Shown piece by piece: positions 1 to 34,306 of a DNA stretch of 34,306 nucleotides. The translations under genes were made by a program, and so were the position numbers. The stretch is from contig JAOPYB010000491.1 of assembly GCA_025964835.1 (NCBI GenBank), forward strand, positions 1 to 34,306, written 5' to 3'. Under the pieces are notes generated by a model. That model searched no databases and was not told the origin of the DNA. It was given only the letters and a program-made list of their open reading frames with translations. Each line of letters begins with the position of its first letter. The first letter of the stretch is position 1. Source of the stretch: Nocardioides sp. (GTDB lineage Bacteria > Actinomycetota > Actinomycetes > Propionibacteriales > Nocardioidaceae).

Positions 1-347
1 TCGCCCGGCAGGTCGGCCAGAAGTTCGCCCGCGAGATCTTCTTCCTCGGCGACGAGTACTCCGCCGAGGACGCGCACCGGATGGGGATGGTCAACAAGGT
101 GGTCCCGCACGCCGAGCTGGAGGCCGAGGCGCTCGAGTGGGGCCGCAAGATCAACGGAAAGTCCCCGACGGCGCAGCGGATGCTGAAGTATTCGTTCAAC
201 CTGATCGACGACGGACTCGTCGGCCAGCAGCTGTTCGCGGGGGAGGCGACCCGGCTCGCCTACATGACCGACGAGGCGGCCGAGGGCCGTGACCAGTTCC
301 TGGAGAAGCGTGACCCCGACTGGTCGCCGTTCCCCTGGTACTACTGA
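1..347 (+). CDS. menB: 1,4-dihydroxy-2-naphthoyl-CoA synthase, 3' end (partial)
   Basis: This is the C-terminal 114 residues of a crotonase-fold protein; the reading frame enters at base 3 and the start lies outside the window. MenB closes the naphthoate ring of o-succinylbenzoyl-CoA in menaquinone synthesis, in the cytoplasm. The terminal segment EGRDQFLEKRDPDWSPFPWYY is the typical MenB tail (I recall a closely similar ending in mycobacterial MenB), and the preceding AQRMLKYSFNLIDDG helix also fits. The last codons and stop form one copy of a 16-bp direct repeat repeated at 7927, so an element appears to have integrated at the 3' end without destroying the gene. The family call is strong. 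A generic enoyl-CoA hydratase is the alternative. Confidence 0.9.
   Translation, partial: ARQVGQKFAREIFFLGDEYSAEDAHRMGMVNKVVPHAELEAEALEWGRKINGKSPTAQRMLKYSFNLIDDGLVGQQLFAGEATRLAYMTDEAAEGRDQFLEKRDPDWSPFPWYY
332..347 (+). repeat. Direct repeat, left attachment-site copy (attL core)
   Basis: cccctggtactactga overlaps the last codons and TGA of menB. An identical 16-mer occurs at 7927-7942, and I found no third copy in the window. The flanking bases differ on both sides, so the identity is confined to 16 bp. Confidence 0.8.
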
Positions 348-390
348 TCTCACGTGTTTGCCCAGGTCAGGAGGGGGTTCGAGCCTCGAA

Positions 391-424
391 GTCCGCGCCT
401 GGTCCGCAGAAAGTCCGCAAGAAA
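391..424 (+). repeat. 11-bp periodic gtccgc array next to attL
   Basis: gtccgc occurs at 391, 402 and 413, one copy per 11 bp, or about one helical turn. This is what would be expected of binding sites for integrase arm-binding or excision protein subunits lined up on one DNA face. A related array lies at 8004-8031 downstream of the second core copy, and another at 7778-7810 upstream of it. Binding by integrase is inferred. Confidence 0.6.
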
Positions 425-543
425 TCGACTTCGGCCGTCCGCACTCGGCTCCCGGAGCGCCGCATGGCTCGCGAGGGGGCGGATCTGACAACACCACCGT
501 CAGACGGTGGCGTGGCGTTTTCTGGCGGCCGTTCTCCTCCCGT

Positions 544-1157
544 CTATGTCCACTTAGCCGGTCGCGAGTATGCGCGACCGGCGGCACCTTGGACCGTCTC
601 GGGGAGCTGGCTCTGGCGGATCTTTGCCGGGCTGATGTGGAACGAACTGGGCATCAACTTCTTGAGCTCGGACGAGTACCGCTTCGGCGGGAAGGCGGCG
701 GCAACGAAGAGCTTGGGGCTAAGAGTCCGGGCCGCCTTGACCGCGGGAGTGAGGTCGCTGTCGGCGCTGACGAGGAGGGCGGAGCCGGAGAGACGCCGCG
801 CGGCGTCTGCAACGAGGGACGTCGCGATGTTGACGTCCGTCTCCTTCTCCTCGTAGTGGGTCCACACGGCGCCGCACTTGCGACACTTCATCGGCTTCTT
901 CTGGTAGCGCCCCTGCACGATGTCTACTAACCCGGGGTTCTGGGCGAGCAGCGCGTGCTGGTATCGCCCCTGCCGGGAAGCCGCTGGTGGCTCGTCGAGG
1001 ACCGGGGCGGTGAAGTAGCGAACCTGAACGAGGGAGCTTCGGGCCGCAGGCTTCGAGAGAGTTCGACGAGGTCGAGCCAGAGCATGCGCCGCCCGAACTG
1101 GTCCTTGAGCCCGTGGTAGAGGTTGAAGCCGTCCACGTACACGATCAGGCTCGACAA
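544..1157 (-). pseudogene. NYN-domain (LabA/PIN-like) putative ribonuclease, frameshifted
   Basis: The N-terminus (MSSLIVYVDGFNLYHGLKD) reads from 1157 in one frame. The remainder (VRYFTAPV, a KCRKCG zinc-knuckle-like motif, KETDVNIATSLV, SADSDLTPAV, SSELKKLMPSSFHISPAKI) continues in another frame to the stop at 544. The switch occurs near 1030, where a single-base indel would restore about 200 residues. The three acidic sites of NYN/PIN-like nucleases are all present if the frames are joined: the Asp in YVDGFN, the Asp in ETDVN and the Asp in SADSD. Such proteins are presumed metal-dependent RNases and are common on actinobacterial accessory elements. A sequencing error or an authentic disruption are both possible. 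Confidence 0.75.
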
Positions 1158-1289
1158 CGGGTGCTCCTCCTTGGAATAGGGCGATCACCCTACGTCGTTG
1201 ACCTGGTCGGCAAATGCGACGCGGCGAGTTGGCCGTTTTGATCCGCATGCGCGCGTGTGGCTATAGTCTTCCGTACACCACACCAAGGC

Positions 1290-1610
1290 CTAGCGGCTTT
1301 GGTCCAACGGCCCCATCTTACGGTGGGGCCGTTTTTGTCCGCCCGTCTCAGGTGCGCCGCGGTGGGCTGAATCTGCATCGCTCGGGCCGGTCGGTCGGCC
1401 CGTGGCCTGACTCATGAGATCCGCGGCGGCAGCCCGCGTCCGGTCCTCCGCTGTCGGCCACAGATGGCTGTAGGTGTTCAGCGTGGTCGTCGCCGACGAG
1501 TGCCCCAGCGCCCGCTGGACGGTGACGACGTCGCACCCTGCGGCGATCAGCCCCGACGCGTAGAAGTGCCGCAGGTCGTGTAGCCGCACCTGCGGCAGCC
1601 CGGCTCGATC
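1290..1610 (-). pseudogene. Tyrosine recombinase/integrase, C-terminal remnant
   Basis: The reading frame carries the C-terminal catalytic half of a phage-type integrase: LHDLRHFYAS (second catalytic Arg with its His partner), LGHSSATTTLNTYSHLWP (catalytic His, and the Tyr nucleophile in NTYSH) and a short basic tail. The N-terminal arm- and core-binding domains and the first catalytic Arg are missing. Upstream the frame meets a stop, and the sequence switches directly into relaxase coding sequence near 1605. It therefore cannot act alone. It was probably the integrase that placed this element at menB. Confidence 0.8.
1308..1336 (+). terminator. Rho-independent terminator-like hairpin
   Basis: A perfect 8-bp stem cggcccca/tggggccg with an 8-nt loop is followed by ttttt on the plus strand. 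It overlaps the extreme 3' end of the minus-strand integrase remnant, and no plus-strand gene precedes it in the window. It may protect the element from transcription entering from menB, or be a leftover of a deleted gene. A second imperfect hairpin, ccaaggcc/ggctttgg, sits just upstream at 1283-1302. Confidence 0.55.
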
Positions 1611-2233
1611 ATGTCTCGTATGCCGACCGAGTGCAGTCCCCGCCAGGCGCCCTTCGCGAACACCCGCGCGTTGATCTGAAGGTGCAGATGCCGGTGCGGA
1701 TCCCCTGCCCGTGACGTGTAGTGCCGGATCACCGCAGCCTCGATCTGCTCCACCGGGACCTGCACCTGCCGATCGCGTGGACCGACACGTGTCGTGGCGT
1801 GCTTCGCCAGGTACTCGATGATTTGCTCCGCAGCGCGCTCCTGGGCGGCGTCGAGCGCGGCCGACACCTCCGGATGGAGTGCGGCCGCGAGTGACCAGGT
1901 CTTCGGCCCGTTGATCGTCACTTCTACGAACCGCAGGCCGTTCGCGTCCTTGCGGAGTCGCCCCTTCGGTTGTCCGGTCTCCACGACGATCCCGGCGACC
2001 CAGGCTTCGTAGGTTTCACCGTTCATGCCCGGCTGCTTCTCGAGGGCGACGTCGCCAGCGGCTGTCGCTTCGGCGACGAAGCGCATCGCGATCCCGTCGC
2101 CCTCGGCGAGGTAGTAATCGTCGTAGCGGGCGCAATCCGTCTCGACGTAGTTGCGCGCGGCCTTCGCCGCACCGCGGTAGAACTTCACGCCGCCATGCAT
2201 CCGGATCACCGCCCTCACGACGTCCGTCGACAA
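1605..2233 (-). pseudogene. MobF/TrwC-type relaxase, N-terminal fragment
   Basis: About 209 residues from the start at 2233 match the N-terminal relaxase domain of actinobacterial TrwC-like proteins: MHGGVKFYRGAAKAARNYVE, the tyrosine-rich YDDYYLAEG segment, the VEVTINGPKTWSLA region, and the metal-binding three-His motif HRHLHLQINARVF. Full proteins of this family exceed 800 residues and carry helicase motifs; here the frame runs from RDMIE straight into out-of-frame integrase sequence (the last 18 residues of the track ORF 1547-2233). The helicase part and C-terminus are lost. The catalytic domain is largely intact, but function is doubtful. Confidence 0.8.
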
Positions 2234-2259
2234 CCAACGGACCCCTAGAAATGCGCCGC

Positions 2260-2300
2260 GGGCCGCCCGATCACGGGCGGCCCATCTACGTCCTTCGTAG
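2260..2300. repeat. Two adjacent inverted repeats upstream of the relaxase (possible oriT)
   Basis: gggccgcccg-atca-cgggcggccc (2260-2283) is a perfect 10-bp stem. It is followed at once by ctacg-tcctt-cgtag (2286-2300). They lie about 30 bp before the relaxase start, where transfer origins of MobF systems often sit. There is no T-run, so a simple terminator is less likely. Assignment as a transfer origin is inference. Confidence 0.35.
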
Positions 2301-3042
2301 CATGCGTGCCGCTTGAAAGGGAGGGGTTGAGATGGCGGGGAAGCAGGTATCTGAGAGAGATTTCAGGGACCGTAGGTAGTCAACGAAATTGGAGGATCAG
2401 GAGATCGGGCCGAGTGGAAGTCAAGGGTCGGTCGGTGGCGGAGGAGAAGTGGTTGGCCAATCCGAGCCCGTAGAAGGCCCCCTTCCCGGCTTGGCCGCCG
2501 GACGGGGTAAACGGGACCGGTTGTCCAGGGCCAGCCGACCTTCCGTCGCGCTCCCCGCAGGAGGTTGGGCTTCCGGTGCCCCGCGCCAGCCATCGTGACC
2601 TGGCGACCTTCGCGAAAGCGGCGCCGATGCGGTTCGTCCGGGGGGACGGATAATCGTGCACGGCCTCAACAGCACCGAGAGCTTGCCCGAAACAGACCAG
2701 CGAGAAGCCCACCAAGAACCTCGTCGTGGTCGACAACCCCTTCGGCGAGGTCGGCGTCTCGCTCAAGTACCTATCTGCCGGATCGAGTAGGCCGAGCGCG
2801 CCGTGGGCCCAGCCGGCTGAGGATGGGGCTGGCCCGAAGGATCTCGTCGTACGGTCCCCGGACGGTTGCTCGCAGGGATGCCACACGTCCTGGCCTCAAG
2901 CTCACCTAGACCGCGGATTTCCGGCTGCCCGGTCAGCGACGACGTGAGCGGGCGGCGAACGCGTCGAGAGCAGTGATCACCCCTCGGCGGCCACCCCACA
3001 CGCGGTCACACGTGTCGGAGGTCGAGTCGAAAGCCAGAGTTG
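2301..3042. other. Gene-poor stretch with short coding scraps
   Basis: No convincing gene. A well-placed ribosome-binding sequence (gggaggggttgag) precedes an ATG at 2332 that opens only a 15-residue frame (MAGKQVSERDFRDRR), probably the start of a lost gene. Around 2696-2780 (+) the frame EKPTKNLVVVDNPFGEVGVSLKYL looks protein-like but is not bounded by a credible ORF. The remaining long frames are high-GC shadows. Confidence 0.4.
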
Positions 3043-3078
3043 CGCGGGAGAGCGACGCTGGCGCGAAGCTCTCCCGCG
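3043..3078 (-). terminator. Hairpin terminator after the protease gene
   Basis: An 11-bp perfect stem cgcgggagagc/gctctcccgcg with a 14-nt loop begins 8 bp after the protease stop codon. There is no clear T-run, which is not unusual in high-GC actinobacteria. Its position right after the last gene of the sigma/membrane protein/protease operon supports the call. Confidence 0.55.
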
Positions 3079-3086
3079 TAACGCGT

Positions 3087-4358
3087 TCAGTCTTGCTCGA
3101 CTACGACGTTCCACCGGTCGGTGAGCTGTTGGATGCCGACCGCGATGCTGATGCTCGAGCAGCTGCCCGCCTCGAAACCTGCGGTGTCAGATGGGCAGGA
3201 TACGGAGTTCAGGCCTCCTGAGTGGATTCCGCGTGCGCCGACACTGCCGTCCGCTCGCTCGACGTAGACGGGCGCCCCGCTGTCTCCGCCTGTCGTAGTT
3301 ACCCCAGAGCCGGAGTACACGAACCCGGAACAGTTGGTGGTCGTGCCGGGGCAGTTGAACTCGACCCCTGTGTTGGTGATTGTTCTGTTGCAGCGTTCGC
3401 CGGTGTTCGCTCCTGACACGCATACCGTGTCGCCGACTGACGGCGCTGCGGACCCGCCGACGTGGAACTGGTAGCGCGCGTTGCCGGTACCGGCGTCCCA
3501 GGGCCCGCCAAACACCTTTCCGATCGTGGCCGGGGATGCGGGTGGGTCAATGAGGAGCGAATCATAGTTCGGTGCCCACTGCATGTCCCCGTTGTTCGCG
3601 ATGAGGTCGCCTCCACCGTCATTCACTCGGGTTGTCGCCTCGTTCTCGCCGTTCAATTTGCAGTGTCCGGCGGTGAGAAGGCGCCCCTCGCCGCCGGTTG
3701 TGAGCACCGAGAAGCCTGAGGTGCAGACGTTGTGCAGGTTCGTTCCCGGGAAGTGGAGTTGGCCACCGCCTTGCCAGGGGGACGAGTCATTCCGCCTGGT
3801 TTGGAAGTCGACAGCCTGGCCACTTCCGATCTCTACAGAGACGCCTGCTGCCTTCTGGTAGTCGTTGATCAGGGCTGTAGCGGCCTCGAGTTGCTTCGGG
3901 TCGACGTTGGCGATCAGTCCTGAGTAGTCCTTGTTCTTGAAGATCGTGTTGATCAGGGGGCCGTCTAGCAGCCGACTGGTATCCATGAGTGCTTGTGCGC
4001 CTGCATGAAGTTCGGGCTCGCTGTACTTCGTGGGCACGATCTCGACACGCACGCCGTCGGCGTTCGGTGCCTGGGCGGCCAGCGCGTCCTCTGGTGGCGT
4101 GCCCTTGTAGTAGAGCGTGACGATGCGGGTGTCGAAGTCGAGAGCCGTGTAGGCGTACCCCGCGTCGTTGTAGTGAGCGGCCATGGCGTCCGCTACGTCT
4201 CGTACCTGGTCCATGGAGACCAAGACCGGGTCGAGTTCCTTGGGCGGTGTGAAATCGCCGCCTTCTTCGGCCGCGGACGGTGTCACCATGGCCGCGAATC
4301 CAAGTAGTACACCGCTCAAGCCCAGCGCTATCGCTGCTGCATGTCGTCGCCTGTTCAA
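3087..4358 (-). CDS. Secreted chymotrypsin-like (S1) serine protease with pro-domain
   Basis: 423 residues from a TTG start (4358). Residues 1-30 form a Sec signal peptide with a hydrophobic core ending near PSAA. Residues about 50-186 are a pro-region; 187-423 are the protease domain, with the catalytic His in LTAGHC (about 232), Asp in NYDSLLID (about 266) and Ser in GGDSGAP (about 360), and paired Cys residues as in extracellular S1 enzymes. The likely role is cleavage of an extracellular protein, either foreign or its own maturation target. It follows the membrane protein gene by about 96 bp. The pro-region is clearly homologous to that membrane protein's outer domain (QVRDVADAMAAHY against EVRDAAAPLASLY; TALDFDTRIVTLYYKG against VALDFGTRTVTVWWKG), and both end near a ...FQ sequence. 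That pairing suggests functional cross-talk. The substrate is unknown. Confidence 0.9.
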   Translation of the reverse strand: MNRRRHAAAIALGLSGVLLGFAAMVTPSAAEEGGDFTPPKELDPVLVSMDQVRDVADAMAAHYNDAGYAYTALDFDTRIVTLYYKGTPPEDALAAQAPNADGVRVEIVPTKYSEPELHAGAQALMDTSRLLDGPLINTIFKNKDYSGLIANVDPKQLEAATALINDYQKAAGVSVEIGSGQAVDFQTRRNDSSPWQGGGQLHFPGTNLHNVCTSGFSVLTTGGEGRLLTAGHCKLNGENEATTRVNDGGGDLIANNGDMQWAPNYDSLLIDPPASPATIGKVFGGPWDAGTGNARYQFHVGGSAAPSVGDTVCVSGANTGERCNRTITNTGVEFNCPGTTTNCSGFVYSGSGVTTTGGDSGAPVYVERADGSVGARGIHSGGLNSVSCPSDTAGFEAGSCSSISIAVGIQQLTDRWNVVVEQD

Positions 4359-4454
4359 TACCCCGATCCCATCCCTCCCGAGTCGACCTACTGTCGCGTC
4401 GGTCTTGACGAGGATGAAACCGCTTCGAAGACGAACTGTCTACGGGTGACGAAG

Positions 4455-5159
4455 TTACTGGAAGGCCACCTTCTCGCCGACACGGACGTGGACAGAAACG
4501 TTGGCGACGCTTTCGAGGCTCTCGGACAAGGCGTCGAGGTCGCGTCCCTTGGCGTCCTGCTCACCGATGTACACGACAATTCCAGACAGGTCGTCGGTCT
4601 TAGTGACGTAGTTGACTTCGACTCCGAACTGCGGCCCGCTGTCGGCGACGCGCTGGGCTGCGTCGGAGAGCTCCGCGTCGCTGTACGCCGCAGAGCGAAG
4701 CTCGACTGTGACTCCATTGTCGTCCGTCCCGACCGCTTCCATCACTTGCGAGGGCGCGGGGCCCTTCCACCAGACGGTTACTGTGCGGGTGCCGAAGTCG
4801 AGCGCCACAGAACCGAATCCAGGGGCGCGGTACAGGCTGGCCAAGGGCGCCGCTGCGTCGCGCACCTCGTCCCGCGACCGCAGCTCCGGGCGCTGAGATG
4901 ACGAAGTCGACGTCCCGTCGGGGGCGGAGAGGGGCGAGTGCGCCGGTGAGGCCGGCTTCGGCCCCGGCGACCAGTACGTGCCGGCCGCGTAGCCAGTGCC
5001 GGCGATGATCACCACCGCCGCCGCGGAACCAATGACAATGTGGACTTTCCGCCTGTCTGATCTCGTCGGGTAGTTGACGCCGTGGGATCTAAAGGGTGGA
5101 GCTTCGTCTGCGATTTGCCGAAGCACCTGCGCGAGCCGTGTTTCCTGGGTCGGAGACAT
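4455..5159 (-). CDS. Single-pass membrane protein, probable anti-sigma factor with protease-prodomain-like sensor
   Basis: 234 residues. A cytoplasmic N-terminus of about 38 residues (MSPTQETRLAQVLRQIADEA) is followed by one transmembrane helix (about 40-60, VHIVIGSAAAVVIIAGTGYAAG), a Pro/Ser-rich linker and an extracellular domain (98-233). No zinc anti-sigma HxxxCxxC motif is present. The outer domain matches the pro-region of the neighbouring protease over its whole length. The start lies 3 bp after the sigma stop, and a strong ribosome site (ggagggg) overlaps the sigma gene's last codons, so translation is probably coupled. The order sigma, single-pass membrane partner is typical of the actinobacterial SigE family, so an anti-sigma role is likely but not shown by sequence identity. 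Confidence 0.7.
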   Translation of the reverse strand: MSPTQETRLAQVLRQIADEAPPFRSHGVNYPTRSDRRKVHIVIGSAAAVVIIAGTGYAAGTYWSPGPKPASPAHSPLSAPDGTSTSSSQRPELRSRDEVRDAAAPLASLYRAPGFGSVALDFGTRTVTVWWKGPAPSQVMEAVGTDDNGVTVELRSAAYSDAELSDAAQRVADSGPQFGVEVNYVTKTDDLSGIVVYIGEQDAKGRDLDALSESLESVANVSVHVRVGEKVAFQ

Positions 5160-5162
5160 TGT

Positions 5163-5684
5163 CTAGACCCCTCCTGATTCATCGAGTAAATCTTCCGCGA
5201 GTTGGTCTCGAAGCCTCGTACGTGCTCGAGCGAGCAGGCTTCGGACAGTGGACGGACCGCAGTGCAGGGCTTCGGCAATGTCGGCGTCGTTGAGGTCTTC
5301 GTAGTAGCGAAGGATGATGACGGCCCGTTGCCTAGGCTTGAGGTGCTGGAGTGCCTGACGCACTGCTTCACGTTCAATCACGTCGTCGGCGACTCCCGCT
5401 TCGGCTATTGGCGTCCAGAGTCGAAGCGCGGCCTTTGCCAGAGGTAGCCGCCGCTGTTCGTTCAGAAACAGGTTGAGCAGGGACCGGCGGGCGTAGGCGA
5501 GTGGGTGTTCGATGTTGGCGAAGTCCGTCTTGGCGATGCTGACCAGCGTGTCTTGGACGAGGTCCTCGGCACTGTGCGCGCTTCCTGTCAGCAGGTAGGC
5601 ATGCCGCATGAGTGCGTCGCCGTGTCGGGCGGCGAACGCCCCTAGGTCTGTCTCGCGCCCTGCGTGGGTTTGGCTCATCATCAT
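5163..5684 (-). CDS. ECF RNA polymerase sigma factor, SigE family
   Basis: 173 residues with the two ECF sigma domains: region 2 (DALMRHAYLLTGSAHSAEDLVQDTL, residues about 20-45) for -10 recognition and core binding, and region 4 (LKPRQRAVIILRYYEDLNDADIAEAL then STVRSLLARARTRLRDQL, about 115-160), a helix-turn-helix for -35 recognition. Three ATG codons run in tandem at the start; cggag sits best for the third (MSQTHAG), so the protein may be two residues shorter. It heads a three-gene minus-strand operon with the membrane protein and protease. The expected behaviour is sequestration by the partner and auto-activation of this operon on signal. The call is firm; the signal is unknown. Confidence 0.92.
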   Translation of the reverse strand: MMMSQTHAGRETDLGAFAARHGDALMRHAYLLTGSAHSAEDLVQDTLVSIAKTDFANIEHPLAYARRSLLNLFLNEQRRLPLAKAALRLWTPIAEAGVADDVIEREAVRQALQHLKPRQRAVIILRYYEDLNDADIAEALHCGPSTVRSLLARARTRLRDQLAEDLLDESGGV

Positions 5685-5749
5685 CTCCGTTAGACACGCG
5701 AGATCGTGGTTGTGCTGCAGTTCTCGAAGGGAAACCCGTTGGGAAGATA

Positions 5750-5970
5750 CGTCACCTCGGCATCGATCGGCACCCGCCCCATCGCAGCGTGCCTGTCCGG
5801 ACCACCCAGACCGGTGAGGTACTCGAGGCCACGCAGATCTTGAACGATGTGGACCGGCTCGACGGCGTGATCGCGCGGGTCTGAGGAGGGATCCTGAGGT
5901 GGTCCTGGAGGCGACCTATGGCTGATATTGGGCCGTGGACGCGCTCCGGGCCGCCGGCGCGGTCACGCTC
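5750..5970 (+). pseudogene. IS110-family transposase, N-terminal remnant
   Basis: HLGIDRH, then TGEVLEATQILNDVDRLDGVIAR, is followed in another frame by DPEVVLEATYG, an in-frame stop replacing the usual Trp (Gly-stop-Tyr-Trp) and then AVDALRAAGAV. This order (GID, ND..RL..VIA, VVLEATYGWYW) matches the N-terminal DEDD domain of IS110-type transposases. One frameshift near 5885, one nonsense codon and no C-terminal domain make it a dead fragment. It lies directly upstream of the sigma-factor gene on the opposite strand. Confidence 0.7.
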
Positions 5971-6004
5971 CGCGTGACGAACCCGGGGATCCCCCTATGG
6001 GGCG

Positions 6005-6199
6005 TCAGGGTCTCGCGGGCGCATCGAGTTGGAGCCCGCACTGGTCGCACCACCACGTTGGGGCCTCGGTCTCGAGGATCCGGATCGTCGGCGGCCCCTG
6101 GTAGTTCTCGAGCTTGAGGACTTGCGCGGGCAGCTGCGCCCGCTGGTGGACGCGGTGGAGTTGGTTTCGTGGGCACTGCGGCACCTGGTGGATGGACAT
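6005..6199 (-). CDS. Possible small hypothetical protein
   Basis: An open frame of about 64 residues (85 from the upstream start at 6262) ends in WWCDQCGLQLDAP, with one CxxC pair. No ribosome-binding site of quality is visible, and I do not recognise a family. It overlaps nothing better on the other strand, but it lies in decayed mobile DNA and may be a chance frame or a degraded zinc-ribbon protein. Confidence 0.2.
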   Translation of the reverse strand: MSIHQVPQCPRNQLHRVHQRAQLPAQVLKLENYQGPPTIRILETEAPTWWCDQCGLQLDAPARP

Positions 6200-6306
6200 G
6201 CGGCACACCCTGCCGGTCGCGACGGAATAGCGTCCACCGCTAACGCGCAGGGACCCATTCACCGATCACGTTGTGGGCATGGTTGAAAGACTTCGTGACG
6301 GTCTGA

Positions 6307-7515
6307 CTACTTCATCCCGTCGAGCAGGCGCGCGAATGCAGCTTCGGTGACTACTGGAATGCCGTAACTGCGGGCCTTAGCTGCCTTGCCGCTTTGGGAA
6401 TCGGGATCGGCGGCCACCACGATGCGAGTGCTCTTGTTGACGCCCCCGTGCCTGAGACCAGCAGCCTCGGCACGCTGCACCCATTGCTCACGGGGCACCG
6501 AGAGTTCGCCGGTGAAGACCACCTGATCGCCGCGAGCCAACTGAAACGTCGCACGTGCCGGCGCCTTGGCCCGTTCGGCCCGCTCCAGCGCGACATGGAC
6601 GAGGCGACGTGGGAGTCCGAGCATCTCGGCGACGCTCAGCAACTGTGCCGCCTCATCTTCGGTGACGACGCCGTCTTCCCAGGCTGCGATGGCCATCGAG
6701 TCCAGGAAGGTCGCGTGGAGAGCGGTGATCTGGTCGCGGTGCAGCCCGAGTTCCACGGCCACCTCAATGAGGGCTTTTTCCTCGTGGGCCGACAGGTAGC
6801 CGTCGAGCATCGCGTGCTCGAGCACCGCCAAGTAGGCCTCGATCCGCGGATCCGGATTCCGGGGCAGGTGGGACGTGATCCGATCCAACCAAGCATCTGG
6901 ACGTCGTACTCCGGCGCCCCTGAGGAACGTCCGTACGGTTGCGGCGGTCTGCACCGGCGGCCAGGTGTGCTCGCGGCTGAATCTGTTGGTGTCATCCCAC
7001 GGCACCGGCACGCCGCACCGGCGCATGTAGTGCAACAGCAGCCCCGCGACAGCGCGCGCATCACCGAGCGCAGTGTGCTCTGCGACGTGGTCGACGCCCG
7101 CGGCTGAGCAGCAGTCCTTCAGCTTCCGAGAAGCACCCCGCAGGAACCGAGCCGACCACTGCATCGTGCACAAGGACGGCGTCGGCGGGGTGGTGGCGAG
7201 GCCGGCGCGCGCGAACTCATAGTCCAGGAACGAGGTGTCGAAGCGGGCGTTGTGCGCCACCATCGTCTTGCCGACCAGCGAGCTGATCACCAGTGGGGCC
7301 ACCTCGGCGAAAGTCGGCGCATCCAACACCTCACGCGCCGTGATGCCGTGGATGTGCGTCGGCCCAACATCGCGCTGTGGGTTCACCAGCGTCGACCATT
7401 CCTGCTCGATGTGACCGGCGTCGGACACCGTGACGATGGCGATCTCAACGATCCGGTCATGCTGTTGCGGGAAGAGTCCCGTTGTTTCCAGGTCCACGAC
7501 TGTGTACCCGCTCAT
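6307..7515 (-). CDS. DEDDh 3'-5' exonuclease (DnaQ-like) with TerB-like and BRCT domains
   Basis: 402 residues from ATG 7515, chosen because ggggtgg precedes it and the exonuclease fold begins at once; the track start at 7692 adds 59 residues without domain character. Residues 1-165 hold the DEDDh active site: Asp8 and Glu10 in VVDLETTG, Asp93 in HNARFDTSF, His147 and Asp152 in HTALGDARA. The middle section (about 215-310) is helical, with two acidic repeats (DGYLSAHEEKALIEVAVELG and DGVVTEDEAAQLLSVAEMLG) resembling TerB-type modules. The C-terminus (about 318-402) is a BRCT domain (GDQVVFTGEL ... TRIVVAADPDSQSGKAAKA). Relatives are annotated as DNA polymerase III epsilon-like proteins. The role is probably DNA end processing or repair, possibly as element cargo. 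The gene looks intact. Confidence 0.88.
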   Translation of the reverse strand: MSGYTVVDLETTGLFPQQHDRIVEIAIVTVSDAGHIEQEWSTLVNPQRDVGPTHIHGITAREVLDAPTFAEVAPLVISSLVGKTMVAHNARFDTSFLDYEFARAGLATTPPTPSLCTMQWSARFLRGASRKLKDCCSAAGVDHVAEHTALGDARAVAGLLLHYMRRCGVPVPWDDTNRFSREHTWPPVQTAATVRTFLRGAGVRRPDAWLDRITSHLPRNPDPRIEAYLAVLEHAMLDGYLSAHEEKALIEVAVELGLHRDQITALHATFLDSMAIAAWEDGVVTEDEAAQLLSVAEMLGLPRRLVHVALERAERAKAPARATFQLARGDQVVFTGELSVPREQWVQRAEAAGLRHGGVNKSTRIVVAADPDSQSGKAAKARSYGIPVVTEAAFARLLDGMK

Positions 7516-7926
7516 GTCCACCCCCGGGTGATCGACTCGATCAGCCACGGTAAGTCGGGGCCACCCGCCGCGCAGCGGTTTCAGACGGATCGGGAATCGC
7601 CCTGTCATCATGCCGCCGAGTGAGTCGGCGTTAGAGGAACGGTCTGAGGGCGGCGCTCGGCTGACCATCCAAGAACCGTCGTGATCCCGCAATGGATCCC
7701 GAACCGCTACGGCCGCGCGGACCGCGACTGCGGGCGCATCGGCGAGGGTTTCAGGGGCACTGACTCAGGACGGCCTCAGTCCGCAAAAAGTCCGCAAGAA
7801 GTCCGAAAGCGCTCGTCGGCGACCAACGCGGCCGTCGAGCCTCGTGGAGACGTTTGTGCAGGGCAGAAGGGCTATTCGGTGAAACCGAACGATGGCCGAT
7901 GACGTTCGGATCTGGCTAGGATGCTA
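7516..7926. other. Intergenic stretch between exonuclease and right att copy
   Basis: No gene is supported here. It holds the 11-bp repeat array at 7778-7810 and the sequence leading to the right core repeat. The track ORF 7681-7902 has no recognisable protein character. Confidence 0.5.
7778..7810 (+). repeat. Tandem 11-bp repeats (agtccgcaaaa) near the right att copy
   Basis: agtccgcaaaa-agtccgcaaga-agtccgaaagc are three consecutive 11-bp units on one strand, about 117 bp before the right core repeat. They share the gtccgc word and the 11-bp period with the arrays at 391-424 and 8004-8031. Likely binding sites for the element's integrase or excision factor; the protein is inferred. Confidence 0.6.
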
Positions 7927-7942
7927 CCCCTGGTACTACTGA
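7927..7942 (+). repeat. Direct repeat, right attachment-site copy (attR or inter-element core)
   Basis: The second exact copy of cccctggtactactga. It is not within a gene. It is followed by sequence resembling the element-side arm downstream of the left copy, not by obviously chromosomal sequence, which suggests a core between two tandem elements. Confidence 0.8.
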
Positions 7943-7975
7943 GTCTCCGCGTCTCCGCGTCTGCGCAGGTCAGCG

Positions 7976-8041
7976 CAGGTCAGACCGGGTGTCAGGCTGA
8001 AAGGTCCGCGTTCGGTCCGCGGAAAGTCCGGCAAGGGATCG
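7976..8041 (+). repeat. Second copy of the arm region found beside attL
   Basis: caggtcag at 7976 to atcgac near 8041 is collinear with 363 to about 429: gtccgc-like words fall at 8004, 8015 and 8026, exactly 28, 39 and 50 bp after caggtcag in both copies. Identity is partial, so the copies have diverged. A 10-bp tandem duplication (gcgcaggtca) precedes it here. Confidence 0.65.
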
Positions 8042-8082
8042 ACGGCGTTCCACGGCGTGACCTGTTCGGGAGTGGACGGGCC

Positions 8083-8355
8083 ATGGCTACCGCTACCTCG
8101 CCCATCAAGGTCGACGCTGCCCGACCGACGAGGTCTTGTCGCACGCAGCCCACTTCATGTCCCGCTCGAAGAAGGACATCGTCGACGCTGCAGTGCGCGA
8201 GTACGACGACGCGCACCGCGACGAGATCAATGCCGGCATCAAGACTGCCCTCGGCATCCTCAATGGCACTGATGTCGCCGCGTGTCTCGAAGATGACTGG
8301 TCTCAGCGCTGACGAGCTCGACGAACTCGACGAACTCGGCAGGCTGCCGAAGTAG
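8083..8355 (+). pseudogene. Antitoxin-like (ribbon-helix-helix type) gene with two frameshifts
   Basis: MATATSPIKVDA begins at 8083 in one frame. From about 8127 the sense continues in another frame (EVLSHAAHFMSRSKKDIVDAAVREY ... NAGIKTALGILNGTDVAA, open to a TGA at 8312). It then returns to the first frame for VSKMTGLSADELDELDELGRLPK, ending at 8355. Together these form a protein of about 90 residues resembling small actinobacterial RHH-type antitoxins with an acidic tail. The shifts nearly compensate each other. No toxin gene is recognisable next to it. Confidence 0.5.
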
Positions 8356-8865
8356 CCGCTCATCGCGCGCCGGCGTCGTCGGACCCGGCCACTGGTTCCG
8401 GTGCCGCTCGACGAGATCGCTCATCCCGTCATCACCAGCGCCCTATTGCTGCCAGAAGAGCGAGACGCCCGGCGGGGCCGAGTGCGTGGTGCTTTCTGAC
8501 CGCGTCTGGTTCAAGGTCAGGACACCTGACCACCGGGCGGCCGCTACCGAACTTCGTCCAGATGAGGTTCCGAACTGGACCCCACCGAGCCGGGGCTTGG
8601 TGGACCCGGCGGTAAACCTCAGCTGCCGGAAGACCCGCCCGTTCATGGCCGACTCGCCGCATGCGGCCAGCGGAGTTCCCAACTGCTCCGCGTGAACCGT
8701 GCCGACCGGCATCTGAGCGTCTGGGCCCGGGTTCGAACGAGCGTGGCGAGCTACGACCACCCATACGGGGGGTTGCTGCATCATCGTTCTCCCTCTGGCG
8801 CGCCGACTCACGCGGAGTTGGCGAATCGCCGTTGCGTGGCCGTCACCAAATGTTGGGGCGCACAT
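8356..8865. other. Intergenic region upstream of the transporter operon
   Basis: About 500 bp without a supported gene. A plus-strand frame (8486-8695, VVLSDRVWFKVRT...) looks weakly protein-like and may be a scrap of an element gene, but no family is recognised. The right part leads into the promoter region of the transporter operon. Confidence 0.4.
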
Positions 8866-8877
8866 CACAATCTGATA

Positions 8878-8907
8878 TTGACATCGAAGTCGGATTTGTG
8901 CCAAGGT
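8878..8907 (+). promoter_or_regulatory. Regulon operator and promoter of the transporter operon
   Basis: gatattgacatcgaagtcgg carries TTGAC-atcgaa-GTCgg, an imperfect match to the palindrome at 18966. TTGACA (8878-8883) can serve as -35. With an 18-bp spacer, caaggt (8902-8907) is a weak -10. The leader to the binding-protein start is about 60 nt. A repressor bound here would cover the -35 hexamer. Confidence 0.65.
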
Positions 8908-8970
8908 GCGGCGTCCCCAGATGTGGCGGAGGACACAACTCGGGCCCACACCCACGCGAAAGGCAACAAG

Positions 8971-10050
8971 ATGCGCAAGTTCGGACTCGGCCAGAAGCAG
9001 GTCCTGTTCATCGCCGCAGCAGTGCTCGCCGGCGCCTCACTCTCGGCCTGCACCAGCAGTGCCGACGAGAAGAACAAGGACAGCTCCTCCAGCGACAAGA
9101 GCAGCAGCAGCGCCGACACCGGTGCGGCTGCCGACGTCAACGACCTCACGGTCGGGCTCATCTCGCACAACATCGCGTCCCCGGGCATCAAGCTCTACCG
9201 GGACACGTTCACCAAGCTGGCCGAGGATCGTGGGTGGACCGTCAAGAGCGTCGACACGGCCGGCGACGTGGTCGCCGCGGTCAACCAGACCAAGCAGTGG
9301 GTTGACGAGGGCGTCGACGTCATCGTCAACGACACCGTGCCGAACGACCTGATGTCAGACGGCATCGCTGCCGCCGGGGACGCCGGCATTCCGTGGTTCT
9401 CCGTCTCCGCCGGTGGCGGCGTCGACGGCGTGACCAACGAGGCCGAGGCCAACGAGTACGCCAGCGGCTCCCAGCTCGGTCTCGCCATGGTCGACAAGAT
9501 GGGTGGCAAGGGCAACATCCTGCGGCTCACCTGGAGCGGCCTGCAGTCGATTCGCGAGCGCGCCGCGGCGCTGGACGCGATCGTCGCGACTCGTCCTGAC
9601 GTCAAGATCGTCGACACGATCGAGCTCAAGGTGCCCGGCTGGGCCGACGACGCGTACAAGCAGGTCACCAACTACCTCCAGACGCACGACGACGTCGACG
9701 CGATCTGGATGCCGTGGGACGACTTCGCAGTCGACGTGAGCCGAGCGGTCAAGGAGTCCGGTCAGGACAACATCTTCATCGGCGGGTTCGACCTCGACGA
9801 CTCGGCTGCCGACGCGCTGCGCTCCGGTGGCGCCTTCCAGATGACGAACGCCTTGAACATCCCGGCGATGGCCTCGCTCCAGGTGGACCTCATCGCCCAG
9901 CAGGTCTCCGGAACCGACGTGCCCGCGATCTCCTACGTGCCGAACTGCCTGGCGACGCCGGACAACATCCCGGCACAGGGTGGACGCGACTCCGCGGCGT
10001 TCTGGACCGCCTGCTACGAAGCGCCCCTCAAGCTGGTCGCAGGCAGCTGA
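8971..10050 (+). CDS. ABC transporter substrate-binding lipoprotein (RbsB-like)
   Basis: 359 residues. A signal peptide with lipobox LSAC (Cys27) is followed by a Ser/Asp-rich linker (about 30-55) and a type-1 periplasmic-binding fold (VGLISHNIASPGIKLYRDTF, VDVIVNDTVPNDLMSDGIAAAGDAGIPW, DDVDAIWMPWDDFAVDVSRAV). The start is ATG 8971, preceded by aaagg; the longer track start at 8692 has no signal-peptide character. It would capture the substrate outside the membrane for the ATPase and permease downstream. The family mostly binds sugars, but some members take polyols, autoinducer-2 or other small polar compounds. The neighbours are CoA-ester enzymes, not sugar enzymes, so the ligand may be the compound this regulon degrades. 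Confidence 0.9.
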   Translation: MRKFGLGQKQVLFIAAAVLAGASLSACTSSADEKNKDSSSSDKSSSSADTGAAADVNDLTVGLISHNIASPGIKLYRDTFTKLAEDRGWTVKSVDTAGDVVAAVNQTKQWVDEGVDVIVNDTVPNDLMSDGIAAAGDAGIPWFSVSAGGGVDGVTNEAEANEYASGSQLGLAMVDKMGGKGNILRLTWSGLQSIRERAAALDAIVATRPDVKIVDTIELKVPGWADDAYKQVTNYLQTHDDVDAIWMPWDDFAVDVSRAVKESGQDNIFIGGFDLDDSAADALRSGGAFQMTNALNIPAMASLQVDLIAQQVSGTDVPAISYVPNCLATPDNIPAQGGRDSAAFWTACYEAPLKLVAGS

Positions 10051-10099
10051 CCGAACGCCGCAGCAAGCACGCGAGCCCTGGGTAGGAGATGACGAGGCC

Positions 10100-11683
10100 A
10101 TGACGGAGATGTCGACGGTGAGTAGCACGAACGCACTCGCGCCGGTGCTGGACGTCAGGGACCTGGTCAAGGACTACCCAGGGCAGCGTGCGTTGGACGG
10201 CGCCAGCTTCGAGGTGCTCCCGGGAGAGATCCACGGGCTCCTCGGGGAGAACGGCGCGGGCAAGTCCACGTTGATCAAGTGCGTTGCCGGCGCGATCCGG
10301 CCGACGAGCGGAGAGATCCGCGTCGGCGGTGAGGTCGTGACGCCTCGGTCCGCGAAGGATGCCCACGACCTCGGCATCAGCATCATCCACCAGCAGTCGA
10401 ACCTCGTCGACACGCTGTCGATCGCCGACAACCTCGCCATCGGCGCCGGCGCCGGTCTGCTGATCCGCCCGCGAGCCGAGCGGCGGCAGGTGCGCGAGGT
10501 CCTGGACGGGGTAGGCCTGGACCTCGACCCGCGCACCCTGGTGTCGAGCCTGCGCCCGCACGAGAGCGCCATGGTCTCGGTGGCCAAGGCGCTGCACGCC
10601 CAGGCCCGTTTGATCATCCTCGACGAGCCCACCACGGCCCTGGCGGCCGAGGAGACCGACGTGCTGTTCGGTCAGATCCGAGCTCTGGCAGCCAAGGGCG
10701 TGGCCTTCGTCTACGTCTCGCACCGCCTCGGTGAGGTGTTCCGCCTGGTCGACCGAGTCACCGTGCTGCGCTCCGGTCGTCGGATCGGGACCTGGGAGCA
10801 ACCGGCCCAGCACCAGACCGCGATCATGGACGCGATCGTCGGCGACAAGGTGCCCCAGCGACCCGAGACCTCGTCGGGTCCTGACCGCGGCAATGTCGTC
10901 CTCGATGTCAAGGCGCTCGCCGTCGACCCCTGCGAGTCCGTGACCTTCGAGGTTCATGAGCACGAGGTGGTCGGGCTTGCGGGACTCACCGGTTCAGGCG
11001 CCGAAGAGGTGGCCACCGTGCTGTCCGGGGCGAGCAGCTCGCGCGGAGGGTCGATCGCGGTCCGCGGCAAGCAGACCCGCCTCAGCTCCCCGCGCCGCTC
11101 GATCGGCGCCGGCATCGCGACGATCCCCAAGGACCGCCACCGGGAGGCGCTGCTGCCGGGATTCTCGATCCTCGAGAACGCGAGCCTGGCCTCCTCCGGC
11201 CGCTTCCTGACCGACCCGGTGACGCGCACCGTTCGTGGCAGGCGGGAGCGGAAGTCCGTCGTAGCGGCCATGGAGTCCCTGCGTGTCAAGGCGACGGGTC
11301 CTCAGCAGAACGTCTCCACCCTCAGCGGCGGCAACCAGCAGAAGGTCGTCATCGCGCGCTGGCTGCTGGAGCACTTCTCCACCTACGTCTTCATCGACCC
11401 CTGTGCGGGCGTCGACATCGGCGCCAAGGCCGAGATCTACAACATCATCCGACAACGCGCCCGTCACGGCGCGGCCGTCGTCTTCACGTCCTCGGAGCCC
11501 GAGGAGTACCAGCGGGTCTGCGACCGGGTGCTGGTGTTCCACCAGGGCCGGATCGTCGCCGACCTCACCGGTGCCGACATCGCCGAGGCCACGATCGTCC
11601 GCTACTCCCTCGACCCACCGGTCGAGGCCGCCAGTCCCCGACCCGCCACGCCGGCCCCGGAACAGAAGGAAGTCGTCTCATGA
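10100..11683 (+). CDS. ABC transporter ATPase, two fused nucleotide-binding domains (RbsA-like)
   Basis: 527 residues from ATG 10100 (aggag upstream; the track start 40 codons earlier lies in the leader). The first domain has Walker A GENGAGKST (about 49-57), Walker B LIILDEPTTAL and a degenerate signature. The second domain lacks a normal Walker A (GLTGSGAEE) but keeps the signature LSGGNQQKVVIARWLL and FIDPCAGVDIGAKAEIY. This asymmetric pair is characteristic of RbsA/MglA-type sugar importers. It powers uptake with the permease that overlaps its stop by 4 bp (ATGA). Intact and normal length (about 500). Confidence 0.93.
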   Translation: MTEMSTVSSTNALAPVLDVRDLVKDYPGQRALDGASFEVLPGEIHGLLGENGAGKSTLIKCVAGAIRPTSGEIRVGGEVVTPRSAKDAHDLGISIIHQQSNLVDTLSIADNLAIGAGAGLLIRPRAERRQVREVLDGVGLDLDPRTLVSSLRPHESAMVSVAKALHAQARLIILDEPTTALAAEETDVLFGQIRALAAKGVAFVYVSHRLGEVFRLVDRVTVLRSGRRIGTWEQPAQHQTAIMDAIVGDKVPQRPETSSGPDRGNVVLDVKALAVDPCESVTFEVHEHEVVGLAGLTGSGAEEVATVLSGASSSRGGSIAVRGKQTRLSSPRRSIGAGIATIPKDRHREALLPGFSILENASLASSGRFLTDPVTRTVRGRRERKSVVAAMESLRVKATGPQQNVSTLSGGNQQKVVIARWLLEHFSTYVFIDPCAGVDIGAKAEIYNIIRQRARHGAAVVFTSSEPEEYQRVCDRVLVFHQGRIVADLTGADIAEATIVRYSLDPPVEAASPRPATPAPEQKEVVS

Positions 11684-12678
11684 CTGCAACGGTCGCCGAG
11701 GTGCGCAAGCCGGCCCGGTTCGACTTCGTCGGCCTCCTCAGCAGATGGGGCACGATCGCCAGCCTGGTCCTGCTCGTCATCGTGTTCACCATCCGCGAGG
11801 ACTCGGCGTTCGCGAACAGCCGAAACTTCATCAACATCCTCAACCAGGTGTCGATCCTCGCGATCCTCGCAGCCGGTCTGACCGTGTGCCTGACCATGGG
11901 CCTATTCGACCTGAGCATCGGCTCCGTCGCGACGCTCGGCGGCTACCTCGCCCTGCGCTGGGGTGCAGAGGGCGCCTTCGGCCTCGGGGCGTACGGCGTC
12001 CTTCTCCTCGTGCTGCTCCTGGCGGTCGCGATCGGTGTCGTCAACGGGCTGGTGGTCAGCTATCTCGGCGTGTCGGCGTTCATCGCCACACTCGCGACCG
12101 CGTCCATCCTCGACGGCATCGCGCTCGGCTACTCGGACACCGCGACCGTGCAGGTCGGCATCCCGTTCCGGATCCTCGACCTTGGTCAGGCGAAGTTCGG
12201 TCCGGTCCCGGCACCGGTCGTGATCATGCTCGTCGTGATGGCCGTGCTCTGGTTCTTCCTCGAGCGCACCCAGATGGGCCGCCACATGTACGCGATCGGG
12301 GGCAACCCGGAGGCGGCGCGGCTCGCCGGCGTACGAGTGAAGTACTACGCGCTGCTCGCCCTGGCGATCTCCGCGGTCTGCGCAGCGCTCGGCGGGACCG
12401 TGGCGGACGCGATCATCGGTGCCGGACGCCCGTACGGCGTTGGGTCGGTCTACCTCCTCGACGCCTTCGCCGCCGCCTTCATCGGTGCCGCGACGCTGCG
12501 CCCGGGACGGTTCCACATCCTCGGCACCCTCGTCGGCGTGCTCCTGCTGGGCGTCATCAACAACGGACTCTCGATCATGGGCGCCGCGACCTACTGGCAG
12601 CTGATCGTGAAGGGCGCAATCCTGATCATCGCCGTCTTCCTCTCCGGAACCGTCTCTCTCCGGCGACAGGGGGCGTGA
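11680..12678 (+). CDS. ABC transporter permease (RbsC-like)
   Basis: 332 residues, with eight to ten hydrophobic segments (for example IASLVLLVIVFTI, YGVLLLVLLLAVAIGVVNGL, VVIMLVVMAVLWFFL, LIVKGAILIIAVFL). It has the BPD_transp_2 signature region MGRHMYAIGGNPEAARLAGV and GAATLRPGRFHILGTLVGV. It would form a homodimeric channel in the cytoplasmic membrane for the binding protein and ATPase upstream. Its start overlaps the ATPase stop (ATGA), and its stop overlaps the next start (GTGA), showing tight translational coupling. Confidence 0.93.
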   Translation: MTATVAEVRKPARFDFVGLLSRWGTIASLVLLVIVFTIREDSAFANSRNFINILNQVSILAILAAGLTVCLTMGLFDLSIGSVATLGGYLALRWGAEGAFGLGAYGVLLLVLLLAVAIGVVNGLVVSYLGVSAFIATLATASILDGIALGYSDTATVQVGIPFRILDLGQAKFGPVPAPVVIMLVVMAVLWFFLERTQMGRHMYAIGGNPEAARLAGVRVKYYALLALAISAVCAALGGTVADAIIGAGRPYGVGSVYLLDAFAAAFIGAATLRPGRFHILGTLVGVLLLGVINNGLSIMGAATYWQLIVKGAILIIAVFLSGTVSLRRQGA

Positions 12679-13355
12679 CGGGGGTGTCGCTTGACTCCGC
12701 CGTTCGATCCCGGCTCGACCTCACGCCTGCACTGTCGCTGCGTGCCGACCGTGATGTGGTCGAGCTCCTCAGCGCCTCCTGTCACGCCTGTGTGCCGTGC
12801 CGCCGCGGGCTGCCCGACCACTGCACGTCCCCGGCCGCGGCGACGCGCGTCGTGGCCTGGGAGTCGGTCGGTGCCGCCGCACCCTCGTTGGCGGCGTGGG
12901 GGGCGATGCTGGCCGCCGTCGACCAGCTGGCCCACTCAGGTGGGGCCGCCCCGCGGGTCGGGCTGGTCGGTCGCGGCGACGCCCTCGCCCTGATGCGCGA
13001 CTGTCTGGCGTCCGGCGGCATCCTCGCGCTCGTCGCAGAGCCCGACGGCGACCTGGACCAGGCGGAGGTGCGCCGTCTGTCGTCGCTCCTCCGCGAGGGA
13101 GGTCACGGCACGGCCGGGCCTCCGGACGTCGTGGTCGCGGTCGACGGTGACCTGGGCCTGGCGTCGCGGCTCGTGCGACGGGGCGGTGTGCTCGCCGCAC
13201 CCGTCACGGTCACCTCCCCGGTGGAGATGACGGCCCTGGTGCAGCGCGAGCTCACCGTCGTACCCACCCGTGACATGGCCGGCACCGCTGCCGGATCTCC
13301 CTGCCTGCGCACCGTCGGTGCGTGGACCCGTCGAGAGGAGCCCGTCCGTGGCTGA
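12675..13355 (+). CDS. Truncated MDR (zinc alcohol dehydrogenase-like) protein lacking the catalytic domain
   Basis: 226 residues from GTG 12675 (4-bp overlap with the permease; GTG 12684 is possible). The N-terminal part holds CHACVPCRRGLPDHC, the C-x2-C-x2-C-x7-C structural-zinc lobe of medium-chain dehydrogenases. The rest (PRVGLVGRGDALALMRDCL, DVVVAVDGDLGLASRLVRRGGVL) resembles a reduced Rossmann half. The first 80 or so residues of a normal MDR, with the catalytic Cys and GHE zinc ligands, are absent, and the dinucleotide Gly motif is weak. A complete MDR is encoded two genes downstream. It is open along its full length and translationally coupled, so it looks maintained rather than decaying. 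Scaffold, subunit or unknown enzyme; function not assignable. Confidence 0.6.
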   Translation: MTGVSLDSAVRSRLDLTPALSLRADRDVVELLSASCHACVPCRRGLPDHCTSPAAATRVVAWESVGAAAPSLAAWGAMLAAVDQLAHSGGAAPRVGLVGRGDALALMRDCLASGGILALVAEPDGDLDQAEVRRLSSLLREGGHGTAGPPDVVVAVDGDLGLASRLVRRGGVLAAPVTVTSPVEMTALVQRELTVVPTRDMAGTAAGSPCLRTVGAWTRREEPVRG

Positions 13356-14187
13356 GCAGCACCCACGACCCGTGGCCCTGGTGACCGGCGCGGGGCGACG
13401 CACCGGCATCGGTCGCTCCATCGCCGAGCGGCTCCTGCGCGACGGGTACGCCGTGGCGATCAGTGACATCGGCGAGCGGTTCGCCGAGAAACCCGACTAC
13501 GAGGCAGTCGAGATGTCCGAGCTGGACGCCACGGTGGCAGAACTCGCCGTGCTCGGTGAGGTGCTCGCGGTCCGGTGCGACGTGCGCGACGAGGTCCAGG
13601 TCGACGCGATGGCCGCTCAGGTCGTCGAGCACTTCGGCCGGCTCGACGTGCTGGTCAACAACGCCGGTGTCGGCGGTGGGCTCGGCGAGGTCGTCGACAT
13701 GGCCCTCGCCGACTGGCAGCTCAACATCGACGTGATGGCCACGGGCGTCTTCCTGTGCTCGCGCGCGGTCGCCAGGCACCTGGTCGACCGGGGCGAGGGC
13801 GGCCGGATCATCACGATCGCGTCCCAGGCGGGCAAGAGCGGCATGCCGCTCCTGGGCGCCTACTCCGCGGCGAAGTTCGCCGCGATCGGGCTGACCCAGG
13901 CGATGGCCCACGAGCTCGGCCCGCACGGCGTCACCGTCAACGCCATCTGTCCGGGCACCATCGACACCCCGATGCTCGAGTTCGATGGCGGGCTGATGGA
14001 CGTGTACTCCCGGCGGTTCAACATGGAGAAGGACCAGTATCGGCGCCGCGTGACGCGCACCATCCCGCTGGGCCGATTCGGTCAGCCGGCGGACATCGCC
14101 GGGTGCGTGAGCTGGTTGGCGTCCGACGATGCGTCGTTCGTGACCGGCGAGGCCGTCAACGTCACCGGCGGGCAGGAGATGCACTGA
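13348..14187 (+). CDS. SDR-family NAD(P)-dependent oxidoreductase
   Basis: 279 residues from GTG 13348, chosen because gagaggag lies 7 bp upstream; it overlaps the preceding gene by 8 bp. Classical SDR features: TGAGRRTGIGRS cofactor loop, DVLVNNAGV, catalytic Ser in ITIASQAG and Tyr-x3-Lys in YSAAK, and a C-terminal FVTGEAVNVTGG. Oxidises or reduces a secondary alcohol or ketone. It is followed at once by a zinc alcohol dehydrogenase (TGATG overlap), so the two may act on successive hydroxyl groups of the imported compound. Confidence 0.9.
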   Translation: MAEQHPRPVALVTGAGRRTGIGRSIAERLLRDGYAVAISDIGERFAEKPDYEAVEMSELDATVAELAVLGEVLAVRCDVRDEVQVDAMAAQVVEHFGRLDVLVNNAGVGGGLGEVVDMALADWQLNIDVMATGVFLCSRAVARHLVDRGEGGRIITIASQAGKSGMPLLGAYSAAKFAAIGLTQAMAHELGPHGVTVNAICPGTIDTPMLEFDGGLMDVYSRRFNMEKDQYRRRVTRTIPLGRFGQPADIAGCVSWLASDDASFVTGEAVNVTGGQEMH

Positions 14188-15170
14188 TGCCCCGGTTCGC
14201 GGTGTTCGAGGCCCCCGGTACGGTCGCGGTCGTCGAGCGGGCGACTCACGAGCTCGGCCCCCTGGATGCGCTGATCGACGTCGAGGCGTGCGGCATCTGT
14301 GGCTCCGACGTCGCGAGCTACCGCAGCGGCGTGTACGTCGCTCCGGGTCAGGTCATGGGCCACGAGTTCGTCGGCCGTGTCGTGGAGACCGGCTCGCAGG
14401 CCCGGGTCTCCGTCGGTGCCCGACTGGTCGTGCGCCCGATGCGTTCATGCACACGGTGCTGGTACTGCCGCGGGGGCGACATCCATCTCTGCTCGGGCAC
14501 TGCCGAGCTCAGCCTGTCGTACGGGCTGCCCGGGGGGTACGCCCAGCGGGTCTACCTGCCGTCGCCGACCCCGGGGGTCGACGTGTTCCCGCTGGCCCCG
14601 GAGACCGACGCGCTCGACGCGCTCTGGACCGAGCCGTTGGCGGTGGCGCTCCACGCCGTCGGCCTCGCCGGGCCGGTCGCCGGCCGTCGGGTCCTGGTCG
14701 TCGGTGCAGGGTCGGTGGGGCTGTGCCTGTTGACGGCCGCGCGGGTGTCGGGCGCCACGACGTACGTGGTGGAGCCACGCGAGGTCCGGCGCGAGCTGGC
14801 CCGGTCGCTCGGTGCCGACCACGTCCTGGCGGATGCCCGCGACGTCCCGTCGGGCGTCATCGACGTCGTCCTCGACTCCTCGGGCGTGCCGGAGGCCCTT
14901 GCCGCTGCCGTCCGCACGACCGAGCCCGGTGCCGTGCTCGTCCTCGTCGGCGTGACGCACCGTGCCCTCGATCTGCCGGCCGACCGGCTGGTGCGAGGCT
15001 CGTTCGGCTACCAGGCCGACGACTTCGCCGCGGCCGCTGTCCTCGTGGAGGGCGGCCGGGCCTCGCTTCGCGGGGCCGTGACCCACGAGTTCGATCTGAG
15101 CTCCTTCGACGACGCCATGGCTGTGGCGTCGTCAGATCCCAAGGCCGGAAAGGTAGTCATCAGACCATGA
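14187..15170 (+). CDS. Zinc-dependent medium-chain alcohol dehydrogenase
   Basis: 327 residues. Catalytic zinc site: CGICGSD (Cys) and MGHEFVG (His, Glu). Structural zinc: CTRCWYCRGGDIHLC (C-x2-C-x2-C-x7-C). Rossmann motif VVGAGSVGLCLL. The family (threonine/sorbitol/butanediol dehydrogenase types) oxidises secondary alcohols or vicinal diols with NAD(P). Directly downstream are E1 subunits of the 2-oxoacid/acetoin dehydrogenase type, so it may generate the alpha-keto substrate for them. Start and stop overlap both neighbours (TGATG and ATGA). Confidence 0.92.
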   Translation: MPRFAVFEAPGTVAVVERATHELGPLDALIDVEACGICGSDVASYRSGVYVAPGQVMGHEFVGRVVETGSQARVSVGARLVVRPMRSCTRCWYCRGGDIHLCSGTAELSLSYGLPGGYAQRVYLPSPTPGVDVFPLAPETDALDALWTEPLAVALHAVGLAGPVAGRRVLVVGAGSVGLCLLTAARVSGATTYVVEPREVRRELARSLGADHVLADARDVPSGVIDVVLDSSGVPEALAAAVRTTEPGAVLVLVGVTHRALDLPADRLVRGSFGYQADDFAAAAVLVEGGRASLRGAVTHEFDLSSFDDAMAVASSDPKAGKVVIRP

Positions 15171-16150
15171 CGACGATGAGCCCCGACGCAGGGCTGACGA
15201 AACAGCGGGAGACGCTGCTGCGTCTCTACCGCGAGACCGCGCGTGGACGCGCGCTGGAAGACGTCGTCAACCAGCTCGCGCAGACCCGCACGTTCCGCGG
15301 GTTCTTCCATCCCGGCCGTGGGCAGGAGGGACTGCAGGCCGCCGTCTGCACCGCTCTCAATGTGGACGACTACCTGCTCTACGCCCACCGGGGGCTCACC
15401 TACCTGACCGCGAAGGGCATGGATCCGGTGAGCATTCTCGGGGACTTCCACGGCCGGCTCGCCGGAAGCACCCGCGGCCTCGGCGCCGGCACGGTCCACT
15501 GCGTCGACCCGGCCCGCGGGATCATGGGTCAGGGCGGCACGCTCGGGAGCTGCTTCCCGCTCTCCGCGGGTCTGGCGCTGGCCAGCAAGACGAAGGGGGA
15601 GGGCAAGGTCGCGGCCGCCTTCTTCGGCGAGGGAGCCTCGGCGCGCGGCACCTTCCTCGAGTCCGGCGTCACCGCCAAGGCCTGGGGCCTGCCGGTCGTC
15701 TGGATCTGCGAGAACAACGGGTGGGCCGTTTCGGCCCGGGTCCAGGACGTCCAGGGCACGGCGGACATTGCGCCGCGTGCGGCAGCCCTCGGGTTTCACA
15801 CCCAGGTGGTCGACGGCCAGGACGTGCTTGCGGTCCACGAGGCCGCCATCGAGGCGATCAGGCAGGCCCGTGGGGGCGTGCCGGCCTTCATCGAGGCGAA
15901 GACGGAACGGATCGAGGGTCACTTCACCGGCGACATGCAGCCCTACCGCGACCGGGATGAGGTGGCCGCCGCGAAGACCCGGGACCCCCTGTTGCTGGCC
16001 GGCCAGCGACTCGTCGAGCTCGGCGAGGACACCGCCGTGCTCGACGACATCCGCGAGCAGGCGCGCGCCGAGATGAACGCCGCCGACGAGGCAGCACGCA
16101 CCTCGCCACTGCCGGACGGCACGCGCATCCACGAGGGGGTCTGGGCATGA
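15167..16150 (+). CDS. TPP-dependent dehydrogenase E1 component, alpha subunit (acetoin/pyruvate type)
   Basis: 327 residues, ATG overlapping the previous stop (ATGA). It has the alpha-subunit features FHPGRGQEGLQAAV, YLLYAHRG, the GTVHCVD and IMGQGGTLG region, and the thiamine-diphosphate/Mg motif GEGASARGTFLESGV...ENNGWAVS. Together with beta it decarboxylates a 2-oxoacid, or cleaves a diketone or acetoin-like compound, and passes the acyl group to lipoyl-E2. The length (about 325) and sequence style are closer to AcoA/PDH of Gram-positive bacteria than to branched-chain E1 (about 400), which hints at acetoin-like C-C cleavage. The substrate is not determined by sequence. Confidence 0.9.
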   Translation: MTTMSPDAGLTKQRETLLRLYRETARGRALEDVVNQLAQTRTFRGFFHPGRGQEGLQAAVCTALNVDDYLLYAHRGLTYLTAKGMDPVSILGDFHGRLAGSTRGLGAGTVHCVDPARGIMGQGGTLGSCFPLSAGLALASKTKGEGKVAAAFFGEGASARGTFLESGVTAKAWGLPVVWICENNGWAVSARVQDVQGTADIAPRAAALGFHTQVVDGQDVLAVHEAAIEAIRQARGGVPAFIEAKTERIEGHFTGDMQPYRDRDEVAAAKTRDPLLLAGQRLVELGEDTAVLDDIREQARAEMNAADEAARTSPLPDGTRIHEGVWA

Positions 16151-17133
16151 GTGACAAGCCGATCACCTACGCGTGGGCGATCAACCACGCCCTCGACGAG
16201 GAGATGCAGCGCGACCCCGACGTCTTCCTCATGGGACAGGACGTCGGCCGGATGGGCGGCGTCTTCGGTCTCACGCGCGGACTGCACGACAAGTTCGGGG
16301 GCGAGCGAGTGCGCGACGTGTCGATCGTCGAGCACCTCGTCGTCGGCGGTGCCGTGGGAGCCGCGCTCGGCGGGTTGCGCCCGGTCGCCGAGGTCCAGTT
16401 CGCTGACTTCCTGCTACTCGCCGGCGACGAGAGCTTTCACAAGATGGCGAAGTGGCGCTACATGCACGGCGGGATCCTGACGCTTCCGATGGTCGTACGG
16501 GCACCCTGCGGGATCCAGGGCGGCGTCGGCGCGGAGCACTCGCAGTCCCCGGAGGGTCACTACTGGCACACGCCCGGCATCAAGATCGCCGTGCCCTCCA
16601 CCCCGGCGGACGCCAAGGGTCTGCTCAAGTCGGCGATCCGGGACGACAACCCGGTCATCTACTTCGAGAACCGCCGGCTCTACCGCGTCAAGGGCGAGGT
16701 CTCGGCCGACCCGGAGCTGCTGGTGCCGTTCGGGCAGGGCAAGGTACGACGCGTCGGTCGCGATGTCACGATCGTCGCCTGGTCGGCGATGGTGGACGCC
16801 GCCCTGGAGGCGGCCGAGATCCTCGAGCGTGAGGAGATCAGTGTCGAGATCGTGGACCCACGGACTCTCGTGCCGTTCGACATGGAGACGGTGTCCACCT
16901 CGGTCCGCAAGACCTCCCGGCTCCTGGTGCTGCACGAGGCGTCGTTGACGATGGGCCCGGGTGCAGAGATCGCAGCGCGTGCGGCGGACGAACTGTTCGA
17001 GCACCTTGACGCCCCGGTCAAGAGGCTCGCCGGCACGGACAACCCGATCCCGCAGAACATGGCCCTCGAGCAGTTCTGCTACCCCCAGACCGACCAGATC
17101 GTCTCCACGGTTCGCGACCTCGCGAAGTGGTGA
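16147..17133 (+). CDS. TPP-dependent dehydrogenase E1 component, beta subunit (acetoin/pyruvate type)
   Basis: 328 residues, start overlapping the alpha stop (ATGA). Typical beta-subunit landmarks: YAWAINHALDEEMQRDPDVFLMGQDVG, EHLVVGGAVGAALGGLRPVAEVQF, GVGAEHSQSPEG, KSAIRDDNPVIYFENRRLY, and VEIVDPRTLVPFD in the C-terminal domain. It forms the heterotetramer with alpha and docks on E2. The E2 gene is not downstream but on the opposite strand at 17610. No E3 (dihydrolipoamide dehydrogenase) is present in the window, so a shared housekeeping E3 is expected. Confidence 0.93.
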   Translation: MSDKPITYAWAINHALDEEMQRDPDVFLMGQDVGRMGGVFGLTRGLHDKFGGERVRDVSIVEHLVVGGAVGAALGGLRPVAEVQFADFLLLAGDESFHKMAKWRYMHGGILTLPMVVRAPCGIQGGVGAEHSQSPEGHYWHTPGIKIAVPSTPADAKGLLKSAIRDDNPVIYFENRRLYRVKGEVSADPELLVPFGQGKVRRVGRDVTIVAWSAMVDAALEAAEILEREEISVEIVDPRTLVPFDMETVSTSVRKTSRLLVLHEASLTMGPGAEIAARAADELFEHLDAPVKRLAGTDNPIPQNMALEQFCYPQTDQIVSTVRDLAKW

Positions 17134-17161
17134 CGGCGTCACAGCGCAAGGAGCAGTCACG

Positions 17162-17533
17162 GTGATCCGTTGGGTCTATCTCATCAAGTACCCCGAGGGT
17201 GTGGCGATCGAGGACGGCGAGCGCTGGTACCTCGGAACGCACACCCAGGAGGCCAAGCAGATGGTCGACTACGGCCTGGTGTCCTACAAGACGTGGAGTC
17301 GGGTCACGGCGCCGATGGGGACCAAGAGTCGCTCGGTCGACTTCCTCAACCAGTGGGTCCGGGTGACGGAGCTGGTCTTCCCGGACTGGGACTCCTACAA
17401 GGCGGCGGTCATCGACGCGCCGATCGAGTACAGCGGAGCGCCGTACGGCGAGAAGGGTTTCGAGTACACCACGGTCTTCCTCGGCGAGGAGCCGGAGTAC
17501 GACCTCCTGAAGGAGATCCCCCAGGTCTCCTGA
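17162..17533 (+). CDS. EthD-like small protein (dimeric alpha-beta barrel)
   Basis: 123 residues from GTG 17162 with aaggag upstream. The frame RWVYLIKYPEGVAIEDGERWYLGTHTQE and the C-terminal YTTVFLGEEPEYDLL fit the EthD/dimeric alpha-beta-barrel class. It aligns with the C-terminal half of the protein at 26319 (WYLGTHTQEAKQ against WYLGHHTREGRQ; VRVTELVF against ARYTELCF; FLGEEPEYDL against FIGTSPDLDV). EthD proteins are small partners in ether and other xenobiotic degradation clusters; related barrels act as cyclases, isomerases or monooxygenases. No catalytic role can be assigned. It is the last gene of this operon, followed by a shared terminator. Confidence 0.7.
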   Translation: MIRWVYLIKYPEGVAIEDGERWYLGTHTQEAKQMVDYGLVSYKTWSRVTAPMGTKSRSVDFLNQWVRVTELVFPDWDSYKAAVIDAPIEYSGAPYGEKGFEYTTVFLGEEPEYDLLKEIPQVS

Positions 17534-17561
17534 CGCTGCGCTCGGGATGGGCGCCCGACAT

Positions 17562-17603
17562 CACGACGGTCGCCGGACCATCGATCCGGCGGCCGTCGTC
17601 GTG
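17562..17603. terminator. Hairpin between convergent operon ends
   Basis: cacgacg-gtcgccgga / tccggcggc-cgtcgtcgtg is a long stem with a 3-nt bulge and a short loop, sitting between the EthD stop (17533) and the convergent E2 stop (17610). Its symmetry suits bidirectional termination. No T-run is visible. Confidence 0.6.
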
Positions 17604-17609
17604 CAGTGG

Positions 17610-18890
17610 TCAGAGCAACGAGCCCCAGGCGCGCTGCTCGAGCTCGGACCGGATCTTGGCGAGGAACGCCGCGGCGTACGCCCCGTCGAGCGCACGGTGG
17701 TCCCACGAGAGGGACAGGTGGCCGACGTGGTGGATCCCGATCGACGGGGTGCCGTCGCTCATGTGCACCACGACAGGCTCCTCGGCGATGCCTTCCAGGC
17801 ACAGGATCGCGACCTCGGGCGGGTTCACCAGCGGGGTACCGGCGAACGTGCCGAAGCCGCCCGGGTTGGTGATCGTGAACGTGCTGCCCGAGAGGTCGTC
17901 GGAGCCGAGCGTCTTGGCGCGAGCCCGTCGAGCGACGTCGCCGACGCGGGAGGCGAGTGCCTCCAGGCGCAGGTCCTGGGCATCGCGCACGACCGGCACG
18001 ACGAGTCCCTGGAAGTCGAGATCGACGGCGACGCCGAGATGGATCGCCGGGTGCACTAGCAGGCCGTCGCCCTTCACCGAGGCGTTGACGAGAGGGAAAT
18101 CCGCGATCGCGTTGACGACGGCGAGGGCGACGAACGGCAGGTAAGTGAGCGACTGTCCGGTGCGTTCCTTGTACGCCGGCCCGTGGGTCCGGCGCGTGAG
18201 GTAGACGTTCTCGTAGTCCACCCGCACGACGGTCGTGACCTGCGGGATCGTGGTGGCCGAGAGCAGCATCCGTTGCCCGGTCACCTTGCGGATGCGCGAA
18301 AACGGCTGCCAGTGCGGGTCGTCCGGAAAGCTCGTCGGGGTCGTCGGGGTCGGTGCGGCGGCGGGCTCCATGACCGTGACAGCGACCGCGGCCGGCGACG
18401 CGGAGGCGCGGGCCGTTGCGGCGAGCACGACGTCCTGCCGGGTGATCCGGCCGCCGTGTCCGGAGCCCGCGATCGTGGCGGGGTCGAGCCGGTGCTCGAC
18501 GAGCAGCCGGCGCACGATGGGCGTCCGGACCCGGTCGTCCCGGGGGGCGAGCGCGCCGGTGCCGCGGCCCGGGGCCGGAGCGGCCGCAACGGAGGCGGGA
18601 TCGTCGACCGACGAACGGGCGGCCGGCGCCTCTGGTGCGGGGGTCGCGGGCTCGTCCGCCGACGCGACCGTCCCGACCAGGGTGCCGATGTCCACTGTGT
18701 CGCCATCGCTCACGAGTTGCGCCGTGAGCACCCCCGCGACGGGGGAAGGGATCTCGGTCTCGACCTTGTCGGTCTCCACGAGCAGCAGCGGCTCGTCGAG
18801 CTCGACGGAGTCGCCGACCTGCTTCAGCCAGGAGGTGATCCTGGCCTCCTCGACGGTGTCGCCCAGTGGCGGCAGGTGGACCTCGACCAT
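17610..18890 (-). CDS. Dihydrolipoamide acyltransferase (E2) of a 2-oxoacid/acetoin dehydrogenase complex
   Basis: 426 residues. An N-terminal lipoyl domain has Lys42 in LLVETDKVETEI; a Pro/Ala linker follows; a peripheral subunit-binding domain at about 120-156 (RTPIVRRLLVEHRLDPATIAGSGHGGRITRQDV) docks E1/E3; and a C-terminal catalytic domain ends with DHRALDG (His about 398, Asp about 402). It transfers the acyl group from E1-TPP to CoA. The start at 18890 has gaggag upstream. It is divergent from the SDR at 19051 and shares the operator/promoter region with it, so it should be co-regulated with E1 alpha/beta despite being on the other strand. Confidence 0.93.
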   Translation of the reverse strand: MVEVHLPPLGDTVEEARITSWLKQVGDSVELDEPLLLVETDKVETEIPSPVAGVLTAQLVSDGDTVDIGTLVGTVASADEPATPAPEAPAARSSVDDPASVAAAPAPGRGTGALAPRDDRVRTPIVRRLLVEHRLDPATIAGSGHGGRITRQDVVLAATARASASPAAVAVTVMEPAAAPTPTTPTSFPDDPHWQPFSRIRKVTGQRMLLSATTIPQVTTVVRVDYENVYLTRRTHGPAYKERTGQSLTYLPFVALAVVNAIADFPLVNASVKGDGLLVHPAIHLGVAVDLDFQGLVVPVVRDAQDLRLEALASRVGDVARRARAKTLGSDDLSGSTFTITNPGGFGTFAGTPLVNPPEVAILCLEGIAEEPVVVHMSDGTPSIGIHHVGHLSLSWDHRALDGAYAAAFLAKIRSELEQRAWGSLL

Positions 18891-18953
18891 CGGCGGGGCT
18901 CCTCACAGTGGTTGCGCGGCCGCGGCGGGACGTGTGTCGACCGCCACAGAGCG

Positions 18954-18996
18954 AACCTAATTCGATATTGACATCAGAGTCAATACTTTGTACCGT
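18954..18996. promoter_or_regulatory. Perfect palindromic operator with divergent promoters
   Basis: TATTGAC-atcaga-GTCAATA (18966-18985) has perfect 7-bp arms. On the plus strand TTGACA (18968-18973), a 17-bp spacer and TACCGT (18991-18996) form a promoter for the SDR operon. On the minus strand TTGACT (18983-18978), an 18-bp spacer and TAGGTT (18959-18954) form one for E2. One bound dimer would cover both -35 elements. This is the best of the four regulon sites. Confidence 0.75.
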
Positions 18997-19050
18997 CCCG
19001 GATGGGTTGTGGCGCCGGTCACGCACAGCATCGCGGACGAGGAGATGGGC

Positions 19051-19878
19051 ATGGAGCTGTTCGGGAAGATTGCGCTGGTCACCGGGGCGAGCCGTGGGCT
19101 GGGCAAGTGCATCGCGCTGGAGCTCGCGTCGAGGGGAGCCGACGTCGCGCTGGCCGCGCGCACCGCGGCGCCGGCGGCGGACGCCTTCGCCCCCGGCACG
19201 CTGCAGGAGACAGCGGCGATGATCGAGGCCATGGGTCGTCGCGCTCTGATCGTGCCGACCGACTTGGCCGACCAGCAGGCCGTCGTCGACATGGTCGAGA
19301 CGACGGTGCGGGAGCTGGGCGGGATCGACCTGCTGATGAACAACGCAGGCATGGGCACCGAGGGCGACATCTGCCAGACCGAGCTCGCCGACTGGAACGC
19401 GATCATCGCGGTCAACCTGACCTCCCAGTTCCTCGCGATCAAGACCGCCGGGCCACACATGCGCGCCCGAGGCGGGGGGGCGATCGTCAACATGGGCTCC
19501 TACCTGGCGCGCGAGTTCCCGGATCCCGACGACAGCAATCCGGTGTCCTCAGCCGCCACCGCGGCCTCGGGACCGGGGATGACGCCGTACGGACTCACGA
19601 AGGCCGCCATCGAGCGGCTCACGACCGGGGCTGCGGCCGACCTGGCGTCGTATGGCATCCGCGTGAACTGCGTGGCGCCCCGGTGGACCGAGACGGAGGG
19701 TCTCAACGCGTGGTTCCCTGAGATCGACAAGACTGAGTGGGAGCGCCCGGAGGACTGGGCCCGCGTCGTGGGCTTCCTGATGTCGCCAGCGGCGGCCGGG
19801 GTCACGGGCCGGATCATCCGGTCCGAGGAGAAGGAACTGATCTGTTCGGCGCAGGCCGGCAGCCCGGTCCTCGTCTGA
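19051..19878 (+). CDS. SDR-family oxidoreductase
   Basis: 275 residues from ATG 19051, chosen because gaggag precedes it and the SDR fold starts immediately; the track start at 18988 would lie upstream of the predicted transcription start. Features: VTGASRGLGK cofactor loop, LLMNNAG, Ser in VNMGSYL and YGLTK active site. An insertion between Ser and Tyr (EFPDPDDSNPVSSAATAASGPG) is longer than usual and would shape the substrate pocket. First gene of the long plus-strand operon. Probably a dehydrogenase for a hydroxy-acid or hydroxyacyl intermediate; exact substrate unknown. Confidence 0.88.
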   Translation: MELFGKIALVTGASRGLGKCIALELASRGADVALAARTAAPAADAFAPGTLQETAAMIEAMGRRALIVPTDLADQQAVVDMVETTVRELGGIDLLMNNAGMGTEGDICQTELADWNAIIAVNLTSQFLAIKTAGPHMRARGGGAIVNMGSYLAREFPDPDDSNPVSSAATAASGPGMTPYGLTKAAIERLTTGAAADLASYGIRVNCVAPRWTETEGLNAWFPEIDKTEWERPEDWARVVGFLMSPAAAGVTGRIIRSEEKELICSAQAGSPVLV

Positions 19879-19905
19879 ACGACTCGAGCGACGGAGCAGA
19901 CAGAG

Positions 19906-20922
19906 ATGGCGAACATCGAGCAGCAGCTGCACGACTACCTGAGCGCGTCCGGGTCGGAGTACCTGACCGACCCGAGCGCCCTGGAGATCACCGCCTTCGC
20001 GCGGATGCCCGAGGGGTGGTCGCGTGAGTGCTTCATGTTCACACTCGAGTGGAAGGACGCCAACGGGGACCAGTCGCGCGACCTGATCCTGCGCAAGGAC
20101 CCGGCCGGCAGCCTCGTCTACACCGACCGTCTGGTCGAGGCGGGCGTGATCCGTGCCCTGGCCGGCACGTCGATCCCGGTGCCGAAGATCTGGTCGCTGG
20201 AGACCGACAACGCTGCGCTCGGTTCGCCCTTCATGATCATGGAGAAGCTGAGCGGCACCTCGTCGCCCGCGGTGCTCTACGCGCCGGACAACGCAGAGAA
20301 CCGCATGAGCATCGGCCGCGACTTCATCCGGCACCTGGCGACCCTGCACAGCCTCGACGTCGAGGCGCTGGAGCTGCCGTTCTTCGAGGACGTGCCGACT
20401 GTGGACAGCGCCGGTGAGGCGTCGCTGCGGCACTGGGAGCAGACGATGGCCGAGCAGCAGCTCGAGCCGCAGCCGTTCCTGACCCAGGTGACCCGGTGGC
20501 TGCGCAACCACATGCCGGTCGCGCCGCGGGTGTCCCTGCTGCACGGCGACTACCGCACCGGCAACTTCCTCTTCGCCGACGACCACGTCACCGGCGTCGT
20601 CGACTGGGAGCTGTCCCGCCTCGGAGACCCGCTGGAGGACCTCGGCTGGGTATTCAAGAACCTGTGGCGGCTCGACGACAGGATCTGCGGCTTCTTCGAC
20701 CGAGAGGAGTTCATCGCGCTGTACGAGGAGTACTCCGGGATCGCCGTCGACCGCGACGCGCTGCACTTCTGGGAGGTGTTCGCGGAGTACAAGCACAGCA
20801 TCATCGGGCTCACCGGCACTCGCACGGCCGTGGACCGCAAGACCGACGAGCTGAACTTCTCGATCGCCCACCTCTACCTGCCGCCGCTCTTCCAGGAGCA
20901 AGCCGTCCGGATCGGGATCTGA
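19906..20922 (+). CDS. Aminoglycoside-phosphotransferase-fold kinase (LvaA/ACAD10-like)
   Basis: 338 residues with a kinase fold of the APH family: N-lobe Lys in DLILRKDP, catalytic loop LLHGDYRTGNFLF (His213, Asp215, Asn220) and metal-binding VVDWELSRLGDP (Asp233). FMIMEKLSG is the usual hinge segment. Homologues of this subgroup (ACAD10/11 kinase domains, LvaA of levulinate catabolism) phosphorylate the hydroxyl group of 4-hydroxyacyl-CoA so that phosphate can be eliminated. The context supports that role over antibiotic resistance: the next genes are a small helical protein, an SDR and an acyl-CoA synthetase, the same set as lvaB, lvaD and lvaE. Substrate inferred, fold certain. Confidence 0.85.
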   Translation: MANIEQQLHDYLSASGSEYLTDPSALEITAFARMPEGWSRECFMFTLEWKDANGDQSRDLILRKDPAGSLVYTDRLVEAGVIRALAGTSIPVPKIWSLETDNAALGSPFMIMEKLSGTSSPAVLYAPDNAENRMSIGRDFIRHLATLHSLDVEALELPFFEDVPTVDSAGEASLRHWEQTMAEQQLEPQPFLTQVTRWLRNHMPVAPRVSLLHGDYRTGNFLFADDHVTGVVDWELSRLGDPLEDLGWVFKNLWRLDDRICGFFDREEFIALYEEYSGIAVDRDALHFWEVFAEYKHSIIGLTGTRTAVDRKTDELNFSIAHLYLPPLFQEQAVRIGI

Positions 20923-20931
20923 GGAGACCGC

Positions 20932-21381
20932 ATGCGACCCACCACCACGGAGCTCCTCGAGCAGCTCGATCATGTCCTGGAGACGCAGATCATGCCGCGG
21001 CTGCCCGACGAACACACCAAGGCGCGGATGAACGTCGCCAGCCAGATCCTGCGCGCCGTCCACAACCGGGTGCTGATGCAGGGCGAGACGATCGCCGCCG
21101 ACAACGCGGACATCGTCGCCCTGCTCGCCCGACTCGACGGACGCTCGGACCCGGGAGGCGAGGCGCCGTACGTCAGCGTCGACACCCTCGCCGCGCGCAA
21201 CGACGAGCTCAAGGCACAGCTCGTCGGCGCCCTCAACGGCCTTGATGACCTCCCCGAGGAGGCACGTGCCGCCGCCGACGCGGCAGCCAACGCCTACCTC
21301 CGCCGTCAGCTCGACCGCGAGCTCGAGCTGACGGCACTGCCCTCCTTCGGGGACGCCCCCGTCGACCTGCCACTCGTCTGA
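20932..21381 (+). CDS. Small helical protein, possible LvaB-like (DUF6285-type) kinase partner
   Basis: 149 residues, all alpha-helical in appearance (RPTTTELLEQLDHVLETQIMP, ARMNVASQILRAVHNRV, DELKAQLVGALNGL, AAANAYLRRQLDRELELT). It starts 9 bp after the kinase stop. In levulinate catabolism a similar-sized protein of unknown fold (LvaB) is needed with LvaA for phosphorylation of 4-hydroxyvaleryl-CoA. The position, length and RPTxxELLE...VASQILRAV pattern agree with that family. Without a profile search the family call stays tentative. Confidence 0.6.
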   Translation: MRPTTTELLEQLDHVLETQIMPRLPDEHTKARMNVASQILRAVHNRVLMQGETIAADNADIVALLARLDGRSDPGGEAPYVSVDTLAARNDELKAQLVGALNGLDDLPEEARAAADAAANAYLRRQLDRELELTALPSFGDAPVDLPLV

Positions 21382-21408
21382 CCCGACCCACTGCGAAAGG
21401 CACGTCCC

Positions 21409-22311
21409 ATGACCGAGGAAGTCCTCGACCCTGAGCTCAGCGCTGTTCTCGACAACGTGCTGGCCAAGGATGCTTCGCGCTTCTCCCTGCACGGGCGGGT
21501 CGCCGTGGTCACGGGGGCGTCGTACGGCCTGGGGCAGCTCTTCGCCGAGACCCTGGCCGCCGCCGGGGCAGATCTCGTGCTGACCGCCCGCTCCGAGGAG
21601 AAGCTCCAGGACACGAAGAAGCTCGTCGAGGCGCGCGGTAGCCGTGCCATCACGGTGCGTGCCGACATCCGCGTGTACGACGAGGTCGCGGCCGTCACCC
21701 AGGCCGCGGTCGACGAGTTCGGCCGGCTCGACGTGATGGTCAACAACGCTGGCATCGGCGACCCGCGAGGCCTGCACTCCGAGATCCTCGAGCCGGAGAA
21801 GCCCAAGGAGGAGATCGAGACCGACCTCATCGGCACCTGGTACGGCATGCGCGCCGCGGCGCCTCACATGCTCCGGCAGGGGCGAGGCAGCATCATCAAC
21901 ATCTCGTCGATCCTCGGCATGGCCGGCCACGAGCATCGCACCCCCGGCTACGTCGCGGCCAAGGCCGGCGTCAACATGCTGACCCGCTCGCTCGGCTGCG
22001 AGTGGGCCGACCGCGGGGTCCGGGTCAACGCCCTGGCGCCCAACTACTTCCTCTCCGAGTCCACCCGCTGGATGTTCGAGCAGAGCGGCATGGACGACTG
22101 GGTCCGCAGCCGGACGCCGATGCGTCGCGCGGGCCGCAGCGAGGACCTGATCGGGCCTCTGCTCTTCCTCGCGAGCGACGCGGCGTCGTACGTCACCGGC
22201 GCGGTCATCCCCGTGGACGGCGGCTGGAGCGCCAGTGCCGGCTACGCCCAGACCGCGCCGCCCTTCGACGGCTGGGACGAGGCCAACCGGCCGATCGTCC
22301 CCGAGGTGTGA
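21409..22311 (+). CDS. SDR-family oxidoreductase
   Basis: 300 residues; gaaagg upstream of ATG 21409. An N-terminal extension of about 25 residues (EVLDPELSAVLDNVLAKDASRFSLHG) precedes VTGASYGLGQ; then VMVNNAG, Ser in INISSILG and Tyr-x3-Lys in GYVAAKAG, and a C-terminal VTGAVIPVDGG plus a short tail. Likely NAD(P)-dependent oxidation of a hydroxyl to a ketone, for example a 3-hydroxyacyl-CoA step as done by LvaD. The acyl-CoA synthetase gene overlaps its stop by 4 bp. Confidence 0.88.
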   Translation: MTEEVLDPELSAVLDNVLAKDASRFSLHGRVAVVTGASYGLGQLFAETLAAAGADLVLTARSEEKLQDTKKLVEARGSRAITVRADIRVYDEVAAVTQAAVDEFGRLDVMVNNAGIGDPRGLHSEILEPEKPKEEIETDLIGTWYGMRAAAPHMLRQGRGSIINISSILGMAGHEHRTPGYVAAKAGVNMLTRSLGCEWADRGVRVNALAPNYFLSESTRWMFEQSGMDDWVRSRTPMRRAGRSEDLIGPLLFLASDAASYVTGAVIPVDGGWSASAGYAQTAPPFDGWDEANRPIVPEV

Positions 22312-23894
22312 GCGGGGTGGGTGACTCCGATGCCACCTCCGGGCGCAGCGACATCGAGGAGCTGATCCGGCGCCACGCCGCCGAGCGGCCACGTGACACC
22401 TGGCTGCTGTGGAAGGACGAGGCCTACTCGTGGTCCGACGTCCTCGACGCGGCACGCAAGGTCGCCAACGGGCTGGTCGAACGCGGCGTCCGGCCGGGTC
22501 AGCGCGTGGCGTTGATGATGCCGAACGGCCCGGAGTTCCTGTGGTCGCACTTCGGCGTCGTCTTCGCGGGCGCCTTGTCGGTGCCGCTGAACATCTCGCA
22601 GCGCGGCACCACGCTCGAGTACATCCTCGCCGACTCCGGCGCGGTCGCGACGATCTTCGCGGACGACCTGCGCGACGTCGTGACCCGAGCGGCGGGAGCG
22701 TGTCCCGACCTGCGCGAGCTGATCACCGTCGGCGGCGTCCGAGACGCCGAGGTCCGGCACACGTTCGACGACCTGATGGCATCGCCGGCCGCCGACCTCG
22801 ACCTGGGCAACGACGCCGCCGGTGGGGGCGTCGGCCTGATGTACACCTCCGGCACCACCGGCCCGCCCAAGGGCGTGGTGACCAAGGCCTACGACCTGCG
22901 CAGCCTCGAGGCCCTCATCGCCGAGGCCGGCATCCGGCCGGGCGAGACGATGTACACCCCGCTGCCGCTGTACCACGGCAATGCCCTGGTGGTCTCCGCG
23001 CTCGGGTCGATGGTCGCAGGCGGGCGCCTCGCCCTCGGCGCGAAGTTCAGCGCGTCCCGGTTCTGGGACGACATCCGCCGGTACGACGCGGTGGAGTTCA
23101 ACGCCCTCGGCGGGATCATCCCGATCCTGCTCAAGCAGCCGCTGCGGCCCGACGACTCCGACAACCCGGTGCGTGTGGTGCTCTCCGCGGGCGCACCCTC
23201 CGACGAGCGGTGGGACGAGTTCCAGGACCGGTTCGGCGTGCGCCTGGTCGAGTGGTTCGGCATGGTCGACTCGCCCGGCACGCTGCTCAACGCCTCCGGA
23301 CGCCCCGGCAGCATGGGCCAGCCGGTCGGCGGCGTCGACTTCCGCATCGTCGACGACCACGACCAGGAGCTCCCGCCGGGCCAGGTCGGGGAGCTTCTGT
23401 TCAAGCACCCCGCCGGGCAGCTCTCGCACTACCACAACAACGAGCAGGCGACCCAGGACGCCTATCGCGGCGGCTGGTTCCACTCGGGCGATCTCGCCTC
23501 GATGGACGCGGACGGCTGGTTCTACTTCCGGGGCCGCAAGAAGCAGTCGATGCGTCGCCGCGGCGAGAACATCTCCGCCTGGGAGATCGAGTCCGTGGTG
23601 ATCCAACATCCCGCCGTGCGCGAGTGCGCGGCGTACGGCGTGCCGTCCGAGATGGGCGAGGAGGAGGTCGTGGTGGCCGTGGTCCCGGTGGAGGGTGCAC
23701 AGCTGCGCCCGCAGGACGTCGTCACCTTCTGCGAGGGGTCCCTGGCCCACTACGCGGTGCCCCGTTACGTCACGGTCGTCGCCGAGCTGCCCAAGACCGG
23801 CACGCAGAAGATCCAGTACGAGGCGTTGAAGCAGACCTGGTCGCCGGCGGACGCCTGGGACCGCGAAGCACATGCCGAGGAGGCACGCTCATGA
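22308..23894 (+). CDS. Acyl-CoA synthetase (AMP-forming)
   Basis: 528 residues from GTG 22308, overlapping the SDR stop (GTGA). ANL superfamily motifs in order: phosphate loop LMYTSGTTGPPKGVV (about 179), LPLYHGNALVV, VRVVLSAGAPS, WFGMVDSPGTLL, adenylate-binding SGDLASMDADGWFYFRGRKK with the hinge, RRRGENISAWEIES, and the C-terminal catalytic Lys in KTGTQKIQYEAL. It activates a carboxylic acid to its CoA ester with ATP. It resembles the crotonobetaine/bile-acid ligase branch, which takes medium-sized polar or cyclic acids. In the lva-like arrangement it equals LvaE. It would provide the CoA ester used by the kinase and thiolase. Confidence 0.92.
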   Translation: MSGVGDSDATSGRSDIEELIRRHAAERPRDTWLLWKDEAYSWSDVLDAARKVANGLVERGVRPGQRVALMMPNGPEFLWSHFGVVFAGALSVPLNISQRGTTLEYILADSGAVATIFADDLRDVVTRAAGACPDLRELITVGGVRDAEVRHTFDDLMASPAADLDLGNDAAGGGVGLMYTSGTTGPPKGVVTKAYDLRSLEALIAEAGIRPGETMYTPLPLYHGNALVVSALGSMVAGGRLALGAKFSASRFWDDIRRYDAVEFNALGGIIPILLKQPLRPDDSDNPVRVVLSAGAPSDERWDEFQDRFGVRLVEWFGMVDSPGTLLNASGRPGSMGQPVGGVDFRIVDDHDQELPPGQVGELLFKHPAGQLSHYHNNEQATQDAYRGGWFHSGDLASMDADGWFYFRGRKKQSMRRRGENISAWEIESVVIQHPAVRECAAYGVPSEMGEEEVVVAVVPVEGAQLRPQDVVTFCEGSLAHYAVPRYVTVVAELPKTGTQKIQYEALKQTWSPADAWDREAHAEEARS

Positions 23895-25090
23895 GGAACG
23901 TCTACGTCGCGGGTGCACACATGACCCGGTTCGCCAAGCTGCCCGACGAGACCGTGCGGACGCTGACCGAGGCCGCTGTGGGCGGTGCTCTCGCCGACGC
24001 CGACATCGCACCCAGTGAGGTCGAGACGACCTTCTTCGGCAATGCGATCAGCGGGATCATCACCGGCCAGGAGATGGTGCGCGGGCAGTCAGCCCTACGC
24101 AACACCGGAGTCCTCGGCGGCCCGGTGGTCAACGTCGAGAACGCCTGCTCGTCCTCGTCGTCGGCGTTCAACCTCGCCTGGCTCGCAGTCGCCTCCGGGC
24201 AGGTTGACGTAGCGCTGGCTGTCGGCTCGGAGAAGATGACCGAGCCGACCGGCCTCAAGGCCAAGGCGGCGCTCGAGTCCGCCGTGGACCTCGAGGAGGT
24301 CGCCGTCCTCAAGGCTCGGCTCGGCGACAACGACGAGGGAGAGGGCGACCGCTCCTTCTTCATGGACCTGTACGCCGGCACCGCCCGCGCCTACCTCGAG
24401 CGCACCGGTGCGACAGCCGTGGACTTCGCACAGGTCTCCGTCAAGAACCACCTGCACAGCTCGCTCAACCCGCACGCTCAGTTTCGCAAGACCACCACTG
24501 TCGAGGAGGTCCTGGCGAGCCGGACGATCGTCGACCCGCTGACGCTGTTGATGTGCTCGGCTATCGGAGACGGCGGCGCTGCGGTGGTGCTTGTCTCCGA
24601 GGAGATGCTCCGGACCGACCGTGCCAAGGTCAAGGTGCTGGCGAGCGTCCTGACCTCGGGCTACGCACAGCAGACGACGGCGTACGACGACTCGGCTGTG
24701 GTTCGCGCCGCGCGGAAGGCGTACGAGATCGCGGGAGTGGGGCCCGAGGACCTCGACCTGGTCGAGCTCCACGACGCGGCCGCACCGGCCGAGCTCGTGC
24801 TCTACGAGGAGCTCGGGCTGTGCGCGCAGGGCGACGGCGCGAAGCTCCTGGCGTCCGGCGAGACGACGCTCGGCGGCCGGGTCCCGGTCAACACCAGCGG
24901 CGGGCTGCTGGGCAAGGGGCACCCGGTCGGGGCGACCGGGTGCGCGCAGATCACCGAGATCGTCGACCAGATGTGGGGTCGCGCGGGAGCGCGTCAGGTC
25001 CCCGGCGTCCGGGTCGCGCTCGCGGAGAACGGCGGCGGCTACATCGGGAGCGACTCGGCGGCCGCCGTCGTCAACATCCTGTCGCGCTGA
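23891..25090 (+). CDS. SCP2-type thiolase / acetyl-CoA acetyltransferase family protein
   Basis: 399 residues, ATGA overlap with the CoA ligase. The nucleophilic Cys is in NVENACSSSSSAF; a distal active-site His in GKGHPVGATG follows NTSGGLLGKG. The usual HDCF or NEAF motif is replaced by VELHDAAAPAEL, and the C-terminal GGGxG loop reads ENGGGYIG without a Cys, as in SCP2 thiolases. Likely thiolytic release of acetyl- or propionyl-CoA from a 3-ketoacyl-CoA, or, in some non-canonical relatives, retro-aldol or carrier roles. A second, classical thiolase is encoded at 32167. Confidence 0.88.
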   Translation: MRNVYVAGAHMTRFAKLPDETVRTLTEAAVGGALADADIAPSEVETTFFGNAISGIITGQEMVRGQSALRNTGVLGGPVVNVENACSSSSSAFNLAWLAVASGQVDVALAVGSEKMTEPTGLKAKAALESAVDLEEVAVLKARLGDNDEGEGDRSFFMDLYAGTARAYLERTGATAVDFAQVSVKNHLHSSLNPHAQFRKTTTVEEVLASRTIVDPLTLLMCSAIGDGGAAVVLVSEEMLRTDRAKVKVLASVLTSGYAQQTTAYDDSAVVRAARKAYEIAGVGPEDLDLVELHDAAAPAELVLYEELGLCAQGDGAKLLASGETTLGGRVPVNTSGGLLGKGHPVGATGCAQITEIVDQMWGRAGARQVPGVRVALAENGGGYIGSDSAAAVVNILSR

Positions 25091-25133
25091 CGCGGCACAC
25101 CAGACACACCAACAAGCATCGAAAGGATCGGTC

Positions 25134-25916
25134 GTGGAGTTCAAAGAGGTCGTCGGCAACCGGCGCTCCGTGAGGCACTTCCTGCCCTACAAGCAGGTTG
25201 AGCGGGAGAAGATCCAGGTCATGCTCGAGGCGGCCAACCGGTCGTCGAGGTCGATGAACGCCGACTACGTCAAGGCGATCGTCGTCAACCGTGACGAGCT
25301 CAGTGAGGAGCTGCGCGACTCACTGCGCAACCCCACGACGACGCTCGACCTGGACATGGCGCCCACCTACATCATGTGGTTCATCAACCTGAAGTACCCG
25401 GAGGGCACCAAGGAGCGGCTCAAGCAGCTCATCGACCACGGTGTCAACACGCCCAGCCACGGCTGGTCGCACGCGTACGTCGACGGCGTCATCCAGAAGA
25501 CCGTCATCGACAAGATCGCCGGTGACGACGCCCGCCTGAACTGGATGGGTGCGATCGAGACCGGACAGGCCATCGCCCAGGCACTCCTGGCGGCGTACGA
25601 CGAGGGCCTCGGCGCGTGCCTGCACAACTTCACCGACACCAAGATCCGCGAGGCGCTCAACGTGCCAGACCACTGGCGCCGCGCCTGGATCATGCTGGTC
25701 GGCTACCCGGCGATGGGTGCCGAGGACGGTGGCCAGCGCCCCCGTCGTCCGCTGGGCGAGAACTTCAAGTTCGGCAACGCCGACACGCCGTTCGAGTCCG
25801 ATCCCGCGGTAGTTGCACGACTCACCGAGGCCAAGCTCATCCAGGCCCCCAGTCCCACGCCACACCGGTTCGAGGAGATCCGTCTCTTCAACCGCGAGTT
25901 CGGACTGCCCGAGTGA
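25134..25916 (+). CDS. Nitroreductase-family FMN-dependent oxidoreductase
   Basis: 260 residues from GTG 25134 with aagga upstream. N-terminal NRRSVRHFLPYKQVEREKIQ is the FMN-phosphate-binding segment of the nitroreductase fold; AIETGQAIAQALLAAYDEGLGACLHNF and NVPDHWRRAWIMLVGYP complete it. Family members reduce nitro groups, quinones and enones, or oxidise or dehalogenate in specialised clusters. Here a flavin-dependent reduction or desaturation of a ring or enone is plausible. The nearest homologues should be checked, since fold membership does not fix chemistry. It follows the thiolase by 43 bp. Confidence 0.82.
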   Translation: MEFKEVVGNRRSVRHFLPYKQVEREKIQVMLEAANRSSRSMNADYVKAIVVNRDELSEELRDSLRNPTTTLDLDMAPTYIMWFINLKYPEGTKERLKQLIDHGVNTPSHGWSHAYVDGVIQKTVIDKIAGDDARLNWMGAIETGQAIAQALLAAYDEGLGACLHNFTDTKIREALNVPDHWRRAWIMLVGYPAMGAEDGGQRPRRPLGENFKFGNADTPFESDPAVVARLTEAKLIQAPSPTPHRFEEIRLFNREFGLPE

Positions 25917-25947
25917 CCGCGCGACCCATTCGATTCGAGCGAGAGAG

Positions 25948-26322
25948 ATGTCTGACGTCATGACGAACGAGCACACCGTCGAAAGCCTGAAGCCGACCTT
26001 CGAGGTCAAGCGTTGGCTCGAGAGCGCCAAGCTGGACACGGAGCCAGAGATCGAGCAGGACTCCCGGGTGCGGGTGCTGGCCCAGTTCTGCAACCATCAG
26101 GGTCGCCACCCCAAGGACATGATCGAGGCGGTCCTGCGCGGGGGCGAGGAGGACGGGCAGTACACGATCGCCATCAAGGCCCGCCGCGAGCTGGACGAGG
26201 CCATCAACACCTTCGGCGACACGCTCGGCCTCTCCTTGCACCAGAACATCACCGCCGGCAACGTCGTCCGGAGCTTCTTCATCCACAACGGCGTGCAGAT
26301 GCAGGGGCGTCCCTCGCTGTGA
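25948..26322 (+). CDS. Conserved-looking protein of unknown function
   Basis: 124 residues from ATG 25948 (gagagag upstream); soluble, no signal peptide or membrane segment. Segments TFEVKRWLESAKLDTEPEIEQD, FCNHQGRHPKDMIEAVLRGG and NITAGNVVRSFFIHNGVQMQG look structured. I do not recognise the family. It is translationally coupled (GTGA overlap) to the two-domain EthD protein and follows the nitroreductase, so a partner role with one of these is the simplest guess. Confidence 0.7.
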   Translation: MSDVMTNEHTVESLKPTFEVKRWLESAKLDTEPEIEQDSRVRVLAQFCNHQGRHPKDMIEAVLRGGEEDGQYTIAIKARRELDEAINTFGDTLGLSLHQNITAGNVVRSFFIHNGVQMQGRPSL

Positions 26323-27110
26323 CGACCGGAAGCCTGCTCGGTCCCCAACCGCTGAAGTGGACCTACATCTACGGGCTCGGCGACTCGCCAGAGGCGGCCG
26401 CCTGGCACCGGGACGAGTGGGTGCAGGGACTCGTGGACGTCGACGGAGTGAGCCGCGTCGTCGTCCACGAGTCTCGCAAGGCCCCCCAGCCCGACGACGT
26501 CTCGCGCCCGCTCAACGACTGGGCCGGTCTGGTCGAGGTGCACCTGGACGACCTGTCCGTCGTCACCGGCCCGCTGGCCGCACGCGCCCGCGCCGAAATG
26601 GGCGGCCGGTTCACGGCGCTGCGCGGCATCGTCTCCACGGTGAGCGAGGAGTACGACCTGCGCCGCGACGTGCCGGCACAGCAGCACCCGTACGCCACCG
26701 AGAGCATCACCTGGAAGACCGTGCCACCGCCGGCGGGCGAGCCGGGCGACACCGACGACCTGTGGCGCTACGTCTACTTCTTCCGCTACAAGGACGGGGT
26801 CCCGTGGGTCGAGGGTGAGGACTGGTATCTCGGCCACCACACCCGTGAGGGCCGTCAGCTCCCGGGTCTGCGGCGCTACGTGACCTGGCGACGCCGACGC
26901 TGCGACGCCCTGACCGGCGAGGATGCCGCCCTGTTCAACGGCTTCGCTCGCTACACCGAGCTGTGCTTCGAGACCTTCGAGGGCTGGCACGACGCGACCC
27001 ACGCCCGCGGCCCCAACTGGCGGATGCCCGAGGCATGGCCGGGCGGCGTGTGGACCGACTACCAACAGCTGTTCATCGGCACGTCGCCCGACCTCGACGT
27101 CACCGGCTGA
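26319..27110 (+). CDS. Two-domain EthD-like (dimeric alpha-beta barrel) protein
   Basis: 263 residues from GTG 26319. The C-terminal half (about 145-263: WRYVYFFRYKDGVPWVEGED, WYLGHHTREGRQ, ARYTELCFETFEG, YQQLFIGTSPDLD) aligns with the whole single-domain protein at 17162. The N-terminal half (LKWTYIYGLGD, WHRDEWVQGLVDVDGVSRVVVHES) looks like a divergent second copy of the same fold, so the monomer may mimic the usual dimer. The function is unknown; barrels of this type are often found as helper or catalytic proteins in xenobiotic catabolism. Confidence 0.65.
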   Translation: MTTGSLLGPQPLKWTYIYGLGDSPEAAAWHRDEWVQGLVDVDGVSRVVVHESRKAPQPDDVSRPLNDWAGLVEVHLDDLSVVTGPLAARARAEMGGRFTALRGIVSTVSEEYDLRRDVPAQQHPYATESITWKTVPPPAGEPGDTDDLWRYVYFFRYKDGVPWVEGEDWYLGHHTREGRQLPGLRRYVTWRRRRCDALTGEDAALFNGFARYTELCFETFEGWHDATHARGPNWRMPEAWPGGVWTDYQQLFIGTSPDLDVTG

Positions 27111-27138
27111 CCCACCCAACACGAGACGGACGGACATC

Positions 27139-27927
27139 ATGCGTATCGCACTCACCAACGACGATGGGGTGCACGCGCCCGGCATCGAGCACCTGGCTGT
27201 CGCCCTGCATGCGGCCGGCCACGACGTCGTCATCTGCGCCCCCGACGGCAACCTGAGCGGCGCCGGTGCGTCCACCGGTGCGGACCTGCGCAAGATCAGA
27301 GGCATCGCGATCGAGCCCACCACCGTCGCCGGACTCGAGGCGCACCGCGTCTCGTCGACGCCGGCCGTGTGCGCGCTCCTTGCGATCCGAGGAGCCTTCG
27401 GCGGGCCCGTCGACCTGGTGATGTCCGGGATCAACCCGGGCACCAACATGGGCCCGAGCGTGCTCCACTCCGGCACGGTCGGCGCCGTCGTCACGGCGGC
27501 CAACTTCGACGTGCCCGGCCTGGCCGTGTCGATGGACGCCGAGGAGGACGCGCCCGCCGAGATCTTCCAGGGTGCCGCGACCTGGGCGTTGTTCGTGCTC
27601 GACAACCTCGACCTCCGGGGTGCGCCGCGAGCCCTGAGCCTGAACGTACCGGGCGTCCGCGCGGCGGACGTCCGCGGTGTGCGCGCCACCGGTCTCGACG
27701 CCACTCCCGGCTTCCGGGCGGCAGGCGTGCGCACCGTCGAGCCGCTGCCTTCGGGAGGCCGCCTCGTGTCCTTCGTGTACGAGCCGGTCGAGCGGACGCT
27801 CGACGAGGACGGTGACGTGGCTGCCCTGCGTGCGGGCTGGGCCAGCCTCAGCTGGCTCTCGTCGATCGCCGCGGACGACGCGCCCCGGGGAGCCTGGCGC
27901 GCAGACCGGGTTCCGACCTCCGTCTGA
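27139..27927 (+). CDS. SurE-like 5'/3'-nucleotidase / phosphatase
   Basis: 262 residues. It keeps the family's metal and phosphate ligands: IALTNDDGVHAPGI (Asp-Asp), Ser in GNLSGAGAS and Asn in MSGINPGTNMG, plus HSGTVGAVVTAANFDVPGLAVS. SurE proteins are metal-dependent phosphatases for nucleoside monophosphates and other phosphate esters. It sits inside a CoA-catabolic operon with a small-molecule kinase, away from the usual stress-gene context, so it may act on a pathway phosphoester or on a cofactor precursor. It is 29 bp after the EthD gene and 30 bp before the regulator. Confidence 0.88.
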   Translation: MRIALTNDDGVHAPGIEHLAVALHAAGHDVVICAPDGNLSGAGASTGADLRKIRGIAIEPTTVAGLEAHRVSSTPAVCALLAIRGAFGGPVDLVMSGINPGTNMGPSVLHSGTVGAVVTAANFDVPGLAVSMDAEEDAPAEIFQGAATWALFVLDNLDLRGAPRALSLNVPGVRAADVRGVRATGLDATPGFRAAGVRTVEPLPSGGRLVSFVYEPVERTLDEDGDVAALRAGWASLSWLSSIAADDAPRGAWRADRVPTSV

Positions 27928-27957
27928 CGGCCCATGACCAACTGAAGGGGTGGGCCG

Positions 27958-28674
27958 ATGCCCAACGAATCGCGTGCCGGACCGACCGAGCGGACGGGAC
28001 CGACGTCTTCAGCGGCCGCGCTGACGCCGAGCGCTGACGACGCGGACTCCGGCCTGGTCCGGGCCGACGCCCTGGCAGGCCTCTCGGCGAAGGGGCTGCG
28101 TACGCGCCGACGGCTGCTCCAGGGGGCACGAAGCGCCTTCGAGCTGAAGGGCTCGTACGTCGACACCCGCATCTCCGACATCGTCAAGGCGAGCGGGGTC
28201 GCCTACGGGAGCTTCTACACGTATTTCGACTCGAAGGAGGAGCTCTTCTACGAGCTCGCCGTCGAGGTCGTCGGCGAGATGTACGTCGAGGGAACCTCGC
28301 GATACCGCGGCGACAACCCGCTCGAGCGCATCGATGCGTCCAACCGGCAGTTCCTCGACTCGTACCGTCGCCACGCCGCGATGATGACGATCATCGAACA
28401 GGCGGCGGCGCTCTACCCGGAGTTCCGTGCCCTCCGTCGTCGACTGCGCCAAGGGTTCGTCGATCGCATCTCCGCCAACTTCGAGAGGCTCTCGAAGGCG
28501 GGCCGGATCGACACCTCGATCGACCCCGTCATCGCTGCACACGCGCTGGTCTCGATGACCGACAACTTCGGCTATCTCTGGTTCGTGCTGGGCGAGGCCT
28601 TCGAGGACGAAGTGGCGTTGGCGACCCTCACCCAGCTGTGGGGGAACTCGCTGGGGCTGCGGTCGCCCTCATGA
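27958..28674 (+). CDS. TetR-family transcriptional regulator
   Basis: 238 residues. An unusually long N-terminal extension (about 45 residues, Ala/Ser/Asp-rich) precedes the DNA-binding domain: TRRRLLQGARSAFELKGSYVDTRISDIVKASGVAYGSFYTYFDSKEELF. The C-terminal ligand domain (QFLDSYRRHAAMMTIIEQAAALYPEFRALRR) resembles regulators of acyl-CoA or steroid-type catabolism. It is the only DNA-binding regulator of the catabolic region in the window and is the last gene of the operon headed by the perfect operator, so autorepression is likely. Its stop shares the palindrome tcatga with the convergent CofD stop (6-bp overlap). The proposed targets are the four TTGAC-N6-GTCAA sites. Confidence 0.9.
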   Translation: MPNESRAGPTERTGPTSSAAALTPSADDADSGLVRADALAGLSAKGLRTRRRLLQGARSAFELKGSYVDTRISDIVKASGVAYGSFYTYFDSKEELFYELAVEVVGEMYVEGTSRYRGDNPLERIDASNRQFLDSYRRHAAMMTIIEQAAALYPEFRALRRRLRQGFVDRISANFERLSKAGRIDTSIDPVIAAHALVSMTDNFGYLWFVLGEAFEDEVALATLTQLWGNSLGLRSPS

Positions 28675-29616
28675 GGACAGCACGTCCACGGTCGCCAGGC
28701 AGGCGCTGACCAGTGCGGCCCGGCTGGCCGCGTCCTGGGCCACGATCGGTGCGACCGCACCGATGAGGCCCGACGGGAGGTCGTGCGCCAGGTGTGCGTC
28801 AGCGGGGTCGAGCACGACGTGCGTGGCGACATCCGCGAAGAGCTCCGCGACGGCCAGGGGTTCGTGGGCGATCCCGCGTGCGGCGAGCAGCGCGGCGCGG
28901 GCGTGGTGCCGCCGACGGTCACGCTCGAGCTCGGGCGACGTGCTCACCACCGGGCTGATCAGGACGACGGGGAGACCGGCCGCCTTCCGGGCCGTCAGCA
29001 GGTCGCGGATCCCGTCGAGCTCGAGGGTGGGTTCGAGCGAGGCCACCGGGCTGGATGACGTGAGCACGACCACGTCCGCGTCCGCCATGGCCGGGAGCAC
29101 GGACGGCGCCGGGGTCCGCGGACCCGGCCACCGCACGTCCTGGACGGGCGGAGCGGCGTGGTCGCGGACCAGCCACTCCTGGAAGGCCGAGGTCCCCTTG
29201 TCGGTCACGATGACCGTGCCACGCGGGTGCAGGCTGGCGGGCACGAGCCGGGCTGTGATGCCCACCTCCCGGGCGAGCACGTCGGTGACCGATGCCAGGT
29301 CGGCGCCCCCGGAGAGCAGGGCGCTGCGTCGTTCGTGGTGCGCCCGGTCCTGGGTGCCGAGGTTGAACCAGGGTGTGGCCGTCGAGCCGGACGGGGGGAA
29401 CTCGTCCCCGCGGATACCCCATCCGCGCTCCTCGTCGAGGCGGCCGCTGAGCGCGTAGATGACGGCGTCCGTGTCCGGACACACGAGGAGGTCGTCAGCG
29501 ACCCAGTCGTCGGCGACGTTGGTGACGAAGGTCGATCGGTCGGCCAGACCCTCCTGGGCGAGTGCCAGCGCGAATCGCGCGCCGCCAAGGCCGCCGCAGA
29601 GTGCCGTGATCCTCAT
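28669..29616 (-). CDS. CofD/FbiA-family transferase (F420 biosynthesis), divergent
   Basis: 315 residues; ggaggag precedes ATG 29616. CofD/FbiA joins a phosphorylated three-carbon unit (from LPPG or EPPG) to the deazaflavin FO, forming F420-0 or its dehydro form. Landmarks: CGGLGGARFALAL, NVADDWVADDLLVCPDTDAVIYAL, DEERGWGIRGDEF, WFNLGTQDRAHHERR, FQEWLVRDHAAPPV, VLISPVV. Where typical FbiA has an LLPMSDD motif, this protein reads LVPASLHPRG, near the donor site, so its substrate may differ. It is last in a minus-strand operon with ACAD, SDR and MaoC genes, not with fbiB. The family call is firm; the exact product is uncertain. Confidence 0.87.
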   Translation of the reverse strand: MRITALCGGLGGARFALALAQEGLADRSTFVTNVADDWVADDLLVCPDTDAVIYALSGRLDEERGWGIRGDEFPPSGSTATPWFNLGTQDRAHHERRSALLSGGADLASVTDVLAREVGITARLVPASLHPRGTVIVTDKGTSAFQEWLVRDHAAPPVQDVRWPGPRTPAPSVLPAMADADVVVLTSSSPVASLEPTLELDGIRDLLTARKAAGLPVVLISPVVSTSPELERDRRRHHARAALLAARGIAHEPLAVAELFADVATHVVLDPADAHLAHDLPSGLIGAVAPIVAQDAASRAALVSACLATVDVLSS

Positions 29617-29638
29617 CGGTCTCCTCCGGGTCAGAGCG

Positions 29639-30088
29639 TCAGAGAACGCGGACGACGAATGCCGCCACGCACGCGGGCTTGGTCGATCCCTCGAGCTCCA
29701 CGACCAGGTCCAGAACCGCCTGGTACCCGCGCCCCAGAGGCCTCACCTCGGCCAGCCGGCCGCTGCCGCGCACGCGGCTGCCGACCAGCACCGGGGTGGG
29801 AAACCGAACCTTGTTCAGGCCGTAGTTGACCAGCATGTCTGCGCCGCGCAGCTCCACCAGCTGGTCAAAGAAGTGCGAGATCAGGGACAGGCTCAGGAAG
29901 CCGTGCGCGATGGGTCCGCCGAACGGCGAGGCAGCCGCGCGCTCGGGATCGACGTGGATCCACTGGCGGTCCTCCGTGACCTCGGCGAACGCGTCGACGC
30001 GGTCCTGTCCGATGCGCAACCAGTCGGTCGTCCCGAGGCTGCTGCCGGCCAGCCCGGGCAGGGAGGCGGGGGAATCCACGGTCAGCAC
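29639..30088 (-). CDS. MaoC-like (R)-specific enoyl-CoA hydratase
   Basis: 149 residues from GTG 30088, preferred over GTG 30112 because gtgagg lies just before it and it falls 7 bp after the SDR stop. Hot-dog-fold motif FAEVTEDRQWIHVDPERAAASPFGGPIAHGFLSLSL carries the catalytic Asp and His (D-x4-H). It adds water to an enoyl-CoA, giving an (R)-3-hydroxyacyl-CoA for the SDR encoded upstream. Normal length for NodN/MaoC-type single-domain proteins. With ACAD, SDR and the thiolase at 32167 it completes one beta-oxidation round. Confidence 0.9.
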   Translation of the reverse strand: MLTVDSPASLPGLAGSSLGTTDWLRIGQDRVDAFAEVTEDRQWIHVDPERAAASPFGGPIAHGFLSLSLISHFFDQLVELRGADMLVNYGLNKVRFPTPVLVGSRVRGSGRLAEVRPLGRGYQAVLDLVVELEGSTKPACVAAFVVRVL

Positions 30089-30095
30089 GGGTGCC

Positions 30096-30833
30096 TCACA
30101 TCGACAGCCCACCGTCGACCGGAAGCACCACGCCGGTGACGTACGCGCTCTCCTCAGCGGCCAGAAAGGCGATGGTCGAGCACATCTCCGACGGCTCGGC
30201 GAACCGCTGGAGCGGGATCTGTGCTGTCAGCTCTGCCATCTTGTCGGCGGGGATACTTGCAACCATGCGGGTGCTGGCGTTGGGCGAGATCGCGTTCACC
30301 GTGATGCCGAACCGGGCGACCTCCTTGGCGACGGTCTTGGTGAAGCCGATGATGCCGGCCTTCGCCATGGCGTAGTTCGCCTGGCCGACGTTGCCGTGCA
30401 GGCCCGTGTAGGAGGTCACGTTCACGATCCGGCCGTAGCCCTGCTCGCGGAAGGTCGGGACACACGCGCGCGTCATCCGGAAGGTGCCGCCCCCGTGCAC
30501 GGCCAGGACCTGGTCCCAGCTCTCGTCGGTCATCTTCCACACGACGCCGTCGCGCAGGATGCCCGCGTTGTTCACCAGTACGTCGATCCTGCCCGACGTC
30601 TCCAGGGCCGCGGAGACCGCTGCCTCCGCCGTCGCGGTGACGGACACATCGCCCCCGACTACGCAGACGCGCTCGATCGCGGCTGCCGCAGCCAGGGTGT
30701 CCGCGTCCAGGTCGACCGCGACCACGTGGGCACCTGCCCGCGCGAAGAACCGCGTGATCTCCAGGCCGATGCCTTGCGCGGCGCCGGTCACGATCACCGT
30801 CCGTCCGGTGAAGTCCCAGTCGATGTTGCCCAC
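30096..30833 (-). CDS. SDR, FabG-like 3-hydroxyacyl-CoA dehydrogenase / ketoreductase
   Basis: 245 residues from GTG 30833 (aaggag upstream). VTGAAQGIGLEI cofactor loop, DVDLDADTL acceptor region (an Asp suited to NAD), VLVNNAGILRD, Ser in VNVTSYTG and YAMAK active site, and GVVLPVDGGLSM end, all typical of FabG-type SDRs. It probably oxidises the (R)-3-hydroxyacyl-CoA made by the MaoC protein. It lies 30 bp after the ACAD gene in the same operon. Confidence 0.9.
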   Translation of the reverse strand: MGNIDWDFTGRTVIVTGAAQGIGLEITRFFARAGAHVVAVDLDADTLAAAAAIERVCVVGGDVSVTATAEAAVSAALETSGRIDVLVNNAGILRDGVVWKMTDESWDQVLAVHGGGTFRMTRACVPTFREQGYGRIVNVTSYTGLHGNVGQANYAMAKAGIIGFTKTVAKEVARFGITVNAISPNASTRMVASIPADKMAELTAQIPLQRFAEPSEMCSTIAFLAAEESAYVTGVVLPVDGGLSM

Positions 30834-30863
30834 TCGGTGTGGTCTCCTTCTGCTGTAGAGCGG

Positions 30864-32012
30864 TCAGCTGGTGAGCTGGCGCCCGATGTAGTCCTTGAGC
30901 GTCTCGGTCGATCCGGCGTACACCGTCTGCACCCGGCCGTCGAGCCAGGACTGCGAGATGCTCGACTCCGCCATGTAGCCGAACCCGCCGTGGAGCTGCA
31001 GGCACTCGTCGGCGACTCGCCGCTGCAGCTCGGTGGTCCACCACTTGGCCTTGGCGGCGTCGAACGCCGAAAGATCACCCTGGTTGTGCTCCTCGATGCA
31101 CCGGTCCACGTAGGCGCGACCGATGTCGATCTCGGAGGCGAGGCCCGCCAGGGTCATCCGGACGTGCTGCAGGTCGGCGAGGCGGCCACCGAAGGCCTTG
31201 CGGTCGCAGACGTACTCGAGTGTCGACGCGAGCATGGTCTCGCTGCAGGCCACCGCCATGACGCTGACGCTGAGCCGCTCCTGCGGCAGGCCCTCCATCA
31301 GGTGGTAGAAGCCGCGGTCCACCTCGCCGAGGAGGCCCTCGCGGGAGATCCAGACGTCGTCGAAGAACAGCTCGGCGGTGTCGGACTCGTGCTGGCCGAT
31401 CTTGCGGAGCTTGCGTCCCTTGGTGAAGCCCGGGGCGTCCGCCGGCACGACCACCAGGCTGATGCCCCGGTGGCCGGCGTCGGGATCGGTCCTGACCGCG
31501 ACGATGACGAGATCGGCGTTCCAGCCGTTGGTGATGTAGGTCTTCTGGCCGTTGAGGACCCACCCTCCGTCCGCGGCTGTCGCCGTGGCCCGGATCGACT
31601 TCAGATCGCTACCCGCGTCCGGCTCGGTCATCGCGAGAGCCGTGATCAGCTCACCGGTCGCGAATCCGGGAAGCCAGCGGGCCTTCTGCTGGGGGGTCGC
31701 GAGGCCGAGGAGGTACGGCGCCACGATGTTGGTGTGGATGCCGATGCTCGATCCCAGCCCGAGCGAGCCGGCACGACACAGTTCCTCGACCAGGACCGCG
31801 TTGAAGCGGAAGTCGTCGACGCCGCTGCCGCCGTACTCCTCGGGCACGGAGATGCCGAGCAACCCGGTGGCGCCGGCGCTCAGCCAGAGCGAGCGCGGAG
31901 TGAGGCCGTCCTCGACCCACTGGGCGAGGTGCGGAGTGATCTCGCGCTTCACGAAGGTGCGCGCCATGTCCTGGAAGGCAAGGTGCTCCCCCCCGAGCAG
32001 TCGTCGCTTCAT
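30864..32012 (-). CDS. Acyl-CoA dehydrogenase
   Basis: 382 residues from ATG 32012, chosen because ggaaggagg lies directly upstream; the track start at 32075 would lie upstream of the predicted transcription start. ACAD motifs: ALAMTEPDAGSDLKSI (FAD/substrate loop), WVLNGQKTYITNG, DRKAFGGRLADLQHVRMTLA, LQLHGGFGYMAES and the C-terminal VYAGSTETLKDYIGRQL with the Glu region. It introduces the alpha-beta double bond in an acyl-CoA with electron transfer to ETF. In levulinate-type pathways an ACAD homologue also eliminates the phosphate from 4-phosphoacyl-CoA, so this could instead be the LvaC counterpart. First gene of the minus-strand operon, under the 32060 operator. Confidence 0.92.
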   Translation of the reverse strand: MKRRLLGGEHLAFQDMARTFVKREITPHLAQWVEDGLTPRSLWLSAGATGLLGISVPEEYGGSGVDDFRFNAVLVEELCRAGSLGLGSSIGIHTNIVAPYLLGLATPQQKARWLPGFATGELITALAMTEPDAGSDLKSIRATATAADGGWVLNGQKTYITNGWNADLVIVAVRTDPDAGHRGISLVVVPADAPGFTKGRKLRKIGQHESDTAELFFDDVWISREGLLGEVDRGFYHLMEGLPQERLSVSVMAVACSETMLASTLEYVCDRKAFGGRLADLQHVRMTLAGLASEIDIGRAYVDRCIEEHNQGDLSAFDAAKAKWWTTELQRRVADECLQLHGGFGYMAESSISQSWLDGRVQTVYAGSTETLKDYIGRQLTS

Positions 32013-32046
32013 GCCGCCTCCTTCCGGGTGACGTGGGACCGGGCCC

Positions 32047-32075
32047 AAACTAGGTGATCTTGACATCAGGGTCAA
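32047..32075 (-). promoter_or_regulatory. Operator and promoter of the acyl-CoA dehydrogenase operon
   Basis: TTGAC-atcagg-GTCAA (32060-32075) is a perfect 5-bp-arm site. On the minus strand TTGACC (32075-32070), a 17-bp spacer and TAGTTT (32052-32047) form a promoter for the ACAD operon. The operator covers its -35. Confidence 0.7.
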
Positions 32076-32089
32076 CTATATTCCTGATC

Positions 32090-32118
32090 TTGACATCGAA
32101 GTCATTTTCGTGTGGTCT
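32090..32118 (+). promoter_or_regulatory. Operator and promoter of the thiolase-SDR-fbiC operon
   Basis: TTGAC-atcgaa-GTCat (32090-32105) is the fourth site, with one mismatch. TTGACA, a 17-bp spacer and tggtct (32113-32118, weak) form a plus-strand promoter. Its centre is 30 bp from the preceding operator, near three helical turns, so two dimers would lie on the same face. Confidence 0.6.
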
Positions 32119-32166
32119 TCGGGAGGCCGATGTCACAACGGCGAGGTCGTACCGGGGAGGAAGCGG

Positions 32167-33384
32167 ATGCCTGAGGCAGTGATCGTGTCGGTGGCCAGGT
32201 CGCCCATCGGTCGAGCGGGGAAGGGCAGCCTCGCCACCCTGAGGCCCGACGACCTCGCGGTGCAGATGGTCACCGCGGCCCTGGCGCGGGTTCCCGAGCT
32301 CGACCCCCGCGAGGTGGACGACCTGATGCTCGGGACCGGGCAGCCGGCCGGCGAGGGTGGCAACAACCTGGCCCGCGCCGTGTCCGTCCTCGCCGGGTTC
32401 GACCATCTGCCCGGCGTCACGGTCAACCGCTACTGCTCCTCGAGCCTCCAGACCTCTCGCATGGCCATGCACGCCATCCGCGCCGGCGAGGGAGACGCCT
32501 TCGTCTCGGCGGGTGTGGAGACGGTGAGCCGCTTCGGCAAGGGCATGGCCGACGGCATGCCGGACACGGACAACCCGCTGTTTGGCCCCGCCATGGACCT
32601 CACCCGCGAGCGCGCCGCCGACAACCGGGACTGGACAGATCCTCGCGTCTCGGGCGACCTGCCCGACCTCTACATCCAGATGGGCCAGACCGCGGAGAAC
32701 GTGGCCAGCCACATGCAGGTGAGCCGCCGCGACCAGGACGAGTTCGGCGTGCGGAGCCAGAACCTTGCAGAGACCGCGCTGGCCAACGGCTTCTGGGGCA
32801 GCGACATCGTCCCCGTGACCCTGCCCGACGGGGAAGTGGTCAGCGCGGACGACGGTCCCCGAGCAGGGGTGGTGTACGACGCTGTGTCCCAGCTCCGGCC
32901 GGTGTTCCGTCGCGACGGCACGGTCACGGCCGGCAACTGCTGTCCGCTCAACGACGGTGCAGCGGCGGTCGTGATCATGTCGGACACGAGAGCCCGCGAG
33001 CTGGGGATCACGCCGCTGGCCCGGATCGTGTCGACCGGCGTGAGCGGTCTGTCGCCGGAGATCATGGGGCTCGGCCCGGTCGACGCCAGTCGGCAGGCGA
33101 TGGCACGCGCCGGCATGGACATCGGCGACATCGACCTGGTGGAGATCAACGAGGCGTTCGCCGCCCAGGTGATCCCGTCGTACCGCGAGCTCGGGGTCGA
33201 CCTGGACAGGCTGAACGTCAACGGGGGTGCGATCGCGGTCGGCCACCCGTTCGGGATGACCGGGGCCCGGATCACGAGCACCCTGATCCACTCATTGCAG
33301 TTCCACGACAAGACCTTCGGCCTCGAGACGATGTGCGTCGGTGGCGGTCAGGGCATGGCCATGATCCTGGAGAGGCTGAGCTGA
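32167..33384 (+). CDS. Thiolase (acetyl-CoA C-acyltransferase, FadA type)
   Basis: 405 residues; ggggagg precedes ATG 32167. All classical thiolase residues are present: Cys in VNRYCSSSLQT, NEAFAAQVIPSY, His in VGHPFGMTG and the C-terminal Cys in MCVGGGQGMA. It cleaves a 3-ketoacyl-CoA with CoA. Head of a plus-strand operon divergent from the ACAD operon; together these encode ACAD, hydratase, dehydrogenase and thiolase, a full beta-oxidation set. The SDR gene follows with a TGATG overlap. Confidence 0.93.
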   Translation: MPEAVIVSVARSPIGRAGKGSLATLRPDDLAVQMVTAALARVPELDPREVDDLMLGTGQPAGEGGNNLARAVSVLAGFDHLPGVTVNRYCSSSLQTSRMAMHAIRAGEGDAFVSAGVETVSRFGKGMADGMPDTDNPLFGPAMDLTRERAADNRDWTDPRVSGDLPDLYIQMGQTAENVASHMQVSRRDQDEFGVRSQNLAETALANGFWGSDIVPVTLPDGEVVSADDGPRAGVVYDAVSQLRPVFRRDGTVTAGNCCPLNDGAAAVVIMSDTRARELGITPLARIVSTGVSGLSPEIMGLGPVDASRQAMARAGMDIGDIDLVEINEAFAAQVIPSYRELGVDLDRLNVNGGAIAVGHPFGMTGARITSTLIHSLQFHDKTFGLETMCVGGGQGMAMILERLS

Positions 33385-34136
33385 TGCATCGGCTCCAAGG
33401 ACGCACGGCGATCATCACCGGCGCCAGCAGGGGGATCGGCCTGGCCATCGCCCACCGACTCGTCGAGGAGGGCGCCCGGGTCTGCATCACGGCGCGCAAG
33501 CCGGAGGCGCTGGCTGCCGCTGTCGAGGAACTCGGCGGTCCCGACCATGCCATCTTCGTGGCGGGCAAGGCCGACGACGCCGAGCACCAGGTGGCCACGG
33601 TCACCCGGACCCTCGCGGCGTACGGCAGCGTCGACCTGCTGGTGAACAACACGGGTATCAACCCGGTGGCGGGTCCGTTGGTCGACGCCGACCTCGGCGC
33701 CGGCGCCAAGATCGTGGGCGTCAACTGCCTCGGCACGCTCTCGTGGGTGCAGACCGTCTATCGGGCATGGATGCAGGAGCACGGCGGCAGCATCGTCAAC
33801 ATCTCGTCCGTCGCGGGCCTCAAGCCGGCGCCGGGGATCGGCCTGTACGGCGCGAGCAAGGCCATGTTGAACCACCTCACCCAGGGGCTGGCTCTCGAGC
33901 TCGCCCCGACGATCCGCGTGAACGCGGTTGCCCCAGCCGTCGTGAAGACGAGGTTCGGCGGGCCCCTCTATGAAGGCAAGGAGGCTGAGGTGGCGGCGGC
34001 GTACCCGATGGCACGGTTGGGAAGCCCCGAGGACATCGCCGGAGCCGTCGCGTTTCTCGCCTCGGAGGACGCCGCCTGGATGACAGGGCATATCCTGGTC
34101 GCGGACGGTGGCCTCACCATGACAGGCGGAGTGTGA
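33384..34136 (+). CDS. SDR-family oxidoreductase
   Basis: 250 residues. ITGASRGIGLAIA, ITARKPEAL cofactor pocket, LLVNNTG (Thr in place of the usual Ala), Ser in VNISSVAGL and YGASKAM active site, and GHILVADGGLTMTGG end. The fifth SDR gene of the region, so several hydroxyl or keto positions are probably processed. It overlaps the thiolase stop (TGATG) and is followed 4 bp later by the F420 gene, so all three are probably one transcript. Confidence 0.9.
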   Translation: MHRLQGRTAIITGASRGIGLAIAHRLVEEGARVCITARKPEALAAAVEELGGPDHAIFVAGKADDAEHQVATVTRTLAAYGSVDLLVNNTGINPVAGPLVDADLGAGAKIVGVNCLGTLSWVQTVYRAWMQEHGGSIVNISSVAGLKPAPGIGLYGASKAMLNHLTQGLALELAPTIRVNAVAPAVVKTRFGGPLYEGKEAEVAAAYPMARLGSPEDIAGAVAFLASEDAAWMTGHILVADGGLTMTGGV

Positions 34137-34140
34137 AGCC

Positions 34141-34306
34141 ATGACGGACCAGGTGATCGAGCGGCTGGCGGGCCCCACCCCCCAGCAGGTACGTCGCTCG
34201 CTGGCGCGCGTGGAGCGTGGTGCGGCTATCGACGTGGTCGAGGCGGCGGTGCTGTTGGCGGCCACGGGCGTGGACCTGGACCGTCTGTGCGTGGCCGCGG
34301 CGCGGG
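34141..34306 (+). CDS. fbiC: FO synthase (FbiC / CofG), N-terminal end (partial)
   Basis: 55 codons are visible before the window ends. QQVRRSLARVERGAAIDVVEAAVLLAATG followed by DLDRLCVAAAR matches the N-terminal segment of actinobacterial FbiC as I recall it (ALRRVLRRARDG...VDEAAIAM...LCASAARVRD). The radical-SAM CxxxCxxC motif would come beyond the edge, so this is tentative and cannot distinguish CofG alone from the fused FbiC. FO synthase makes the deazaflavin chromophore of F420. It starts 4 bp after the SDR stop in the thiolase operon, which links F420 production to catabolism. Confidence 0.7.
   Translation, partial: MTDQVIERLAGPTPQQVRRSLARVERGAAIDVVEAAVLLAATGVDLDRLCVAAAR

Follow-up and report, generated by a model that had tools for sequence, protein, structure and literature searches.

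The Pseudomonas lvaABCDE operon is responsible for levulinate catabolism, with LvaAB acting as a 4-hydroxypentanoyl-CoA kinase, and the conversion of 4-hydroxyacyl-CoA to 2-enoyl-CoA is carried out by ACAD10/ACAD11 and by bacterial pairs of a kinase and an acyl-CoA dehydrogenase with an HCMR motif. The locus described here, located on contig C516 of a Nocardioides genome (3.56 Mb, 72%-complete), raises the question of whether a kinase of this kind operates in an actinobacterial catabolic operon and, above all, what replaces or supplies LvaC, which constitutes the chief interest of the module. The whole stretch of DNA analysed, 34,306 nucleotides long, is referred to as the window. A preliminary description of this DNA had matched four consecutive genes to lvaA, lvaB, lvaD and lvaE, with the reservation that the substrate is probably not levulinate itself.

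The canonical lva operon of a Pseudomonas aeruginosa plasmid (L032), reached by tblastn against plasmids, was used as the yardstick. Its genes encode, in order, a PrpR-like regulator, a phosphotransferase, LvaB, an acyl-CoA dehydrogenase, an SDR, an acyl-CoA synthetase, a DUF485 protein and a symporter; the lvaB product, annotated as '4-hydroxypentanoyl-CoA kinase subunit LvaB', is a DUF6285 protein (Pfam E 5e-24), and LvaC carries R...HCMR. Background on the lva system was taken from three sources (PMC6692424, PMC12440821, PMC11342911). In Pseudomonas putida, LvaB was pulled down with LvaA, and lvaA, lvaB and lvaC mutants do not grow on levulinate (PMC6692424), while the HCMR motif was shown to be necessary in ACAD11 (PMC12440821). 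No explanation of the contribution of LvaB to LvaA was found in the literature on lva consulted here, nor any mention of DUF6285 in the full-text literature searched.

Organisation and conservation of the gene cluster

The four genes at 19906-23894 were recovered as tightly spaced, consecutive open reading frames on one strand, in the order previously described (APH kinase, small protein, SDR, acyl-CoA synthetase), and all but the small protein were identified by Pfam. The kinase and small protein genes are separated by 9 nt and the small protein and SDR genes by 27 nt, whereas the SDR and ligase genes overlap by 4 nt, the ligase starting at a GTG that overlaps the stop of the SDR. Since the + strand genes between 18988 and 28674 are separated by 9 to 43 nt or overlap shortly, their spacing makes it likely that they form one operon. 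The features of the cluster are the following:

upstream of the operon: Rbs-type importer, SDR, polyol-type Zn-dehydrogenase and E1alpha/E1beta/E2 genes
18988-19878, + strand: SDR (Pfam adh_short), 27 nt upstream of the kinase, a neighbour conserved in the relatives
19906-20922, + strand: LvaA-like APH-fold kinase, 338 aa (Pfam APH, E 8e-37)
20932-21381, + strand: divergent LvaB/DUF6285-like small protein, 149 aa (by profile rank, reciprocal search and HHalign)
21409-22311, + strand: LvaD-like SDR, 300 aa (Pfam adh_short_C2, E 3e-55; 43% identity to LvaD)
22308-23894, + strand: AMP-forming acyl-CoA ligase, 528 aa (Pfam AMP-binding, E 1e-60)
23891-25090, + strand: thiolase of the SCPx/BbsB-like class (Pfam Thiolase_N and Thiolase_C_1; NCBIfam), overlapping the ligase stop by 4 nt, 83% identity in L030/L031
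25134-25916, + strand: nitroreductase-like protein (Pfam E 6e-18), operon member
25960-26322, + strand: conserved 120-aa protein of no family, with a 4-nt overlap with the next gene
26319-27110, + strand: 263-aa protein
27139-27927, + strand: SurE-family phosphatase (Pfam SurE, E 7e-41), its start inferred from the beginning of the SurE match
27958-28674, + strand: TetR regulator
28669-29616, - strand: CofD/FbiA-like protein (about 170 bits, curated cut-off 257)
downstream of the operon, beside the CofD-like and acyl-CoA dehydrogenase genes, - strand: MaoC and SDR
30864-32075, - strand: acyl-CoA dehydrogenase of an LCAD-like class (best PDB matches 2pg0 and human LCAD)
beyond the - strand genes, + strand: thiolase and SDR

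The sugar-type importer and the TPP-dependent dehydrogenase named in the preliminary description are both present, the former through its Peripla_BP_4, ABC and BPD_transp_2 components in Pfam and the latter through the E1 genes. The EthD proteins that it also placed nearby are supported by no Pfam or NCBIfam match.

The module is real, conserved and rare. Over its comparable part, the cluster shows synteny with both Nocardioides soli DSM 105498 and the MAG Yes46-02. In these two, kinase, small protein, SDR and ligase remain neighbours, and identity to their counterparts in the window amounts to 74-80% for the kinase and the small protein, 86-87% for the SDR and 79-80% for the ligase. A search of 60 same-genus genomes did not find the small protein, and when some 85,000 species were scanned, by a method that detects close relatives only, the cluster was returned in N. 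soli and Yes46-02 alone.

The kinase

The kinase carries the motifs HGDYRTGN and DWELSRLGDPLEDLGW, the HxD....N and DWE signatures of an APH-fold catalytic subunit being present as HGDYRTGN and DWELSRLGDP. Its identity to LvaA is 28% over 307 aa. With LvaA as the query, the cluster kinase was the top match in all three Nocardioides genomes (E 1e-32 to 1e-35). Their other kinases scored no better than 2e-14 or 2e-15, a margin of some 18 orders of magnitude or more. In the maximum-likelihood tree, 21 canonical DUF6285 kinases including LvaA formed one group (100%) and the ACAD10/11-type kinases of the same superfamily a separate clade (100%), with the window kinase outside both and associated with the Rhodococcus and L103 kinases at weak support (49-61%). 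As it belongs to neither supported clade, the kinase is, judged by its sequence, a deep side branch, LvaA-like rather than an LvaA orthologue. The two CoA-contacting arginines of the ACAD11 model (PMC12440821) are apparently not conserved in it, and LvaA too seems to be without them.

The small protein and its relatives

The small protein has no Pfam match, scoring far below the Pfam cut-off, and the NCBIfam scan was likewise empty; a PDB sequence search gave chance matches only, and tblastn against plasmids found nothing. Profile comparisons were more informative. When a profile of 17 DUF6285 sequences was searched against 3,927 ORFs (3,906 non-DUF6285), the 21 known members were followed immediately by the window small protein (E 6e-5), first among the 3,906 others, and then, ahead of chance ORFs, by those of L031, L030, L103, L034 and one of L033; omitting L003 and L004 left a similar order with weaker scores (E 0.008 for the window protein). 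The reciprocal profile, built from the window family, placed kinase-adjacent DUF6285 proteins first, and HHalign aligned this family with DUF6285 proteins at a probability of 91-93% (45-80% without L003 and L004), against at most 1.4% in 40 column shuffles. The resemblance resides mainly in the N-terminal 50-75 residues. Weak relatives in the phylum sample at L002, L003 and L004 are each encoded immediately 3' of an APH kinase, those of L003 and L004 being DUF6285 by Pfam. Two further weak phylum matches, an apparent sigma-factor-like ORF (L005) and one with no kinase neighbour (L006), were discarded as chance.

On these profile comparisons, the small protein is a divergent LvaB-like (DUF6285-related) protein, so that the relationship to LvaB anticipated earlier is borne out by HMM rank and reciprocal search, at scores below the Pfam cut-off. 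It had also been described as all-helical; an AlphaFold model built from three close sequences predicts it so, with low confidence (pLDDT 52).

DUF6285 proteins and such kinases are regularly found together. In 20 sampled regions (19 from the family search plus that of L003), the DUF6285 gene invariably has an APH kinase as its immediate neighbour, and in one (G114) the two are clearly fused in a single ORF (L092:7998-9425, - strand), a natural fusion that supports a physical complex. Variovorax SRS16 plasmid 3 (L033) and Rhodococcus sp. ZPP plasmid pRZP2 (L034) encode kinases that are about 30-34% identical to that of the window. The kinases of L033, L034 and L103 are directly followed by a small protein weakly matching the same profile, whereas the gene neighbourhoods of these pairs differ from that of the window. 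With Pfam-invisible small proteins beside such kinases joining the LvaB group, the 'kinase plus small subunit' class becomes larger, and testable.

The SDR and the acyl-CoA ligase

The LvaD query retrieved the cluster SDR as the top match in the window's own genome (E 9e-46, versus 4e-32 for the next) and in N. soli, and as the second match in the third genome. Genome-wide best-match tests and profile tests thus agree, and the correspondences to LvaA, LvaB and LvaD hold. For LvaE, what stands of the preliminary description is the presence of an acyl-CoA ligase (28% identity to LvaE); the correspondence is only generic, because each genome has several ligases that lie nearer to LvaE. In the window's own genome, four further ligase loci give better LvaE matches, and the window ligase was rejected as an LvaE orthologue.

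Absence of LvaC from the cluster, and HCMR/HAMR dehydrogenases elsewhere in the genomes

In having kinase, small DUF6285-like protein, SDR and acyl-CoA ligase in this order on one strand, the window resembles Pseudomonas lvaABCDE. It differs in that no LvaC lies between small protein and SDR, the small protein is longer and far diverged, the ligase is not LvaE-like and the kinase falls outside the LvaA/DUF6285 clade; moreover, a TetR regulator and an Rbs-type ABC importer accompany it, in contrast to the sigma54-type PrpR-like regulator and acetate-type symporter of L032. The acyl-CoA dehydrogenase at 30864-32075 was considered as LvaC and rejected: it reads EGLPQERLSVSVMAVA and YAGSTETL at the R...HCMR and catalytic-Asp positions, and because it is without the R...HxMR motif and the catalytic Asp of DG(P/A)xEVH, the cluster contains no LvaC.

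No HCMR dehydrogenase was found in the window cluster or in the compared parts of L030 and L031. HCMR/HAMR dehydrogenases are encoded outside the cluster in all three Nocardioides genomes, adjoining a kinase of a different type that has no small subunit, and the window's genome has one such kinase and HCMR dehydrogenase pair on contig C300. The window kinase is of the same superfamily as those of ACAD10/ACAD11-type pairs and probably performs the same kind of chemistry, but these pairs combine an HCMR dehydrogenase with no small subunit, whereas the window operon has a small subunit and no adjacent HCMR enzyme.

Across the 20 DUF6285-kinase regions, an HxMR dehydrogenase occurs within about 8 kb in five, a conventional one adjacent to the kinase in six and none in nine, these dehydrogenase counts being lower bounds because some stretches end at contig ends. 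That HxMR dehydrogenases lie near only five of the sampled regions raises the question of the fate of the phosphorylated intermediate in the others. At L086, L087, L093, L094, L097 and L099, the kinase and DUF6285 pair adjoins an acyl-CoA dehydrogenase with ENRIRQAASSLGAAQ...TEGAEEIQ, not HxMR.

Proposed function and alternatives

On balance, we favour the reading that an LvaAB-like, two-subunit kinase phosphorylates a hydroxyacyl-CoA made by the ligase and the SDR, and that the phosphate is lost in trans. The ligase would convert an imported or pathway-derived carboxylic acid into its CoA ester, and the LvaD-like SDR would reduce a keto group, probably in gamma, to a hydroxyl. Kinase and small protein, assembled into one complex, would then phosphorylate this hydroxyl with ATP, probably at the gamma position of the hydroxyacyl-CoA, making it a leaving group. 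Loss of the phosphate to give an enoyl-CoA may take place in trans, through an ACAD10/11-type (HCMR) dehydrogenase encoded elsewhere or an unrecognised enzyme, and the neighbouring thiolases, MaoC, SDRs and LCAD-type dehydrogenase could complete the degradation by beta-oxidation. Levulinate is unlikely to be the natural substrate, in keeping with the preliminary description, and from the importer and the dehydrogenases one may suspect a polar precursor. If the operon works as proposed, phosphorylation-assisted hydroxyl removal would contribute to the actinobacterial catabolism of something besides levulinate.

A hydroxyacyl-CoA kinase is suggested by the best matches to LvaA and LvaD, the rank in the DUF6285 profile search, the constant adjacency of kinase and DUF6285 (20/20), the LvaA-LvaB pull-down (PMC6692424) and the HCMR dehydrogenases encoded elsewhere in all three genomes. 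Against it count the lack of LvaC in the cluster, the position of the kinase outside the 100%-supported LvaA clade, the small protein's score below the Pfam cut-off with a mainly N-terminal match, the ligase that is not LvaE-like, the apparently missing CoA-contact arginines of ACAD11, and the fact that the HCMR enzymes elsewhere already have adjacent kinases of their own.

An alternative is a kinase complex acting on a free hydroxy acid, polyol or sugar-like compound delivered by Rbs-type import, instead of a CoA ester. Such a role, which we consider unlikely, is consistent with the Rbs-type importer and the polyol-type Zn-dehydrogenase in the same cluster, with the SurE phosphatase in the operon, and with a kinase that forms a deep branch of its own in a cluster without LvaC; however, the genes closest to it in the operon encode an acyl-CoA ligase, a thiolase and an LvaD-like SDR, and its small subunit is LvaB-like.

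Somewhat less likely still, a hydroxyacyl-CoA might be phosphorylated and the phosphate used otherwise, for instance in C-C cleavage, decarboxylation or removal by SurE, so that no LvaC would be needed. The lack of an HCMR dehydrogenase in the window cluster and in the compared parts of L030 and L031 points in this direction, as do the DUF6285-kinase regions, where HxMR dehydrogenases are near five of 20 and conventional ones next to the kinase in six, but HCMR enzymes are encoded elsewhere in each genome and a phosphoacyl-CoA is not a known substrate of any of the cluster's enzymes.

It is highly improbable that the protein is a usual antibiotic kinase of the APH family, or a small-molecule kinase of generic type, standing in this catabolic operon by chance, as its APH Pfam family and weak APH(3') NCBIfam similarity might suggest, for the APH(3') score of 54 bits is far under the curated cut-off of 205 (an assignment rejected on this basis), the other antibiotic kinase NCBIfam models, macrolide Mph included, score lower, the best PDB relatives are acyl-CoA-dehydrogenase-associated kinases and ACAD11, the operon and small partner are kept in three species, and the kinase does not group with antibiotic kinases, a grouping that the preliminary description had named as contrary to its proposal.

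Extending the hydroxyacyl-CoA kinase reading beyond this locus, we put forward as a tentative conjecture that LvaB-like subunits may mark a broad class of hydroxyacyl-CoA kinases with two subunits, mostly with no LvaC-type partner nearby, of which Nocardioides would represent a deep branch with a new substrate, handing its phosphoacyl-CoA to an undescribed elimination or cleavage enzyme.

Additional features of the cluster

The nitroreductase-like protein (25134-25916) shares 95-96% identity with its counterparts in the two relatives, compared with 67-89% for most of its neighbours, and shows very weak similarity to the C-terminal part of FbiB and to BluB. Besides the divergent F420-type transferase of the cluster, a canonical FbiA is encoded elsewhere in N. 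soli and in Yes46-02. The products of 17162-17533 and 26319-27110, neither of which has a Pfam or NCBIfam match, are related to each other (39% over 97 aa, L031 copy versus window). A 223-aa ORF at 12684-13355, without a family match and overlapping the next SDR gene, contains a Zn-dehydrogenase-like cysteine cluster (CHACVPCRRGLPDHC). A TrwC relaxase domain (1547-2233, - strand), on the left side of the window, hints at a mobile element near the cluster.
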